NCBI GenBank assembly: GCA_027485645.1 | Contig: JAIXQR010000004.1 | Span: forward strand, 1-64,000 | Direction: 5' to 3' | Source of the DNA: a bacterium | GTDB taxonomy: Bacteria; Armatimonadota; Fimbriimonadia; Fimbriimonadales; Fimbriimonadaceae | Length of the DNA: 64,000 nucleotides | Part shown: piece by piece, positions 1 to 64,000 of the stretch | How the letters are laid out: every line of letters begins with the position of its first letter | Position numbering within the stretch: position 1 is the stretch's first letter | Made by a program: the position numbers and the translations under genes | Notes under the pieces: model-generated | What the model was told of the DNA's origin: nothing | Seen by the model: the letters and a program-made list of their open reading frames with translations, nothing else | Database searches by the model: none

Positions 1-81
1 ACTGATCCGGGTCGCCTACGGAGTACTCAAAGGAGGAGTGCCATTCGATTGTCAGCAAGGCTTGACAGCCAGCTGACAACA

Positions 82-115
82 CGGTATCTCTCCATCGGAA
101 TGGAGAGGGGGTTCA
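82..115. repeat. GC-rich palindromic repeat, copy A
   Basis: An 8-bp stem (88-95 with 100-107, loop CGGA) is followed by a run of G and then TTCACG. The hairpin core is identical to that of a copy at 2214-2234 and shares its right flank layout (AGGGGGYTCA) with the pair near 12.4-12.9 kb. It is intergenic and looks like a REP-type dispersed palindrome. A transcription terminator is unlikely because no T run follows on either side. Confidence 0.55.
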
Positions 116-139
116 CGCGTAGTGCCGCTGTTTTGACTT

Positions 140-168
140 TTGCTAAATTTGGCGTGAGGATGTAATAG
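140..168 (+). promoter_or_regulatory. Possible promoter of small membrane-protein cluster
   Basis: TTGCTA at 140-145 and TAATAG at 163-168 are spaced by 17 bp, a sigma70-like arrangement upstream of the first small membrane-protein gene. Only sequence resemblance supports it. Confidence 0.3.
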
Positions 169-213
169 AATGGCGGTGGTGGTTCGGCCTTGAAGACGCT
201 TGCTTTGCCGGGG

Positions 214-582
214 ATGAAGATGGGGCTGTTGGTTTGCCTCGTCGGCATATTCTGTACAGGTTTGCCTTACGCTCCAGAGCCTCATCGGTATTGGTTGTGG
301 GTTTTGGCGGCTGGCTTGGTGGGGGCGGTGGCTTGGGGGCGGCAGGAGGCGATTCGGGGGGATGCGATGCTTTCGCAGGTGTTTGGGCTGGTGGCGTTTG
401 CCTTGGGTTTGGTGGCGGTTCGGTTCTTTTATGATCCGTCGTTCTTGCTGCAGAAGCCGCTGGGGTCTATGGCGATGTTCGCCGGGATGTTTGCGTGGCG
501 AGAGTTGGTGGTTGAGTCGCGGAATCGGTATATCGCGGCTTATGGTGCGACGGAAGGGAATGATCCTTGGTGGCGGAGTTGA
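214..582 (+). CDS. Small membrane protein, unknown function
   Basis: A 122-residue product is read from ATG 214; an in-frame TTG at 190 would add eight residues. Neither start has a clear Shine-Dalgarno. The protein is hydrophobic, with about four predicted membrane segments (near residues 3-18, 28-40, 53-68 and 80-95) and a polar C-terminus ending in WWRS. No family is recognised. It heads a run of four small same-strand membrane-protein genes separated by short gaps, so they may be co-transcribed, but nothing else indicates a shared role. Confidence 0.6.
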   Translation: MKMGLLVCLVGIFCTGLPYAPEPHRYWLWVLAAGLVGAVAWGRQEAIRGDAMLSQVFGLVAFALGLVAVRFFYDPSFLLQKPLGSMAMFAGMFAWRELVVESRNRYIAAYGATEGNDPWWRS

Positions 583-763
583 ACTTGGGGGCGCTTTGGG
601 TGACTTTGAGTGGCTTTGTGTTGCTTTGCATGGCATTGGGAGGCGGGTCAGCCTTTGCGCGAGCCTGAGTGGTGCTTTCGGTTTGCGGAGCTATCTGGAC
701 GGGGCGTAAGGCGATTGACCTTGGTTGTTGCAATTGGTAGTTGCAAAGTGCTGTACTAGGGCG

Positions 764-1060
764 GTGGAGGAGGTTGCGGAGGAGCCGCTAACGACGGCAA
801 AGTGGATCGGCGGGACGCTGATCGTGATGCTGGGCGTTTATGGGCTGGGCTGGTTCTTCTTCGATTCGATGGGGTTAGTGTTCGCAGTATCTGGGTCGGT
901 GCTGATACACATATCTAGTCAGACGGCGAAGGACCTTGGGCTCGGCAAGGTTAAAGCGATCTCGTTTGCCTTGCTGGCGGGGGTCGGGCATCTTGTGATC
1001 GTGATGGCTCTGGGGCATAAGTTCGTTTTGGAGATTTTTGTTTCGGCGGTGACGGGCTAG
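764..1060 (+). CDS. Small membrane protein, unknown function
   Basis: The product is about 98 residues from GTG 764, which follows an AGGG motif; a TTG at 725 is a longer alternative. A short acidic N-terminus is followed by three or four hydrophobic segments (LIVMLGVYGLGWFFF, GLVFAVSGSVLI, a C-terminal ALLAGVGHLVIVMAL segment). No domain is recognised. The stop lies 2 bp before the next gene, which suggests co-transcription and possibly translational coupling. Confidence 0.55.
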   Translation: MEEVAEEPLTTAKWIGGTLIVMLGVYGLGWFFFDSMGLVFAVSGSVLIHISSQTAKDLGLGKVKAISFALLAGVGHLVIVMALGHKFVLEIFVSAVTG

Positions 1061-1062
1061 GG

Positions 1063-1251
1063 ATGCCGGGCGATGATTTTGTTACTCGGATGTTTTTGGG
1101 CTCGAGTTTAGTGGGGCTGCTTGTTGGGGTCGCCATTGCTCGGCGGTTGCCGAATCTGAGTCCGGAGTTTCGGGTGCTTTTGCCGTATATGTGCGGTGCC
1201 CTCTGCTTTGGGATATTCGCGGTGCTGCGGGTCTTCGTGTTTCCGCGGTAG
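1063..1251 (+). CDS. Very small membrane protein, unknown function
   Basis: A 62-residue protein with two hydrophobic segments (FLGSSLVGLLVGVAIA and MCGALCFGIFAVLRVFVF) separated by a short polar loop with RRLPNLSPEFR, the pattern of a two-TM hairpin. It starts 2 bp after the preceding stop, and CTAGGG overlaps the start region. No homologous family is recognised. Its reality rests on the tight spacing and the clean membrane-protein composition. Confidence 0.5.
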   Translation: MPGDDFVTRMFLGSSLVGLLVGVAIARRLPNLSPEFRVLLPYMCGALCFGIFAVLRVFVFPR

Positions 1252-1315
1252 GGACGGGCTTGATTGAAAATGACCTGGATTCATCTCGGCAGCAAAGTAG
1301 ACTTTGTAACCTGCG

Positions 1316-1621
1316 ATGAGTGAGGTTTTGGCCCTTTTGTGCGCGAAGGCGATCTTTGCCGGGCTTGGTTTCGGGTGGTCGATTCCGATTGTCCGCGGCG
1401 CGAGTCATCGGCTTATTGGGGCTCGCCGGGTAGGGGTGATCGCTGTCAGCTGGTTGCCCACTTTGATCTTGGTTTGGCTGGCTTTTGAGGCGGGTCGACG
1501 TGACCTGGTTATGGGCGAGCCGATGGTTCCGTTTTTGCTGGTCCTATTCTTCCTGAGTGCCGTTGGCGGTTGGTTGGGTTCTTCGATTTATTTCAGGAAG
1601 GGTCTGGATTCGCGGGCTTAG
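1316..1621 (+). CDS. Small membrane protein, unknown function
   Basis: A 101-residue protein with three or four hydrophobic segments: residues about 4-24, 40-58 (GVIAVSWLPTLILVWLAF) and 72-92 (FLLVLFFLSAVGGWLGSSIYF). It ends in a basic tail. No conserved domain is recognised. It is the last of the four small membrane-protein genes and is followed by a 640-bp gene-free, repeat-rich interval. Confidence 0.6.
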   Translation: MSEVLALLCAKAIFAGLGFGWSIPIVRGASHRLIGARRVGVIAVSWLPTLILVWLAFEAGRRDLVMGEPMVPFLLVLFFLSAVGGWLGSSIYFRKGLDSRA

Positions 1622-1697
1622 CGATTGAGTCGGTAGATTTGGCTTGGCGTGTCCTCACCCCCTGCCCCTAGGCTTTGAGCCTGCTTGAATGATTTCA

Positions 1698-1835
1698 GAC
1701 TTTTGCGGGTCGGAATGGCTGTCCAGGCATTTTTAATGCCTGGTTACCTTCTTTAACCCCTACCGGAGTAAGTCGGGTTGGGGACATGGCTCGTGAATCA
1801 CGGCTACGCGGACTCACTCGGGACGAGTGAGCTAC
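1698..1835. repeat. 138-bp double-hairpin repeat, copy 1
   Basis: This copy has the same length as 1982-2119 and is clearly related along its whole span, with scattered substitutions. It contains two perfect hairpins: CCAGGCATT (1723-1731) pairing with 1735-1743 around TTT, and CTCACTCG (1813-1820) pairing with 1824-1831 around GGA. The paired-hairpin architecture resembles a BIME/REP-type element. No protein is encoded. Confidence 0.75.
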
Positions 1836-1981
1836 TTTCCGCTGCGTTCGGGTTGGTTCGGATTCGTTCGGGGGTTCGGGTTTGTTTTAGGGCGGGTACG
1901 GCTCTTTGGTTGATGGGACGTGCGCCGCAGAAGGTGCGTGATCGGAAGTTCCAGTCCGCACGGGGGGCGCTGCGCTCCTCG

Positions 1982-2119
1982 GACTTTCGCGGGTCGGGTT
2001 GGCTGCCCAGGCATTTTCAATGCCTGGCTACCTTCTTTAACCCCTACCGGGGTAAGTCGGGTTTCTGGCACGGTAGCTGAATTGCGGCTATGCGGACTCA
2101 CTCGGGACGAGTGAGCTAC
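1982..2119. repeat. 138-bp double-hairpin repeat, copy 2
   Basis: This is a direct repeat of 1698-1835, offset by 284 bp. The two hairpins are preserved exactly: 2007-2015 with 2019-2027 (loop TTC) and 2097-2104 with 2108-2115 (loop GGA). The sequence between the hairpins has diverged more than the stems, which suggests the stems are what is kept. Confidence 0.75.
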
Positions 2120-2207
2120 GGAACTTGGGTCTTGGATTTTTGCGCGGTTGTGCGTGCTCGGCTCGATTCGTTAAAGCGGCATAGCCTCGCGCAGTCCTCA
2201 CGCCCTG

Positions 2208-2237
2208 CCCCCGCTCCATCGGAATGGAGAGGGGGTT
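2208..2237. repeat. GC-rich palindromic repeat, copy B
   Basis: CTCCAT (2214-2219) pairs with ATGGAG (2224-2229) around CGGA, and the stem can extend through a C5/G5 arm with one mismatch. The core matches copy A near position 82-115. It lies about 25 bp downstream of the tRNA-Ser gene's 3' end on the other strand. There is no T run suggesting a terminator. Confidence 0.55.
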
Positions 2238-2259
2238 CAGACGGTTCGAACAAACTCGC

Positions 2260-2347
2260 TGGAGGAGAGGAGGGGATTCGAACCCCTGATGCCTTTCGGC
2301 ACTCCTGTTTTCAAGACAGGTGCAATCAACCGCTCTACCACCTCTCC
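2260..2347 (-). tRNA. tRNA-Ser (anticodon UGA)
   Basis: A complete class II tRNA on the minus strand. The acceptor stem GGAGAGG (2341-2347) pairs with 2264-2270. The anticodon stem CCTGT/ACAGG encloses loop CTTGAAA, giving anticodon TGA. A long variable arm (AGTGCCGAAAGGCAT) follows, then a T arm with TTCGAAT. CCA is encoded (2260-2262). The discriminator base opposite position 2263 is U, whereas bacterial tRNA-Ser normally carries G73. The neighbouring glycosyltransferase gene starts 50 bp away on the opposite strand. Confidence 0.93.
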
Positions 2348-2385
2348 TCGGTAGGCCTTTATTTTACTGGCAAACGCCAGGGAAG

Positions 2386-2397
2386 TATTGTAGGTGG
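2386..2397 (+). promoter_or_regulatory. -10 box directly before ATG (leaderless-type)
   Basis: TATTGT at 2386-2391 is followed by six bases and the ATG at 2398; TTTACT at 2363-2368 would be a -35 with 17-bp spacing. Transcription would start at or next to the A of the ATG. AGGTGG between box and ATG could alternatively act as a ribosome site. Confidence 0.4.
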
Positions 2398-4062
2398 ATG
2401 CGACCGATCGTTTCCATTATTTTGGAGAACCTGGAGTTTTTGGATCCTGCGCAGGGGGCTAACTTCGTGGGGCCGGCGGTTAAGTTTCCGGATCGGTTTC
2501 GGCGGATTCTGCATGACGAGCGGGTTGAGGCGCTGGAGGTTTTTGTGCATCCGCTGGTGGTTTCGGAGCCGGGGAAGCTGCTGGAGATTGCGAACAACGT
2601 GTTGCCGGCGCATCGGCGGGGGCAGGGAGTGTTGCGGTTTTATCCTTTCACGAGCTTGCCTTTGGTCTGGAAAGATGGGCACCCGCGAATTCACCACTGT
2701 TTTGACCCGGTGAATCTGGCGCGGGATCGGGCGTTGCGGGATCGATTTGCGGCGGGGCCGATGGCGATTTATTGCACCAGTAGCTCGCACGGGATCAAGG
2801 AAGTTTGGGCGCCTTTGCAGCGGTTGGCCGAGGCGGGGCGAGTGGAGTTCGACGCGATTGTTTCGCCGAGCACGTTCACGACGGCGGCTTACGAGGCGTC
2901 GTTCCGCGCTCTGGTGCCGGGGGCAGAGCTGCCGTGCCGGATGGAAACGGTGCCGAACGGCGTGGATCTGGACCAGTTTCAGCCGGCGACGCCGGAGCTT
3001 CGGGCGCAGGCTAAGGCGGCATTTCGAATTCCGGCGGATTCGCCGACCCTGCTGTACTTTGGCCGGATTTCGCCCCATGCGAAGGCAGATCTGATTCCGG
3101 TTTTGCGCGCGTTTGCGGCGGCGAAGGTGCCGAACGGGGTGCTCCTGATTTCGGGCAAGGAGAACGCGCCGGGCTACGTTGATCATCTGCGGTCGATTGC
3201 AGCGGAACTGGGGATCAGTGGTCAGGTCCGGTTCGAAGGGCCGATTCCGCTGACGTTCCGGCACTTGCCGTACCAGGCGGCAGATGCCTTCCTGTTCCCG
3301 AGCGATACGATTCAGGAAGCGTTTGGGAACGTTTTGGTCGAGGCGATTGCCAGCGGGGTGCCGGTGATTTCGACCGATTGGGACGGCGCGCGGGACATTG
3401 TTCGGGATCGCGAAAACGGGCTGTTGGTGCCGATCTACTTCTGCGAGCAGTTGGATCGAGTTTCGGCGGTATCGCCCTTGCTCGATTTGGATACGAACTA
3501 CATGCTGTTCAGCCAATCGGCGGTGATTGACGAAGTGGCTTTGAGCCGGGCGATGAGCGAGATGTTGACGCAGCCGGAGCTTCGGGCCGGATTAGCCGAC
3601 GGCGCGCGAAAGTCGGCGGAGCGGTTTGCGATGGGGCCGGTTTACGAGCGATTCTTCTCGCTTTCACTGGAGCTGCTCGCGGCGGCGCAGAGCGAGAGTG
3701 AGGATGCTAAAGTGGCGCGCCGGGCGGCGGTGGACGCTTGGAGTCCGGTGCCGCCGTATGCGCAGTCGTTCGCGGGATATTCCACCTGGCGCATTGCGGA
3801 TGATCGGAAGTTGGAACTTGGGCTGAATGGCAAGGCCGCGAAGCGAGGCGTTCCGATTTCGTTTTACAACGAAATGGCGCCGGTAATTGAAACGGCGGCG
3901 GTCGGAACGGCGATTGAGGCGGTGAGCAAACCTGGAGCGACGTTCGGTTCGGTGGTGGGGCAGGTGGCACGAACTCACGCGCTTTCGGACAGCGATGCCC
4001 GATACCTTGTGCACGTGCTGATCAAAAACGGTGGCATAAATTTTTCGACGGACATATACTGA
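2398..4062 (+). CDS. GT4-type glycosyltransferase with C-terminal extension
   Basis: A 554-residue cytoplasmic protein starting at ATG 2398; an upstream in-frame GTG would lie inside the tRNA. It has a two-domain GT-B layout. The donor-site EX7E motif is at E307-E315 (EAFGNVLVE), followed by a [11 protein letters not shown] segment, and VPNGVD closes the N-terminal domain. These are hallmarks of retaining family 4 glycosyltransferases, which move a sugar from a nucleotide donor to a glycan or lipid acceptor. About 130 residues after the core are less conserved and include a GKAAKRGVP segment; I recognise no domain there. The acceptor cannot be told from the sequence, and there is no polysaccharide cluster nearby. 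Confidence 0.85.
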
Positions 4063-4113
4063 TTGCCGATGGCTGATAGGGCGAACCTAAATCTCTTCAG
4101 CAGGAACAATCTC

Positions 4114-4791
4114 ATGCAGAACAACCTAAACCGAGCACTCGCCGTTAGTGCGCTCGCCCTTGTCTTGGGAGCCGTTGCTGGTGCAACTGAAGTCACTCCA
4201 ACCGCCGTTCAAGCTGCGGTCGAAAAGCCTTGGCTCGTTCGATTCGGATTCAACAGCCTGACCGCAACGACCGGTCGAGACTTGACGAGCCAGAACGGGA
4301 TTGAGTTCGGCATCGGCCGACAGCTCAACGTTGCCGGACTTTTCAAATCCAACGCTCAGTCTTTCGTTGAGTTCACCGGCCGAATCAACCGAGGCAACAG
4401 CTCGGGCACCGGCGATGTGTTCGGCGTTCAGTTCGTTGAGCGCGTTCTGCTGGATGCCGCTGGCGGAACGGATCGCGGCTTCTACGCAGGATATGGCGCA
4501 GGCGTTCAGCTCGTTCGCGTTAAGGGCCGATTCGGATCGCCAGTCGCTAACCCTGGCGGCGGTGGTGGAAACGGCGGCGGTAGCGGCGGAAATGCGGCAG
4601 CTAACCCAGTCCGATTTAATGCCAACGGTAGCCGAATGGCCGATGAAACTCGATTCAGCATCGGCGGTCGAGTTCTCGCGGGTTACAAGTTCAACCCGCT
4701 GACTTCGGCTGAACTCGCACTCAACTTTGGACCAAAGGTTGATGGCGTTTCGACCGACTCGGTCAGCCTCACCGTCGGCTTCCGGTTCTAA
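4114..4791 (+). CDS. Exported outer-membrane beta-barrel-like protein
   Basis: A 225-residue protein from ATG 4114 with a clear signal peptide (residues 1-22, ending AVAGA). The mature part alternates hydrophobic and polar residues in short strands (QSFVEFTGRI, FYAGYGAGVQLV, SVSLTVGFRF) and ends in phenylalanine, as outer-membrane barrels do. A glycine-rich loop (about residues 145-160, GGGGGNGGGSGG) interrupts the barrel. No specific family is recognised. It follows the glycosyltransferase by 51 bp and is ended by a strong terminator, so it may share that gene's transcript. Confidence 0.75.
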   Translation: MQNNLNRALAVSALALVLGAVAGATEVTPTAVQAAVEKPWLVRFGFNSLTATTGRDLTSQNGIEFGIGRQLNVAGLFKSNAQSFVEFTGRINRGNSSGTGDVFGVQFVERVLLDAAGGTDRGFYAGYGAGVQLVRVKGRFGSPVANPGGGGGNGGGSGGNAAANPVRFNANGSRMADETRFSIGGRVLAGYKFNPLTSAELALNFGPKVDGVSTDSVSLTVGFRF

Positions 4792-4807
4792 AACCGGGGC
4801 GAGATTT

Positions 4808-4845
4808 GCGGGCCAAGCGGAAGCGCTTGGCCCGCTTTTGTTTTT
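4808..4845 (+). terminator. Rho-independent terminator
   Basis: A 12-bp perfect stem GCGGGCCAAGCG (4808-4819) with 4824-4835, loop GAAG, followed by TTTTGTTTTT. It ends the barrel-protein transcript. Confidence 0.9.
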
Positions 4846-4866
4846 GGGGCTGGTCATACTCGAAAG

Positions 4867-5646
4867 ATGGATTTAGGGATTGCAGGAAAAGTCGCGATGG
4901 TTGCGGCGGCGAGTAAAGGCATTGGTCTCGCGACGGCGAAGCTGTTGGCAGAAGAAGGTTGTCGGGTCTCCATTTGTGGGCGAACGGAAGAAACGCTTGA
5001 GGCCGCCGAAGCCGAGATTCACGGCGAATCGCGGTCTTACGTGGTGGATGTTTCGGATGCGGAAGACTTGGCCTGGTGGCTCGAACAGACTCAGCAAGAC
5101 CTCGGGACGCCAGAAATATTGATCACGAACACGGGCGGTCCGCCGGCGGGTTTGTTGGCAGACTTGAGTGAGGAGCACTGGCAAATGGGGTTTGAGTCGA
5201 CCTTGATGAACGTGGTTCGGCTTGTCAATTTGGTGTCTCCCGGAATGGTGGAAGCGAAGTGGGGACGGATCGTTCATGTCACTTCGCTGGTGGCGAAAGA
5301 GGCCTCGGATATTCTTGCGGTTTCCAGCACTTTGCGCGGCGGACTCATGAATTTGACCCGCCTTCAGGCTCGGCAGTTGGCGCCATCGGGAGTCACGGTT
5401 AATGCAGTTTTGCCGGGGCATACCTTAACAGATCGACAGCGGCATTTGGCCGAAGTTCGTGCCCAGCGGGAGCAGATCACGGCCGAAGAGGCCCTCGAAA
5501 AGCAGGCGGCAGAAGTGCCAATGGGGCGGCTCGCGGACCCTCGCGAGATTGCCGCGCCGATCGTGATGCTTTGCGGGAAGGATAGCGGCTACATCTCGGG
5601 CGTAAACTTGCTGGTCGATGGCGCGATGACCCGATCCGCGGGTTAA
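4867..5646 (+). CDS. SDR-family protein with non-canonical active site
   Basis: A 259-residue Rossmann protein of the short-chain dehydrogenase/reductase superfamily. The nucleotide loop is AAASKGIG (13-20) instead of TGxxxGxG, and NTGG (88-91) replaces the usual NNAG. Ser140 aligns with the catalytic serine, but the YxxxK pair is replaced: Ser153 stands for Tyr and Arg157 for Lys. This matches the ketoacyl-reductase-like SDR subgroup that lacks the standard tetrad, so catalysis by the normal mechanism is doubtful. The C-terminal VLPGHTLTDR and YISGVNLLVDG segments are typical. CATACT six bases before the ATG suggests its own, possibly leaderless, promoter. Confidence 0.87.
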   Translation: MDLGIAGKVAMVAAASKGIGLATAKLLAEEGCRVSICGRTEETLEAAEAEIHGESRSYVVDVSDAEDLAWWLEQTQQDLGTPEILITNTGGPPAGLLADLSEEHWQMGFESTLMNVVRLVNLVSPGMVEAKWGRIVHVTSLVAKEASDILAVSSTLRGGLMNLTRLQARQLAPSGVTVNAVLPGHTLTDRQRHLAEVRAQREQITAEEALEKQAAEVPMGRLADPREIAAPIVMLCGKDSGYISGVNLLVDGAMTRSAG

Positions 5647-5649
5647 GCC

Positions 5650-7596
5650 TTACTGCAGGGTCGTGAGTAGCGACTGGATTTGGGATGCGAGGTCGCTCTG
5701 GGGGGTGACCACGCGCTGGGCGGCGTACAGGGTTTGCCGGGCTCGGGAGTACTGGCTGGGGTCGCCGAGGTTCTTGGTTTCGGTGGCCGCGGTGAAGTAG
5801 AGCAGGGCCGCTTGGTTCAGGTACTCGGTGCGCTTTTGGGCGTTGGGCTCGGCCTTGCCGGCGATTTCCCATTGCTCTCCGGATTGATTGAGCAAGACGA
5901 TGCGCTGGGCGGGTTGGCTTTCGGCGAGGGCGCGCGTTTGGTACAGGCTCGCGAGGTTTGAGGCAAGCGCGGAATTGTTCTTGTCGAGGGCGCTTGCTCG
6001 GATGTAGGCGCTTTCCGCCTGCGGGTCTTGCTTGTTGGCAATGTGCTTGCGACCGAGCTCCTCGTACAGCACGGCGAGGTTCCGCTTGATCTCGTCCTTC
6101 ATCGTGTCGCTTTGGACACGGCTACGGAGCCCTTCGAGGGTTTGAATGCGTTCCTCGACGGGGATCCGAGTGTCTTGCTGGCGCGCTTGGACGATGAGTT
6201 GTCGGTCCTGGTCTTCGGCGGCATAGCGCTGCCAAGCAGTCGCAATGGCTTGTACGGCGACCGTGACGAGGGCAAGCACGGTGCCAACCAAAAGGAAGGT
6301 CAAAAACAGGCGCTTGAAGAAGGCCGCCGTTTCTGGGCTGACTAGGGGCCGACGCGGTGGCGGCGGGAAGTAGTTGGGCAGCGGCCCGGGCGGCGGCATG
6401 GACGTTTGGCCGTAGGGGGCTTGCGTTTGTCCCGGATAGCTGGTGTTTGGATAGTTCGCGCCCGGGTATGTGGCGCCCGGATAGGTCGCGCCTGGATAAC
6501 TTGCGCCTGGGTAGCTGGCTCCTGGATAGTTTGCGCCGGGATAGGCGGCCGCGCCGTAGGGCTGCTGGGTGTAGCCACCAAGTGGGGGTGGGGCGGCGTA
6601 CGGGTTCTGCGGCTGGCCCTGATTATATGGCTGGTTGACAATGCCAGGGTTGTGCACCGGATGCGGATTTTGGGCGTAAGGGTTCGGGACGCCAATGACC
6701 GGAGGAGGAACCGAGAAGGACGAGGTTGAGGGCGAGAGGCCGTGCTGCAAGTACGGGTTGTTGCCTGGGTCCGCGTTGCCGCTCTGCATCGCTTCTTCGA
6801 TGGCGACGATGAATGCGTCGGCGCTGTCCCATCGCGCGACGGGGGCTTTTTCGAGAGCGCGCTGGACGGTTTGCCAGAGCCGGTACGGCATTTGTGAAGG
6901 CTGCGATGCCTCCTTGTTCATGATCGCGTAGGTGATGCTGACGACGGAGTCCCCGGCGAACGGCTTTTGGCCGGCGATCATTTCGTAGAGCACGACGCCG
7001 AGGCTGAAGACGTCCGAGCGGGCGTCGATCTCTTTTCCGACGACCTGCTCGGGGCTCATGTAGCTGGGGGTGCCGAAGACCTGCCCGTCCATCGTGAGGT
7101 TCGGCTGGAAAGTGAGCCGGGCGATTCCGAAGTCGGTGATTTTGATTTCACCGTTAGAGAGGATCTGGATGTTCTCGGGCTTGATATCTCGGTGGATAAC
7201 GCCCTTTTTGTGGGCGTGGGCCAGGCCGTGGAGGATGTCGGTGGCGATGCGGATCGCCTCGTTCATCGGGATGATGCCCTTGGTGTCGATCTCGTTTCGG
7301 AGCGTGTGGCCGTCTAGGAACTCCATTGCCATGAAGGTGCGGCCAGCGTCCTCCGCGAAGGAGTACACCGTCATGATGTTCGGGTGGTTCAGGGTGCCCG
7401 CGGCTTGGGCTTCTCGGCGGAATCTTTGAAGCCGCTCTTCTTGCTGCTGCGTACTTGCCCCGGCCGGCATTGCGAGTTCTTTAATCGCCACACGACGGTT
7501 CATCAGGGGATCGTAACCCTCATAAACGATGTCGTTCGATCTTGCGATTTCCCGAATGACTTGGTACTGGCCGAGTGTGCTCGGTGGCGAGCTCAT
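5650..7596 (-). CDS. Membrane Ser/Thr protein kinase with YPGA repeat linker
   Basis: A 648-residue protein. The kinase domain (about 9-270) has Lys39 (VAIKE), Glu62 of helix C, HRD at 135-137 with DIKPEN, DFG at 155-157 and a SPEQ activation segment. The glycine-rich loop is degenerate: residues 16-26 read EIARSNDIVYE, with no glycine. A Pro/Tyr/Gln-rich linker contains about eight 5-residue YPGA-type units (350-390). One TM segment lies near 433-455 and a TPR-like alpha-helical domain follows, probably outside the membrane. This is PknB-like topology with a helical instead of a PASTA sensor. Substrates are unknown. It is divergent from the CAP-protein gene. Confidence 0.9.
   Translation of the reverse strand: MSSPPSTLGQYQVIREIARSNDIVYEGYDPLMNRRVAIKELAMPAGASTQQQEERLQRFRREAQAAGTLNHPNIMTVYSFAEDAGRTFMAMEFLDGHTLRNEIDTKGIIPMNEAIRIATDILHGLAHAHKKGVIHRDIKPENIQILSNGEIKITDFGIARLTFQPNLTMDGQVFGTPSYMSPEQVVGKEIDARSDVFSLGVVLYEMIAGQKPFAGDSVVSITYAIMNKEASQPSQMPYRLWQTVQRALEKAPVARWDSADAFIVAIEEAMQSGNADPGNNPYLQHGLSPSTSSFSVPPPVIGVPNPYAQNPHPVHNPGIVNQPYNQGQPQNPYAAPPPLGGYTQQPYGAAAYPGANYPGASYPGASYPGATYPGATYPGANYPNTSYPGQTQAPYGQTSMPPPGPLPNYFPPPPRRPLVSPETAAFFKRLFLTFLLVGTVLALVTVAVQAIATAWQRYAAEDQDRQLIVQARQQDTRIPVEERIQTLEGLRSRVQSDTMKDEIKRNLAVLYEELGRKHIANKQDPQAESAYIRASALDKNNSALASNLASLYQTRALAESQPAQRIVLLNQSGEQWEIAGKAEPNAQKRTEYLNQAALLYFTAATETKNLGDPSQYSRARQTLYAAQRVVTPQSDLASQIQSLLTTLQ
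6427..6546. repeat. 15-bp tandem repeat coding YPGA units
   Basis: About eight 15-bp units in tandem within the kinase gene encode the pentapeptides AYPGA, NYPGA, SYPGA and TYPGA, then degenerate to NYPNT and SYPGQ. Units differ at third codon positions, so the array is not very recent. It forms part of the disordered linker before the TM segment. Confidence 0.85.
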
Positions 7597-7759
7597 ACTG
7601 TGTTCTCTCTACTTTACTCCGACGAAAAAATGGCGGCAGACGTCTCCGGTTCGGAGCGAATAGTTTCTAGACGAGTTGTCTGGTTTGATCGTTCGGTTGC
7701 GCCTCCTCACCGTATAAATGCTAGATTTGAGTACCGGTTTCGTTTGTCGCACAAAAGCG

Positions 7760-7794
7760 TTACAGTGGTTGAAGATTGGGCCTATACTAGCAAT
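7760..7794 (+). promoter_or_regulatory. Promoter with -10 box next to ATG
   Basis: TTACAG (7760-7765), a 17-bp spacer and TATACT (7783-7788), then six bases to the ATG at 7795. No Shine-Dalgarno is present, so the mRNA is predicted to be leaderless. Confidence 0.6.
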
Positions 7795-8931
7795 ATGTTT
7801 TTGGCGGCTGTTCGCCTAACTTGTCTGTCGTTGACTTTCGTTTGCGTTGGCGCATCCATTGCGGGAGCTCCGGCTCCCGCACTTCGAATGTATAGCTACG
7901 GTCCGAGCGGGGACCTCATGGTGGCGCGTCCAACTTTCCGAATGTCGGTCGCACCAGAAGGCAGCGCCCAAATCACCGATTCTCTGATGGAAGTCAACGG
8001 GAATCCGGTTCCGGCTACTTACTCCCAGCAATCAGGCAGATTAGAGTTTCGGCCCAATGCGCCACTGCCGCCGGGACCCGTCGAAGTTAAAGCGACCATC
8101 GTCGTCGACAAAAAGTCGATGTTCCAAAAGTCGTGGACGGCAATGGTCCGGACCGATGCAACGCGCGAGTATTTGGAGCCATCACCGGCGGCGCTTGAGA
8201 GCTTGAGCGTCGTGAATGAGTTGCGAAAGGCGACCGGATTGGACCCGGTGATCGTCGATAAGTGTCTTTCGCACGTTGCCCAACTCCACAGCCAGTATCT
8301 TAGCGAGAACAAGCGCACCGGGCACGGACAAGCTGAGGACGGCACCGGGTTCTTTGGCAAGACGTTGCGAGACCGTTTGAACCGATTTGGATGGAACGAA
8401 GCAGCTTCTGAAGCGGTGGTACATAACCTGGCATCGCCGCGAGAATCGGTCGAGGCAGCGTTTGCGGCACCCTATCACCGGTTGCCGTTCTTGGCTCCGG
8501 GACCCATCGAGGCGGGCGCGGGGATGTCGGGCGAGTCTATGAGTCTCATCTTCTCGCACTCCAGCCGCGCCGGGGTTGTGCTCAGCCCTTCGGTAGATCA
8601 GGCTCAAGTGCCGACAAGTTGGTTCAACTCTGAGCGGCCGAATCCACTGCGGTTCTTCGCGTCTGCTGGCAGCATCGTTGGCTATCCGATCGTGATTGCG
8701 GAGTTTGGCCACAAGGAAGCGCTGCGAGTGGTCGAGGCAAAGTTGACTACCGGTAGTGAGTCCATCGATGTGTTCGTGGTTGACGGGACGAAGGACGAAA
8801 CCTTAAAGGCGACGGCATTCGTGATTCCGACGCGACCACTGCGAAAGGGAACGGAGTACCGCGTGACGGTGCAGACCGCGAGAGCGAGTGGGCCGACGGA
8901 GCTTCGAACTTGGTCCTTCACCACGAAGTGA
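7795..8931 (+). CDS. Secreted CAP/SCP-domain protein with Ig-like ends
   Basis: A 378-residue protein from ATG 7795. It has a signal peptide (about 1-24, ending SIAGA) and an N-terminal Ig-like region (to about 120). A CAP-type domain (about 135-260) carries VNELRKATGLDPV, LSHVAQLHSQYLSENKRTGH and a later FAAPYHRLPFLAPG segment. A C-terminal Big_5-like beta domain (about 290-378) ends in LRTWSFTTK. Bacterial CAP proteins of this kind are usually exported and their biochemical role is unclear. The start was chosen because a promoter sits immediately upstream and a signal peptide follows; longer frames cross the promoter. Confidence 0.82.
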   Translation: MFLAAVRLTCLSLTFVCVGASIAGAPAPALRMYSYGPSGDLMVARPTFRMSVAPEGSAQITDSLMEVNGNPVPATYSQQSGRLEFRPNAPLPPGPVEVKATIVVDKKSMFQKSWTAMVRTDATREYLEPSPAALESLSVVNELRKATGLDPVIVDKCLSHVAQLHSQYLSENKRTGHGQAEDGTGFFGKTLRDRLNRFGWNEAASEAVVHNLASPRESVEAAFAAPYHRLPFLAPGPIEAGAGMSGESMSLIFSHSSRAGVVLSPSVDQAQVPTSWFNSERPNPLRFFASAGSIVGYPIVIAEFGHKEALRVVEAKLTTGSESIDVFVVDGTKDETLKATAFVIPTRPLRKGTEYRVTVQTARASGPTELRTWSFTTK

Positions 8932-8946
8932 CTTCTGACAAAAGCA

Positions 8947-8984
8947 AACACCCCAGACGAAAATCGTCTGGGGTGTTTTTGGTT
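8947..8984. terminator. Bidirectional terminator between convergent genes
   Basis: The stem AACACCCCAGACGA (8947-8960) pairs with 8964-8977, loop AAA, with a T-rich run on the right and an A-rich run on the left. It serves the CAP gene (+) and the citrate-synthase-family gene (-). Confidence 0.88.
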
Positions 8985-8989
8985 TTGGG

Positions 8990-10138
8990 TTAGGCTCGCT
9001 CGGCGAGTGGAACGTAGGTGAGGTTTGCCGGACCATCGAAGATGGCTTTCGGGCGGATGAGCCGGTTGTTCGAAAGTTGCTCGATCGCGTGGGCACAGTA
9101 GCCCGAGACACGAGCAACGACGAAGATTGGCGTGTACAGGTCGATGGGGATATCGAGCAGGTAGTACGCATACGACGCGGGGAAGTCCACATTCGGGAAG
9201 ATGTTCTTCCGTTCGCGCATCGTGTCCTCGAGGATGTCGGCGATCTCACCGAACTTGGTGTTGCCTTTCTCGACGCCAAGCGCTTTCGCAATCTTGGTGA
9301 GGTACATCGCTCGGCTGTCGCCCTTCTTGTACTCTCGGTGGCCGAAGCCCATGATCTTCTTCTTGGTTTCCAGCGCGTCATCAATCCACGCCTGCGCGTT
9401 GGATGGCTCGCCGATTTCGAGAAGCATTCGCATGGCTTCTTCGTTCGCTCCGCCGTGAAGTGGTCCGCGAAGGGTTCCGATTCCGGTAACGATTCCGCTA
9501 TAGAGGTCGCTAAGGGTGCTGACGGTTACGCGGTTAGCGAAAGTGGAGGCGTTGAAGCCGTGCTCTGCGTATAGGGTCAAGCTGGCGTCCAGAAGGTGGG
9601 CGGTCTTCGGATCGGGTGCGCTGCCGGTCATCAGGTGGAGGAAGTTCTCCGACGTGGTGTGCTCGGGGTTTGGCTTGATCGGATTCAGACCCTGGCGAAT
9701 TCGGTGACCATTTGCGACCATGGTGCCGGCCTTTGCCACGATTCTTTCGGCTTTGCGGAGATTTGCCGCGTGGTTGGTGGCTGGCTCGGTGTAGTCGGGA
9801 TCGAAGGCAGCGAGAACCGAAAACGCCGTTCGGATGCTATCCATCGGGTGCGTGGTCGGCGGGAGCGCTCGAAGCGCGGTGTAAACCGCATCGGGCACTT
9901 CGCGCTCGGTTCCAAGTCGGTTGTTGAAATCCGTCAGTTCGTGCTGGGTTGGCAAGTGGCCATGAAGGAGCAAGAACGCTGTCTCTTCAAAGCTGCCGTG
10001 CTCGGCGAGATCGTGGACGTCGTAGCCACGGTACTGGAGGCTGCTTCGGTCGCTGTCAATTTCGCTAATTTGGCTAACGCCAGCCGGAACGCCTTCTAGG
10101 CCTGGACTATACGGGTACGGGGTCGCACTTTCGCTCAT
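8990..10138 (-). CDS. prpC: Citrate/2-methylcitrate synthase
   Basis: A 382-residue type II-like small citrate synthase that condenses an acyl-CoA with oxaloacetate. The catalytic triad is visible: His228 (GPLHGGANE), His267 (GFGHREY) and Asp318 (NVDFPASYAY). Length fits the 370-390-residue citrate/methylcitrate synthase group. Its neighbour 39 bp upstream is a methylisocitrate-lyase-like gene, which favours propionyl-CoA as substrate (methylcitrate cycle). A plain citrate synthase cannot be excluded. GAGGAAAA before the ATG is a good ribosome site. No prpD is in the window. Confidence 0.85.
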   Translation of the reverse strand: MSESATPYPYSPGLEGVPAGVSQISEIDSDRSSLQYRGYDVHDLAEHGSFEETAFLLLHGHLPTQHELTDFNNRLGTEREVPDAVYTALRALPPTTHPMDSIRTAFSVLAAFDPDYTEPATNHAANLRKAERIVAKAGTMVANGHRIRQGLNPIKPNPEHTTSENFLHLMTGSAPDPKTAHLLDASLTLYAEHGFNASTFANRVTVSTLSDLYSGIVTGIGTLRGPLHGGANEEAMRMLLEIGEPSNAQAWIDDALETKKKIMGFGHREYKKGDSRAMYLTKIAKALGVEKGNTKFGEIADILEDTMRERKNIFPNVDFPASYAYYLLDIPIDLYTPIFVVARVSGYCAHAIEQLSNNRLIRPKAIFDGPANLTYVPLAERA

Positions 10139-10177
10139 TCGTTTTCCTCGGTGAATTCGTACGCGGGTTCAGGATAC

Positions 10178-11053
10178 CTATCCGACTCGGTACGTTTCCG
10201 ACTCGTATTGCGGGTAATCCAAGGTTGCATACAGCTCTGCCCTGGTTCGCATCCGGTCTAGGAAACCGGCTTGCGTTCCATGTTCGATCAGGAGTGCATA
10301 CGACTCGTCGAGCGCTTTCAGCATCACGCGAAACGCGGTCATTGGGAAGATGACCATTTCGTAGCGCATTTCTTCGAATTCCGCGACGGAGATGAGGGGT
10401 GTTTTGCCAAACTCAGTCATGTTTGCGAGCAGCGGGGCTTTGACTTGGTCCCGGAAGATTTGGAACTCCTCCTTTGAAGTCAGTCCCTCCGGGAAGATTG
10501 CATCGGCACCAGCGTTGACGTAGCTGTTTGCTCTTTCGATTGCTGCATCTAGACCCTCGACGCCGCGAGCATCGGTGCGGGCGATGAGAACGAAGTTCGG
10601 GTCTCTCTTTGCGCTGACCGCCGCCGCGATCTTCTCTTGCATCTGCTCGGTCGGGATCACGGCTTTTCCGTCCAGGTGGCCACAGCGCTTAGGGGAGACT
10701 TGGTCTTCGAGGTGGATTCCCGCAAGGCCCGCCCGCTCCATTTCTAGCACGGTCCGGACGACATTCCAGGCTTCGCCAAAGCCGGTATCGGCGTCGGCGA
10801 TCACCGGGACCGGGGCGACTTGGGTGATGGCAGCGGCTTGGGCAGCGAACTCATTCAGTCCTGCCAGCGCGATATCTGGTACGCCGAGGTAGGCGTTGGT
10901 GACCCCGGCGCCGGAGATGTAGAGGGCACTTGCTCCGGCCTTGGTAGCGCTGAGGGCGCTGATGCCATTGAAGACGCCCGGCAGGACGACGGTCCCTTGA
11001 GCGAATTGTTCGCGCAGGGCGGTTCCGGGGGATGGGATAGAGGGGCGAAGCAT
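10178..11053 (-). CDS. prpB: Methylisocitrate lyase / PEP mutase family lyase
   Basis: A 291-residue TIM-barrel protein of the isocitrate lyase/PEP mutase superfamily. The signature KRCGH (122-126, catalytic Cys124), metal-binding Asp87/Asp89 (IADADTGFG) and HLEDQ (114-118) are all present. The length fits 2-methylisocitrate lyase, which splits methylisocitrate to pyruvate and succinate. It is transcribed with the citrate-synthase-family gene, forming a minimal prpBC pair for propionyl-CoA disposal. Oxaloacetate hydrolase or carboxy-PEP mutase are less likely alternatives given that partner. A TAGCGT box lies six bases before the ATG and there is no ribosome site. Confidence 0.86.
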   Translation of the reverse strand: MLRPSIPSPGTALREQFAQGTVVLPGVFNGISALSATKAGASALYISGAGVTNAYLGVPDIALAGLNEFAAQAAAITQVAPVPVIADADTGFGEAWNVVRTVLEMERAGLAGIHLEDQVSPKRCGHLDGKAVIPTEQMQEKIAAAVSAKRDPNFVLIARTDARGVEGLDAAIERANSYVNAGADAIFPEGLTSKEEFQIFRDQVKAPLLANMTEFGKTPLISVAEFEEMRYEMVIFPMTAFRVMLKALDESYALLIEHGTQAGFLDRMRTRAELYATLDYPQYESETYRVG

Positions 11054-11433
11054 AGGGAGACGCTACCCGGTGGGGGCGCTCCGGAGGGGATCGCTCGGGT
11101 TTGACAATCAAACGGACTTCGCCATTAACGGTGCTTTGAGTTCGAGGTTGAAACTCGTTCTGAACCTGCAGATGTTGCTCGCTGGCAACGGCGACGCTGA
11201 ACTTCCAGAATGGTAATAACGGTCCGAAGGGTTGTTCACCAGGGATTTCGTATCTGCGATCGATCCGACGTGGTGGCACTTGCATGGCCTGCCATTTGAC
11301 CGCGTGATTTGGCCAGACGGGGCCGACATTCTGGTGTGAAAACCTTTGAAATCGCCAAGGTATTTTGGCGATTTCCGCAGTGTTGCTACTCACTTTGAGG
11401 AGTGGCAGTGTACGATTTGTAGTCGAGGGCACG
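11054..11433. other. Gap between prpB and small membrane genes
   Basis: About 380 bp without a convincing gene. A minus-strand reading across about 11090-11340 has protein-like composition (RRYEIPGEQPFGPLLPFWKF), but it has no good start and runs on into prpB in another frame, so it may be a decayed gene fragment. It also contains the promoter region of prpB. Confidence 0.4.
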
Positions 11434-11676
11434 ATGAAGAAGCTAAAAGCAGCGATCTTGGTATCTGTCGTTCTGTATCTCGCGTTATGGGCGCTCTACA
11501 TTTGGTCGCCCACGCTGATGAAGCCTATGCTGATCGGTTCTGGCGTCGGCGTCGGCATCATTGCAGCCATTGCTTTTCGAGAAAAGCACGGGCCAGGGAA
11601 AGCTTTACTCCTTTCGATTCCAGCGATTGCGCTTCACTACGCACTCTATATTATCGGTTCAAGGTTCGTGGGATGA
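11434..11676 (+). CDS. Small membrane protein, unknown function
   Basis: An 80-residue protein from ATG 11434, preceded by GAGGG. It has three hydrophobic stretches (residues about 5-24, 31-47 and 58-74). No family is recognised. It is first of three small same-strand membrane-protein genes between prpB and the DUF559 unit. Confidence 0.6.
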   Translation: MKKLKAAILVSVVLYLALWALYIWSPTLMKPMLIGSGVGVGIIAAIAFREKHGPGKALLLSIPAIALHYALYIIGSRFVG

Positions 11677-11739
11677 ACCTTTGGACTGCCGCTCTTCGGT
11701 TCGGCGAGCGTTCTCCATTGACTACTCTCGAAAGGTGCA

Positions 11740-11985
11740 ATGACCAAATCTGATCTTGCATTCGTTTCGGGCTTTATCGCGGCGTATGCGATTCCTTGGA
11801 TGCTCTACTTTTGGTGGCCTGGAGTCGCGATTGGGGCGCTTGCGCTCGCGGGATGGGGAACTTGCACAATCGTGTTTAAGGGCAGCAGGACAAAGTTCGG
11901 AGTCGGTCCTGCGGTTGTCCTCACGAGCTTTATGTTCATCTTCCATTTTAGTTCGATGATCCTCGCGTCCTGGTTTCTAAAATGA
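11740..11985 (+). CDS. Small membrane protein, unknown function
   Basis: An 81-residue protein with three hydrophobic segments (about residues 6-24, 29-45 and 56-78) and a basic loop FKGSRTKFG. AAAGG lies just before the ATG. Its stop overlaps the next start (ATGA), so the two are probably translationally coupled. No domain is recognised. Confidence 0.65.
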   Translation: MTKSDLAFVSGFIAAYAIPWMLYFWWPGVAIGALALAGWGTCTIVFKGSRTKFGVGPAVVLTSFMFIFHFSSMILASWFLK

Positions 11986-12377
11986 AGGCAATGCTTCGCG
12001 AGCAGATGACACTTGCGCGGGAGTGTTCTCCGCAGTTTCTGTGGGTCGCCGTGATGCTCGTTGCGGTCTATTCTCCGCGCTCGGTCATCGCTCTCGGATT
12101 ATCGACCGTTGCGTACTTGTTCTTCGCTTACCTTGAGAACCAGGAGCGGCCATATTGGGGGCAGGTTCGGGCGGGCGTTTTGGCGACGGCAGCGGCAGCT
12201 TCGCTGTTTTTTCCAGGCTGGCAGCGTGAATTGATCTTTGTTGGATTGAACCTTCTTAGGGTGCTAGATGTTTACTTTGAATTGAGGGGTGTGAAGCCAC
12301 TTGAGCGGCTCGCGCGTTCCACAAGCTCCGCGGCTACGATCCATTACATGGTTGCCTTCTTCTTTTTGAAGCGGTGA
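11982..12377 (+). CDS. Small membrane protein, unknown function
   Basis: A 131-residue protein that overlaps the preceding gene by four bases. Hydrophobic segments lie at about 20-47 (FLWVAVMLVAVYSPRSVIAL region), 60-78, 83-96 and 115-130. A basic segment EERLARSTS-like and a terminal FFFLKR suggest an inside C-terminus. No family is recognised. It is likely co-expressed with the upstream small membrane protein. Confidence 0.65.
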   Translation: MKAMLREQMTLARECSPQFLWVAVMLVAVYSPRSVIALGLSTVAYLFFAYLENQERPYWGQVRAGVLATAAAASLFFPGWQRELIFVGLNLLRVLDVYFELRGVKPLERLARSTSSAATIHYMVAFFFLKR

Positions 12378-12408
12378 TTTAGGAATGCGGCTAAGAGTTG
12401 CCGCTGTA

Positions 12409-12463
12409 CGGCTCTCCACCCCCAACCCCCTCCTCTCGCTTGAGGCGAAAGGAGGGGGCTCAC
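12409..12463. repeat. 55-bp direct repeat with hairpin, copy C
   Basis: Identical over 55 bp to 12866-12920. It contains an imperfect inverted repeat: CCCCCTCCTCTCGC pairs with GGCGAAAGGAGGGGG around TTGA. It ends with GGGCTCAC, three bases before the stop of the DUF559 gene. Confidence 0.9.
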
Positions 12464-12466
12464 GCT

Positions 12467-12844
12467 TTACTGCGTTCGTTCATGGCAGATTCTTTCTACT
12501 TCCCGAATCCAGGCTGAATACCGGTCCTGCTCGTTGTGGAAGAGGTCGAGCGACGGAATTCTGAGGGTTAGAATTCCAAACTCCGCTAGATACGCGTCTC
12601 GGCGTTGGTCTTGCTCGATTCGATCGAGATGCTGTTCTCCGTCGATTTCGATGCATAGCTTCGCTTTCGGAACATAGAAGTCAAGGAAGTAAGGCCCGAT
12701 GGCGACTTGGCGGCGGAAGCGGAAACCGAGAAGGTCCTTTCGAACGGCGGCCCAGAACCATTGCTCGCTGACGCTCATGTTGGAGCGGAGTTTTCGGGCT
12801 TGAAGTTTTGCTTCTTCAGACTGATTAAGTCTTAGCTTCTTCAT
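12467..12844 (-). CDS. DUF559 (Vsr-like fold) endonuclease-domain protein
   Basis: A 125-residue protein of the DUF559 family, a PD-(D/E)XK/Vsr-like fold. Candidate catalytic residues are Glu27 (VSEQWFW), Asp55 (FLDFYVP) and Glu66/Asp68 (CIEIDGEQH), in the usual order FRFRRQ, LDFY, IEIDG, then a C-terminal LRIP. Length is typical. The biochemical role of the family is not established; DNA cleavage or nicking is inferred from the fold. The gene fills the space between two identical 55-bp repeats, 3 bp from one and 21 bp from the other, so gene and repeats look like one unit. Confidence 0.88.
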   Translation of the reverse strand: MKKLRLNQSEEAKLQARKLRSNMSVSEQWFWAAVRKDLLGFRFRRQVAIGPYFLDFYVPKAKLCIEIDGEQHLDRIEQDQRRDAYLAEFGILTLRIPSLDLFHNEQDRYSAWIREVERICHERTQ

Positions 12845-12865
12845 GGTTTACGAGTTACCTCTGAT

Positions 12866-12920
12866 CGGCTCTCCACCCCCAACCCCCTCCTCTCGCTTGA
12901 GGCGAAAGGAGGGGGCTCAC
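12866..12920. repeat. 55-bp direct repeat with hairpin, copy D
   Basis: Identical to copy C at 12409-12463 and in the same orientation. It lies 21 bp upstream of the DUF559 start and one base from the stop codon of the ABC ATPase gene that follows. Confidence 0.9.
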
Positions 12921-12921
12921 T

Positions 12922-13878
12922 CTAGTTGATATTAAGCCAACAGGCGGATTGGTGGCCTTGGCCGATTTCCGTTAGCGGTGGGTTGGTGGCGCACTTGTCG
13001 TGGCGGTGGGTGCAGCGGGGGGAGAAGGGGCACTCGGGGCCGAGGGTGGCGAAGTCGGGTGGGGAGCCAGAGATGGTTTCTAGGCGGGTTTGGCCGACTC
13101 GCGGCAGCGCGCTGAGCAGGGCCTTGGTGTACGGCATCGTCGGCTCGCGGAGGACCTGCGGGGCGGTGCCGAGTTCGACGATTTGGCCGGCATAGAAAAC
13201 GGCGATGCGTTGGCTCACCGCGCCGATGGCGCCGATGTCGTGGCTCACGAGCATGACGGCAACGCCTTCTTGTTGTTGCAAGTCGCGGAGCAGGCGGAGG
13301 ATTTGGGCCTGAAGGGTGACGTCCAGAGCGGTAGTCGGCTCGTCGGCGAGGAGGACTTTTGGCTTACAGGCGAAGGCCATCGCGATGACGATTCGCTGCC
13401 GTTGACCGCCGCTGAGCTGGTGCGGGAACTTGCTGGCGGAGGCTTCGGGTGCCGGGACGCCGACTTGGTCGAGAAGCTCGATGGCGCGCTTGAAGGCGGC
13501 GTCTTTCGACATGCCGTGGTGCAGTACCAACGATTCGCCGATTTGGTGGCCCACCTTCATCATCGGGTTCAGGCTGGTGAACGGGTCTTGCATCACGAGG
13601 GCAATTTGTTCGCCGCGAATCTTTCGGAGTTCCTTCTCGGGCAAGCCGACGAGCTCGCGGCCGTCGAGCTTGATGGAGCCGCCAGAGATTCGGCCCGGGG
13701 GAATGAGCATTCCCATGAGAGCGAAGGCGGTCATGGACTTTCCGCAGCCGGACTCGCCAACCACGCCGAGGGTCTCTCCGGCAATCAGATCGAAGCTAAC
13801 GCCGCGCAAGATACGGGTCGATCCGAACGAAACTTCGAGATCACGGACTTCCAAAACGGCCACGCCTGAGTATGGCAT
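12922..13878 (-). CDS. OppD/DppD-type peptide ABC transporter ATPase
   Basis: A 318-residue ATPase with Walker A GESGCGKS (41-48), signature LSGGQRQR (155-162) and Walker B VLLADEP (175-181). The C-terminal oligopeptide/dipeptide extension carries CPFSPRCTHRHDKC, the cysteine pattern that binds an Fe-S cluster or zinc in some family members. Such ATPases power dipeptide/oligopeptide importers. No permease, binding protein or OppF partner is next to it, so it is an orphan here. The stop directly abuts repeat D. The start (MPYSGVAVLEV) is divergent from the response regulator gene. Confidence 0.88.
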   Translation of the reverse strand: MPYSGVAVLEVRDLEVSFGSTRILRGVSFDLIAGETLGVVGESGCGKSMTAFALMGMLIPPGRISGGSIKLDGRELVGLPEKELRKIRGEQIALVMQDPFTSLNPMMKVGHQIGESLVLHHGMSKDAAFKRAIELLDQVGVPAPEASASKFPHQLSGGQRQRIVIAMAFACKPKVLLADEPTTALDVTLQAQILRLLRDLQQQEGVAVMLVSHDIGAIGAVSQRIAVFYAGQIVELGTAPQVLREPTMPYTKALLSALPRVGQTRLETISGSPPDFATLGPECPFSPRCTHRHDKCATNPPLTEIGQGHQSACWLNIN

Positions 13879-13887
13879 CGTGGATTT

Positions 13888-13924
13888 TTGTACGTTTTCG
13901 CCGGTAGCCCGTATAATCGTGCTG
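13888..13924 (+). promoter_or_regulatory. Consensus promoter next to ATG
   Basis: TTGTAC (13888-13893), an 18-bp spacer, consensus TATAAT (13912-13917), then seven bases to ATG 13925. There is no ribosome-binding site, so a leaderless transcript is predicted. Confidence 0.65.
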
Positions 13925-14587
13925 ATGTCGCAACAGATTCGGATCGTTATTGCGGATGACGAGGCGCCTTACCGAAAGGCCCTAGAGAAGACGCTGACCC
14001 TTGCGCCGGAGTGCGAGATCTTAGCCGTTTGTAAGGACGGCCAAGAAGCACTGGACGCCTGCCTTTCGGATCCGCCAGATGTTTTGCTCACCGACATCAA
14101 CATGCCGCGGATGAACGGCATCGAGCTGGTGCGACGCATCCTTCGACAAGAGAAGGGCGTGAACGTGGTCATTCTTACCGTTAAGGAAGATGACGACACG
14201 GTCTACGAAGCCTTCCGAGCCGGAGCTTTGGGCTACTTGCTGAAGACCTCCACGCCGCAGGATGTTGTCGATGCGATTCGACTGGCCGAGCGCGGAGAAG
14301 CCAAGATCACCCCGCGAATTGCGAGCAAGGTTCTCGAAGACTTCCGCCGCGTTAAGGAAGAAGAGGAGATCGACGACACCGAGCTGTACGTGCTCAGCGA
14401 TCGCGAGCAGGAGATTCTTGACCTCGTTGCCCAGGGGCTCCGAAACAAGGAAATCGCGGCGAAGCTGACGATTGCCGAAAAGACGGTGAAGAACCACGTT
14501 TCCAACATCCTGAAGGCGCTTCAGGTGAACAGCCGAACCGAAGCCGCGATGAAGGCCGTGAAGGCTCGACTCGTCGAAAAGGCCTGA
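13925..14587 (+). CDS. NarL/LuxR-type response regulator
   Basis: A 220-residue two-domain regulator. The receiver domain has acidic pair Asp11/Asp12, phosphoacceptor Asp57 (LLTDINMP), Thr85 and Lys107. A LuxR-type helix-turn-helix at about 157-215 reads LSDREQEILDLVAQGLRNKEIA, then KTVKNHVSNIL. It should bind DNA as a dimer when phosphorylated by a histidine kinase, but no sensor kinase is adjacent. The start was chosen at ATG 13925 because of the consensus promoter just upstream; longer frames run antisense through the ABC gene. Confidence 0.92.
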   Translation: MSQQIRIVIADDEAPYRKALEKTLTLAPECEILAVCKDGQEALDACLSDPPDVLLTDINMPRMNGIELVRRILRQEKGVNVVILTVKEDDDTVYEAFRAGALGYLLKTSTPQDVVDAIRLAERGEAKITPRIASKVLEDFRRVKEEEEIDDTELYVLSDREQEILDLVAQGLRNKEIAAKLTIAEKTVKNHVSNILKALQVNSRTEAAMKAVKARLVEKA

Positions 14588-14601
14588 GACCTAAAGCAAA
14601 A

Positions 14602-14634
14602 GAGCCCTCGGCAGATTGCCGAGGGCTCTTTTTT
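14602..14634 (+). terminator. Rho-independent terminator
   Basis: A 12-bp stem GAGCCCTCGGCA (14602-14613) with 14617-14628, loop GAT, then TTTTTT. It ends the response-regulator gene. Confidence 0.92.
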
Positions 14635-14650
14635 GTTTGTCGTCTTTGTC

Positions 14651-15349
14651 TTACTTCTTTCGGCGGCGGAGCATTGCCAGGGCGCCGGCGGACAGCACCA
14701 GCATGGATGCTGGCTCTGGCACGGGCGCTGTGGTCTTGGCGCTGAAGGCTCGGAAAGAGAAGGTGAGGCGATCGTCGTTAATTCCAGCTGGGTTGCTGGC
14801 GGCGGCGGTGTAGGTGGCAAGTCCGGTGATGGTGAAGCTCTTCGCCTTGCCGTTAGCAAAGTAGTAGCTCTGGCCGACCGTGTTGGCGCCGCTTGCCGAA
14901 ACGCCAGCGAGGCTTTGGCTGACCGTGTCTTGGTAGCTCAGTCCGGAGAGGGAAATGGTGTTGTTGTTCTTTCCGGCTTGCGCGGTCGATTTGGCGTCGA
15001 ACCGGAATCCAACGAAGTCCTTGCCAGCGCCTGGATCGATCGTGCGGGTGAGGGTGCTGCCGTTGCCAACCTTCCACGAGAACGTGCTGGTGTTGGCGTC
15101 ATAGGAAAGCGTGAACTGCTTGGAGACGCTGCTGGTCCAAGCGCTTACCGAGTTGTTGGTGTTGCTGGCAGATGGATTGTCGGAAGCGAAGAGGCCTTGC
15201 TTCCAGCTGTTTGAGGCGACCCGACCCCGAGCCTCCGCAAAGTTGGTGAGGGTGGCCGCATCAACATTGGCCGCCGGTGCCGACAGTAGCTGAGCCTGAG
15301 CCGCTGAAACGACGATGACAGACGAAAGGATGATTGCAAAGAACTTCAT
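14651..15349 (-). CDS. PEP-CTERM sorting-domain exported protein
   Basis: A 232-residue protein from the ATG at 15349 (AGGA seven bases upstream). It has a signal peptide (1-19, ending AAQA) and a Ser/Thr/Asn/Ala-rich beta-type body. The C-terminal PEP-CTERM signal VPEPASMLVLSAGALAMLRR is followed by RKK. Such tails are recognised by exosortase, which cleaves and transfers the protein to the cell surface or matrix. No exosortase is in this window. The body resembles no family I can name. The gene converges with the response regulator and shares the intergenic terminator. Confidence 0.85.
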   Translation of the reverse strand: MKFFAIILSSVIVVSAAQAQLLSAPAANVDAATLTNFAEARGRVASNSWKQGLFASDNPSASNTNNSVSAWTSSVSKQFTLSYDANTSTFSWKVGNGSTLTRTIDPGAGKDFVGFRFDAKSTAQAGKNNNTISLSGLSYQDTVSQSLAGVSASGANTVGQSYYFANGKAKSFTITGLATYTAAASNPAGINDDRLTFSFRAFSAKTTAPVPEPASMLVLSAGALAMLRRRKK

Positions 15350-15531
15350 TCCGGATTCCTGATTACATTGAGAATGTTGGATCACGGTCGACCACTGTCG
15401 CAGTGCCTTTCTTGCGTGACACGGTCGGGGTGACAAGCAATCGTGTGACGGCAGAGGGCAAAAACACGAAGGTCCCAGGGCGATAAACGCCATGGAACCT
15501 GATGCTCGCGTTATTATGGGGTTTTTGTGGT

Positions 15532-15813
15532 TTATCGTCGCTTACCGACGAGGAAAAACACAGCCATACCTAGTCCCACGATGAACACGTTGTTTGGGAC
15601 AGATTGGTCTTGGTCTGCCGAGAGACTCGACAGGGACGGATTCGCGCCAGGAGTTTGGCTCGGATTCTCATTACGCTTGTCTGCGGTCTGAGCGTCCGTG
15701 CTCATCTGGATCGGATCTGAGGAAAGCGATGCAACCGGCGCGTAGGCCTGGTGTTGAGCCCAAGCCGAGCCAGTGCAAATGGCAAGGATGATCGGAAGTG
15801 CGTAATTCTTCAT
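15532..15813 (-). CDS. Small exported protein with C-terminal TM anchor
   Basis: About 93 residues from ATG 15813; an in-frame GTG at 15822 adds three. It has a signal peptide (MKNYALPIILAICTGSAWA), a Ser/Asp/Gln-rich low-complexity middle, and a C-terminal hydrophobic segment VFIVGLGMAVFFLV followed by GKRR. The tail layout (hydrophobic plus basic end) mimics a protein-sorting signal but lacks PEP. It sits next to a PEP-CTERM gene on the same strand, about 180 bp upstream. No family is recognised. Confidence 0.6.
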   Translation of the reverse strand: MKNYALPIILAICTGSAWAQHQAYAPVASLSSDPIQMSTDAQTADKRNENPSQTPGANPSLSSLSADQDQSVPNNVFIVGLGMAVFFLVGKRR

Positions 15814-16332
15814 TGAATACACCGCGTGTAACGTCTATCTTTGGCTCTCGGTTCCGTTAAATTTCAAACGTTTTTCTGAAGAATCGGCCGAAATCTGAAC
15901 ATTTCGTCTCTTTCTTCGTCTTAACAATCGCCTTAGGTCAAGTTACATGAACTAAGACGCCTCAGTTGTAAGGGAAAGTTCTCCCTTCGCTTGGGAATTT
16001 GAACCTAGCCTTAGCTTGAGTCCAAATACCTAGGCGGCTGTCCTCGCTGCCCTCTCGCCGCAGCTTTTTGTTAAGACAAAACCTTGCGCCAGTGGAACGT
16101 TCCACTTATGTGAAGGTACGTTCCCAAAGCGGGCATTGATTCATAAAAATTTAGGGGTTAGGACTCACGATTTAGTGGCCTTAGAAAATGTTGATGCCCT
16201 GCGCTTTTGCGAACGAATATTCCGCGCGAAGGCCAAATTTCCGCTTAATGTGAAGCAGGGGAATTTCTTCCGGCCGGGACCCTATAACCGTTTTGAGTAT
16301 CCTTTGGGAGTCCCGATTGCACAACCAACCCT
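15814..16332. other. Gene-free interval with regulatory-looking elements
   Basis: About 500 bp, AT-richer than its surroundings. I see no convincing gene; a 66-codon frame at 16136-16336 has no ribosome site or recognisable features. The interval holds an inverted repeat (15932-15956), a weak terminator-like hairpin (16046-16069) and a perfect 16-bp palindrome in a promoter-like spacer (16084-16112). No SAM or B12 riboswitch motif was recognised. Confidence 0.5.
16084..16112 (+). promoter_or_regulatory. Operator-like 16-bp palindrome within promoter spacer
   Basis: AGTGGAACGTTCCACT (16091-16106) is a perfect palindrome with a central CG, the form of LacI-family operators. It sits between TTGCGC (16084-16089) and TATGTG (16107-16112), a 17-bp spacer, so bound repressor would block RNA polymerase. 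The -10 match is weak. The first gene downstream is the cupin gene 220 bp away. Confidence 0.5.
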
Positions 16333-16773
16333 ATGATTCGTCCGTCTGCAGATAATTTTACGTGGCACGGGGTCGATATCCATCCCTACAAAGAGGACGG
16401 CGGCACCCACTTTAAGAGCATCACCCGCCAAACCCTGGCCCCGGCCGAGCACGACCTGCCGGTTGAGCTGAGGTACTTCGAGATGGCGGCGGATGGCTAT
16501 TCCACCATGGAGCGGCACGATCACTCACACCTGGTGATGATTATTCGGGGCAGCGGCGAAGTGATGGTTGGCGAAACGGTGACGGAAGTCGGAGTTCACG
16601 ACGTGGTCCGGATTCCGCCGCAGACCTGGCACCAGTTTCGCGCTACGAAGGGTACGGAGTTCGGTTTTCTCTGCGTGGTGAACGAGGAGCGAGATCGGCC
16701 GCATCGGCCGACCGAAGAGGAAGTTGCCGAGCTTCGCCAGCACCCGGTCGTAGGACCGTTCTTTAAGGTTTGA
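16333..16773 (+). CDS. Cupin-domain protein
   Basis: A 146-residue single-domain cupin. Metal ligands are visible in motif 1 (His62, His64, His66 in ERHDHSHLVMIIRGSG) and motif 2 (His100 in PPQTWHQF). Its enzymatic or sensory role cannot be told from sequence. Its stop lies 2 bp before the MetY ATG, so the two are coupled. The next gene encodes a CoA-binding protein. A role in sulfur or methionine metabolism is therefore an inference from context only. Confidence 0.8.
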   Translation: MIRPSADNFTWHGVDIHPYKEDGGTHFKSITRQTLAPAEHDLPVELRYFEMAADGYSTMERHDHSHLVMIIRGSGEVMVGETVTEVGVHDVVRIPPQTWHQFRATKGTEFGFLCVVNEERDRPHRPTEEEVAELRQHPVVGPFFKV

Positions 16774-16775
16774 CC

Positions 16776-18065
16776 ATGAGTAACGCACGCAGTTTTGGAT
16801 TTGAGACACGGATGCTGCACGCCGGGCAGATTCCTGATCCGCACGTTGGAGCGCGGGCGGTGCCAATTTATCAAACGACCTCCTACGTTTTTGGTAGTGC
16901 AGACGAGGCAGCGCACCTCTTCGAGCTGAAGCAATACGGGAACATTTACTCCCGTATCAGCAACCCGACGAACGCGGTTTTTGAGGAGCGGATGGCTTCG
17001 CTGGAAGGCGGGACGGGGGCATTAGCGGTGGCGAGCGGCATGGCGGCGGAGTTCAGCACGATCATGACGCTGTGCTCGCCGGGGGACCACATTGTTTCTT
17101 CCAACCAGCTTTACGGCGGCACCATGACGATGTTCGCCCATACGCTGAAGAAGCTGGGGGTTGAGGTGACGTTCGTGAATCCATCCAACACGGTCGATTG
17201 GGAAGCGGCGATTCAGCCGAAGACGCGGGCGATGTTCGTTGAGACGGTAGGCAACCCGGTGAACAGCATTCCAGACCTTGAGGGGTTAGGGGCTTTGTCG
17301 AAGTCGGTCGGAGTTCCGCTGATTGTGGACAGCACGTTTGCAACGCCGTACCTGTGCCGACCGATTGAGTGGGGGGCGACGATTGTTGTCCACTCCGCGA
17401 CCAAGTTTATTGGCGGGCACGGAACGAGCATTGGCGGAGTGGTGGTGGACTCCGGTGATTTCGATTTCTCGCAGAATCCTTCGATTGCCGATCCATCGCC
17501 GGCGTATCACGGCATGCGGTTCTTTGATACGTTTGGCCACTACGGCTTTTTGGTGAAGCTCCGGGCCGAGACGATTCGAGACATCGGCGCTTGCATCTCG
17601 CCGACCAACTCATTCCAGCTTTTGCAGGGCCTAGAAACCCTGTCGTTGCGAATGGATCGGCATGTGCAGAACGCGCTGGCCGTCGCGAAGTACCTCGAGG
17701 CCCATCCACGCGTGAGCAAAGTTCATTACGCTGGGCTTGAGAGCCATCCACACTTTGATCGGGCGAAGAAGTATTTGCCGAAAGGCCCCGGCGCGGTGAT
17801 GTCTTTTGAGATTTCGCCTTCCTCCGGCGACATCCGGCTTGCGGGCAAGACGTTTATCGAGTCGCTGCAGTTGTTCTCGCACTTGGCTAACGTGGGCGAT
17901 GCAAAAAGCTTGGTGATTCACCCGGCGAGTACGACACACCAGCAATTGAGCGACGAGGAGTTGCTGGCCGGCGGCATTACGGCGGGAATGATTCGGCTTT
18001 CCGTGGGGCTAGAGACCATTGACGACCTGCTCTGGGACCTGGACCAGGCGTTTGCGCGTATTTGA
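16776..18065 (+). CDS. metY: O-acetylhomoserine sulfhydrylase (MetY-like)
   Basis: A 429-residue PLP enzyme of the Cys/Met metabolism family. Lys210 in VVHSATKFIGGHG is the Schiff-base lysine and Asp185 (LIVDSTFATP) pairs with the pyridine nitrogen. The length of about 430 residues, the MRFFDTFGHYGF segment and the C-terminal LSVGLETIDDLLWDLDQAF match O-acetylhomoserine aminocarboxypropyltransferase rather than the roughly 380-390-residue cystathionine lyases. It would make homocysteine from O-acetylhomoserine and sulfide. The ATG at 16776 follows the cupin stop by 2 bp, and the next gene's frame overlaps its end. Confidence 0.92.
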   Translation: MSNARSFGFETRMLHAGQIPDPHVGARAVPIYQTTSYVFGSADEAAHLFELKQYGNIYSRISNPTNAVFEERMASLEGGTGALAVASGMAAEFSTIMTLCSPGDHIVSSNQLYGGTMTMFAHTLKKLGVEVTFVNPSNTVDWEAAIQPKTRAMFVETVGNPVNSIPDLEGLGALSKSVGVPLIVDSTFATPYLCRPIEWGATIVVHSATKFIGGHGTSIGGVVVDSGDFDFSQNPSIADPSPAYHGMRFFDTFGHYGFLVKLRAETIRDIGACISPTNSFQLLQGLETLSLRMDRHVQNALAVAKYLEAHPRVSKVHYAGLESHPHFDRAKKYLPKGPGAVMSFEISPSSGDIRLAGKTFIESLQLFSHLANVGDAKSLVIHPASTTHQQLSDEELLAGGITAGMIRLSVGLETIDDLLWDLDQAFARI

Positions 18066-18073
18066 GGGAAAAG

Positions 18074-18607
18074 ATGGCGGCAATTGCTTGTGATATTCGA
18101 CTGAACACTCGGCTGACGCCGGAACAGCGGGCGCTCTTTCAGAACGGCGAAGAGATTCAGCGGCTGATTCGGGAAGCGCGGACGATTGCGATTGTCGGGC
18201 TTTCGACGGAGAAGACGAAGGCTTCGAACATGGTCGGGTCTTACTTGCAGGATGAGGGGTACCGCGTGATTCCGGTGAATCCTCGGGCGGATGAGATTCT
18301 GGGCGAGAAGAGCTACGCAGATTTAAAGTCCATTCCCTCGAAGATTGATGTAGTCATTGTCTTCCGGGCACCTTCGGAGATCTCCAGCGTGCTGGATCAG
18401 GTTTTGGAACTTGGGATTCCGGCGCTTTGGACGCAGTTGCGGATCATTGATCTGCCGTCGGCGAACCGTGGTCGAGAGGCGGGCGTGACGGTGGTGATGG
18501 ATAAGTGCTTCAAGATGGAGCACGGTCGCTACAGCGGCGCGCTCCATATGGCGGGCATGAATACTGAGGTCGTTACGGCCCAACGCCGCAAGTTCCGCGC
18601 GGCTTAG
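18074..18607 (+). CDS. CoA-binding-domain protein
   Basis: A 177-residue protein from ATG 18074; an in-frame TTG at 18062 overlaps the metY stop. It consists of a CoA-binding Rossmann-like domain: IAIVGLSTEKTKASNMVGSY (about 40-60), VIPVNPRA, VVIVFR and a C-terminal MDKCFKMEHGR. Single-domain members (COG1832-type) are thought to bind CoA or acyl-CoA, but their function is not settled. Its place directly after metY suggests a link to acyl-CoA-dependent homoserine activation; this is inference. The stop overlaps the convergent pectate-lyase-fold gene by four bases. Confidence 0.85.
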   Translation: MAAIACDIRLNTRLTPEQRALFQNGEEIQRLIREARTIAIVGLSTEKTKASNMVGSYLQDEGYRVIPVNPRADEILGEKSYADLKSIPSKIDVVIVFRAPSEISSVLDQVLELGIPALWTQLRIIDLPSANRGREAGVTVVMDKCFKMEHGRYSGALHMAGMNTEVVTAQRRKFRAA

Positions 18608-20967
18608 TTGCCGGCGCGGAACAAGGGAATAGCGCTTCCGTTCATGAAGCTAAACCGGAACGGCGCACCGCCGCGGAGAAGCTCCTGCGTTACGCCGCTG
18701 CGAGATTCTCGCACGAGGATCCCGTACGGGTTTGGCCCATAGGCAACTTCCGCGATGGACACGCTGAGGCGGCTATCGACCACGGTGAACATCGGGTCGG
18801 TGCCGTTTGTTGTGGTGTAGCAGAGGCTGCCGATCACTTCCGTTGAGCCTCCACTCGTTGTTTGGATTAACGTCCCCGCTCGCTCAGTTTTGAGGCCGAG
18901 AATCCAGAGGTTTCCGCCGGTGTTGGTGATCTTGAGTCCTTCCGGTTCGGAATTAAGCTGACGAGCCCAGATGTTCTGAGCTCCGAACGCAAACGAGCCA
19001 CCCACGTTCTCAAGGAATATGTCTCCCGTGCTGGTTCCTTGGAGATTCACCTCTGAATCGATAACCGACACGCCGCGAGTCGCGGCGTGTTCGATGGTAA
19101 TGCCCTTCAGTCTTTCGAACACCACAGTGGCGGGAACACCGGAGGAAACGATTACCTTGGCGCCGTTGACCTGCTGAATGTTCGCGTGCAGTCCGTAAAT
19201 GGTTTGCGCGCGCCTTCGGATGGTTACGTCGGACTTCAGGACGATGCTGGCGTCCGCAGGGAAGTAGAGGGTGGTGGCTTTGGTGTCGATGGCGCGCTGG
19301 AAGGCACCGGAGTCATCGGTTTCGTTGGTCCGGCGGTAGTTGCGAATGTTCACCCAGCGGTTCGCGGCTTCCGTTTCGGCGTAGACGGTCGGCTGGACCG
19401 GGAGGTTGAGAGAGGTGGTGGCGGTTCCGGAGAACAGAGTGAGGGTTGACGGGTGCGAAAGGTAGTCGCCGGTGAAGCTGGCGGGGACATTTGGTCCGGT
19501 GCCGTAGTTGTTCTGAATAGCTTGGGAGAAGCCGCTGACGCTAATGTTGCGGGCGGTTAGGAACTCCCCGTTGCTAATGGCAGCTAGGGTTGAGGCCGCT
19601 CCGGTGCCGTTGAATTGGGAATCCACGATGGTGGCGAAGCCATAGCGGTTTAGGAAGCCTTGCGCCGGGCCGGAGGTGCGGAGGTTTCGAATGGCGATGC
19701 ACTGGCCGTTATTGTCCAGGGCGGTGACGCTTTGGTTGACGAGAGTGATGTCTTCCAGGGTTTGGCTGTTGACGGTTTGACCGGTCCGGATGCCGGTGCT
19801 GAAGCCGCTGACAAAGATGTTCTTGGCGAGAAGTGGGCCGTTGAGGTCGGCATGGGCGAGATCGAGGCCGATGACGCCGGTTCCGTCGCCAGAGATGATT
19901 CGGAGATTTCGGGCGACGCCGGTGTTGTTCGAATAGAACTCGATTCCCACCGCCCCCGGGTTGCCGGTGCCGGTGTGTATGGTGAGATCGGCAATGGAGT
20001 TGTTGAACCAGTCGGCGGTGATTTGCTCAAACGAGCCGTTCCAGAACGAGATGAGGCCGTTCGCGATGACCGGTTTCGGAGTGGATACGCTGGTGAAGGT
20101 GTTGTCTTTCAGGCGGATGACGGTTCCTTTGCCTTGACCAATGAGGTGGTTTCGTCCGAAAATTCCGTTCCGATTTGTGGTGGTATTTGCGGCAAAGCGT
20201 AACGTATCGGAGACGAGGTAGGTACCTTCGGGCAGGACGATGAGCCGGTCTTGGCCCTGCCAATCGTTGATAGCGGCTTGAATGGCGGCGGTGTCGTCGG
20301 TGACGCCATCGCCTTTTGCCAGGTACGGCGCGAGTTTAACGTTGATAACGCCAGCATCGGCAGGGAAGGGCGGATTTGGGCCGGGGGATGGCTCGGGAGT
20401 GGTGCCGGTACCGGTGTAGAACTTGACGCGGCCGAGGGAGGCGATGTCGGAGCCGCCAAAGTCGCGCCAGGTGGAGTTACAGCAGAACCGGATGTAGCGG
20501 GCGTGGATGGAGCGCGGGAGGGTCTTGATCTCGCCGAAATAGTCGTTGGTTGCGGGGCCCTTCGCAAAGGTCATGCGCTCTGGCATGGTGCGCCAGACTT
20601 CAGCATCGTTGCTGTATTGGATGGTGACGCCGCGGAACCCGCGCCAGTTGTAGCCAATGCCATTGGCGTTCCAGACCCGGAAAGAGCCGATGGTTCGCTT
20701 TGTGCCGAAATCAAAGTGGATGAGGGGCGACTCGTCGTTGGGGGTTCCGTAGGACGAGTTGTAGTCGATAGCGGAATTGGAGTAGCGGAAGTTTCCGCTG
20801 CCCGGTGGGTCTTCGGTTAGACCATCGTTTGAGATGACGTTTTGGGGGCCAAGGTAGCCAGCTTGCTCGCTGGAGGCCACGGCCTGGACGACCGGGACTT
20901 CTTGAGCAAACGCGGAACAGACGACAAAAAGCAAAAATCCGCAAGTCGCGGCACGAAGATTCTCCAT
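18604..20967 (-). CDS. Secreted pectate-lyase-fold protein with F5/8C-like domain
   Basis: A 787-residue exported protein. It has a signal peptide (1-21, ending SAFA) and an F5/8-type C-like carbohydrate-binding region (about 25-185, with FRVWNANGIGYNWRGFRGV and ARYIRFCC). A short Pro linker leads to a right-handed beta-helix of the Pectate_lyase_3 type starting at GDGVTDDTAAIQAAI (about 217). A second, weaker copy of that entry motif lies near residue 555 (ETDDSGAFQRAID), so there may be two beta-helix blocks. Probable target is a plant or bacterial polysaccharide; catalytic residues cannot be assigned. Confidence 0.78.
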   Translation of the reverse strand: MENLRAATCGFLLFVVCSAFAQEVPVVQAVASSEQAGYLGPQNVISNDGLTEDPPGSGNFRYSNSAIDYNSSYGTPNDESPLIHFDFGTKRTIGSFRVWNANGIGYNWRGFRGVTIQYSNDAEVWRTMPERMTFAKGPATNDYFGEIKTLPRSIHARYIRFCCNSTWRDFGGSDIASLGRVKFYTGTGTTPEPSPGPNPPFPADAGVINVKLAPYLAKGDGVTDDTAAIQAAINDWQGQDRLIVLPEGTYLVSDTLRFAANTTTNRNGIFGRNHLIGQGKGTVIRLKDNTFTSVSTPKPVIANGLISFWNGSFEQITADWFNNSIADLTIHTGTGNPGAVGIEFYSNNTGVARNLRIISGDGTGVIGLDLAHADLNGPLLAKNIFVSGFSTGIRTGQTVNSQTLEDITLVNQSVTALDNNGQCIAIRNLRTSGPAQGFLNRYGFATIVDSQFNGTGAASTLAAISNGEFLTARNISVSGFSQAIQNNYGTGPNVPASFTGDYLSHPSTLTLFSGTATTSLNLPVQPTVYAETEAANRWVNIRNYRRTNETDDSGAFQRAIDTKATTLYFPADASIVLKSDVTIRRRAQTIYGLHANIQQVNGAKVIVSSGVPATVVFERLKGITIEHAATRGVSVIDSEVNLQGTSTGDIFLENVGGSFAFGAQNIWARQLNSEPEGLKITNTGGNLWILGLKTERAGTLIQTTSGGSTEVIGSLCYTTTNGTDPMFTVVDSRLSVSIAEVAYGPNPYGILVRESRSGVTQELLRGGAPFRFSFMNGSAIPLFRAGN

Positions 20968-21075
20968 TGATTCACCGCCGAACAGCCCTGGAGGAGCATT
21001 TCGCTACGCCATGGTACGGGAGGAATGGCGGTTCTGCTAGATATGCGGAGCGGATCAGTCAAAAATGCGGGGAGG

Positions 21076-22434
21076 CTACTGCAGGCGTTGGGGGACGTCG
21101 TAAGGGATGCTGAAGCCGGTGTCGGTCTGAGGCTTTGGCTCGTCTTCCGACACCTTTCGCGGGGGTGGGAATAGTGCGCCGCCATTGTCGGTCTCGTCGG
21201 CCCCGAGGCTATAGATTGTGAGTTTCCCGTTTGCGAGTTGATATCGAAGGGGCTGCTCGGTGAACGGGTCGATGGCGTCCGCTCCTTTCACCGGGAGAGT
21301 AGCCGGGTACTTGCCGGTGCGAGCCTTGATTTCGGCTGCTTCTACCAGTGCATTTAGCGTTCGCCATTCGGCTTTTGATTTCGCTTCGGCCTCGAAGGCT
21401 TGTTGGTAAACAAGCATGAAAACCGACAAAAAAGCCGAATCCAGTGAATCCAAGTTAGCGATGTAGCTGTCCCACTTTGCCGCAGCGTCAATTCGTGCTC
21501 GGTGTGCATTGGGGTCTTCGGGGATCCTTTCGTACAGTTCGCGGTAACCCCGATAAAGCTTCGCAAATAGCGCTTCGCGGACCCCAGGAAACTGCATCAT
21601 ACCATTCATCGTTTTGTCTTCATGGGTTGGACCTTCGCCGGAACTCAAACTAGAAATCTGATCCAAGCTGAACTTTCCTTTGACAATGAGTTCTTCGCTT
21701 GCAAGGCCAAGTGCTACTTCTGCCGAAATGGCTTTTCTTAGATCAATGTTGGAAATGCTTGACGTAAGCAAACGACGGATCGTTTGCCGGACATCTGCCC
21801 GGGCGGAGTTGGCGGCTAGGATCTCCGCGGCTCGGCGACTGATCATGGTGCGGCAGGCAATGGCAACAACTTCCGCTATGGCGCTCGGATCGGTATTAAT
21901 GACCTGGGCAAACTGAGCAGCCTTGATGAGTTCTTCGAGAGCTTCGACGGGCTTTCCATCCGCGCTAAGCACCTGAGCGTGTGCCGAAGCGAGTTTCGTT
22001 GCGCTCTTGCATACCGCAAATTGTGGGAGTAACAGTCCGGGGCCGAGGCTGGGCTCGGTAAGCGTGGCAAGCTCGGTCTTTGCAAACAACTGCCGCTGGA
22101 GCCGAACGAGTTCTGGGTTCGCAGCAATGAACTTACGCCGGATTTCTACGCTTCCGGTTTTGTCATCAAAGTACGCCTTGCCGAGCAAGGTCGCATAAGC
22201 CCTCTTTCGGGCCGCATCGAACTTTTTGATCAGGGCGCCGGCGTCTTTCTCTGGGTTTGGCACATGCTTTACGTCGTCGTAGTGCTTTGGCAGTCCAACT
22301 TGGGCCAACCCGGCCACGGCTTGGTCTCGGTCCGACTTGGCCCGTTGGGTAAGCACGAATCCGCCAGCCGCGCACAGCGCAAGGACTACGGCTGGAATGC
22401 CGAGAACAAGCCATTTAATCGTTTTTGATGTCAT
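21076..22434 (-). CDS. Tandem paralogue 3: single-TM protein, unknown family
   Basis: A 452-residue protein with one N-terminal TM segment (about 8-27). A conserved region reads GLPKHYDDVKHVPNPEKDAG (about 47-66), followed by a long alpha-helical domain. The C-terminal block IDPFTEQPLRYQLANGKLTI is followed by YSLGADETDNGG and ends SIPYDVPQ. It is clearly paralogous to the two genes upstream (22469-23821 and 23824-25182). The DPFT..PL.Y..YS.G..D..GG block also occurs in uncharacterised planctomycete-type proteins and resembles the end of GspG-like pseudopilins. No function is known. SD GGAA precedes the ATG. Confidence 0.75.
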   Translation of the reverse strand: MTSKTIKWLVLGIPAVVLALCAAGGFVLTQRAKSDRDQAVAGLAQVGLPKHYDDVKHVPNPEKDAGALIKKFDAARKRAYATLLGKAYFDDKTGSVEIRRKFIAANPELVRLQRQLFAKTELATLTEPSLGPGLLLPQFAVCKSATKLASAHAQVLSADGKPVEALEELIKAAQFAQVINTDPSAIAEVVAIACRTMISRRAAEILAANSARADVRQTIRRLLTSSISNIDLRKAISAEVALGLASEELIVKGKFSLDQISSLSSGEGPTHEDKTMNGMMQFPGVREALFAKLYRGYRELYERIPEDPNAHRARIDAAAKWDSYIANLDSLDSAFLSVFMLVYQQAFEAEAKSKAEWRTLNALVEAAEIKARTGKYPATLPVKGADAIDPFTEQPLRYQLANGKLTIYSLGADETDNGGALFPPPRKVSEDEPKPQTDTGFSIPYDVPQRLQ

Positions 22435-22468
22435 TTAGGATTCCGTTCTTGAGTGCCCAAGTTTTTGT

Positions 22469-23821
22469 TTACCGTTTCGGAGGAATGGTAAATGGAATGC
22501 TGAATCCGATGTCGAGGGGAGGAGGGGATGACCCTGGCGTGGTGAGGTAGTTCAGCCGAAACAGTTTGCCCTCGTTGTCCGAAAGGTCATCGCCGACGCT
22601 GTAGATGGTCAGCTTGCCGTCTTTCAGCAGATATTTGAGCGGCTGGTCGGTGAAGGGATCGATGGCGTCCTGACCGGTCACGGGAAGGCTCGTTGGGTAA
22701 CGGCCGGTTTTGACTTTGATTTCAGAGGCGGCAAGCAGGGCGTTGAGAGTGCGCCACTCGGCGGTTAGCTTGGCTTCCGCTTTGAATGCGTAGCTGTACT
22801 GTGGCCCAATCAAACGGAGCAGATGGGCATTCGGTCCGGAAAGATTATTAACCATATTCTCCCATTGTTCTGCGGCTTCGATCCGCTGTTTATGTAAGCT
22901 CTTATCGGCTGGTATTGCCTGATATAGCTCCGAGAGCCCGCTGTAAAGTCGAGCGAATTGAACATCACGGACTCCCTTTACTCGGAATAATGTGGTTGTG
23001 AGGCGATCCTGCAAACTGGGCTCATAGTCCAATCCTCCATATAACATGTTTGAGGAGTCCACTTTGCCCGAGTTTAGGTTTCGTTCTAGTACGATCCCAC
23101 ATGATACGTCATATGCGATCGCAAGGCGAAGATCAAAACTCGGTGAACTCTCTTCGATGTACCGTCGCATTATTTCTCGCACGTCGGAACGATATGCATA
23201 GCGGGAGAAAGTGCTTGCCGCATGACGATTAAGCATGTTAATGCGGCTCATCCCAAGAAGTTCGCTAAACTGTATAGGATCTGTCTGGCAGACTTTGGCG
23301 AAGCGAGTCGCTTCTGCAAGGGTAAAGAGGGCTCCGACAGGCTTACCATCGGCGGCCAGAATGCTGGCCTCAGCTATAGCAAAGTCTATCGCGTCTTTGT
23401 AAGCGCCCCACCTAGGGAACTCTTGTTCGTAACCTTGATCAGGTTGGATTTGAGTGGCAAGTTCGGGTTTAGCAAACAGCTGATTTCGAAGTTGAACAAG
23501 CTTTGGGTTGGCATTCACGAAATCCCGCTGGACTTCGATATCCGCCTTGAGGTTTCCAACGTAAGCCCGGCCGATTGGCGTCTTCTCTGCTAGCGTATGC
23601 TCAGCTTCGAACTTCTTTAGAAGCTCACCAGCATCCTTCGCAGGATCAGGAATGTGTTTGATCTGATCCGGGTCGGTCGGTAGACCGACTTCGGCCAGTC
23701 GGGCCACCGCGCGGTCGCGGTCCGTGCGGGATTTGTAGGCGAAGCCCAGGAGTCCGCCACCACAGCTTAGGAATAAGGTAGCGGGGATTCCGTAGAGGAT
23801 GAGCTTCGTCGATTTCCGCAT
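22469..23821 (-). CDS. Tandem paralogue 2: single-TM protein, unknown family
   Basis: A 450-residue paralogue of its neighbours, with TM at about 8-28, GLPTDPDQIKHIPDPAKDAG, a helical middle, and the terminal AIDPFTDQPLKYLLKDGKLT block with SVGDDLSDNEG and SIPFTIPPKR. It starts 2 bp after the stop of paralogue 1, so translation is probably coupled. The middle third diverges most between the three copies and is locally less GC-rich here. No catalytic motif is seen. Confidence 0.75.
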   Translation of the reverse strand: MRKSTKLILYGIPATLFLSCGGGLLGFAYKSRTDRDRAVARLAEVGLPTDPDQIKHIPDPAKDAGELLKKFEAEHTLAEKTPIGRAYVGNLKADIEVQRDFVNANPKLVQLRNQLFAKPELATQIQPDQGYEQEFPRWGAYKDAIDFAIAEASILAADGKPVGALFTLAEATRFAKVCQTDPIQFSELLGMSRINMLNRHAASTFSRYAYRSDVREIMRRYIEESSPSFDLRLAIAYDVSCGIVLERNLNSGKVDSSNMLYGGLDYEPSLQDRLTTTLFRVKGVRDVQFARLYSGLSELYQAIPADKSLHKQRIEAAEQWENMVNNLSGPNAHLLRLIGPQYSYAFKAEAKLTAEWRTLNALLAASEIKVKTGRYPTSLPVTGQDAIDPFTDQPLKYLLKDGKLTIYSVGDDLSDNEGKLFRLNYLTTPGSSPPPLDIGFSIPFTIPPKR

Positions 23822-23823
23822 CT

Positions 23824-25182
23824 TTAGGTGTGTTTGGGCACGATGTACGGGATGCTGTAGCCGGAATCGTAATCGCGAGAATTACCTTTGGTAGGTCGGA
23901 AGAGGAGGCCGTTGTTATCCGTGCCGTCTGCTCCAACGCTGTACACTTTAACTGAATTGGCATTCGCCTTATAGTAGAGAGGCTTGTCGGTGAAGGGGTC
24001 AAGGGCATCGGGGCCCGAGATTGGGAGCTTTGCCGGATAGCGACCCGTCTTTGCCTTTTCTTCGGCCGCGATCAGCAAGGCGTTAAGTGAGCGCCATTCA
24101 GCGATGGTCTTCGCTTCTGCTTGGAAAGCTTGGTTGAAGACGGGGGTGAAGAGCTGCACGATCAGATCGGTAGTGCGGTTCAGCTTCATCACTCCGGCAT
24201 CGGCTGCGGCGGCTTCGATAAGCCGCTCACGTTGCCTTTGCCGATCTGCCGGAATACTCTCGTACAACTTTCGGTAGAAGCGATACAGCCGGGAAAAGAG
24301 CAATTCCCGAACTCCGGGTACGGAAATAATCTGCTCGATGGTCTTGTAGCTAGATGCTACAGTTTCATTTTCATCAGAGACACCCGAGAGCTCGCGGAGA
24401 CTGACCTTTCCAGTTCGAAGCATCTCCTCACTCGCGATTGCCAGCGCGACTTCCGAACGTAGGGCTCGCCGCATATCGACGTTCGGCTTTGCCACCGCCA
24501 AGTAGTTGCGCATTTCCTTTCGAACGTCTGCACGGTCGGAGTGATCCGAAAAGATGAGCATTACCGTGCGATGCGTCATGGCGCGCATAGCGATGGAGAC
24601 TAACTCCGAGATCATGGTTGAATCTGTATTGACTACAGAGGCGAACTTGACCGCACTGGTCAGTTTTTGGATGGCCTCGGCCGGCTTTCCTTCTGCGGCG
24701 AGCAACTCGGCTTGAGTGAGGGCGAGGCGGGTTGTGCCTTTTGCTGGCGCGAGCTGGGGGAAGAGTAACGCGGTGCCTTTACTTGGATCAGTCAGGATTG
24801 CGAGTTCTGATTTTCGGAGGATTTCCCCTTGAAGTTGGACAAGTCTTTCGTTCTCGCGCAGGTACTCGCGCATGAGTTCTGGGTCTCGGTCCGGGTCTGC
24901 GGTTAGATTCCGGTAAGAAGCCGACTTGTCCGCTGCCCGACGCGCGACATCGAACTGTTCTAGTAGCGCACCGGCGTCTTTCGCCGGGTCTGGGGTGTGT
25001 TTGACTTCGTCGTAGTGTCGCGGAAGGCCCGCTTTGGCGAGGAGATCGAGCTCCTTTTCGCGGTCGCTTTTTGAGTTCTGAACTGCGAAGACTCCTCCAA
25101 GTCCACAAGTCGCGATCAGGATAGAAGGTATCCCGAGCACAAGCCATTTAATTGTTTTGCTTCGCAGTTTTTCGGTACTCAC
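23824..25182 (-). CDS. Tandem paralogue 1: single-TM protein, unknown family
   Basis: A 452-residue protein, first gene of the three-paralogue operon, read from GTG 25182. It has TM at about 12-31, GLPRHYDEVKHTPDPAKDAG, helical middle, and the C-terminal LDPFTDKPLYYKANANSVKV block with YSVGADGTDNNG and GYSIPYIVPKHT. The N-terminal topology suggests a short cytoplasmic tail and a large extracytoplasmic domain. Shared features of the three copies mark an unnamed family. Confidence 0.75.
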   Translation of the reverse strand: MSTEKLRSKTIKWLVLGIPSILIATCGLGGVFAVQNSKSDREKELDLLAKAGLPRHYDEVKHTPDPAKDAGALLEQFDVARRAADKSASYRNLTADPDRDPELMREYLRENERLVQLQGEILRKSELAILTDPSKGTALLFPQLAPAKGTTRLALTQAELLAAEGKPAEAIQKLTSAVKFASVVNTDSTMISELVSIAMRAMTHRTVMLIFSDHSDRADVRKEMRNYLAVAKPNVDMRRALRSEVALAIASEEMLRTGKVSLRELSGVSDENETVASSYKTIEQIISVPGVRELLFSRLYRFYRKLYESIPADRQRQRERLIEAAAADAGVMKLNRTTDLIVQLFTPVFNQAFQAEAKTIAEWRSLNALLIAAEEKAKTGRYPAKLPISGPDALDPFTDKPLYYKANANSVKVYSVGADGTDNNGLLFRPTKGNSRDYDSGYSIPYIVPKHT

Positions 25183-25220
25183 GCGGATTGGACGTTATCT
25201 TAATCCAACGTCGTTCAAAA

Positions 25221-25254
25221 GTTCGAGCGACCCGCAAAGGCAGGTCGCTCGAAC
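25221..25254 (-). terminator. Terminator after small exported protein gene
   Basis: A 12-bp stem GTTCGAGCGACC (25221-25232) with 25243-25254; on the minus strand it is followed by TTTTGAACG. It lies 18 bp past the stop of the 25273-25776 gene. Confidence 0.65.
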
Positions 25255-25272
25255 GAATCGCAAGCGGGCGAC

Positions 25273-25776
25273 TTAAGGCTGCGAACCGCCGGTCCAGACA
25301 ACCAGGTTGCCCTTCTTGACGATGCCCTCGAAGGAGATGCTGCGATCGCCTTTCTTGAAGGAGACGCTGAACTTGTCTTGGCCTTCGACCGAGCTGTCCT
25401 CAATTCGAGCGCGGACGGTTCCTTCGAACCGCTCCACCTTGTTCTTGGATCGGACGGTGAGAACGCCGAGGGCTTCCAACGTGGCGATGTTGCCTTCGAC
25501 TTTGAGCTTGCCGCGTACCGGAACACGATTGTTGGCCGGAGACACGCGGATGATGGAAGTGGTCTGCTCTTGGCGATTAACCGCCTGAGCCTCTAGCTCA
25601 CCGAAGAGGAGGGTTTTTCCTTCCTTCGTCTGGTTTGCCAGCTTCATTTTCACTTCGGCTTTTTTGCCTTCGGTGGTTTCTGCAATGCCAGCTCCACGAG
25701 CTCCGCTATTTCCGGATTGAACAGCAAACGCGACGCCAAGGACGCCAATGGTTAAGAAAATCAAAGTTTGTTTCAT
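25273..25776 (-). CDS. Small exported protein, unknown function
   Basis: A 167-residue protein from ATG 25776 with GGAGAG nine bases upstream. It has a signal peptide (about 1-18, ending AFA) and a mature basic beta-rich domain (VKMKLANQTKEGKTLLFGEL, FEGTVRARIEDSS, DRSISFEGIVKKG). No family is recognised. The gene diverges from the ABC transporter operon with a 120-bp shared regulatory region and ends at a terminator. It could be a periplasmic partner of that transporter, but only position suggests so. Confidence 0.65.
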   Translation of the reverse strand: MKQTLIFLTIGVLGVAFAVQSGNSGARGAGIAETTEGKKAEVKMKLANQTKEGKTLLFGELEAQAVNRQEQTTSIIRVSPANNRVPVRGKLKVEGNIATLEALGVLTVRSKNKVERFEGTVRARIEDSSVEGQDKFSVSFKKGDRSISFEGIVKKGNLVVWTGGSQP

Positions 25777-25897
25777 GGGATTGAACTCTCCAGCCGGTGG
25801 AAACGTGAAGAATTTCTGACTGTTCACTAAAGTCTCAAAACACGTATTTCTACTTGGGACAGGCTATCCGGTGAATTTGCGAGTACAACGAAGGCAG

Positions 25898-26596
25898 ATG
25901 GGGACGGATGCACGGCTTGCCGCGGTTGAACTTTGCGACGTCAAATTCGGGTGGCGGAACAGTTCTGCGCCGTTGCTTTCGATCCCGGAAATGCGGTTTG
26001 AGCAAGGAGAAAAAGTGTTCCTCGCGGGGCCAAGTGGCTATGGAAAAAGCACCCTTCTCGGGTTGATGTCTGGGGTGCTTTTGCCCCAGGAGGGGACCAT
26101 TCGCGTGCTCGGAAAAGGTTGGGGCGAGATGTCGGCCAGTCAGCGCGATCGGTACCGAGCCGATCACCTTGGCGTAATTTTTCAGATGTTCAACTTGGTG
26201 CCGTACCTGAGCGCTTTGGAGAACGTTTTGCTCCCGTTGAAGTTTTCCAAGCTCCGCGCAGCCCGACTGCTGGACCCGGAGGAACAGGCTCGAGAGTTGC
26301 TCGGGCGGCTCGGGATCGGTTCGGATCTTCTGGGCCGGCCCGCCGGCGAGCTGAGCGTTGGCGAGCAACAGCGCACGGCGGCGGTGCGCGCGCTACTGGG
26401 ACAGCCAGAGGTTTTGATCGCCGATGAGCCGACCTCGGCGCTTGACGCGGATAACCGTGATGCTTTCCTGGAACTGCTTATTGCCGAGGTCGAGCTTTCC
26501 GGGGCGACGCTGATTTTCGTGAGCCACGATGGTTCGCTCGCTTCGCGGTTCGATCGGGTGGTGCAGTTGGCCGATTTTCGGACGGTGGCACGATGA
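25898..26596 (+). CDS. LolD/MacB-type ABC transporter ATPase
   Basis: A 232-residue ATPase with Walker A GPSGYGKST (44-52), Q-loop FQMFN (95-99), signature ELSVGEQQR (151-159) and Walker B VLIADEP (172-178), then SHDGSLASRFD. The signature has V-G-E where most have G-G-Q, as in the LolD-like group. ATG 25898 is preceded by GAAGG; an in-frame GTG lies at 25871. The stop overlaps the permease start (ATGA). Such ATPases drive mechanotransmission-type transporters rather than classic importers. Confidence 0.88.
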   Translation: MGTDARLAAVELCDVKFGWRNSSAPLLSIPEMRFEQGEKVFLAGPSGYGKSTLLGLMSGVLLPQEGTIRVLGKGWGEMSASQRDRYRADHLGVIFQMFNLVPYLSALENVLLPLKFSKLRAARLLDPEEQARELLGRLGIGSDLLGRPAGELSVGEQQRTAAVRALLGQPEVLIADEPTSALDADNRDAFLELLIAEVELSGATLIFVSHDGSLASRFDRVVQLADFRTVAR

Positions 26597-27828
26597 TCTC
26601 GCTGGCGCTCAAAAGTCTTTGGTTCCGGCGCGGATCTTTGGCAGTTACGGTGGTCTCGATTGCGTTTAGCGTTGCGCTACTGCTCGGAATCGAGCGCGTG
26701 CGGACTCAGGCCAAGGAGAACTTTGCCGGAATGGTTTCTGGCACGGACCTGATTGTCTCCGCACGCGGGAATCCGGTCCAGATCCTTTTGGCCAGCATCA
26801 TGCACATCGGCTACCCAGCGAGTGGGCTGACCCAAGAGACCGTGCAGACGGTTTGCTCAAACCGAAACGTAGCCTGGTGCATCCCGATTGCGATGGGAGA
26901 TACGCATCGGGGATATCGCGTTGTCGGAACCGATTTGGTTATGTTTGATAAGTTCCGATATGCACGAAACGTGGGGCTATCGTTTCGAGAGGGGCGGCGA
27001 TTTACGGAGGTTAGCTCGGCGGTCGTTGGGTCTCAAGTTGCCGAGAGTTTGGGCTATCGGGTGGGCAGCAAAATCGTTGTAACCCACGGCGCGGGCGGCG
27101 AAAGTCTGATCGAACATGCGGCGGAGCCGTTCACCGTCTCAGGCGTTCTTGCCCCGACGGGCACGCCGGTTGACCGGGCGATTTACGTTTCGATGGAAGG
27201 TTACGAGGCCATGCACGAAGGTTTCGGTGGCCACGCAAACATCGACCCCCTGGTGGATCCGGACCATGCGGAAGAGAAGTCGGTCAGCGCGGTTCTGGTC
27301 GGGCTGAAATCACGAGCGGCGGTGCTTGGAGTGCAGAGGAGCTTTAACGAGTACCGGCCAGAAGCGCTGACGGCGGTGATGCCGGGCGACACGTTATTGG
27401 ATCTCTGGCAACTGACCGGAATCGCGGAAACCGCCTTGGTGTGGATTTCTGGGGTTGTGGTGCTCATTGGCCTGGTGGGGATCACGGCGAACTTGCTGGC
27501 TTCGGTGAACGAGCGACGGCGCGAAATGGCGGTTCTGCGCGCAATCGGGGCGGGTCTGCCTCAGGTAACCGGGCTCATTCTGGGTGAGGCGATCTTGTTA
27601 ACGACCGTCGGCGTCGTGGTTGGACTGGTTCTGTTTCAGGTCGCGATGTTCGGGCTGGCTCCCATGTTGCGGGCACGGTATGGTTTTGAGATCGCCGCCG
27701 GTGGGGTTTTGCCGGGCGAATGGGTCCGGCTGGGCTGGATACTCTTGGCCGGTGGCCTGGTCGGAGCGTTTCCGGCGTACCGAACGTATAAGAGGTCACT
27801 CTCAGACGGCATTTCGATCCGGGTTTAG
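26593..27828 (+). CDS. FtsX/MacB-type ABC permease
   Basis: A 411-residue permease with a TM at about 15-35, a large extracytoplasmic domain (about 40-280) and three C-terminal TM segments (about 283-305, 325-350 and 372-390). The cytoplasmic ERRREMAVLRAIGAG loop (about 308-322) is the FtsX-domain coupling segment. It works with the ATPase it overlaps by four bases. The next gene is a DUF3299 protein 4 bp away; ATPase, FtsX-type permease and DUF3299 together recall the zinc-regulated Zrg locus of Vibrio, so a metal-linked role is plausible. Confidence 0.87.
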   Translation: MISLALKSLWFRRGSLAVTVVSIAFSVALLLGIERVRTQAKENFAGMVSGTDLIVSARGNPVQILLASIMHIGYPASGLTQETVQTVCSNRNVAWCIPIAMGDTHRGYRVVGTDLVMFDKFRYARNVGLSFREGRRFTEVSSAVVGSQVAESLGYRVGSKIVVTHGAGGESLIEHAAEPFTVSGVLAPTGTPVDRAIYVSMEGYEAMHEGFGGHANIDPLVDPDHAEEKSVSAVLVGLKSRAAVLGVQRSFNEYRPEALTAVMPGDTLLDLWQLTGIAETALVWISGVVVLIGLVGITANLLASVNERRREMAVLRAIGAGLPQVTGLILGEAILLTTVGVVVGLVLFQVAMFGLAPMLRARYGFEIAAGGVLPGEWVRLGWILLAGGLVGAFPAYRTYKRSLSDGISIRV

Positions 27829-27832
27829 GAAC

Positions 27833-28489
27833 ATGAAAAGAGGAACGGGCACTTTTGTTGGAGCTTTTGCGGTGATCGCTTGCGCGTCTGCAAGCCAAGC
27901 GATGAAGGTCGTTTGGGCCGACCTCGCCCCGGCGCCGGTGTCCCTGAAGAATCCCTTTGCCGGAATGAAATCGACCGACTTGGCGGACCTGTCGGCCGTC
28001 GCACGGGTGCACGACCTAAAGAAAGCGGGGAAGAAGCCAACGCCTGAGTACATTTCCGCGGCAAACGCGGCATCTGCCCGGCTAAAGAAGAACAAGCGGA
28101 ATGTCGCCGAACTCTTGGCGACCCGGGACAAGATGATGGCGCAGCGGGCAAACGGGGCCAACAGCACAACCAAGGCGCTGGACGGGAAGACCATAGAACT
28201 GGCTGGCTTCATCTTGCCGCTCGAGTTTGAGGGAACGAAAGTCAAAGAGTTCTTGCTTGTGCCTTGGGTGGGGGCTTGCATTCACACGCCGCCCCCCGCC
28301 CCGAACCAGATTGTGTATGTGACGGTGCCTAAGGCGATCGAGATCAATGAACGATTTGAATCCGTGGTAGTTACCGGCAAGTTAGCCGCTAAAGCGTGGG
28401 ACTATGAGCTGTTCTTGCAGGACGGGAGCGACACGATTTCGGTTGCATACGCGATGTCGAGTGCTCAGGTTAAGGTCGTAGGGAAGTAA
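27833..28489 (+). CDS. DUF3299 exported protein
   Basis: A 218-residue protein from ATG 27833 (TTTAGGA upstream) with a signal peptide (about 1-23). The C-terminal DUF3299 domain has GFILPLEF and the family hallmark PWVGACIHTPPPAPNQIVYV, with a Cys/His pair that could bind metal. It also has FESVVVTGKL and a final YAM segment. Its function is unproven; family members often sit with LolD-like ATPase and FtsX-like permease genes, as here. A helical Lys/Ala-rich spacer (about residues 50-100) precedes the domain. Confidence 0.85.
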   Translation: MKRGTGTFVGAFAVIACASASQAMKVVWADLAPAPVSLKNPFAGMKSTDLADLSAVARVHDLKKAGKKPTPEYISAANAASARLKKNKRNVAELLATRDKMMAQRANGANSTTKALDGKTIELAGFILPLEFEGTKVKEFLLVPWVGACIHTPPPAPNQIVYVTVPKAIEINERFESVVVTGKLAAKAWDYELFLQDGSDTISVAYAMSSAQVKVVGK

Positions 28490-28494
28490 AGCCC

Positions 28495-30282
28495 TTACTG
28501 CCCGGTACCGGCTCCGCCCGCGATGATGATGACCGGGGGATCGGCCTTACCGGCTGCACGGTATGCCGCTCGCTTTCGGCGGACGTCGGTAATCAGACCT
28601 CGAACGCTGTGCGGGGCGGGACGAGGGATGGCAAAGGCGCGCTCAAACGTGTCCCAATACTGCTCAATATCGTGCGAGAGGTCGAAGACCATGACGCCCT
28701 GGGTGCTGGCGCAAGCGGCTTGTAGCACATCGCCCAAGACTTCGGGATCGTTGTTTAAGCTCGAGAGAGCGATTCCAGCATAGGCCCAGGTTTGGTCGCC
28801 GACCATCCGATTTGTGAGGGCACCCGAAGCTTCGACGGTGAGACCAGGGTTTGCGCCTCGCGACATCGCTTCGTGAATGGTTGGCACCGGGTAGTAGCAG
28901 CCGCTGATGAAGAAGTCGATCTCGCTGGCGAAGCCGGTTTTTTGATAGGCTGGCGTGCTGAACCAGAACCCGGAGGCGACGGCATCGCTGGCCCAGTTGC
29001 TGCCGATGTTTGGATATTCCCCGTACCACGATCCGGCGTAGATTCCGAGTTGTGTGCCTGGGCGAACTTTGGCGATTTGTGTACGTATTCCGGCGACAAA
29101 TTGTCGAATTCGGTCAGATCGGAACGCCATCCACTCATCGTAGTACGGCCCTGGTTTTTGTCCTCGGCTCAGGTTTGGATTGACGGTGAACTTGAAAACG
29201 TCGTCCGGCCAGTTGATCGCTTTACCGATTTGTTCCTCGAAAAGCTTCTTCGTGAGATCGCTGAAATCGGCATTGATTCCGGCATAGCGAAGGCGATCGT
29301 CGTAGATGATGCCATCGAAGGCGTAGTTCCTCACTACTTCGCTCGCGATGTCAAATGCGTATTGCTGCACCTGCGGATGGTTGATGTTCATCATCAGCGG
29401 GTACTGCTGCTCGGGCCTCTCGCTGATGGGGACATAGAGCGGCTTCGTATCGAACTGAACGGCCCGGCCGGGTTCGGCTACGTCGGCAAGGAATTCTCCC
29501 GCTTCTCCTGCGCCGACGATCAGAGAGCCGCCGCGCGGCATGGTTGGCATTGGCCCACCTTTGACGAACTGAAACCCATCCACCACGCGACCGTTTGACC
29601 GTAGGGTGAGGATGAATCCTTCGGTGAAATCGGCCGGAAGTTTGTTCAGATTAGTGAACACACCAACCGTTCCGGGCTGAAGGGTATCGAGCTTAGTGGC
29701 CAGCGGAAACGACTTGCCGTCGTTCGACTTCACAACGTTCTGAGTTTCATACAGGACGGTTTGCTGGTCAGTTTTGGCGTATCCGGGGCCGACGAGGAAC
29801 ATGCGGTGGCCCTCGCTGAAAGCGTTAAGGGAGGCGTAGATTCCGAGTCCGTGCTGCTTGGCGTTGGTGATGAAGTCGGGTACCGGGTCGAAGTCGGCGG
29901 GCAGAGTTTTGCCGCGCCATTCCGTGAGCTTGGGGGCAAGGGCGCTGGGGTAGATGACCTGTCCAGAAATCGGTTTGACGTCGAGAACGACGGTGTTGAA
30001 TCCGGCCTTCTGGACCCGCGCCATGAGGGCTTGGATCTTCTCGGGGGTGTTGTAGCGGTCGATATTCGCCGTGGCGTCTACCCAGAGGATCCGCGCCTGG
30101 AGCCCCTGCGCGCGGGCGGTCTGTTGGGCAAGGCCGACGCCGTTGAGGTGACTGTCCATCATCACCCCGGGAACGCCGGGGAGCGGGCTGGCGAGCTCGA
30201 ACCGGGGGCGCGGGGCGACGCCTTTCTCGTCGGGCTTGGCGTTCAGAAGCGACGCGATGAGAAGGCTGACGAAAACCGGCAC
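28495..30282 (-). CDS. Exported GHL10/DUF4015-like glycoside hydrolase
   Basis: A 595-residue secreted protein from GTG 30282 with signal peptide MPVFVSLLIASLLNA. A TIM-barrel region begins LWVDATANIDRYNTPEKIQ (about 64-82), continues AGFNTVVLDVKPISGQVIYP and NYAFDGIIYDDRLRYAG, and has WMAFRSDRIRQFVAGIR and LGIYAGSWYGEYP. This matches the family-10-like putative glycosyl hydrolases. Asp in VLDVKP or the YDDRLRY acid pair could be catalytic. The substrate is unknown. It converges with the DUF3299 gene, 5 bp from its stop. Confidence 0.75.
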   Translation of the reverse strand: MPVFVSLLIASLLNAKPDEKGVAPRPRFELASPLPGVPGVMMDSHLNGVGLAQQTARAQGLQARILWVDATANIDRYNTPEKIQALMARVQKAGFNTVVLDVKPISGQVIYPSALAPKLTEWRGKTLPADFDPVPDFITNAKQHGLGIYASLNAFSEGHRMFLVGPGYAKTDQQTVLYETQNVVKSNDGKSFPLATKLDTLQPGTVGVFTNLNKLPADFTEGFILTLRSNGRVVDGFQFVKGGPMPTMPRGGSLIVGAGEAGEFLADVAEPGRAVQFDTKPLYVPISERPEQQYPLMMNINHPQVQQYAFDIASEVVRNYAFDGIIYDDRLRYAGINADFSDLTKKLFEEQIGKAINWPDDVFKFTVNPNLSRGQKPGPYYDEWMAFRSDRIRQFVAGIRTQIAKVRPGTQLGIYAGSWYGEYPNIGSNWASDAVASGFWFSTPAYQKTGFASEIDFFISGCYYPVPTIHEAMSRGANPGLTVEASGALTNRMVGDQTWAYAGIALSSLNNDPEVLGDVLQAACASTQGVMVFDLSHDIEQYWDTFERAFAIPRPAPHSVRGLITDVRRKRAAYRAAGKADPPVIIIAGGAGTGQ

Positions 30283-30499
30283 AGATTGGTTTTACCGGAG
30301 ATGTGGGGTTTGGGATGGCAATTGCGATCGTCGTTTGGCTTGGTTTCAGGTCTAAGAGCAGGTCAGCAACGGAACACTTTCGCAACGCAGACTTGCACGC
30401 ACGGTTGGTCTGGTGCTCAGAGCCTAACGAAAAAACTTGGGACAGGGATACGGCAGTTGCTTTCGAAGTCCCTATTCGCACGAGTAAAAATAGAAAGAA

Positions 30500-30784
30500 T
30501 TGGAAAAGTCAGAAAGGCTCAGAAGAAAGTGGAGCAAGGTTCTATCGAAAGTTGAGTTACATCTCGACCGCGAGAAGCTGGCTCCGTACCAGTTGTCGTC
30601 GGATATGATTCCGCCTTCAAGCGCACTTATGGAGCTACGCATTGAGCTGGTGTCAGCTATCGAATTTGATGCTTCTTGGGAGCCAACGGCGAAAGGCTTG
30701 GAAGTGGAGGACCTTATTGACGAGATTTACCGTCTAGTGCTCGCACAAGAATCAGAGCCCACCGATAACGAACCAAAACTTTGA
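30500..30784 (+). CDS. Small acidic hypothetical protein
   Basis: About 94 residues from TTG 30500, preceded by AGAAAG; ATG 30605 is a shorter alternative. It is a soluble, helix-prone acidic protein with LMELRIELVSAIEFD and VEDLIDEIYRLVL. No family is recognised. It lies alone between two minus-strand genes, so it may be spurious, although composition is protein-like. Confidence 0.45.
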   Translation: MEKSERLRRKWSKVLSKVELHLDREKLAPYQLSSDMIPPSSALMELRIELVSAIEFDASWEPTAKGLEVEDLIDEIYRLVLAQESEPTDNEPKL

Positions 30785-30795
30785 GCTGAAGCTCT

Positions 30796-31812
30796 TCAAC
30801 GATTTCCACTTTTCAGCCTGTCCCGAAGCTTTGGATCTGCCTTGATCAGCTCTCGTAAAAAGTAGCCGTCGGACGAAAGGTAAACGACAGCCAGGCCGCT
30901 GGGTGAACTGCTCAGCTTTCCAATGACGCCTTGCGTCAGGGAAACAAAGCCTCGGCCGAGTTTTAAGTCGCCCGGGCGGGCGACGATGTCGCTGAGCGTA
31001 ACTTGGCCGAGCGCCGGGTCGCCTTTCGAACGGAGCTCCGTTTCCATCTTCACAAGTGGTGGTACTTCGACGGCCCTCTCTACGTCGGTGATATCCGTGA
31101 TCGCTTTGGCGGCGCCGGTCGCAAAGTCAAATTCAAAGTCACCCAGAAGATCAAAACCCGGCGCTGGCCCTTGAAAGGCAGCAACGGGATTACCTGCCGC
31201 CGTTCTGATGAAGAACGAGCCCTGGGAGGCGGTGGTGGGAAGCGACTTGACCTCGGTCCGCTCGGGTGTGATGAACGAGTACTGAGCGGGTGCATTGGGC
31301 GAAACGACGAGGATGAACGCCTTGCGCTCGGTGGACGAGGCCGCAATCTGGAAGCTTTGGCCGACCGCGTTATCGGCGACGACCTTCGCATTGCCTCCAA
31401 CCGGACAGTAGATCGCTCGCCAACGCAGCAAGTCGCCCTCTGGCTTACCGATGGCCAGCGAAACAATCATATCGCCGCCGGTGCCTACCGGTTCGATTCG
31501 CATGAGGGTCTCCCCTGGCCCGGGGACCACGAGGGTTTGCCGTACGCCGCGCTTCAGGTCGAACCAGACAAGGGCGCGAGCCTGCGTTTCCACGCCGCGG
31601 CTGATGAGATCCTTTTCCGTTGGGTAGCTGGCCTCCGGCAGTTCGTCGATGAAGGTGAGGAACTGGCCATCTCGGCTGAATTTCTCCGACTGAATGTAGC
31701 GCCCAAGCCGCACGGGCGGACCAGGGAGGTAGAAGTCTTCTCCAACCTTCAGCGCCGGGCCTTGCAGGGTGGGGGCGAGGAGCGTAAGTGCGGCGATGAG
31801 GGTGACTCCCAT
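30796..31812 (-). CDS. Exported protein, unknown function
   Basis: A 338-residue protein with signal peptide (about 1-19) and a mature region rich in short beta segments (FSRDGQFLTFIDELPE, ARALVWFDLKRG, LAVVYLSSDGYFLRELI), suggestive of a beta-propeller-like fold. No catalytic motif is found. A TACACT box lies six bases before the ATG with no ribosome site, so a leaderless message is likely. Confidence 0.65.
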   Translation of the reverse strand: MGVTLIAALTLLAPTLQGPALKVGEDFYLPGPPVRLGRYIQSEKFSRDGQFLTFIDELPEASYPTEKDLISRGVETQARALVWFDLKRGVRQTLVVPGPGETLMRIEPVGTGGDMIVSLAIGKPEGDLLRWRAIYCPVGGNAKVVADNAVGQSFQIAASSTERKAFILVVSPNAPAQYSFITPERTEVKSLPTTASQGSFFIRTAAGNPVAAFQGPAPGFDLLGDFEFDFATGAAKAITDITDVERAVEVPPLVKMETELRSKGDPALGQVTLSDIVARPGDLKLGRGFVSLTQGVIGKLSSSPSGLAVVYLSSDGYFLRELIKADPKLRDRLKSGNR

Positions 31813-31818
31813 TGCCTT

Positions 31819-31824
31819 AGTGTA
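31819..31824 (-). promoter_or_regulatory. -10 box six bases before ATG
   Basis: On the minus strand TACACT precedes the ATG at 31812 by six bases, as at 45452-45457. No -35 is obvious. Confidence 0.4.
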
Positions 31825-31979
31825 CGAGCCGATGGCCCAGATTGGATGTTGTCGTTGCTATCTTGGGACAACACGAACCTTGCTTGGTCCATTTTTCAGA
31901 GATCATGCGATTTCTGGCGCAAATTCTCCCATTTTCCTCTCGTAATCTCCCTTTAGGCGCCTCGCGCCGATTGGAAGAC

Positions 31980-32666
31980 ATGAAAGGAATTCTTTACGCA
32001 ATTCTCGCTGGCACCGTCGCCATTCTCATGACCGGATGTGGTGGAGACGATCACAACGTGAGTAATCAGGCAACCGTTCGGGTTGTCCACGCTTCGCCAA
32101 ATGCGCCGAACGTGGATGTTCGGTTCGGAAACTCGGTTGTCTTTTCGAACGTGCCGTACTTCTCGGCGGGCGTTCGAACGGTCGCCGCAGGTCCAACCCG
32201 GGTTCGGGTGAACGCCGCCGGAACCGCGACGACGGTGATCGACACGACGCCAACCTTTGCCGCGAATCGGCTCTACACCATCTTGGCCGCCAACAACCTC
32301 GCCTCCATTGCCCCGATCGTGGTGGACGACGTGAACGCGGGACCTGGCATTAACCAGGCACGAGTTCGGTTCGTACACGGCTCGCCGACGGCTGGAACGG
32401 TAGACATCTACGTCTCCGCTCCCGGCGCGGCCCTTCCGGCGACGCCGACCCTGGAAGACGTTCCGTTCCTCGCGGTCAGCGCTCCGCTCACCGTGCCGTC
32501 CGGGAACTACCAGGTTCGAATCACCCCAGCGAACACGCCCGGAACGGTGGCGATTGACACGGGAACGATCACCCTTGGATCAAACACCAGCACGATCGCA
32601 GTTGCGCTCGATGCCGCCGGCGGCGGCGCTCCGCTGACGGCTCGAACTTACAGCACGAGCTATTGA
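31980..32666 (+). CDS. DUF4397 lipoprotein
   Basis: A 228-residue lipoprotein from ATG 31980. Lipobox ILMTGC places the lipidated cysteine at residue 20, followed by GGDD. The mature part holds two DUF4397-type beta repeats, VRVVHASPNAPNVDV (about 33-47) and VRFVHGSPTAGTVDIYV (about 128-144). This family occurs in surface proteins of unknown function. GGAAG precedes the start. Confidence 0.87.
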   Translation: MKGILYAILAGTVAILMTGCGGDDHNVSNQATVRVVHASPNAPNVDVRFGNSVVFSNVPYFSAGVRTVAAGPTRVRVNAAGTATTVIDTTPTFAANRLYTILAANNLASIAPIVVDDVNAGPGINQARVRFVHGSPTAGTVDIYVSAPGAALPATPTLEDVPFLAVSAPLTVPSGNYQVRITPANTPGTVAIDTGTITLGSNTSTIAVALDAAGGGAPLTARTYSTSY

Positions 32667-32696
32667 AGCGAGTGGCCCGGGACCTTGGGTTCCGGG

Positions 32697-33755
32697 CTAC
32701 TTTCGCATCATGTTCGGCACGATGTCGAACAGGAATTGGTACTTTCCGGCGTCGTCTTTAGTCACCAATCCAAACCAGCCTTGGTCGTCCCAGGGGGTGG
32801 TGGAGATGCCGGCGGCGCTGGCCGTGCGCTTCATAAGGCGGTAGTAGTTTCGAACCAGATCGGTATTGCGAGAAGCCGGGTTCTCTCTTCGTCCGACGCC
32901 GAACTCGCCAAAGTTGATCGGAATCCCGAGCTTTTGACCGTGAGCGGCCGCGGTTTTGATGGTGTTGACGATGGAGTCATCCCCTGGCCAATTTGAGTTC
33001 TGACCATCCTGCCCACAGAACTGCCACGGATCATAAGTGTGGAGAGTGGCCATCAGGTATCGATCTTTGCCACCGCCAGGCAGACTGGCGCGCGAAGGGT
33101 AAACGTCATCGAACATCGAGTGGTTGCCCTGGCCGTTCATACCGATCATGATCGTGCGCGTTGGGCTCACGGCTCGGATAGCGCGGTAGCCAATCTCGTT
33201 GATTCGGCGAGTGAGCGCGATGGCCTTCGGCTCGGTAGGCTTCGTGCTGCCGGTCCAGTCGCCAAAGGCACCTTCCGGCTCGTTCAGAACTTCAAAAATC
33301 AAAGTGGCGGGGCGATTCTTGTACCGATTGGCGATGCCGGTCCACAAAGCCGTGAAAGCATTGTTATAGCGCGGGGTGTCCTTGTATTTGTCTTTCAGCC
33401 AATGCTCGTGGTGGGTGTTTACGATCACGTACATCCCCTTTTTCAGGGCGTAATCGATGACTTGGTCAAGCTCCTTAAGGCGTGGATGGGCTTGATTGAC
33501 TTTGCCATTTGGGTCGATGAGCTTTGTGCCGTTGACGTCGTTGCCCCAAGTGACCGGGAGTCGGACGTGTCTCATTCCGGCTGCCGAATAAAGGTCAATA
33601 ACCGGGGTGATGTCTTTCAGCTTGGTACTGCGCAGACCTAGGTCAAAGGTGTTTCCGAGGTTGAAACCGGTCGCCATCTTCCGGTTGATTTCTACGGCCG
33701 TTGGCGGCGCGGCTAGCGGAGAAAAGGCAACCGCGGCGATGAGGATGCTGACCAT
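32697..33755 (-). CDS. Secreted GH5-family endoglucanase-like enzyme
   Basis: A 352-residue enzyme with a short signal peptide (about 1-15). Typical GH5 features are GFNLGNTFD (30-38), RLPVTW, VNTHHEHW (112-119), acid/base Glu159 in EVLNEPEG and nucleophile Glu284 in NFGEFGVG. It probably hydrolyses a beta-1,4-glucan such as cellulose, or another beta-glycan. The ATG is preceded by TAGCCT at six bases and no Shine-Dalgarno. It is in a stretch of single-gene transcription units. Confidence 0.9.
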   Translation of the reverse strand: MVSILIAAVAFSPLAAPPTAVEINRKMATGFNLGNTFDLGLRSTKLKDITPVIDLYSAAGMRHVRLPVTWGNDVNGTKLIDPNGKVNQAHPRLKELDQVIDYALKKGMYVIVNTHHEHWLKDKYKDTPRYNNAFTALWTGIANRYKNRPATLIFEVLNEPEGAFGDWTGSTKPTEPKAIALTRRINEIGYRAIRAVSPTRTIMIGMNGQGNHSMFDDVYPSRASLPGGGKDRYLMATLHTYDPWQFCGQDGQNSNWPGDDSIVNTIKTAAAHGQKLGIPINFGEFGVGRRENPASRNTDLVRNYYRLMKRTASAAGISTTPWDDQGWFGLVTKDDAGKYQFLFDIVPNMMRK

Positions 33756-33874
33756 TTCGGCAGGCTACCTGGGATCAAATGGTAGGTCAGCATACGCTCG
33801 ATCCAGAACCTTAACGCCAATTCGAAAGGCGATGGCATGAAGGCCTGGATCGAGGTTGCTTTGCGGTTGGGAGA

Positions 33875-34651
33875 CTAGCTTGCGGCTTTAGCTCGCTCGT
33901 CGCGGGCGGTTTGTTTGACTTCGTTCCAAGGAAACGCGCGGGTTCCCGGGTAGGGGTGGTTGTTTCGGCCGGTGCCGAGGATGAGAGCGCGACGCGGGGT
34001 GTTGGTTTTGTTCGGGCCGGCGTAGTGGGCGGTTCGGTTTCGGTGGAAGGTGACGCCTCCGGCCGGGAGCGGGCAGGCAACCGCGTTCTCGACGAGGTCA
34101 AGCCGGGTCATTTCGAGACCGTGGATTCGGACATCTCCGCCAATCGGCTGGTGCGGGGTGATTTCCCACTCGTGGCTGCCGGGGACAAACCAGAGGCAAC
34201 CGTTTTCAATGCTGGCCTCTTGTAGGGGCATCCAGATGCTGGCGTTTTGGTATTGGTAGTTCGGGTCCCAGTAGGCTTCGTCTTGGTGCCAAGGCGTCGG
34301 GGCGCCGTGTCCGGCGGGTTTGAAGATGGCATGGGCGACGTGAACGCTGGCCTCGGGTCCGAAGAGCTGTTGGCACATGCCTTTAAGCACCTCAAGGTAC
34401 TTGCCCTCGTTCAGCTCTGGCGCGTACTTTGACGGATTCAGAATCTGTGGCAGGCTGGCGGTTTGGCCCTCCTCGTCGGTTCCGGCGAGGTCAAACTGGT
34501 CGCCCGACTCGCGCCCCGCTTTCTGCTCGAACATGCGGTCGTAAGCCTCCCGCATCCGAGCAATCTCGGCATCGTCAGTGATGGGCGTCGGGACGGAGAG
34601 GAAGCCGTTGAGGTGGAAGGAGAGAACTTGCTCTTCGGTGAGCCGGTGCAT
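33875..34651 (-). CDS. PhyH-family Fe(II)/2-oxoglutarate dioxygenase
   Basis: A 258-residue phytanoyl-CoA dioxygenase-family protein. Metal ligands are His122 and Asp124 (WHQDEAYW) and distal His209 (TAHYAGPN), with a downstream Arg220 for 2-oxoglutarate. The double-stranded beta-helix core is intact (MPLQEASIENGCLWFVPGSH). Substrate is unknown. Bacterial relatives act on diverse small molecules. No biosynthetic cluster surrounds it. Confidence 0.88.
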   Translation of the reverse strand: MHRLTEEQVLSFHLNGFLSVPTPITDDAEIARMREAYDRMFEQKAGRESGDQFDLAGTDEEGQTASLPQILNPSKYAPELNEGKYLEVLKGMCQQLFGPEASVHVAHAIFKPAGHGAPTPWHQDEAYWDPNYQYQNASIWMPLQEASIENGCLWFVPGSHEWEITPHQPIGGDVRIHGLEMTRLDLVENAVACPLPAGGVTFHRNRTAHYAGPNKTNTPRRALILGTGRNNHPYPGTRAFPWNEVKQTARDERAKAAS

Positions 34652-34711
34652 GGCTTATCTTGGCCGATTTCTTGTTCGAGAGGCAGTTGTCTGATACAGT
34701 TTTTCGGAGAA

Positions 34712-35215
34712 ATGATTGCCCTTGCAATGCTCATTGGTGTTGGGTTTCCTGCGCACGTCACGCCCGTACTGGGGCCCGTTGACGTGACCAAGCGTCCTGA
34801 GACTTGCGTGTACCGAGAAACGGGAAATCCGTATTTTCTGTACGCGGCACTCGATTGCGACGGGAGCCACGTGAGTGCCGTTCTGTCGCGGGATCGCCGG
34901 ATTCTTGCGGACATTTCTAGTTTCCCAACCTACAAGCGCCGGATTCCGCGCAAAATCTTTAGAGGAATCGCGCTTGGTGACTCGGGGCAAAAGGTCACGA
35001 GCACCCTTGGAAAGCCTCAGCGTCGGATGAAACCGAAGGGGCCATATACGGTTTTGAGGTACTTCGCTTTGGTGCCGGAGGGGGAAGGAAAGCGGTACCT
35101 GATAAATGACTACGTGCTGAAGTCGGACCGCGTGATAGAGGTTTCGGTTGGCTGGGAAGCGGTACCGGGTTGTGGTGACACATTCGATGTGAACCAGTTC
35201 CACATTCGCCTTTAG
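34712..35215 (+). CDS. Exported protein with SmpA/OmlA-like segment
   Basis: A 167-residue protein from ATG 34712 with CGGAGA upstream. It has a short hydrophobic leader (MIALAMLIGVGFPAHVTPV). RGIALGDSGQKVTSTLGKPQ (about 89-108) looks like the SmpA/OmlA-type motif in which a turn precedes LGKP. The rest is beta-rich. The function is unknown; a periplasmic location is likely. Confidence 0.65.
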   Translation: MIALAMLIGVGFPAHVTPVLGPVDVTKRPETCVYRETGNPYFLYAALDCDGSHVSAVLSRDRRILADISSFPTYKRRIPRKIFRGIALGDSGQKVTSTLGKPQRRMKPKGPYTVLRYFALVPEGEGKRYLINDYVLKSDRVIEVSVGWEAVPGCGDTFDVNQFHIRL

Positions 35216-35281
35216 AGCTACCGCATTAAGTTAGGTCATTCGAGACACTCTGGTTCTGCGCTTTCTGGCGGACAATTTTGA

Positions 35282-35932
35282 TTAGTTCGGCTGGACGTTG
35301 GATTGGGCGAGGCCTAAATGACACTCGAATCGATCTGCAGAGACCCAAGTCATCCTGAAGTCTGGGTAGTCAGGTAGGGGAATATCGATAAGTTCTTTAG
35401 AAGCTGGGTACCCGAGTCGTGATAATCGCATCAAGCAGCCCCTAAGTGCACTTTCCAGGTCTGCTGGACCGGTTATTGCTTCGTGCCACGCCCCATCAAT
35501 ATAGTAGAGAACGGCAATGCAGCCGTTGGGTCCGGTTTGGAGATTGAACGCTATCCCTGTAGCGCGTTGCTGTTCAGCTTGGGCAATTGCGGCGAAACAA
35601 AGCCGCTGAAGCGGGGAAAAGGAATTTCTGTTCCGTATGTACTCTCTCGTTTCTGGATAGATTTCAGCGAGCAAGCAAACGCGGAGCTGAAACTCAAGAA
35701 CTTCAGGAACTAAGGCATGTTCTTCGTTCAATAAATCAAAGTCGTAGTCCAGGTTTAGGAGCGCAACGCGATGACGCCACGGTGGTCTCGTTTCCGAAAG
35801 TTGGTTTAAACACCATCGGGATCTCTGGGCGAGATTCGAACCGAATTCAAACCTCTTCCGCTTCCCCGTTACTCTCTCCCCAATACGCTGGAAGAACGCA
35901 ATCAGCTTGAGCGCAGAAAGATTTTGTGGCAT
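35282..35932 (-). CDS. Hypothetical protein
   Basis: A 216-residue soluble protein without signal peptide or TM segment. It has aromatic and Arg-rich N-terminal sequence and a compact C-terminal part (GCIAVLYYIDGAWHEAITGP, SALRGCLMRLSRLGYP). No family is recognised. It follows rhaD's transcription start... on the same strand the rhaD gene ends 28 bp upstream of its start, so the two may be co-transcribed. Confidence 0.5.
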   Translation of the reverse strand: MPQNLSALKLIAFFQRIGERVTGKRKRFEFGSNLAQRSRWCLNQLSETRPPWRHRVALLNLDYDFDLLNEEHALVPEVLEFQLRVCLLAEIYPETREYIRNRNSFSPLQRLCFAAIAQAEQQRATGIAFNLQTGPNGCIAVLYYIDGAWHEAITGPADLESALRGCLMRLSRLGYPASKELIDIPLPDYPDFRMTWVSADRFECHLGLAQSNVQPN

Positions 35933-35959
35933 TTGAGTACCCCGAGTAAATCCCTTACC

Positions 35960-38059
35960 TCACCGCAGAAACGCCTCGTGCAAGCCAGCATCCACCGCAA
36001 TCACTTGCCCCGTGGTCAAACTCAGGCGATCCGTCGCGAGCAGATACAGCGCATCCGCTACCTTAGCCGGAGTCACCGGCTTCTTTAGCATCGTTCGCTG
36101 GGCATAGAACGCGGCGAGCTGGTCGCGGAGTTCTTCGTCGGTCATCGACTCGGAGTGCGGAATGTCGTACTTCGCGAGTGAAGCCAGGACTCGGTCGCGG
36201 GGGAACATTTGCGAGCCGGAGACGACGGTGGCCGGGGCGACGGCGTTTACGCGGATCTTCGGCGCTAGCTCTACAGCGAGCTCGCGGACGAGGTGGTTGA
36301 CCGCCGTCTTGCTGGTGTCATAGGCAACCGAGCCTTTCTTGGAAACCACGGCGTTCGCGCTGGAGGTCAGCACGATGTCTCCTCCGAGTCCTTGTCGACT
36401 AAACAGCGAAGCGGCCTCATCGGCCACGATGTACGAACCCACGAGATTTATTTCGTAAGTCTTGGTCCAAAGCGTGTCGCTTAGGCGACCATCGGTGTCG
36501 GGCGGGAAGAAGACCGCGGCGAGGTTGATGAGCACGTCTAGCCCGCCAAAGCGGAGGGTAACCGTCTCCATCGCTCGCTGGACCGATTCGCGATTAGTGA
36601 TATCGATGCTCGTCCAGGCGACGTTGTCAGCACCGAACTTCTCGGCAAGCTGCATGCCCGAGGTTTGGGCTAGGTCGCCATTGAGGTCTGCTAAGACGAC
36701 GGTTGCGTCTTGTTGCAGAAGTCGTTCAGCGGTTGCGTAGCCGATTCCGGGACCGGCGCCGATAAGGAGGACGACCTTCCGGGCCATCTCCTTTTCGGCG
36801 GGCATCCGCTTCAACTTGGCTTCTTCGAGTAGCCAATACTCAATGCTGAAAGCCTCCTGCTCGGGGAGGGCGGTGTAGCGGTCAATCGCCTCCGCGCCGC
36901 GCATGACTTCGATCGCGTTTCGGTAGAACTCGCCGGTCACGCGGGCCTCTTTAGCGTTCTTGTTAAAGCTCACCATGCCCACGCCAGGAATGAGGATCAC
37001 GCTCGGGTTCGGGTTGCGCATCGCCGGACTATCGGCGTGCTTGCATCGGTCGTAGTAGGCGGCATATTGAGCGCGGAACTCGGCAAGGGCCGCATCGATC
37101 GCGGCGTCATCGGCATCGGCCGACAGCACGAGAGGGCGGATTTTGGTGCGGAGGAAGTGGTCAGGGCAGCTGGTGCCGAGCTGGATCAGATGGTCTGACT
37201 TTTCTCGAGAAAGGAAGTCAAGTACCGCCTCGCTTTGGTCAACACACGCGATCAGGCGTTGGCCGTTGTGAGCGACTTTTCCTCGGAGCTTCGGCAACAA
37301 GCGGGTGAGGGCAGCGTTCGCTTCGGTCACCGCCAGAGGCGCACGGGACGGAACGACCTCTCCGAAAGGATGAGAAGTCGTTCGAGCCTCGATAAAATCG
37401 ACTGCCTGGTTGATCAGTTCGAGGGTCAGCTCGTAGCAAGCCTGCCAGTCATCGGCCCAGCAGATGAATCCGTGCGAGCCCATCATGGCGCCGACGGCGT
37501 TTGGATTCTCTTCAATCCCCCGCTTCAGCATCAGGCCGAGTTCGAACCCTGGGCGCTTCCACGGAAGCCAGAACATTCGGTCGCCATAAATTTCTTTCGT
37601 CAGCGCTTCGCCATTTTCGGAGGCCGCAACGGAAATCACGGCATCGCTGTGCATGTGCGAAACGGCGGCGGCAGGGACAAAGCCATGAAGTGGCGTATCG
37701 ATGCTTGGCGCCGCGGGGTTCAGGTTAAAGGCGCACTGGGCATACAGTGGCACCATCTCATCTTCCGATAATCCTGCGTCGTATCTACCGCTTAGGCCGA
37801 GGAACTTGTCCTGGTAGAGGCTGGCGAAGTTAGCCCGCTTTGCACTGCCAAGGTCTCCTCCGGAAGCCTTCACCCAAAGGACGGAAACGGTGTCGCCCGT
37901 GAGGGGATCGGTGGCTTGGACCTTGAAACTTGTGTTCCCACCACCATAATTCGTTATGCGTGGGTCTGAACCCAGCAGATTGGAGGCGTAAATGAGCTGC
38001 TCAACCGGGTCGCTGCTAACGTCTTCTGTCTGCCAACGGGAGGGCACACGCGTATTCAT
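35960..38059 (-). CDS. rhaD: Bifunctional rhamnulose-1-P aldolase/lactaldehyde dehydrogenase
   Basis: A 699-residue fusion. The N-terminal class II aldolase domain (about 1-420) opens with NYGGGNTSFKV and carries HMHSDAVI and HGFICWADDW histidine motifs. The C-terminal SDR domain (about 428-699) has VVLLIGAGPGIGYATAERL, a catalytic Ser and YDTSK. This architecture is that of bifunctional RhaD/YuxG proteins: rhamnulose-1-phosphate is cleaved to DHAP and L-lactaldehyde, and the latter is oxidised or reduced in place. Rhamnose isomerase and kinase genes are not in the window. The GH78 and ABC importer genes 11-21 kb away fit the same pathway. Confidence 0.92.
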   Translation of the reverse strand: MNTRVPSRWQTEDVSSDPVEQLIYASNLLGSDPRITNYGGGNTSFKVQATDPLTGDTVSVLWVKASGGDLGSAKRANFASLYQDKFLGLSGRYDAGLSEDEMVPLYAQCAFNLNPAAPSIDTPLHGFVPAAAVSHMHSDAVISVAASENGEALTKEIYGDRMFWLPWKRPGFELGLMLKRGIEENPNAVGAMMGSHGFICWADDWQACYELTLELINQAVDFIEARTTSHPFGEVVPSRAPLAVTEANAALTRLLPKLRGKVAHNGQRLIACVDQSEAVLDFLSREKSDHLIQLGTSCPDHFLRTKIRPLVLSADADDAAIDAALAEFRAQYAAYYDRCKHADSPAMRNPNPSVILIPGVGMVSFNKNAKEARVTGEFYRNAIEVMRGAEAIDRYTALPEQEAFSIEYWLLEEAKLKRMPAEKEMARKVVLLIGAGPGIGYATAERLLQQDATVVLADLNGDLAQTSGMQLAEKFGADNVAWTSIDITNRESVQRAMETVTLRFGGLDVLINLAAVFFPPDTDGRLSDTLWTKTYEINLVGSYIVADEAASLFSRQGLGGDIVLTSSANAVVSKKGSVAYDTSKTAVNHLVRELAVELAPKIRVNAVAPATVVSGSQMFPRDRVLASLAKYDIPHSESMTDEELRDQLAAFYAQRTMLKKPVTPAKVADALYLLATDRLSLTTGQVIAVDAGLHEAFLR

Positions 38060-38110
38060 GACGTGCGTTAGCTTAGCCCGAAAAGACCTAAAAATCTTTA
38101 AAATGTAAGG

Positions 38111-38119
38111 TTATCCACA
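38111..38119 (+). promoter_or_regulatory. Consensus DnaA box between rhaD and ftsZ
   Basis: TTATCCACA matches the DnaA-box consensus exactly. It is single, 72 bp before the ftsZ start, so it may be a regulatory site or chance. Confidence 0.35.
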
Positions 38120-38190
38120 CCAAACCCACACACAACGGGTCTACACTCTAATCTTAACAAAGGACCACTGGGTCCGCGAGGAAGCTCGAT

Positions 38191-39369
38191 TTGACTTCTC
38201 AAACTGCAGTAATAAAAGTAATTGGCGTTGGCGGCGGTGGATCGAATGCGGTCCAGCGAATGATTGAAAGCGGCATCCGAGGCGTGGAATTTATCGCCAT
38301 GAACACGGATGTTCAGGTTCTTGACCTGAGTAATGCAGACCGAAAGCTGCAGCTCGGCGGAAACCTGACGCGCGGCCTCGGTGCCGGCGGAAACCCCGAA
38401 GTTGGCAAAGCTGCGGCCGAGGAGTCTCGCAACGATATTCGCAAGATTCTGGAAGGGGCCGACATGGTCTTCATCACCGCCGGAATGGGCGGCGGCACCG
38501 GCACCGGTGCAGCGCCGGTCATCGCCGAACTCGCGAAAGAGATCGGTGCGTTGACGGTTGCGGTTGTCACCCGACCGTTCTTGTTTGAAGGCAATCGCCG
38601 AGCGAAGCTCGCCAGCCAGGGCGTCACCAGCTTGATGGCGCGAGTCGACACGATGATCACCATTCCGAACGACCGACTGATGAACGTGGTCGAGCGAAAG
38701 GCGACTCTGGTCGATGCGTTCCGCGTCGCGGACGACGTTCTTCGACAAGGCGTTCAGGGCATCTCCGACATCATCACGGTTCCCGGACAAATCAACGTCG
38801 ACTTTGCCGACGTTCGCGCGGTCATGCAGAACGCGGGACCAGCGCTCATGGGCATCGGCTTTGGTGTGGGCGACCAGCGCGCACTGCAGGCGGCTCAATC
38901 CGCAACCAACTCTCCGTTACTCGAGCAGACGATCCACGGCGCACGCGGATTGCTCGTGAACATCACCAGCTCCGACGACTTGACTCTTGCCGAGACCACG
39001 GAGGCCATGGGCTACATCCAGGGACTTTGCGATGCCGACGATGTAAACATCTACTTCGGCACCGTGGTGGATTCCAGCATGGAGAACACGGTTCGAATCA
39101 CCGTGCTTGCCACCGGATTCGAGCACGGCTCGCCGGAAGCTCAGGTCGCGAAGGAAGCGCCAACGACGGTTGTTGTTCCACACGTAGCTGTCGAGCCTGC
39201 TCCGCAGCCAGAGCGACTTTCGGTGGACCGACCGGTCGTCGATCGACAGTCGGTCGAGCGGTCCGGCGCAAGCCGAGTATCGGCTCCAAACCCAGCAGAA
39301 GTGTTCGATGACTCCGATTTGGACATTCCTGCCTTCTTGCGCGAGCATCGTAAGCGTCAAAACGCCTAG
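38191..39369 (+). CDS. ftsZ: Cell division protein FtsZ
   Basis: A 392-residue tubulin homologue forming the division ring. GTP-binding loop GGGTGTGA (101-108), an N-terminal [10 protein letters not shown], and T7-loop GQINVDFAD (200-208) are intact. A variable linker (about 315-375) precedes the conserved tail [15 protein letters not shown], the docking site for FtsA/ZipA-type partners. Translation starts at TTG 38191 with GAGGAAG upstream; there is no ATG or GTG before GVGGGG in the right place. FtsA and FtsQ are not adjacent, so the gene is outside a classic dcw cluster. Confidence 0.97.
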
Positions 39370-39387
39370 TTGTTCGTCTTGAGCTAT

Positions 39388-40650
39388 ATGCTCACACCGC
39401 TGGCCCTTCTTTCGCTGGCTGCGGTGCCAAATCTGGCACCGCAGCCGCTCGGCCAAACCAATCCATTCTCCTCCACGCAGGTCTTTGCGGAATCGAAGCG
39501 CATTGCCGTGTCTCCCGTAATCGACGGCCAGTTTTCGCCGGAAGAGTGGGACCCCCTCGTTAGCGAAGTATCGAACGTCACCTACTTCCAGTGGGAGCCG
39601 GGAAAAGTCCACGTCGCCGCGCTTATGCAGCCGGGCAGCACGGTCATTACGTCGCTCGACTTGCGCAACAACGGCTGGCTGATTGGGGAAGATAACGTCG
39701 AAATTCGGATTTCGGTGGATGCGAATCTGAAGCCGACGGTGAGTGGGCGGATTTTGAACGCGACCAGCTCCCTGGGCCCAGCTTGGATTGAGATTCCGGG
39801 TTTTGCTTTGTCTTCGATTGCAAAGGCCAGCACGGTTGAGGGCAAGACGTTTGTCGAAGCCAGCGTCACCGATCCGGGAATTGGCACGCTGATCGAGGAT
39901 CCGAAGCGGAAGATCGGATTGCGAATGGACGTGGTCCCCGGAGCCGCCGTACCGGCAGAGCCTTACTTGCCACGCATGGTATCGGTCGTAGAAACCGTGT
40001 TCGACCGCGGTGCGGGCTTGCCAGAAAAGCTGGTGTTTAAGCCCGAAGGCGAAGGGAAGCCGGTGGTGGAAAACCAGATGATCCGACTTCGGTTTGGGTT
40101 CGAGGGCACCAACGCGATTGGCCTAGCTCGGTTGAATCTTCGATCGGAAGGCGTGGCCAAGGATTACACCAACGCGCTGGACGCGCCGTTTCCTCCGTTT
40201 GACAACAAGGGCCGCGCGTTCTTGGATTACGAGACTTCGGTTGCTGCCGGTGCCATCCCGGGTTACCGCCTCGTTCGCGGGCAAATGAAGTTCCGCGACG
40301 GCCTTGAGGGCCTCGTTCAGACCAGCTACCGAATCGCCCCAGTGCTGGACTTTGACCTTGTGTACCAACGACGAAAGTCGGAGGCGCAGGACAAGGCGTA
40401 CAAAGAGGGCTATTACATTCGATCCAACTCTGGCAAGCGAGTTGCTGGCCGAGTTAAAGTTTCGGTTCCCGAACCATTGAGAATGCTAAACGGTTTCGAA
40501 AAGACGTTCGCCGTTGCGCCCCGCGGTCGCGAACGACAGGGATTTGAAGTCTACGTCCCGGCAAACACGGTCGGAACGTTCCCGGTGACCTTCGAGATCA
40601 CGACCGATGGTGCGACCGTGAAACAGTTCGGTTACCTAACGGTTCGGTGA
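39388..40650 (+). CDS. Secreted protein with CBM9-like N-terminal domain
   Basis: A 420-residue protein from ATG 39388; TTG 39370 immediately abuts the ftsZ stop and is a possible start. It has a signal peptide (MLTPLALLSLAAVPNLA). The segment VSPVIDGQFSPEEWDPL (about 41-57) is typical of the entry to CBM9-like/DOMON-related carbohydrate-binding domains. A beta-rich C-terminal half has VFDRGAGLPEKLVF and GFEVYVPANTVGTFPVTFEI. The function is unknown. It may share the ftsZ transcript because there is no terminator in between. Confidence 0.68.
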   Translation: MLTPLALLSLAAVPNLAPQPLGQTNPFSSTQVFAESKRIAVSPVIDGQFSPEEWDPLVSEVSNVTYFQWEPGKVHVAALMQPGSTVITSLDLRNNGWLIGEDNVEIRISVDANLKPTVSGRILNATSSLGPAWIEIPGFALSSIAKASTVEGKTFVEASVTDPGIGTLIEDPKRKIGLRMDVVPGAAVPAEPYLPRMVSVVETVFDRGAGLPEKLVFKPEGEGKPVVENQMIRLRFGFEGTNAIGLARLNLRSEGVAKDYTNALDAPFPPFDNKGRAFLDYETSVAAGAIPGYRLVRGQMKFRDGLEGLVQTSYRIAPVLDFDLVYQRRKSEAQDKAYKEGYYIRSNSGKRVAGRVKVSVPEPLRMLNGFEKTFAVAPRGRERQGFEVYVPANTVGTFPVTFEITTDGATVKQFGYLTVR

Positions 40651-40655
40651 GCTAA

Positions 40656-42263
40656 CTAACGAGGAAGGAATTCTGGCATTTTCCAGATGAATTTCATCGT
40701 TCCACCGTTAGTAATGACGTATCGCCCTCGGCCGAGGGCGATGCCGTTAGAGTAGTTGTTATCTGGGATCGTGATGGCGGATGTAATGACGTTGTCGGAT
40801 TGCCGCATCAAGTCCAGTTGGCTACTCAAGTTAAACGATAGATAGCGGCTGAATTCGTCGTCAAACAGCACGGTTTGTTGGGACGAGGTGGCTACCGGGA
40901 CGGCGCGGAGATAGGCGAGGGTGTCCTGTCGATAAATTTCCCCGGTAAGGAAACGGATTTCTCCGTTGTGCAACGTGAAAGGTCGCTTTCGATTGAAGTC
41001 GCTCACCCTGGAACGCTTGACCTCAAGCAATCCCGTGGAAGTGACTTGGAACTTTACGATCGAAATCGGGAACGACTCGCCATCGAAGGCAAAGAGATGG
41101 GTGCCGTCGTCGCTAAACTTGAAGTCGGTCCAGTTGCCGGGCACGCCAGAACCGACGAAGACGCCGCTTCGATAGAGCTGCAAAGTGAAGTTGCTAGGGT
41201 TTCCGTTACGCCGTGGAGCCACCGCGACCAAGTTGTTGTTAACCGGGCTGATCGCGATTTGGTGTACGCCGTCTGCCCCGGCAATCGGCGTGAAGTCGTA
41301 CTGGATCGTCTTTGTCGCTAGATCGAACTTCGAAACGCGAAATGGCTGCCTTGCACCAACGATTAGGAAGTTGCCGCTCGACGCGATCGGCCCGGGGGAA
41401 AATGGCAACGTTTCAATGTCGCTTGTAATCGCGGTATCGGCATCTAGCTTTGAAAGCACGTTGCTAAATTGCCGGGTGTAGTAAACCGTCTTCCGATCCT
41501 TCGACGCGGTGATATAGCTCGAGGACGCACCAATACTCCGCATGTACTTTGCGTCCCAAGGCAGAATGCTGATGGTCTCCGGCGGGCTGGTGAATCCGTC
41601 GCAAGAAGCGGTGATCGTCGCGAAGCCTGGATTTGTTCCAGTGCCTACACCCAAGGGAGTGATGCTGTACTTATCTTGCCCCGAGGACTGACTAAAGGTG
41701 ATTGAACCCTCAGAGACCGGGACAATCTCTCCATTTGCGGTAAGGGCAGAAGCAGTAACGGTCTTAGATGTCACCTCGCGTAACGACTGATTCGGCTGAA
41801 TGTACACGCTGGCAACTTTTCCAGTAATCGCAATAGCGGGCAAGGGCCGATTTTCGGCGTCTTTGAACTCTCCATCGGAATCAAGTTTGGTGGAAGCGGT
41901 TCCTTCACCGATGCTCGATCCCGCCGCATTTCGGAGAGTAAAGACTTCGAGCTTCAGACTTGATGGAATCGTCCTTGCGGCGACGGCCGAGGTGTAGGTA
42001 CGGCGAAAGCCCGCCGTCTGGTCGTCGCGATTGATCACCCAAACGAAGTCTTCATTGTTCTCGCCAGCATTGCGGAGCGTGGCTCGGACAGAAAGGGCGG
42101 AGGAGCCAACGTTGGTCGCCTTGGATCGCGTGCCCCATTCGATGGTGAGCTTTGGAAAGGCGGTACTTGCCGGTGGCGGAACGGTACTTCCACCTCCGCC
42201 GCTACCTCCGCAACCCACTGCGGCGCCGATAAGGCAGAGCAGTGGCCAACCCAATTTTCTCAT
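40656..42263 (-). CDS. Lipoprotein with Ig-like and propeller-like regions
   Basis: A 535-residue lipoprotein with lipidated Cys18 (LIGAAVGC) followed by a Gly/Ser/Pro linker. An Ig-like N-terminal part (about 40-230, with VYIQPNQSLREVT and FATITASCDGFTSPPETISI) is followed by a propeller-like section (VKLDADTAITSDIETLP-type strands). No enzyme motif is seen; it may be a surface adhesin or binding protein. TAAACT lies six bases before the ATG. Confidence 0.7.
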   Translation of the reverse strand: MRKLGWPLLCLIGAAVGCGGSGGGGSTVPPPASTAFPKLTIEWGTRSKATNVGSSALSVRATLRNAGENNEDFVWVINRDDQTAGFRRTYTSAVAARTIPSSLKLEVFTLRNAAGSSIGEGTASTKLDSDGEFKDAENRPLPAIAITGKVASVYIQPNQSLREVTSKTVTASALTANGEIVPVSEGSITFSQSSGQDKYSITPLGVGTGTNPGFATITASCDGFTSPPETISILPWDAKYMRSIGASSSYITASKDRKTVYYTRQFSNVLSKLDADTAITSDIETLPFSPGPIASSGNFLIVGARQPFRVSKFDLATKTIQYDFTPIAGADGVHQIAISPVNNNLVAVAPRRNGNPSNFTLQLYRSGVFVGSGVPGNWTDFKFSDDGTHLFAFDGESFPISIVKFQVTSTGLLEVKRSRVSDFNRKRPFTLHNGEIRFLTGEIYRQDTLAYLRAVPVATSSQQTVLFDDEFSRYLSFNLSSQLDLMRQSDNVITSAITIPDNNYSNGIALGRGRYVITNGGTMKFIWKMPEFLPR

Positions 42264-42269
42264 GCAAGG

Positions 42270-42275
42270 AGTTTA
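42270..42275 (-). promoter_or_regulatory. -10 box six bases before ATG
   Basis: TAAACT on the minus strand lies six bases before the lipoprotein ATG at 42263, the same spacing as at several other genes here. Confidence 0.4.
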
Positions 42276-42378
42276 CTGAAGGGGCTACGTTATCTCGGAT
42301 GTAGATTTATCGGCCGGCTGTCACGGTTTTATGAGCAGTTTGTCTGGCGGCCGAAAGCTGCCTGCTTTAGAAAGAGAC

Positions 42379-42582
42379 ATGCCTCTTTGGATTGGACTTA
42401 CGGGCCTCGCGGTCGCATTTCTCGTGGGCTTGAGAAACGTGTCTTTCGTGATCAAGAAGCACGAAGTGGGGCGCGTATGGTGGGTCGGACTGTTCGTCCT
42501 ATCCTCGGCCTCCGTGATCGCCATTTGGACAGCTCAACCTTTGGATGTGATGATCGTGCTGTCTGGTGGATCTGAGGAATAG
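42379..42582 (+). CDS. Small membrane protein, unknown function
   Basis: A 67-residue protein from ATG 42379 with AGAAAGAGA upstream; a longer frame from 42331 is possible. Two hydrophobic segments (LWIGLTGLAVAFLVGL and VGLFVLSSASVIAIWTAQ) are joined by a basic loop RNVSFVIKKHEVGR. No family is recognised. Confidence 0.5.
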   Translation: MPLWIGLTGLAVAFLVGLRNVSFVIKKHEVGRVWWVGLFVLSSASVIAIWTAQPLDVMIVLSGGSEE

Positions 42583-42745
42583 AGTCTTTCCCAGTGATTA
42601 CAGCCCCACACACTGGAAATTTACTTTTGTGCTTTTTCAAATGGTTTACGCACCATCATTCATGGGTCAATTTGGGAAGTAAGTGGTTAAGTCCAGCCAA
42701 CTTCCAAGGCTCTAACGCGACTATCAGACCTAAGAAATCGTCAAC

Positions 42746-43606
42746 CTAAATGTTCGGGAACGAGTTCAGAGTTTCACCTTCGTCGGTAATCGCGGCTGCT
42801 CCCTGCGGGGATGTTACAGTGCGAACCCGAATGGCGGGACCTTTTCTTGCAGGGGTCTGAATGTAGGTCGAGCCATCGGGAGCGATGATCGATAGGCTCG
42901 CCGGTGGCGTACTGCCCTTTGGCGCTCGCTTCAGGAAGTTCTCTCTGGCTTTATCAATCACGTCTTGGGGATTTTTAGACGCGAAGGGTAGGTCGAACTC
43001 TGTAGAGGTTGCGGTAGCAACGGCAGATGAAAGAGTTCGACCAGGACGGTTGGCGACAACTCGGAAGGATCGAGGCGTTCCCATCGTAGCCCGGCTGCCG
43101 TTAGCAACAAACCGACGCCGATTTGCCACACCGGGTACCGCATGGAAAGCCGCGCCGTCATTTAGCAGTCGGACGCTGGTCCCGTTTTTAGTAAGTTCAA
43201 ATACGTCGTAGTGAACGGCGCCCTGCACCGCTTCCCAATCTAAAGCGATCTTCCCATTGCCAACTCCCGTAGCGATTGGAACAAGCGTTGGAGTGATGGT
43301 GAAGTCAATATCCATAGTCTCGTTTCCGAGCTTGAGCAGGACAGAAATCTGCTTTACCCGATCTAGTTCCGGAGTTTGAAAATAAACTACGGTAGACCTT
43401 TGCCCGGCAGGGATAAAAACTGCCTTTGGCAACTTCACGCGAGGTCCACTTAGCTGCTTAATTTCAATTCTCGCCTTGGAAGTGGCTGGACTTACGTCGA
43501 TCTCCATGTAGGCCTGCGCTCCACCGGCCACTTTCCCGCTGTTCATCACGGCCATGTTTTGCGGCTGCTGCAGCCCAGTCGCGATCAAGCAAAGGAAATT
43601 CAACAT
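42746..43606 (-). CDS. Exported protein with FN3-like module
   Basis: A 286-residue protein with short signal peptide MLNFLCLIATGLQQP. GKIALDWEAVQGAVHYDVFE (about 118-137) is typical of a fibronectin type III module, followed by a Ser/Arg-rich segment. A beta-sandwich N-terminal region precedes it. Function is unknown; a surface location is likely. Confidence 0.65.
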   Translation of the reverse strand: MLNFLCLIATGLQQPQNMAVMNSGKVAGGAQAYMEIDVSPATSKARIEIKQLSGPRVKLPKAVFIPAGQRSTVVYFQTPELDRVKQISVLLKLGNETMDIDFTITPTLVPIATGVGNGKIALDWEAVQGAVHYDVFELTKNGTSVRLLNDGAAFHAVPGVANRRRFVANGSRATMGTPRSFRVVANRPGRTLSSAVATATSTEFDLPFASKNPQDVIDKARENFLKRAPKGSTPPASLSIIAPDGSTYIQTPARKGPAIRVRTVTSPQGAAAITDEGETLNSFPNI

Positions 43607-43682
43607 TACGGTTATGACGTTTTCACGCAGGTCCTTGGTACGGGTTTTTGCACTCCGAGGCTATGGATGTAATGCCAGACGA

Positions 43683-44441
43683 TCAAACGATCCGCATCGG
43701 CAATCCATCCGCTGCCATCGCTTCCTTTAGCTCCCGAATCCGATAGACGCCGTCGTGAATAATCCCCGCCAGAAGCACGGCATCCGCCTTGCCTTCCCGC
43801 ACGGCCGCCGTCAAATGCGCCGGAATCCCGGCGCCGCCGCTGGCGATGACGGGGACTTCGACGGCTTCGCTGACCGCGCGGGTTAGTGCCAGGTCATAGC
43901 CTGCGCGGGTGCCGTCGCCGTCCATGCTGGTCAGGAGAATCTCGCCCGCGCCACATTCGATGGCGGTTCGGGCCCATTCGATGGCGTCGAGGCCGGTGTC
44001 GTTTCGACCGCCGTGGGTGAAGACGTTCCAAGAATCACCAGACCGTTTCGCGTCAATCGCGACAACAATGCACTGCGCGCCAAACTTCTCGGCCGCTTCT
44101 CGAATCAGCAGCGGATTCTGGATTGCCGCCGTGTTCAGGCTCACCTTGTCGGCACCGGCGGCAAGCGCGTCGCGAATCGCTTCCACGGTTCGAATCCCGC
44201 CCCCGACGGTGAACGGAATAAAGATCTCTTCGGCGACCCGTTCGGCCAGCGCGATCACCGGTGCGCGAGATTCGTGGGAAGCCGTGATGTCCAAAAAGAC
44301 AAGCTCGTCGGCCCCCTCTTGGTCATAAAACTTTCCGAGCTGAATCGGGTCGCCCGCATCGCGGATATCGACGAAGTTCGTTCCTTTCACCACGCGTCCG
44401 TCGCGAATGTCGAGGCATGGAATCAGGCGGACAGAACTCAT
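43683..44441 (-). CDS. hisF: Imidazole glycerol phosphate synthase subunit HisF
   Basis: A 252-residue TIM barrel. Catalytic Asp11 ([12 protein letters not shown]) and Asp130 ([10 protein letters not shown]) are at the canonical positions, with [11 protein letters not shown] and [10 protein letters not shown] phosphate-binding loops. With HisH it makes IGP and AICAR in histidine biosynthesis. The start overlaps the upstream membrane-protein stop by four bases (ATGA). No other his gene is in the window. Confidence 0.97.
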
Positions 44442-45226
44442 GAGGCTTGGATTCGCATTATCCGTACTTCGACCGACTTGCGCTTGGGCCGTAGTTGGAT
44501 CTCGAAGGCGTCACCATGCGCCGAGTGAGCGACGATGGCCGGAATTTTCATCTCTTCCCAAATCCGGTGCGCGGCGAACTCGACCATTTCGGTAATCAGC
44601 CAACGCTGGTCGGGGTCGGTAAGGGGCGTGCGTAGCTCATCAAAGCCAAGATTTCGAAGACCCACCGTCTCGGCAAATCCGGTTTCGCCCTCGGTGCGCC
44701 AATGCACCTTTAGCCACCACTCGGGCGTGTTGCCTTGCGGGTTGGCGAGGAGTCGTTCCCGCACTTCGGATGCCGGCCAGAATTTCTCGGTCTGGACGTT
44801 GTAAATCCCAGGACCGTCGGTAAGGGCCATGTACGCCTCGGCAGCAAAGGTGAGGAACTGCAAATGGCGCTTGTCCTTCAGCGGGATCTCGCTGATGTAC
44901 TGCAGTCGAACAAAGGCCACGGCATCGTCAAATCCCACCTTCTCAAACAGCGCGACGTTCTTGGCGCGTTTAACCACGTTGATGTCGAGCCGTACATCGG
45001 AGAAGATCAGCCCTTCAGCCGGAGAAATCGGCGACCGCCCGCGCTTGGCGTAAGTCAGGTCCTGCAGCATCCGGTTCATCACCGCCGCTTGGTCCGGAAT
45101 AGTTTCGGTCGGTACCGGAACCCAGAGCTCAGCGTGGGCATACACTTTCGCCGGACGGCGACGAATGAAAATGTATGCAATGACGAACCCGATGGCAAAG
45201 CCTATGACGGCAAGCGCAGGGCCCAT
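44438..45226 (-). CDS. Membrane-anchored hypothetical protein upstream of hisF
   Basis: A 262-residue protein with one N-terminal TM (about 4-22, [19 protein letters not shown]) followed by RRR, then a soluble domain with [20 protein letters not shown] and [19 protein letters not shown]. No family is recognised. It lies directly after the zinc-ribbon gene and overlaps hisF, so all three are likely one operon. Relation to histidine synthesis is not evident. Confidence 0.65.
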
Positions 45227-45445
45227 CTACGGTCCGAGTCCCGCAAGCCAGCGGCAAGCAAGGTTCAACTCTTCTCCGTTCAACAACGAGTAGCAGACGT
45301 TGCAAAGGCCCGCCTCATTGACGTTTGCGGCGCAACAAAGCAGGCAGGCGTTCACGCTCCGGGCCATGTTCACTTGCTTTGGCGTCCGCAAAGCAACCAG
45401 CAGGTCCTCTCTTGCGATGCCTTCTGAGTTGTATCGCCTCGTCAT
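45227..45445 (-). CDS. Small zinc-ribbon-like protein
   Basis: A 72-residue protein with CxxC pairs at Cys34/Cys37 and Cys48/Cys51 (ACLLCCAANVNEAGLCNVCY), plus Cys38 and Cys64, the pattern of a treble-clef or zinc-ribbon. It ends where the next gene begins. TACACT lies six bases before the ATG without a ribosome site. Partner and function are unknown. Confidence 0.6.
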   Translation of the reverse strand: MTRRYNSEGIAREDLLVALRTPKQVNMARSVNACLLCCAANVNEAGLCNVCYSLLNGEELNLACRWLAGLGP

Positions 45446-45451
45446 GTTGCT

Positions 45452-45479
45452 AGTGTACGCCGGGAATTTGGATTGTTAA
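45452..45479 (-). promoter_or_regulatory. Promoter of zinc-ribbon/membrane/hisF operon
   Basis: On the minus strand TTAACA (45474-45479) and TACACT (45452-45457) are spaced by 16 bp; six bases later is the ATG at 45445. Confidence 0.5.
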
Positions 45480-45515
45480 CGTACGACGTAAGTAGCGGGT
45501 AACGTGATTTTGAGA

Positions 45516-48500
45516 ATGAATGCCCTAGCCTTGCTTATGACCCCGGTGCTGACGACCGCACAGTTAGGTGCGCCGAAGCCGACTCCATTGTTTGGCGTGC
45601 GCTCGCTTGCGTTGAGCTCCGATGGCACGCGACTCGCTTTTGCGTACCAAGGTGATATTTGGGTGACCAGTAGCACCGGCGGCAAGGCGACTCCGGTGAC
45701 CTCAAACGTCGAGTACGACGACAACCCGATTTGGTCTCCCGATGGCGAGTGGATCGCTTTTTCCAGCGCACGAAACGGCAACAACGAAATCTACGTGGTC
45801 CCAGCCGATGGCGGAACGCCAAAGCGAATTACCTATCACAGCGGAAATGACGTTCCGAGCGACTGGTCGCCGGATGGCAGCAAGATTTTGTTTAGCGGTA
45901 CTCGAGACAGCCGATGGACCAGCGTCTTCACCGTTGATGTCAACACCGGAAAGTTCGTCAGCCACTTCTCAGACCTGATGTCGATCGGCGATCCGAAGTT
46001 CTCGCCAGATGGCGACAAGGTTCTTTATCGCCGGTTCGGATTCCCATGGAACCGAGCGCGCTACGAAGGCTCCAACGCGGCCCAGATGTGGATTTACGAT
46101 CTGAACGCAAAGAAGCGATCGAACCTCCGCGACACCAGCCTGCAGCACCTTTGGAGCAACTGGACGGCTTCCGGAATTCACACCGTCACGATGACCACCA
46201 AGGTCCCGAGCAGCAGCTACGTGAACAAGCCGATTCCAAAGGTGAAGTACACCGCCGCCGGTACGCCAAACGTGTATCAGATCGATAACGGCGGAAAGGC
46301 CAGCGCTGTCACCAAGTTTGAGGGCGATGGCGTTCGGTTCCTCTCGGTCGCAAAGAAGAAGCCTGTCGTTGCCTTTGAGCGCGATGGTGAGATTTACGTC
46401 TCCACCGATGGCGAAGCACCCAAGAAGATCTCGATCACGGCAAACGTGGACGACAAGACCGCGACTGAAGAGCGATTGGTGCTCACCACCGGCGCGCAGG
46501 ACTTCAGCCTGAGCCCGAACGGCGAAACGGTGGTCTTCACCGCCCGATACGATCTCTGGACCGTCCCGGTAAAGAAGGGCAAGGGCCCGAACAAGGACGA
46601 CGCCACCCGCCTGACCACCTGGGAAGGATCCGACGAGCAGGCTCTTTGGACTCCAGACGGCAAAGCGATCTTCTACGTCAGCGACCGCGAAGGTGCCGAG
46701 CGGCTCTATCGCATGGATATCGCCACGAAGGAATCGAAGGCCATCACGACCGTCGATGCCGACGTCAGCAGTCTACAGATCACCCCAGATAAGAAGTCGC
46801 TCAGCTTCTGGCAGACCGGAAAGCAGGGCGGCCTTTATGTCGTGCCGGTTGAAGGCGGCACCGCGAAGCGCATTCTCGAGCGAACCGGAAACTCGGCGTT
46901 CGATTACGCCTGGTCCCCAGATTCCAAGTACGTTGCCTACTCAGAAGTCCTCAATGGATCGGGCTACTACTACTGGGAGTCCGCGCAGAACATCTACGTC
47001 GTCAATGTCGAGACCGGCAAGGTCAACGACGTCACGCAGCTGAACGCGCAGCACTACGCCCCACGCTGGTCGGCGGACGGCAAGTACCTGTATTACGGCG
47101 GCAACCGAGCCGGAGACGGACTCTATATTCTGCCGCTGCAGCCAGAGGAGTCGCGAGCATCGGAAGTCGAGCTCGAATACAAGAAGCCGAAGGAAGCCGT
47201 GAAGGTCGAAATCGACTTTGACGGAATCGAAACGCGATCCCGACGATTCGTCGGTCTCCCGGTCACGGGCAACGTTCAGGTCGATCCTGAAACCGGCGCA
47301 ATCTACTTCGAGTCGAACGGCGAAATTCAGCGGGTCGATTACACGGGCGAAAACGCACGATCGGTCGTACCGGGCGGCGGCGTTCGCAACTTCCAGCTTG
47401 CCGCCGATGGTAAGCAGATTGAGTTCAGCCGTGGCGGCCAAATCAACTTGCTCAACATCCGAGCCCCGCAGTTCCCAACTCAAACGGTTGGATTCCGTGC
47501 GGACTGGACGCGAGACCTTCGAAAAGAGCGAAAGGCGGCGTTCTCGCAGTTCTGGCGGGAGTTCAACCGTGGCTTCTACGACGGCAACTTCCACGGCCGC
47601 GACTGGGTCGCCCTCCGCGCCAAGTACGAGCGGTATCTGCCTTCGGTCGGGCACCGCAACGACATGGCCACCGTTCTCGGCATGATGGTTGGAGAGCTTG
47701 AGGCATCCCACTCGGAAGTCTCCCCCGCACCATCGACATCACCTGTCTCAAGCCAGCAAAGCGCCCACCTCGGTTTCACCTTCGACTACGATTGGCAAGG
47801 CGAGGGCATTAAGATCAAGGAAGTGCCCGCGCGCACCCCAGGCAGCTTCGCCAAGTCCAAGCTGGTCCCAGGCGAAGTCGTCACGAAGATCAACGGTGTC
47901 GCGGTTAGCGCAAATGAAGCTCTCTACCGAGATGTCCTGAACGAGGAAACGGGCCGAGAGCTCACGCTCACGGTTCGAAACCGAGCCGGAGAAACCCGAG
48001 AGGTCAAGTACCGCGCGATGAGCGGCGGCGAGTTCAACGGACTCGTCTTCGCGAACCTGCTTGAGTCACGACGCAAGTACGTTGAGCAGAAGTCCGGTGG
48101 CAAGGCAAGCTACGTCCACATCGCGGGAATGAGCCAGCCAGAACTGGATCGATTCCAGCAGCAGGTTTGGCAGGTGATGAAGGACAAGAAGGCCCTAATC
48201 ATCGACGTTCGAAACAACGGTGGCGGGAACACCTCCGACCGAATCTTGGACATCTTGGAACGACAGCCAAACGCGGTCTACCAAGTCCGAGACGAGGCCC
48301 CGATCGTCGGTCCTGGTCAGGTAGCCAACTTCCCGATGGTCGTTCTGCACAACCAGACGAGCTTCTCGAACGCGGAGATGTTCCCGAACTCCATGAAGGC
48401 ACGAAAGCTGGCAACCCTCATCGGTATGCCGACTCCCGGCTACGTCATCTACACCAACGGATTCCAGTTGGTCGACGGCACCATCGCCCGAATGCCAGGA

Positions 48501-48650
48501 ACTGGCGTGTACCGGCTCGACGGTTCGCCACTTGAGAACATGGGCGTTGTTCCAGACTTCATGCTGGAAATCGATCCTGATGCATTCTTCAGCGGAAAGG
48601 ATGTTCAGCTCGATAAGGCGATCGACGTTCTCGTACAGCAAATTAAGTAA
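45516..48650 (+). CDS. Tricorn-like S41 peptidase with PD40 and PDZ domains
   Basis: A 1044-residue exported protease (GTG 45504 adds four residues) with a signal peptide ending LTTAQ. A beta-propeller region of PD40/WD-type repeats (IWSPDGEWIAFSSARNGNNE, WSPDGSKILFSGT, FSPDGDKVLYRRF, WSADGKYLYYGG) covers about 30-600. A core domain with the ASHSEVSP histidine (near residue 735) is followed by a PDZ domain (about 760-860). The S41/C2 half has IDVRNNGGGNTSD and NQTSFSNAEMF, the probable catalytic serine near 950. Family members degrade peptides; here it is probably periplasmic or surface-bound. Confidence 0.9.
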   Translation: MNALALLMTPVLTTAQLGAPKPTPLFGVRSLALSSDGTRLAFAYQGDIWVTSSTGGKATPVTSNVEYDDNPIWSPDGEWIAFSSARNGNNEIYVVPADGGTPKRITYHSGNDVPSDWSPDGSKILFSGTRDSRWTSVFTVDVNTGKFVSHFSDLMSIGDPKFSPDGDKVLYRRFGFPWNRARYEGSNAAQMWIYDLNAKKRSNLRDTSLQHLWSNWTASGIHTVTMTTKVPSSSYVNKPIPKVKYTAAGTPNVYQIDNGGKASAVTKFEGDGVRFLSVAKKKPVVAFERDGEIYVSTDGEAPKKISITANVDDKTATEERLVLTTGAQDFSLSPNGETVVFTARYDLWTVPVKKGKGPNKDDATRLTTWEGSDEQALWTPDGKAIFYVSDREGAERLYRMDIATKESKAITTVDADVSSLQITPDKKSLSFWQTGKQGGLYVVPVEGGTAKRILERTGNSAFDYAWSPDSKYVAYSEVLNGSGYYYWESAQNIYVVNVETGKVNDVTQLNAQHYAPRWSADGKYLYYGGNRAGDGLYILPLQPEESRASEVELEYKKPKEAVKVEIDFDGIETRSRRFVGLPVTGNVQVDPETGAIYFESNGEIQRVDYTGENARSVVPGGGVRNFQLAADGKQIEFSRGGQINLLNIRAPQFPTQTVGFRADWTRDLRKERKAAFSQFWREFNRGFYDGNFHGRDWVALRAKYERYLPSVGHRNDMATVLGMMVGELEASHSEVSPAPSTSPVSSQQSAHLGFTFDYDWQGEGIKIKEVPARTPGSFAKSKLVPGEVVTKINGVAVSANEALYRDVLNEETGRELTLTVRNRAGETREVKYRAMSGGEFNGLVFANLLESRRKYVEQKSGGKASYVHIAGMSQPELDRFQQQVWQVMKDKKALIIDVRNNGGGNTSDRILDILERQPNAVYQVRDEAPIVGPGQVANFPMVVLHNQTSFSNAEMFPNSMKARKLATLIGMPTPGYVIYTNGFQLVDGTIARMPGTGVYRLDGSPLENMGVVPDFMLEIDPDAFFSGKDVQLDKAIDVLVQQIK

Positions 48651-48670
48651 GGGGTCATAAGTCCCGCTTA

Positions 48671-48709
48671 AAGGGCTCTTCGGCGTAAGCCGAGGAGCCC
48701 TTATTATTT
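48671..48709 (+). terminator. Rho-independent terminator
   Basis: A 14-bp stem AAGGGCTCTTCGGC (48671-48684) with 48689-48702, one wobble pair, loop GTAA, then an A/T-rich tail ATTATTTG. It ends the tricorn-like gene. Confidence 0.75.
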
Positions 48710-48760
48710 GTGCTGTAACGAATTGACTCTGACAGCGTTATGCTGTACGGAGCAGCACAG

Positions 48761-49171
48761 ATGACTCAAGAAGAAATCGAGGATCGGTTAGCGAATCAAG
48801 ACTGGACGGCCGCAGAGGAAGGCTGCCGGGTGTTTTTGGCTGGCAAACCGGTCAACCCCAAAGTGAACGGTTATCTGGGCTGGTGCCTCATGCAGCGAAA
48901 GGAGTACGCCGGGGCAGTGGAAAGCCTACGTCGCGCGCTCAACCTTGATCCCAAAATGTGGAAGGCTGGGCTGTACCTGGCGCAGTGCCTAATCCAACTC
49001 AACCGGTACCAAGAAGCGTGGCCGGTGGTTGAGGACAGCATCAAGCTTGCGCCGAATGACCGGACCTTGGTCGCGCTCCGAGACTTCCTTCAGGACCGAG
49101 TTAAGCACCGTGGCGAGCGATGGGAAATCAACCAGCGGGTTGAAGCCAAGATCGTCATGAACGAGAACTGA
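48761..49171 (+). CDS. TPR-repeat protein
   Basis: A 136-residue cytoplasmic protein from ATG 48761; ATG 48740 is less likely because it lies inside a TTGACT promoter-like region (48723-48728). Tetratricopeptide-like helices are WTAAEEGCRVFLAGKPVNP, GYLGWCLMQRKEYAGAVESL and LYLAQCLIQLNRYQEAWPVV. It would be a small scaffold or adapter; the partner is unknown. Confidence 0.78.
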   Translation: MTQEEIEDRLANQDWTAAEEGCRVFLAGKPVNPKVNGYLGWCLMQRKEYAGAVESLRRALNLDPKMWKAGLYLAQCLIQLNRYQEAWPVVEDSIKLAPNDRTLVALRDFLQDRVKHRGERWEINQRVEAKIVMNEN

Positions 49172-49174
49172 GTT

Positions 49175-49203
49175 CCCCGGCTCGACCCTAAGATCGAGCC
49201 GGG
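49175..49203. terminator. Weak bidirectional hairpin between convergent genes
   Basis: CCCGGCTCGA (49176-49185) pairs with TCGAGCCGGG (49194-49203). It lies between the TPR gene (+) and the rhamnosidase gene (-), but the T runs on both sides are poor. Confidence 0.4.
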
Positions 49204-49210
49204 TTGATGA

Positions 49211-52207
49211 TCAGAAGATCCAGGTGCCGGAGCCGACGTTGTGTCGCTCAACGGTGCCGTTGGATCCGGGCACTTCAATCGCAGCCCGGGTGTTTGGCGG
49301 AACTTGAACGGTGAGGACGACCTTCGCACCCATTCGCTTCCACGAGGTTCGGATCGGGCCACGTACCGAGTTGTAGGTCGTGACTGCCCAGTTCAAGCGC
49401 GGGTCGTACTGCGGCGCAATCCGAATCGTGCCGTATCCCGGGGTCACCGGACTGATTCCACCGATTGTTTTGTACATCCAACCGGCAACCGCACCATAGG
49501 CGTAGTGGGCAAAGGAGTTCATTCCGGCGTCTTGGAAGCCCTTCTCTGGTGTCCAACCGTCCCATCGCTCCCAAATGCTCGTTGCGCCGTTCACGATCGT
49601 GAAGCCCCAACTTGGGAAAGTCGTGTTGTGCAAAAGCCGGAACGCGACGTCATTTCGCCCGATCTTCGAAAGGACGTGCATGAGATCTCGGGTGCCGACG
49701 AATCCGGTGCTGAGGTGCCAGTTCCGGCTCTCGATGTCCTTGATCAAGTGCGCGGCGGCCAGGGATCGCTTACTTTCTGGCAACAGGTCGAAGCCAAGCG
49801 CGAGAACGTAGGCGCACTGGGTTTCTCCCTTCACCTTGCCGTCCGCAGTGACGTAAGCGTCTTGGAACGCTTTCTTGACCTTCTCGTGAAGGTCGATGTA
49901 CATCGCTTCGTCCTCAGTCTTTCCGAGTTCCCGCGCGGCGCGAGCCACGAGGGCGACGCTACCGGCAAAGTAAGCCTGCGCGATCACGTCGTTTGGCGTC
50001 TCCGCACGAATGCTCAGCCAGTCGCCGAAGCAGTGGAACTGATCGGGCGGCAGCAAGTTCGATTTGGACCGGTTTTTGCAGAAGGCAATGAACCGCTTCA
50101 TGTTCGGATAGTGCCGAGCAAGCAGTTCCTTGTCTCCGTACGAATCGTAGATCGCCATTGGGCAAATGACGCCAGCGTCGGCCCACGCTGGACCACCGTC
50201 GTCGAGCCCACCGAGTACCGGAGCGACCTTCGGATACTGTCCGTCCTTTCGCTGATCGTCATCCAACGTCACGAGCCACTTCTTGAAGAAGGCTTGAACG
50301 TCCGAGTAGTAGGCGGCGGTTTCGACGTACGCCTGAGCGTCACCGGTCCAGCCGAGTCGCTCGTCGCGCTGAGGACAGTCGGTCGGAACGTCCACAAAGT
50401 TCATCTTCTGCGTCCACCAGGCGTTTTTGACCAGCGTGTTCAGCATCGTGTCGCTGGTGCGAAGAGTCCCAACTTCCGGTGTGTCGCTAGAGATAGCGAT
50501 GGCCTGGAATGTTTCGGGAGTCGGCGGCTTGGAAAGGCCGGCGACTTCGATGTACTGGAATCCGTGGAACGTGAATCGCGGATTCCAAGTTTCGACAGCG
50601 TTGCTTGCAAAGGTGTAAGTGTCGATCGCTTGAGCGGCGCGGAGGTTGGTGGTGTACACCCGACCGTCCTTATCGAGGCGCTCAGCGTGGCGAATTGAAA
50701 TCGTTTTGCCGGCGGATTCCTTCGCCTTGAGTCGGACAAACCCGCTGAGGTTTTGGCCAAAGTTGATGAGGTACCGACCATCGGCTTGCCGCTTGATGGA
50801 TTTTGCTCGGACCGTTTGGTACGCCCGAACTGGGTTGCCGGGGAAGGCTTCCAGCTTCGTGGCGTACTTGCCGATTTTCGCCGGTTTCCAGTTTGATGGC
50901 GCCTTTCGCGCATCGTACTTTTCGCCGTGAAGGAAGTGCTCATCTAGGATCTGTCCTTGAGCAACCTGCCAAGTTCCATCGGTCTTGATGGTCTGCTTGC
51001 TGCCGTTCGCGTACTCCAGAACGACTTGCGCCTTGAGCATCGGGGTGGAGCCGTAGTGTTCGCGTTGTAGACCCCAAGCCACATATCCCGCGTACCAGCC
51101 TTGGCCCAGAATCGCACCAAGCTGGTTCTCGCCGGGCTTCAGGCTTTTGGTGATGTCGAAGGCGCGGTAGTGCGTTCGCTTCGCGTAGTTTGTCCAGCCG
51201 GGGGTGAACAGGTCCTCGGAGACTCGCTTGCCGTTGACGGAGAAATCGACAATTCCAAGTGCGGTCACATACGCGGTGGCGCGGGTTACTCTTCCGGCAG
51301 AGCGGAACGATTTGCGGAAGTATTGGGCCGGAGCTTTAACAAGTTGGCCATCTCGAACGGCATTCCAAGGGCCCACTCCGTTCTTTCCGATCTCCCGAGC
51401 CGGCTGTCCATCCGATTCCCATCGACGATCGGAGTACACGGTCGTCGCCTTTCCGGCATCGACCAAAGTCAACGCCGCCAGCAGGCCGGTGGGGCCGGCA
51501 GAAACGTTGTTCACGGAAACTTCCAGCACGTTCGAACCAGCTTTGAGGTGACGCGTCAGGTCAATCGTTTCCGGTTTTCGCCAGCCTTCTGGGTCGGTGG
51601 TCGCCTTCAGTCGCACGCCATTCAGGGTGAGAGTAAAGGTGTTGTCGGCCGTGAGTTGGATCTTGCCCGATGTCGGCTTGGCGAGATCAAAGCGGCGGGT
51701 GAAGACGTAGGTCCCGGCGGGGGCGTCGGTTTTGCTGGAGCTCGAAGGGCCAATCCAAGTGGCGTCTTTCAGCGCCTCTTGGGTCGCTCCGGGAGTTGCG
51801 CCATGGATCCAGTTGGCGCTCCAGGTCTTGAGTCCAGCGGAGAAGGTTGCGGCGTTTGCAAACTTGCTCGGGGCCGACTTTTGGTCCCAAACTCGTACCG
51901 TCCAGAAAGCCTTTTCGCCCGGTCGTAAGGCTCGACCCTTGTAAGGGATATTGAAAGTCTCGCCCGACTGCACTCGGCCAGATCGCCAAAGGTCAGCTCG
52001 CTTACCCTGTAACTTTGCTGGGCTCGTGGCAACCAGAATCTCGTACGACGTTTGCTGGAGGTTCCGCGCGCCTTTGCTTGTCTCTTTCAGCTTCCAGCTC
52101 AGCACAGGCTTGCTGGTCTCAATGGCCAGCGGATTTTCTAGCGCCTCACACCTCAAGTCGTAGGCGAAAACGGAACTTGTAGCAACGAACGGCAGCAGAG
52201 TGACCAT
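49211..52207 (-). CDS. Secreted GH78 alpha-L-rhamnosidase
   Basis: A 998-residue exported enzyme with signal peptide (about 1-15, ending SVFA). The N-terminal beta domains of Bac_rhamnosid type are followed by the alpha/alpha-barrel with DVPTDCPQRDERLGWTGDAQ, whose acidic residues include the general acid. FHGFQYIEVAGL and WERWDGWTPEKGFQDAGMNS are also typical. It removes terminal alpha-L-rhamnose from plant or bacterial glycans. The next locus encodes an importer whose binding protein is rhamnose-like, and a rhaD lies 11 kb upstream. Confidence 0.95.
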   Translation of the reverse strand: MVTLLPFVATSSVFAYDLRCEALENPLAIETSKPVLSWKLKETSKGARNLQQTSYEILVATSPAKLQGKRADLWRSGRVQSGETFNIPYKGRALRPGEKAFWTVRVWDQKSAPSKFANAATFSAGLKTWSANWIHGATPGATQEALKDATWIGPSSSSKTDAPAGTYVFTRRFDLAKPTSGKIQLTADNTFTLTLNGVRLKATTDPEGWRKPETIDLTRHLKAGSNVLEVSVNNVSAGPTGLLAALTLVDAGKATTVYSDRRWESDGQPAREIGKNGVGPWNAVRDGQLVKAPAQYFRKSFRSAGRVTRATAYVTALGIVDFSVNGKRVSEDLFTPGWTNYAKRTHYRAFDITKSLKPGENQLGAILGQGWYAGYVAWGLQREHYGSTPMLKAQVVLEYANGSKQTIKTDGTWQVAQGQILDEHFLHGEKYDARKAPSNWKPAKIGKYATKLEAFPGNPVRAYQTVRAKSIKRQADGRYLINFGQNLSGFVRLKAKESAGKTISIRHAERLDKDGRVYTTNLRAAQAIDTYTFASNAVETWNPRFTFHGFQYIEVAGLSKPPTPETFQAIAISSDTPEVGTLRTSDTMLNTLVKNAWWTQKMNFVDVPTDCPQRDERLGWTGDAQAYVETAAYYSDVQAFFKKWLVTLDDDQRKDGQYPKVAPVLGGLDDGGPAWADAGVICPMAIYDSYGDKELLARHYPNMKRFIAFCKNRSKSNLLPPDQFHCFGDWLSIRAETPNDVIAQAYFAGSVALVARAARELGKTEDEAMYIDLHEKVKKAFQDAYVTADGKVKGETQCAYVLALGFDLLPESKRSLAAAHLIKDIESRNWHLSTGFVGTRDLMHVLSKIGRNDVAFRLLHNTTFPSWGFTIVNGATSIWERWDGWTPEKGFQDAGMNSFAHYAYGAVAGWMYKTIGGISPVTPGYGTIRIAPQYDPRLNWAVTTYNSVRGPIRTSWKRMGAKVVLTVQVPPNTRAAIEVPGSNGTVERHNVGSGTWIF

Positions 52208-52272
52208 AGGCGTGACGCGATTGTACTAGCGCAGTTGCAATCTGGGAAGTCGTATTTGGGTAAGACGGTGCG

Positions 52273-52944
52273 ATGAGTACGCGACGGTGCGTGAGTTGGG
52301 TGATGGCATGCTGCCTCGGGCTTGGGAGCATCTCGATCGCCGGTGGGCCACAGGAATCTCCATTTGAACCTGAGATCGTTGCCTACGAGGCAGCCGACAA
52401 AGTGAATCCCCCACAAAAAGGCGGCATCGTGTTCGTTGGCAGCTCCAGCATCAAGCTTTGGAAAACCCTGAAGCAAGACTTTCCGGGACAAAACGTGATC
52501 GGCCGAGGGTTTGGCGGATCGCAGTTGAGCGATTCGATCAAGTTCGCAAAGCGGATCGTGACGCCTTACCAGCCGAGAATGATCGTGCTGTTCGCCGGAA
52601 CAAACGACATCGCCAGTGGAAAGTCCGCCGAAACCGTTTCGGCAGAATTTGGCAAGTTCGTCTCGACCGTCCGGGCAGAGGTACCAAACGTGCGGATCGC
52701 GTTCATCTCCCTTTCTCCATCGCCGGTTCGCGAGGCCAAATGGCCGGAGTTCCGAAAGGCAAACGAGCTCATCCGAAAGCAGACCATCGAGGGCGAGAAC
52801 TTGGTATTTATCGATGTTTTTCCCGCAATGCTAAACGAATCGGGCGGACCTCGACCAGAAATTTTCGTGTCGGACCGATTGCACATGAACGCGGATGGCT
52901 ACAAGATTTGGAAGAAGATCGTTGGGCCGTTCCTCCCTTGGTGA
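52273..52944 (+). CDS. Exported SGNH/GDSL hydrolase
   Basis: A 223-residue esterase-type hydrolase with signal peptide (about 1-24). Catalytic Ser57 (VGSSSI), Gly block (GRGFGGSQL), Asn111 in GTND and Asp201/His204 (SDRLHMNADGY) give the complete SGNH set. It probably removes acetyl or other acyl groups from polysaccharides. It lies 18 bp upstream of the sugar importer operon on the same strand, so it may help feed it by deacylating rhamnose-containing glycans. Confidence 0.9.
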   Translation: MSTRRCVSWVMACCLGLGSISIAGGPQESPFEPEIVAYEAADKVNPPQKGGIVFVGSSSIKLWKTLKQDFPGQNVIGRGFGGSQLSDSIKFAKRIVTPYQPRMIVLFAGTNDIASGKSAETVSAEFGKFVSTVRAEVPNVRIAFISLSPSPVREAKWPEFRKANELIRKQTIEGENLVFIDVFPAMLNESGGPRPEIFVSDRLHMNADGYKIWKKIVGPFLPW

Positions 52945-52962
52945 TCACGCGGGCATTCAAGC

Positions 52963-55380
52963 ATGGCAACGATTGAGATCCGCGGTCTGACCAAACGGTA
53001 TGGCGGCGTACTCGCCTTGGATGGCGTCGATTTGGACATCGCCGCGGGCGAGGTCCATGCTATCTGCGGCGAAAACGGGGCCGGGAAATCCACCTTAAAC
53101 AAGATCCTTGCCGGCATGGTCGAGCCGACCTCGGGCACGGTGAAACTTGACGGTCAGCCGGTGACCTTTGGATCTGTAACAAGTGCGGAGGCAGCCGGCG
53201 TTTCCATGGTTCATCAGGAGTCAGCGGTGTTCCTATCGATGTCCGCGGTGGAGAACCACCAGCTCATGCGCGAGCCGACAAAGCTCGGTGGCTTGCTCAT
53301 CGATCGCGCACAAATGCGCGACCGGACGAGTTCGGGCTTGCTGGAACTTGGCGAATCCTTCGATCCAGATGTGCCCCTCGAAGACCGGAGCCTTGCTCAA
53401 CGGCAAATGGTGATGGTTGCCCGGGCTCTGGCAAGTGATTGCCGCCTTCTCATCCTCGATGAGCCCACGGCGTCGCTCTCGAGTCGCGAAACGGAGGCGC
53501 TCTTCGCTAGCGTCCGAGCCATTCGTGACCAAGGTGTCGCCGTCATGTACGTGAGCCACCGGATGGATGAGATCTTCGCTCTCGCTGATCGCGTGACCGT
53601 GCTCCGCGACGGGCGGCACGTGGTGACGAAGCCGATTGCCGAAGTGAGCCCGGCCGACTTGGTCCAAGCGATGGTCGGGCGAGATGTCGATCCGCCAGAG
53701 ATGCGATCGCGAGAACTCGGTCCCGTTCGGCTGAGAGTCACAAACCTGGCGTCGCCTGGCAAGTTCGATAACATCAGCTTTGAGGTTCGGGGTGGGGAAG
53801 TCGTGGCGCTGGCCGGACTGGTTGGCGCCGGACGTTCAGAAGTCGCGCGGGCGATCTTTGGCATCGATCCGCTTGAATCTGGCGCGGTCTGGGTAGATGG
53901 CGACAAGATTGCGCTGGTGCCAGAAGATCGGCAGCACGAGGGGCTGCATCTTCCTTTTTCTCTTCGAGACAACATGGCGATGGCAACGGCCGGCCCCGGC
54001 CGCATTCCGCGCGCCCATGAGGCGGAATCGTCTCAGGGCTTCATGCAACGGCTGGCGATCAAGGCCCCAACCGACGCGGTTCCGGCGCAATCGCTTTCAG
54101 GCGGTAATCAGCAGAAGGTTCTCCTTGGAAAGTGGCTGGCGACGAAGCCGAATGTGTTGATCCTTGACGAACCGACTCGCGGCGTTGATGTCAGCGCAAA
54201 GGCTCAGATTCACGAATTGATCGCGGAGATTGCCGCCTCGGGCGTCGCGGTTCTGGTGATTTCAAGTGAGCTGAAGGAAGTGCTGACCCTCGGAGACCGC
54301 ATTTTGGTCATGCGGGAAGGCAAGCTCTCGGGCGAGCTCAGCCGAACCGAGGCGACGCAGGAGCGAATTCTTGACCTCGCCTTGCCAAAGGAAACCGGTC
54401 CCGAAGCAGCACCGACCGTGAGCTCGGCGAAGCCTAAACTCCGGCCAGAAGTCGGGGTCGGGGGGCTTTTGATCGCCACCTTGCTGCTAGCAGCTGGGTT
54501 GAATCCACAGTTTCTGGCAACCGGCAACATCCTCGACATGCTGGTGAAAGTTGCGCCGGCGCTGATCGTTGGGTGCGCCATGACGCTGGTCATTCTCGCT
54601 CGAGAAATTGACATCTCGGTCGGATCGCTGATGGGTCTGTGTGCGGCTTGCCTTGGCGTTGCCTGCTCAACGGACCGAATGGGTTTGCCGGTACCGGTTG
54701 GAGTCGGAATCTGCCTTGGCGTCGGTGTACTGGGCGGGCTCATCAACGGGTTGCTCGTCACCTTTGGCCGCGTTCCCTCCATCATCGTGACCCTCGGCAT
54801 GCTGACCATTCTTCGCGGCGTGACGGAGCGAGTGATGGGCGGAAAGTGGATCGAAAAACTGCCAGATGGATTGCGAGCTTTTGGAACCGGGAACGTGGCT
54901 GGGTTGCCATATAGCGTCCTGATGGCGATTGTGTTCGCGCTCTTAACTTGGTGGCTGGCGAAGGGGACCCGATTTGGCGTTCAAGTTTTCGCCCTGGGTA
55001 GCAACCCAAGTGCGGCCAAGCTGCGCGGCGTTCCCGAGCACCGAATCAAGCTTTGTGTGTTCATGTTGACTGGCCTGGCGGCAGGAATTGCCGCGCTATT
55101 CAGCGCAACGCAGCTTCAAGTTATCGAGTCGGGATTTGGGTCTGGGTTTGAACTTGTGGCCATTGCTTCCGTCATCGTTGGCGGAACCTCGATTCAAGGT
55201 GGGCGCGGGACGGTACTGGGGACTATCCTGGGCGCGATCACGTTGGGCATCGTTTCGACGGTGCTGATCTTCCTCAAACTTGGCGATTCGGCGACCTACT
55301 GGGAGCGCGCCATTCAAGGCGGCTTCATTCTCGTCGCGATCATTGGCGACCAAATCTGGCGCCGGAGGGCAACGCGATGA
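52963..55380 (+). CDS. Fused sugar ABC ATPase (RbsA-type) and permease (RbsC-type)
   Basis: An 805-residue fusion. The double ATPase (about 1-480) has Walker A GENGAGKST (36-44), signature SLAQRQ and LILDEPTASL in half one, and a degenerate second half with AGLVGAGRSE and LSGGNQQKV. A short linker near 480-500 leads to a RbsC-type permease with about eight TM segments, including the REIDISVGSLMGL loop. Separate proteins of about 500 and 320 residues are usual. The permease end overlaps the next permease start by four bases (ATGA). Substrate is inferred as L-rhamnose from the binding protein and the neighbouring rhamnosidase. Confidence 0.93.
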   Translation: MATIEIRGLTKRYGGVLALDGVDLDIAAGEVHAICGENGAGKSTLNKILAGMVEPTSGTVKLDGQPVTFGSVTSAEAAGVSMVHQESAVFLSMSAVENHQLMREPTKLGGLLIDRAQMRDRTSSGLLELGESFDPDVPLEDRSLAQRQMVMVARALASDCRLLILDEPTASLSSRETEALFASVRAIRDQGVAVMYVSHRMDEIFALADRVTVLRDGRHVVTKPIAEVSPADLVQAMVGRDVDPPEMRSRELGPVRLRVTNLASPGKFDNISFEVRGGEVVALAGLVGAGRSEVARAIFGIDPLESGAVWVDGDKIALVPEDRQHEGLHLPFSLRDNMAMATAGPGRIPRAHEAESSQGFMQRLAIKAPTDAVPAQSLSGGNQQKVLLGKWLATKPNVLILDEPTRGVDVSAKAQIHELIAEIAASGVAVLVISSELKEVLTLGDRILVMREGKLSGELSRTEATQERILDLALPKETGPEAAPTVSSAKPKLRPEVGVGGLLIATLLLAAGLNPQFLATGNILDMLVKVAPALIVGCAMTLVILAREIDISVGSLMGLCAACLGVACSTDRMGLPVPVGVGICLGVGVLGGLINGLLVTFGRVPSIIVTLGMLTILRGVTERVMGGKWIEKLPDGLRAFGTGNVAGLPYSVLMAIVFALLTWWLAKGTRFGVQVFALGSNPSAAKLRGVPEHRIKLCVFMLTGLAAGIAALFSATQLQVIESGFGSGFELVAIASVIVGGTSIQGGRGTVLGTILGAITLGIVSTVLIFLKLGDSATYWERAIQGGFILVAIIGDQIWRRRATR

Positions 55381-56336
55381 AGAATTTACGGTGGTCACGC
55401 GAGCTAACCCTTGTGGTGCTGCTCCTCTGTCTCTTCGGCGCGGCGAGCATCTTGGAGCCAAAGTTTGTGACGATGCGGGCGCAAACGCTCTTGGCGACCC
55501 ACTTGTGGGAACTGGCCCTGGTCGCGATCCCGATGCTGCTCATCGTGATCACGGCCGGGATTGACCTCTCGGTCGGCTCAATCGTCGCCTTGTCCGCCGT
55601 GAGTTTCGGCTTGATGTTCGAACGGAACGTTCCGCCGGTCGTCGCGGTTGGGCTGACCGTCTTGGTCGGAACCGTTCTTGGGAGCTTGAACGGCTGGTTT
55701 GTCACCAAGATGAAAGTTCATCCGCTGCTGGTGACGCTGGCGACGCTTGCCGCTTTTCGTGGCATGGCCGAAGGCATCAGCACGGCTCGGGCGATATCGG
55801 GGTACCCCGATTGGCTTCTGAACGCTCTGCAAGGGCCAACACCGATCGTCCTCTTTGCCTTGGTCGCCACCGGAACCCATCTGGTCATGACACAGACCTA
55901 CTTTGGTCGCTGGGTGGTTGCGATCGGGACGGAAGAAAACGTATCTCGGTTTTCCCGTATCCCGGTTGATCGCGTGAAGCAGTGGCTGTATGGTTTCTCT
56001 GGCTTAGTTTGCGGAATAGCGGCGGTTTTGCTGGTGGCCCGAAACAACACGGCCAAAGCAGACATGGCGACGGGCCTGGAACTCGAAGCGATCACCGCGG
56101 TTGTGCTTGGCGGGGCCAGCATCCACGGCGGCAAAGGGCGCGTCACCGGTTTGGTCCTTGGCCTTCTGCTCATTCATGAAACCCGTGAGTTTGTGAGTTG
56201 GCATTGGAAGCAGAATGAGCTTAGTCTAATCGTCATTGGTAGTTTGCTGATCCTAACCGTCCTTCTTGAGAACATCGCGGAGCGACGCAAAGATCGAAAG
56301 CCGAAAGTAGCCATCACCGCAACCGAAAATCCATGA
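55377..56336 (+). CDS. Second sugar ABC permease (RhaQ/RbsC-type)
   Basis: A 319-residue permease with about eight TM segments and the conserved TAGIDLSVGSIVALSAVSFG loop, in which Asp precedes LSVG. It partners with the permease half of the fused protein, as RhaP and RhaQ do in rhamnose importers. Start and stop overlap the neighbouring genes by four bases each, showing strong translational coupling. An alternative substrate such as autoinducer-2 or ribose cannot be ruled out. Confidence 0.92.
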   Translation: MKNLRWSRELTLVVLLLCLFGAASILEPKFVTMRAQTLLATHLWELALVAIPMLLIVITAGIDLSVGSIVALSAVSFGLMFERNVPPVVAVGLTVLVGTVLGSLNGWFVTKMKVHPLLVTLATLAAFRGMAEGISTARAISGYPDWLLNALQGPTPIVLFALVATGTHLVMTQTYFGRWVVAIGTEENVSRFSRIPVDRVKQWLYGFSGLVCGIAAVLLVARNNTAKADMATGLELEAITAVVLGGASIHGGKGRVTGLVLGLLLIHETREFVSWHWKQNELSLIVIGSLLILTVLLENIAERRKDRKPKVAITATENP

Positions 56337-57349
56337 AAAATCTCCTTTCTATTCTTGCCCTCGCCGTTGTCATTGTCGGGTGTTCCGGCGGAGACTCCGC
56401 CAAGTCAGAAGCGCCGAAGGAGTCCGGCAGCAAGCAGATTACGGTCGCCATGCTGCCAAAGAAGAAGGGTGTGCCGTACTTCACGAGCTGCTCGGAAGGC
56501 GCCATGGAAGCGGCAAAAGAGCTCGGCAACGTTGAGTTGATCTATGACGGTCCAACCAGCGGCGATGCGGCCGATGCGGTGAAGCTCATCGACCAATGGA
56601 CTGCCCAAGGAGTGGACGTCATTGCCGTCTCGCCAAATGACCCTGCCGTACTTGGACCCGCCATGAAGCGGGCGCGGGATGCCGGAATCAAAGTACTGAC
56701 TTGGGATGCGGACGCGGACGCCGCGAACCGAGAGTTCCTGGTCAACCAGGCGACCCCCGAGGAAATTGGCAATTCGCTGGTTGATGCCATGGCGAAAGAC
56801 CTTGGCGGAGATTCGGCGACCGGAGACGTGGCCATCGTCACCGCGTCGCTAACGGCGGCTAACCAGAACGAATGGATCAAGTTTATGAAAGTCCGGCTGG
56901 CGAAGTACCCGGGGCTCAAGCTCGTGGCGACCAAGCCATCCAATGAAGACCAGAAGTTGGCATTCTCTGTCACGCAGGACTTGATGAAGGTCTATCCCGG
57001 ATTGAAGGGGGTCTTCGCGATCAGCTCGGTGGCTTTCCCAGGCGCGGCAGAAGCGATCAAGCAGGCCGGAAAGTCGGGCAAGGTTCTCGTAACCGGGCTC
57101 TCAACTCCGAACGATATGAAGACCTACGTTAAGGAAGACGTGGTGAAATCGGTCATTCTTTGGAACACTAAGGACCTCGGATACCTGACCATTTTCGCGG
57201 CGCGAGCCCTGGCAGATGGCAAGTTGAAGGCCGGCGACACGACCCTTTCGGCGGGGCGCTTGGGCGAGAAGAAAGTGGTTGGCGACAACGTCATGCTGGG
57301 CGGGACCATCACCTTTGACAAGGCGAACATCGACGAGTTCGACTTCTAA
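56333..57349 (+). CDS. Sugar-binding lipoprotein (RhaS/LsrB-like)
   Basis: A 338-residue periplasmic binding protein anchored by lipidated Cys17 (AVVIVGCSGG). Its type I PBP fold reads GVPYFTSCSEGAMEAAKELG (about 44-63), IDQWTAQGVDVIAVSPNDP, VLTWDADADAANREFLVNQA and NQNEWIKFMK. These segments are closest to the rhamnose/AI-2 binding-protein group. The gene is the last of the importer operon and overlaps the permease gene by four bases. Confidence 0.92.
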   Translation: MKNLLSILALAVVIVGCSGGDSAKSEAPKESGSKQITVAMLPKKKGVPYFTSCSEGAMEAAKELGNVELIYDGPTSGDAADAVKLIDQWTAQGVDVIAVSPNDPAVLGPAMKRARDAGIKVLTWDADADAANREFLVNQATPEEIGNSLVDAMAKDLGGDSATGDVAIVTASLTAANQNEWIKFMKVRLAKYPGLKLVATKPSNEDQKLAFSVTQDLMKVYPGLKGVFAISSVAFPGAAEAIKQAGKSGKVLVTGLSTPNDMKTYVKEDVVKSVILWNTKDLGYLTIFAARALADGKLKAGDTTLSAGRLGEKKVVGDNVMLGGTITFDKANIDEFDF

Positions 57350-57407
57350 TCTTTCGGTCCTAGGTTTGTCCTCGAACGAAAATTAATAGTTGGGTAAAAA
57401 GCGGCTT

Positions 57408-58154
57408 ATGAACGTGCCTCCTCCGCCACCAATCAACGGACCATCTAACTCGAACCAGGTCTCGACGCACAGCATCGCCGAGTTCTTAGCGGCAACCGCA
57501 GAGCGCGACAATCCGGGCGATGTTTTTGAACTCGAAAGTTCGAAGATGCTTGAGGCTCGCGTTCGCGGCCGGATCTGGAGCAAGCTCGGCGCGATGGTTG
57601 CCTATCGCGGCAACGTGAAGTTTGTCCGCGAAGGAATGATGGAAGGCGGCCTCGGCAAAGCCTTTATGCGAATGGTCAGCGGCGAAATGTCTCCGCTTGC
57701 CAAGATCGAGGGCGATGGCTTGGTTTATCTTGCGGATGCCGGCAAGGAGATCACCATTCTTCGGTTGAGCGGCGACACGATCAACGTGAGCGGCAACGAC
57801 CTGCTTGCGTTCGAAGACACCGTGACCTACAACATCACGATGCACAAGCGAGTCGCGGGCATGATGGCGGGCGGACTGTTCTCCGCCGCCCTGAGCGGTA
57901 GCGGAATGGTTGCCATCGTGACGCACGGAAAGCCATTAACTCTCCGGGTGCGACCAGGCGATCCTGTCTTCACCGACCCTAACGCAACGGTGGCATGGAG
58001 CGGAAATCTTACGCCAGAGATGCACTCGGACGTCAACATGAAAGCGATCTTCGGCCGAGGCGGCGGAGAGACCTTCCAGATGAAGTTCCAAGGCGAAGGC
58101 TTCGTGGTTATTCAGCCGTTCGAAGAGCTGGCACCAGCTCCGCCTTCGGCCTAA
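57408..58154 (+). CDS. AIM24-family protein
   Basis: A 248-residue protein from ATG 57408; TTG 57390 is an alternative. After a Pro-rich start it has the AIM24/TIGR00266 beta-sandwich domain: MLEARVRGRIWSKLGAMVAY (about 47-66), EITILRLSGDTINVSGNDLL and a Gly-rich helix AGMMAGGLFSAALSGSG. The biochemical function of this family in bacteria is unproven. It lies 59 bp after the importer operon and has its own terminator. Confidence 0.88.
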   Translation: MNVPPPPPINGPSNSNQVSTHSIAEFLAATAERDNPGDVFELESSKMLEARVRGRIWSKLGAMVAYRGNVKFVREGMMEGGLGKAFMRMVSGEMSPLAKIEGDGLVYLADAGKEITILRLSGDTINVSGNDLLAFEDTVTYNITMHKRVAGMMAGGLFSAALSGSGMVAIVTHGKPLTLRVRPGDPVFTDPNATVAWSGNLTPEMHSDVNMKAIFGRGGGETFQMKFQGEGFVVIQPFEELAPAPPSA

Positions 58155-58171
58155 CCTCTAGCGAGCCTCTG

Positions 58172-58203
58172 TGGCCAGCCCGATTTGGGCTGGCCATTTT
58201 CAT
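58172..58203 (+). terminator. Rho-independent terminator
   Basis: A 10-bp perfect stem TGGCCAGCCC (58172-58181) with 58187-58196, loop GATTT, then TTTTCATTT. It ends the AIM24 gene and overlaps the convergent flavoprotein stop. Confidence 0.9.
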
Positions 58204-59438
58204 TTACCAAAGACGTTATCAAGAAACTCGTTCCGAAACTTGCCTTCTGGGTCATGCTTCGCGGCGATTTCGGCGTAAGCCGAAAGCCTTGGGTACGCCT
58301 CGTGAATCCTCTCGGCGGGCAGCATAAATAACTTTCCGAAGTGCGGGCATGGGTTAAACGGAGCGAGGAGGGATTCGATCGTGATCAGCATCGGCTTGAC
58401 CTCGTCCCAGAGTGGCTTCCACGTAAAGTGGATCCCGACTACGTCGCGCTGATATGCGGGGCTCATTGGCAAGCTATCGGCGGCGATGAACCGAACCTCG
58501 GTCACAAACACAAGCGGTTCAAGGTAGGTCGCAAGCGCGGATAGCGTCGCAAGGGCGGAAGGTGCGTCATCCAGAGAAACGAAGTACTCCGACTGGAGTT
58601 CTTCGCCCGCGCTTGGCGTGAATTCCATCTTGAAGTGTGCCAGGCGCTCGTGCCAAGGACCCGCGACGCCGAGTTGATCCGTGCAGTTTTCGGCCGGAAG
58701 TTCGGCCAGCGGATGGAGCTTTCGCGATGCAGGCTTTGCGCCAAGCACGTCATTCTGCACCGGAAGATCGCGCTCACTCTTGAGCCAAACTTGTTCAAAA
58801 ACGGGCCCAGCCCAGCGGGTGAAAAGGCTTACCGAGTAGCCCAATTGACCGATGAAGGCTAGGTGCTGAATCGCCGTCTCGAACGGCAGATTCTCGAAGA
58901 CGGTCTGACGGATTTCGAAAGTGGGCTGGATGCGAAGGGTGAGCTCAAAAATCACGCCAAGCGCGCCAATGTGCACGATTCGCGAGTGAAGTTCTTCCAG
59001 ATTTGATTCATCAAGCGTTTGCACTTCGCCGAGGCCATCAACGAGCTTCAGGCCAACCACGGCGGTGCTGAGGTTTCCGTTTCGGTGTCCCGAGCCGTGG
59101 GTGGCCGTGCCGATGGCTCCGGCAACCGAGATATGCGGCAGCGAAGCGAGGTTATGCAAGGCCCATCCCGACTCTTGTAGCTTCACGGCGAGTTCGCCGT
59201 AGCGCACCCCACCGCCAATCGTTACGGTTCGGGTTTCGGGATCAGGCTCCGAGATGTTCTGAAAGTGCTCTAGCGAGATGATCGTGCCGGTCGTGTCGGC
59301 GATGGTGTTGAAAGAATGGCGGCTACCGTGCGGCTTGACTTTGGTTGCGTTACGGATGACCTGCTGCAATGCCTCTACGGTCTCAGGTGCTTCGACCAGA
59401 TCGGTGCTGTAGGTTTGGTTTCCCGCCCAGTTCTTCAT
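58200..59438 (-). CDS. Aldonolactone-oxidase-type FAD enzyme
   Basis: A 412-residue VAO-fold flavoprotein. The N-terminal FAD domain has HGSRHSFNTIAD, with His41 at the position of the covalent FAD histidine in sugar-alcohol oxidases, then GAIGTATHGSGHRNGNLSTA. The C-terminal half is the D-arabinono-1,4-lactone oxidase domain (HVGLISGAHW-type segments and RFDPEGKFRNEFL at the end). Possible substrates are sugar alcohols or aldonolactones. TAAAAT lies five bases before the ATG. Confidence 0.9.
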   Translation of the reverse strand: MKNWAGNQTYSTDLVEAPETVEALQQVIRNATKVKPHGSRHSFNTIADTTGTIISLEHFQNISEPDPETRTVTIGGGVRYGELAVKLQESGWALHNLASLPHISVAGAIGTATHGSGHRNGNLSTAVVGLKLVDGLGEVQTLDESNLEELHSRIVHIGALGVIFELTLRIQPTFEIRQTVFENLPFETAIQHLAFIGQLGYSVSLFTRWAGPVFEQVWLKSERDLPVQNDVLGAKPASRKLHPLAELPAENCTDQLGVAGPWHERLAHFKMEFTPSAGEELQSEYFVSLDDAPSALATLSALATYLEPLVFVTEVRFIAADSLPMSPAYQRDVVGIHFTWKPLWDEVKPMLITIESLLAPFNPCPHFGKLFMLPAERIHEAYPRLSAYAEIAAKHDPEGKFRNEFLDNVFGK

Positions 59439-59492
59439 GGCTCATTTTAGACCCTCCCGGAGCGAGAACGAATTCGCGGGTTTAATTCGGAA

Positions 59493-60782
59493 ATGCCCGT
59501 GACCGCTGTACTTGCGCTTGCCCTTTATCCATTTGCTCAAACCCCGATTGAGCCAGTGCGAACCGAGGTGGTAGTGCCCATTCGGAACGCCAGCTTTAAC
59601 AAGGGCGGCAAAGCGAAAAAGCGAGTACAGGGCGGAAATCCGCGAACGGTCGGCGGTCACCTCGTATTCGATGGCTCAACCGACGGGAACCGTCAGGTTG
59701 ACCCGCAGATTGCCGTTGGCGGCGGTTTTGTGTTTCACGGCACCAACAGCGGACTGGTGATCTACGACAAGAAGGGCAACTACGTCGACGGGGTTCCGCA
59801 GTCGGAGTTCAACAACGGCATCGACCCGAAGCTTTTCTTCGATCCACACAATAAAGTGTTCGGCTTTGACCTCTGGAATCCATGGGATGAGGCTAAGTTG
59901 AAGCCGGTAAACATTTCGATTTCGGAGTCTTCGGACCCAACCAAGGCTTGGAACACCTACCCCGTTTCGGTTCCAAATGGCGTGGATGGCGGCGGAATTG
60001 GCTACAGCCGAAAGTGGATTGGCTACTCCTTCCCGGGCGGCGACCAGCGCACGTTTGTCCTGAAGACGGCAGAAGCAAAGGCCGGCAAACCCGCGACGGT
60101 TTATCACTTTGCGGGCAGCCTGGGGCACCCGGTTTATAACCAAGACAAGTCGGACGACCTCCTGTTCGTTAACCTGACCGATAAGGAAATCGAACTGACT
60201 ACCGTCGGCGACAACGGAAAGGGAACGCCCGTCGTGAAGTCGGTCAAGCGCGCTCTGCACGGTTTCTTGTACTTCGGATGGCCTCCGCAGTCGCCGATGA
60301 AGGGGACAACGGCCAAAACCTCCAGCGGTGACCGCAACCCCAAGAACCTCGTGGTTCAAGGGAATCACCTTTGGTTCTCCCAGGCAGTCAACGTTAACGG
60401 CCGAGCCGGAGTTCAATGGCATCAGGTGACCCTGGATGGCAAATTCGTCCAGAGCGGCGTAGTAGCCCACTCAACCAACAGCTACATCCAAACGACGATT
60501 GCCGTAAACAAGCGCAGCGATGTTCTCGTCGGATTCCAGGAGACCGGACCCGAGATGTTCATCTCGCCCCGAGTTGCTTGGCGAAAAGCGTCAGACAAGA
60601 AGGGAACGCTTCGCGAAATCTTCGCGATCGCAACCGGAGTCGCCGCGACGGAAGGCGGCGCCTGGGGTGACTACAGCGGTTCGGTCGTGGACGGCGACAA
60701 TCTCACCGACCTTTGGACGATCCAGAGTGTCGCGAACCAAGCCGGTCGCGGAAGCACCGTGATCATGCGCGTCAAGATGTAG
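59493..60782 (+). CDS. Exported protein, beta-rich, unknown function
   Basis: A 429-residue protein with short signal peptide MPVTAVLALALYPFAQ. The body has repeated short beta segments with aromatic residues (GGGFVFHGTNSGLVIYDKKG, DPHNKVFGFDLWNPWDE, GWPPQSPMKGTT), perhaps a beta-propeller. No catalytic motif is recognised. TTTAAT six bases before the ATG suggests a leaderless message. Confidence 0.65.
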   Translation: MPVTAVLALALYPFAQTPIEPVRTEVVVPIRNASFNKGGKAKKRVQGGNPRTVGGHLVFDGSTDGNRQVDPQIAVGGGFVFHGTNSGLVIYDKKGNYVDGVPQSEFNNGIDPKLFFDPHNKVFGFDLWNPWDEAKLKPVNISISESSDPTKAWNTYPVSVPNGVDGGGIGYSRKWIGYSFPGGDQRTFVLKTAEAKAGKPATVYHFAGSLGHPVYNQDKSDDLLFVNLTDKEIELTTVGDNGKGTPVVKSVKRALHGFLYFGWPPQSPMKGTTAKTSSGDRNPKNLVVQGNHLWFSQAVNVNGRAGVQWHQVTLDGKFVQSGVVAHSTNSYIQTTIAVNKRSDVLVGFQETGPEMFISPRVAWRKASDKKGTLREIFAIATGVAATEGGAWGDYSGSVVDGDNLTDLWTIQSVANQAGRGSTVIMRVKM

Positions 60783-60881
60783 ACCCTTCGCGAGTAACCC
60801 GTCACCGAGTAGGTCTCTGTCGCCTTGCTACCGCCTTAGAGAATCTTTGAACGATGTCTGAAGGCCAGAACACTCACTTAC

Positions 60882-61367
60882 ATGCGAAAGCGACAGTTGA
60901 CCGAAGTGGTGAAGGTAACGATCCCGAAGCCGTGTGGCGAGAGTTGGGACGCGATGGTGGGGGGTGAGGACAAGCGGTTGTGTGCGGGTTGTGGTTGTCA
61001 CGTTCACAACTTGGCCGGAATGCCCGCTTCGGAGGTTGAAGCGCTCCTTCAGGCAGAAACCAAGGTTTGCACGCGGATCATGTCGGACCCCGTTAAGGGA
61101 ATTCTAACGATGGACGGATGGATTTCGAGGTTGGTGTTGACGGGCGCGATCGCGGCGGGGATGGCTGGGTGCAGCGATTCGGTTGTTGGAGAATCGGCGA
61201 TTGGCAAGGTTGCTGTGCCCGTTGAAAGTTCGACGTCGAATACCGCGAAGCCGGTCATGGGATCGCCGAAGCCGGAGCCAGCCCCTACCGAAGTCATGGG
61301 CGAGCGGGAAGCCGTGATCTCCATCGGAAAGGTAGTTGCACCACAACCTAAGCCGAAGAAGAAGTGA
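60882..61367 (+). CDS. Cys-rich cytoplasmic domain plus TM protein
   Basis: A 161-residue protein. The N-terminal 80 residues have CGESWDAM, CAGCGCHVHNLAGM and a later Cys63 (Cys18, Cys34, Cys37, Cys39), a pattern shared by uncharacterised metal-binding-like proteins of Acidobacteria and related groups. A TM segment follows (about 84-97, LVLTGAIAAGMAG) with Cys97 in a lipobox-like position, then a Pro/Lys-rich tail KPEPAPTEVMGE and PQPKPKKK. No function is known. Confidence 0.65.
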   Translation: MRKRQLTEVVKVTIPKPCGESWDAMVGGEDKRLCAGCGCHVHNLAGMPASEVEALLQAETKVCTRIMSDPVKGILTMDGWISRLVLTGAIAAGMAGCSDSVVGESAIGKVAVPVESSTSNTAKPVMGSPKPEPAPTEVMGEREAVISIGKVVAPQPKPKKK

Positions 61368-61518
61368 CGAATCGGCTCCAGCGCGTACGCTCGTGGTGCG
61401 AAAAGATCGGCAAGAAATCACGAAATATATTAATTGTTAAGATTTCCGCACATTGCCGATTGAACCTAGCGGAAGACACGTAGCAAGGGAGGCGGGCCAT
61501 CCGGCTCGCAGGAAAACC

Positions 61519-61920
61519 ATGAAAAATATTATTGAAACAGCCGTCGAAGCCGGTAGCTTCACCACGCTCGCAACCGCCCTCACGGCGGCCGGTCTCATCG
61601 AAACGCTTTCGGGAGAAGGTCCGTTCACGGTTTTCGCTCCAACCGACGATGCCTTTGCTAAGATCCCAGCCGAAACCCTCGCCGCTGTGCTTGCCGACAA
61701 GGAAAAGCTCACCGCGATCCTCACGTATCACGTTGTAGCCGGAAAGGTAATGGCCGCTGATGTCGTCAAGCTCACGTCCGCAACGACGGTTCAGGGTTCG
61801 GACGTAACGGTTGACGCCAGCAACGGCGTGAAGATCAACGACGCGACGGTCACCACGGCCGACGTCGAAGCTTCCAACGGCGTCATCCACGTGATCGACA
61901 CCGTCTTGATGCCAGCCTAA
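61519..61920 (+). CDS. Fasciclin-domain protein without signal peptide
   Basis: A 133-residue protein that is just one fasciclin (FAS1) domain: [47 protein letters not shown] (H-containing H2 box) and [16 protein letters not shown] 61519 follows CAGGAAA. FAS1 domains usually mediate adhesion outside cells, but no leader or lipobox is encoded from this start, so export is unclear. A strong terminator follows. Confidence 0.9.
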
Positions 61921-61930
61921 AAAAACAATA

Positions 61931-61960
61931 GCGGGGCAGAGAAATCTGCCCCGCTTTTTT
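61931..61960 (+). terminator. Rho-independent terminator
   Basis: A 10-bp stem GCGGGGCAGA (61931-61940) with 61945-61954, loop GAAA, then TTTTTT. It ends the fasciclin gene. Confidence 0.93.
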
Positions 61961-61988
61961 GTGCCCGATTTTTTGGCTTTTGGGCGAC

Positions 61989-63197
61989 TTATTCCGTGAT
62001 TTCGATCACTTCCATGATCGAACGATCAACTCGCTTTGCTTCGATTTTGAGTGAGCCTTTGCGTGGAACGGTGATGCGCATATAGCCGTTGACCTTCTCG
62101 CGGAAGGCGCAGTTGTCCGGCATTGGGTCGGTGAAGTCGTAGAGGCTCTTGCCGCCTCCGCCTTGGATCACGTATAGGGTTCCTTCGCCCTTCTTGTATT
62201 TATTCTTGCTCTTGCTCGTGACCTTGTCGGCCCGCATCGGATAGTTTCGCTCGTAGTGGTGATCGTGACCGGAGAGGACGAGATCCACTTTGTACTTGTC
62301 AAGAATCGGGCTGATTGCTTTGATCAAACCAACGTTATTGTCTCGGCCTTTTGAGCTTGCGTAGAGCGGGTGGTGCTCGAAAACGATAAGCCACTTCACC
62401 TTCTTATCGCGGCGAGCTTCGGCAAGGGTCTGATCGAGCCAGTTCTGCTGAATTGGATTCGTGTAGTCGTCGGAGTTGAACGTCACGAACCGGGCATTGC
62501 CGTAATCGAAGGTGTAGCACTGTTCGAAACCGGGCATCGCAAAGCGGGCGAGCGTTGCGACGTAGCCAATTCGAACTTGCTTTTCATCCACCGTGATTCG
62601 CTCGTTCTCGTGGTTGCCGTAAGCCAGCATGTAGGGCACCGAACGGGTCATTGGCTCAATCTGACTGAGATAAGAATCCCAGATTGGCTGGTTCCCGTTG
62701 GCGTACGAGATGTCTCCGAGGAGCAAGTGGAAGGCCGGCTTCTCGAAGAGCACGTTTTCCACGTTCTTCACCGCGTCAGGCGAGATTCCGTGATCGCCAA
62801 AGGCGGTGAACACGAACGAACTTGGATTTGGCTCAGCGGTGCGGAAAGACTGCACATCGCTCCAACCGCCCTGATCGCTTCCGCAACGGTAGAAGTAGGT
62901 CGTGTTCGGCTTCAGATTGTAAAGGGTTGCCTCGGCGAGAGCGCCGGTTTCGTAAGCGTAGGTTGGTCGGGAGCCGACCGCCATCTGCTCGAGCTTCTCG
63001 CTCGTTCCGTACTTCACAACCAGAGACGGCGTTGGAGTCTTCGTTTGCCATACCACGCGCATCATTCGGGTTGGATCTTCGCCGTAGGAAATTCTGACCT
63101 GGGTTGGAGGGTTCGCGGTGCCCATCGCATCAGGGGCCTGCTGTCCAATTCCGTTGACGGAAAGGATCATTGCGAGAGTGGTTTGCACAAGACTCAT
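61989..63197 (-). CDS. Purple-acid-phosphatase-like metallophosphoesterase
   Basis: A 402-residue exported enzyme with a signal peptide (about 1-18) and an FN3-like N-terminal domain (about 31-120, VRISYGEDPTRMMRVVWQT). The metallophosphoesterase domain carries Asp135 (FGDHG), Asp162/Tyr165 (GDISYANG), Asn195/His196 (YGNHENER), FEHHPLY and SGHDHHYERNYP, the full set for a Fe-Zn or Fe-Mn centre. It probably removes phosphate from organic esters in the periplasm. Confidence 0.92.
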   Translation of the reverse strand: MSLVQTTLAMILSVNGIGQQAPDAMGTANPPTQVRISYGEDPTRMMRVVWQTKTPTPSLVVKYGTSEKLEQMAVGSRPTYAYETGALAEATLYNLKPNTTYFYRCGSDQGGWSDVQSFRTAEPNPSSFVFTAFGDHGISPDAVKNVENVLFEKPAFHLLLGDISYANGNQPIWDSYLSQIEPMTRSVPYMLAYGNHENERITVDEKQVRIGYVATLARFAMPGFEQCYTFDYGNARFVTFNSDDYTNPIQQNWLDQTLAEARRDKKVKWLIVFEHHPLYASSKGRDNNVGLIKAISPILDKYKVDLVLSGHDHHYERNYPMRADKVTSKSKNKYKKGEGTLYVIQGGGGKSLYDFTDPMPDNCAFREKVNGYMRITVPRKGSLKIEAKRVDRSIMEVIEITE

Positions 63198-63345
63198 CGG
63201 CTGCAGGCTAACTGATCTGGGTTAACAGACGGTTAAGCCGGGTTCAAACTTGGGGGGTGATCGGAGGATTCCAAGGCAAAATCGCGGTAGTCCTATTTTG
63301 CGCGGTATCGTATCGATTACCCGAGATCTACGAGGACCTCAAACC

Positions 63346-64000
63346 ATGGACTTTTCGAACCCAAACCTATCCCGCCGCCAGGTCATTAAGGCCTCTGGAA
63401 CCCTTGCCGCCGGGGCGCTGCTTCCGAATATTGGATTCGGCAACGTCCACAACTCGGACGACGAGACCATCCAGGTCGCACTTGTTGGTTGCGGTGGACG
63501 CGGCGGCGGTGCGGCCGCAAACGCGCTTTTGACCAAGCAGGGACCGATGAAGTTGGTCGCCATGGCCGACGTGTTCCAAGACCGTCTGGACGACTGCCAC
63601 GGCAACCTGATCAAGAACTTCTCGAGCCAAATGGAAGTTCCGAAGGAGAAGCAGTTTGTTGGTTTCGATGGTTACAAGAAGGCGATGGACTGCCTGAAGC
63701 CGGGGGACGTGGTCATTCTCACCACGCCGCCAGCCTTCCGATGGGTCCACTTCCAGTACGCGATCTCGAAGAAGCTGAACGTGTTCATGGAAAAGCCGGT
63801 CACCACCGACGGCCCAACCAGCAAGAAGATGCTGGAACTCGCCGAGCAGGCAACCGCCGCCGGATTGAAGGTCGGCGTTGGTCTCATGTCGCGCCACACC
63901 GTTGGCCTTCAGCAACTTCACGATAAGGTTCAGAGCGGCGAGCTCGGCGAAATCTTGCTGATGCGCGGCTACCGAATGCACGGCCCAGCGGCCTCGTTCG
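63346..64000 (+). CDS. Tat-exported Gfo/Idh/MocA oxidoreductase (partial)
   Basis: The first 218 residues of a protein cut by the window end. It starts at ATG 63346 with GAGGA upstream. A twin-arginine signal (SRRQVIKASGTLAAGALLP) is followed by a Rossmann domain (VALVGCGGRGGGAA) and the family hallmark FMEKPVTTD. Such proteins are NAD(P)-dependent sugar or inositol dehydrogenases; the Tat signal implies folding with cofactor before export. The C-terminal substrate domain is beyond the window. Confidence 0.9.
   Translation, partial: MDFSNPNLSRRQVIKASGTLAAGALLPNIGFGNVHNSDDETIQVALVGCGGRGGGAAANALLTKQGPMKLVAMADVFQDRLDDCHGNLIKNFSSQMEVPKEKQFVGFDGYKKAMDCLKPGDVVILTTPPAFRWVHFQYAISKKLNVFMEKPVTTDGPTSKKMLELAEQATAAGLKVGVGLMSRHTVGLQQLHDKVQSGELGEILLMRGYRMHGPAASF

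Follow-up and report, generated by a model that had tools for sequence, protein, structure and literature searches.

A DUF559 nuclease gene between REP-like palindromes is a probable autonomous mobile element in a Fimbriimonadaceae genome

Main finding

A 64,000-nucleotide stretch of Fimbriimonadaceae DNA (hereafter the window, meaning that whole stretch) carries a stand-alone DUF559 gene, predicted to encode a nuclease of Vsr-like fold, with a REP-like palindrome on each side. We consider it likely, with a probability of about 0.7, that this unit represents a single autonomous copy of a mobile element that comprises the nuclease gene and its two palindromes. At the level of sequence, comparison across related genomes shows an association between palindrome and nuclease, dispersal of the palindromes, duplication of entire units, covariation of stem and protein among close pairs, and a consistent polarity of the palindromes. 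The recurrence of this pairing in many bacteria suggests a kind of mobile element that has so far gone unrecognised. In the open-access papers searched, we found none that connects DUF559 with repeats of this kind, and novelty is accordingly provisional.

A nuclease gene fitted between identical palindromic repeats

Two 55-bp copies, spaced 457 bp apart, are identical over their full length and share the same orientation, and each contains an inverted repeat with 14-nt arms that are 93% complementary (one mismatch). An earlier sequence-only reading had described this arrangement, and a repeat search confirmed it. The same reading had the gene fitting between the copies with 3 bp and 21 bp to spare and the right copy stopping one base short of the next gene's stop codon, and the coordinates agree on both counts: the right repeat ends at 12920, and the stop codon of the oppD-like gene (12922-12924) begins after one intervening base. 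The features of the region, in window positions, are as follows.

10178..11053, - strand: host gene of the PEP-mutase/isocitrate-lyase family (prpB-like), whose homologue directly follows oppD in two relatives (G017 and G011)
12392..12408, no strand assigned: the left copy's counterpart of the weak repeat extension
12409..12463, - strand: downstream palindromic repeat copy (55-bp identical core), reading GTGAG-hairpin-TTGGGGGTGGAGAGCC, with its tail directed away from the gene
12426..12458, - strand: hairpin CCCCCTCCTTTCGC(ctcaa)GCGAGAGGAGGGGG, with one T.G stem mismatch on the - strand
12467..12844, - strand: stand-alone DUF559 nuclease gene, 125 aa, predicted Vsr-like PD-(D/E)XK fold; dN/dS 0.08 against the sister species
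12849..12865, no strand assigned: weak repeat extension in the interval between tail and gene start, like 12392-12408 at about 12 of 17 positions
12866..12920, - strand: upstream palindromic repeat copy, tail directed at the gene start
12883..12915, - strand: hairpin of the upstream copy, with the identical T.G mismatch
12922..13878, - strand: host gene, an oppD/dppD-like ABC transporter ATPase, with its stop codon next to the right repeat; it borders the empty junction on one side

On the - strand, which also encodes the gene, each copy reads GAG-CCCCCTCCTTTCGC-ctcaa-GCGAGAGGAGGGGG-TTGGGGGTGGAGAGCC: a hairpin whose stem has a single T.G mispair, and then a G-rich tail. When folded as single-stranded DNA, the tail strand forms one long stem, and the opposite strand is broken by an internal A.C. 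The full repeat reaches about 75 bp at 92% identity if the leftward extension of the core, roughly 17 bp long, is included. A 20-mer of the repeat is expected by chance, at up to three mismatches, 0.01 times per window, which places the repeats far above chance. An Rfam search of positions 11000-14000 returned no match near the gathering score, and a known RNA element was rejected as the identity of the repeats.

The 125-aa product matches Pfam DUF559 (PF04480) at 86.6 bits, against a curated cut-off of 20.6, and has no match to Y1_Tnp in the same profile search. Residues E27, D55, E66, D68, H72 and D79 are among those invariant across 14 relatives. An AlphaFold2 model (pLDDT 90) resembles the DUF559 structure 3hrl (Z 15.2), the homing nuclease I-Bth0305I (3r3p_B; Z 11.6, rmsd 2.2 over 94 residues) and Vsr (1cw0; Z 10.3, rmsd 2.5 over 102 residues), and the fold comparison with Vsr and Caulobacter VsrA gave a second Z of 9.4. 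The predicted structure thus matches a Vsr-like PD-(D/E)XK fold; the sequence-only reading had supposed a Vsr-like fold. Vsr of E. coli is a nickase that acts on T:G mismatches. Identification as a defence gene was rejected, PADLOC matches being only partial and weak.

Palindromes accompany DUF559 genes across genomes

We compared DUF559 neighbourhoods across 61 related genomes, largely metagenome assemblies, 42 of which contain DUF559 matches, and searched them for a C/T-armed hairpin with a G-rich tail of the TTGGGGGTGRGG type on one side. Many DUF559 loci are bracketed by direct or inverted hairpin repeats, the sequences of which differ from locus to locus. Under a strict pattern, hairpins were enriched 69-fold in the 250 bp upstream and 93-fold in the 250 bp downstream over each genome's own density, the enrichment falling to near background beyond 600 bp from DUF559, and 20 of 87 loci had hairpins on both sides where 0.005 were expected. 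A looser detector, applied to about 120 stand-alone DUF559 loci, scored close to the gene in 75/116 flanks on the upstream side and 68/115 on the downstream side, versus 2/113, 1/112, 2/110 and 4/107 distal flanks (1-4%). Hairpins stood on both sides of 57 of 120 stand-alone units and in neither flank of 31 of 120, about a quarter. Among copies that could be oriented, the tail pointed towards the gene in 41 of 51 upstream and 38 of 52 downstream, which makes the inverted arrangement the rule and the direct arrangement of the window an exception. Comparable flanks were found at DUF559 loci of Sphingomonas and its relatives, of Betaproteobacteria and of Verrucomicrobiota. Long open reading frames with a DUF559 domain scored in 7 of 10 upstream near flanks, and the association may therefore extend past small genes.

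The same survey bears on whether the nuclease is only a passenger, with the palindromes being either terminators or ordinary REP-type elements that a different enzyme (a RAYT, for example) moves, and the DUF559 genes trapped between copies. REPs in general prefer sites downstream of coding regions (PMC3733652), and the window's own genome contains two adjacent Y1_Tnp genes of IS200/RAYT type (G000, C3:245656-247067). Hairpins are also abundant in some genomes without a DUF559 match (42 in G020, 169 in G041, 197 in G047 and 116 in G055), which accounts for the weak hairpin-DUF559 correlation over the 61 genomes (rho 0.29; 0.69 within the genus). The genomes surveyed contain many RAYT-type Y1_Tnp genes, but none of 41 such loci had a C/T-armed hairpin on either side, and many were bracketed by different palindromes with GTAG/CTAC-like tags. 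RAYTs were thus rejected as the mover of the C/T-armed palindrome, and these genomes have two palindrome-enzyme pairings side by side. Given also the 69-93x enrichment at DUF559 over genome density, the stem-protein covariation of close pairs (below), and, for the terminator version, a G-rich tail rather than a T-run, we judge the passenger explanation improbable.

Solo palindromes and duplicated units

Absence of the repeat elsewhere had been named in the sequence-only reading as an observation that would speak against a mobile unit; the palindrome is in fact found both elsewhere in the genome and in relatives. In the window's own genome, four solo copies share this kind of stem but differ in their loops, and the 20-mer of tail plus arm occurs in five exact copies, two of them in the unit. 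Three of this genome's solo copies were searched for in the sister species (G014), where the matches lie near contig ends. Another relative, G008, has about 35 solo copies, one of which adjoins a DUF559 gene; 24 were aligned and give the consensus TCCGGAG-CCCCCTCCTCGTCGATG-loop-GTGCGATGAGGAGGGGG-TTGGGGGTGGAGAA-(A/T)TCCGG, with variable loops. The TCCGGA at both ends of these copies may be a target, or a terminus or part of the element. Several of the G008 copies (among L257-L276) directly precede another palindrome, TCCGGAAGGACCGCCGCTCTCCAGAGCGGC, joined at TCCGGA.

Further repeats were observed in the same genomes. Another family of palindromes, TCTCCATCGGAATGGAGAGGGGG, is present at 85-115 of the window and beside first-family solo copies at three loci of the same genome (L117, L118 and L119), a juxtaposition that resembles REP mosaics (BIMEs). 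In G044, which has no DUF559 match, hairpins of the CCCCCTCCTCGTG..ATGAGGAGGGGG type form regular arrays at C7:97546-98101 and C16:1956-2419, with spacings of 260 bp and 160 bp. The window also has a direct repeat of 141 bp at 86% identity (1695-1835 and 1979-2119).

Entire units have been duplicated as well. The stretch that the hairpins bound, hairpins included, is 97% identical in two loci on separate contigs of G033 (L097 and L099), whose flanks are unrelated, with no clear target-site duplication visible, and a 94% identical pair in G035 (L088 and L092) is likewise bounded by hairpins within short flanks. Downstream of L097, gene-less derivatives of the unit, each consisting of left hairpin, short spacer and right hairpin, lie in tandem and look like miniature non-autonomous copies. 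An empty-site comparison at L089 (G015 against G001 and G018) met broken synteny. DUF559 copies with internal stop codons (L070, L109, L110 and L112, in G003, G011 and G019) are compatible with a mobile gene that undergoes turnover.

Stem-protein covariation and the T.G mispair

Among non-redundant loci, between-genome DUF559 pairs with a protein similarity of at least 0.60 had a stem similarity of 0.754, against 0.617+-0.038 after permutation within taxonomic groups, and none of 5000 permutations reached the observed value. A CTTTCG/CGAGAG stem with a T.G mispair is common to one protein clade across two bacterial families. Over all between-genome pairs, the rank correlation of protein and stem similarity was nil, which confines the signal to close pairs and weakens the covariation claim, although such a result is understandable if just close relatives retain comparable stems. 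Mismatches in 85 distinct tail-oriented stems comprised 24 T.G or G.T, versus 4 C.A and 0 A.C (binomial 9e-5), and an imbalance of about 11 to 1 persisted after manual collapse of loci and clades (binomial 0.003). Retention of G.T could reflect an RNA hairpin instead of DNA recognition.

Insertion site and age of the window unit

The unit occupies the oppD junction in two of 20 genomes of the genus, the window's and G014, so that a position fixed in all relatives, the other observation the sequence-only reading had set against mobility, is not what the genus displays. The oppD orthologues of G017 and G011 directly adjoin a prpB-like homologue, an arrangement that suggests a lineage-specific insertion at the oppD/prpB junction. 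We infer from parsimony that oppD-prpB was the ancestral gene order; other relatives have various genes in the place following oppD. As for the earlier picture of a 512-bp unit dropped into a gene junction, the 512-bp unit is one component of a 1.87-kb separation of the two host genes in the window, which also includes three small + strand ORFs, so that this junction does not itself demonstrate a clean 512-bp insertion. These ORFs (11365-12377) probably encode membrane proteins; the 103-aa and 81-aa ones resemble tandem paralogues, and G014 is without about 300 bp there.

The comparison with G014, the closest relative compared (about 84% identical DNA), also dates the unit. Since this sister species has the unit at the identical junction, the unit is old, and a recent insertion is ruled out. 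The DUF559 genes of the two genomes differ at 57 of 375 sites (dS 0.75, dN 0.063, dN/dS 0.08), from which the protein is judged to be under purifying selection. Of 104 sites in the repeat cores, 2 have changed. Such a count is unlikely under the overall rate of the gene (7e-6), and it is low even relative to non-synonymous sites (0.05), a pattern indicating that the palindromes are conserved or homogenised. The identity of the copies is therefore no sign of a recent event, one of the two explanations offered earlier. By these substitution patterns, the window unit has long been kept, with both of its parts under constraint.

The junction is relevant to two further explanations. The unit might have arrived by homing-like spread: the nuclease would make a double-stranded cut at a solo palindrome or at an adjoining TCCGGA-type site, and recombinational repair templated by a unit-bearing copy would leave repeat-DUF559-repeat there. 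Such a process would naturally give direct repeats like those in the window, and solo palindromes are available to it as potential targets. In G008, a solo palindrome from the family of that genome follows immediately on the stop codon of the oppD orthologue, where the window has its unit. The EDxHD nuclease I-Bth0305I is among the closest solved relatives besides DUF559 itself. We nevertheless regard homing as unlikely, as most units are inverted rather than direct, the L097/L099 flanks have no common sequence outside the hairpins, and no filled/empty palindrome pair was found in the genomes compared.

The nuclease could also be a repair or defence enzyme in an ordinary locus, its repeats having arisen by local duplication and been kept alike by gene conversion. 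Such an origin would suit identical copies just 457 bp apart, and a role in very-short-patch repair has been proposed for the Caulobacter DUF559 protein VsrA, which triggers SOS when its functionally linked methylase is absent (PMC12907096). Genetic data for this Caulobacter protein point to DNA damage in vivo (PMC12907096). Against a local origin stand the solo palindromes at other places in the genome, the recurrence of the architecture with different sequences across many genomes and phyla, and the empty junction in G017 and G011, and the comparative data already disfavour this explanation to the point that we give it very little weight.

Proposed mechanism and implications

For the mobile element that we favour, the nuclease would recognise the palindrome on the tail strand, folded as a single-strand hairpin, and the T.G mispair, which Vsr-fold enzymes can bind, would probably be one determinant of recognition. 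The enzyme might then nick the hairpin or adjoining DNA, and host repair or recombination could place a copy of the whole unit, or of just the palindrome, at further intergenic positions. More tentatively, and with somewhat less than even confidence, we propose a widespread class of bacterial mobile elements apart from the transposon classes now known. Its Vsr-fold nuclease would use the T.G mismatch within the palindrome to recognise that palindrome's folded single strand, and would in this way spread both itself and solo palindromes, as RAYTs do with REPs.

DUF559, a common and unexplained nuclease family, thereby gains a testable biological context, and a common orphan type of C/T-armed palindrome gains a candidate enzyme. 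If the proposal is true, REP-like populations have arisen on two or more occasions around enzymes that are unrelated to each other, and a fold from mismatch repair may have been recruited to detect a mismatch that forms part of a DNA hairpin.

Comparison with known systems

The closest parallel is the REP/RAYT system (TnpA-REP, Y1 HUH; REPtrons and REPINs). The sequence-only reading had suggested this parallel with an unrelated enzyme, and it is now backed by the enrichment, the RAYT controls, the hairpin-bounded duplicated units and the close-pair covariation. Both systems have short, imperfect, polar palindromes that are dispersed as solo copies and bracket an enzyme gene, with a stem matched to the local enzyme and a stem irregularity that is retained; E. 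coli REPs are cleaved only if the stem has its bulge (PMC8266576). They differ in the enzyme, here a predicted PD-(D/E)XK nuclease of Vsr fold and in RAYTs an HUH tyrosine transposase, and in the base of the palindrome, which here combines an arm rich in C/T with a tail of the TTGGGGGTGRGG type instead of GTAG. Both systems are found in the same genomes on separate palindromes. Of the defining features of a REPtron, the window unit thus has the flanking and solo-dispersed palindromes, and neither the Y1 HUH gene nor the GTAG tag.

CGTC-tagged REPs (Di Nocera et al. 2013) are likewise dispersed palindromes with no dedicated transposase known (PMC3733652). Their CGTC tag, AT-starting stems of 8-9 bp and CCA tails (PMC3733652) are not features of the palindrome described here, and they were rejected as the same family because stem and tag differ.

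EDxHD homing endonucleases such as I-Bth0305I resemble the unit in predicted fold (Z 11.6) and in having the nuclease gene inside the element it would spread. Here, however, there is no intron, intein or fixed target gene; palindromes bracket the gene, and the 125-aa protein is without an added DNA-binding region. Vsr and Caulobacter VsrA share the modelled fold (Z 10.3 and 9.4), and the G.T kept in many stems recalls the T:G that Vsr nicks. What sets the present nuclease apart from both is its link to palindromes.
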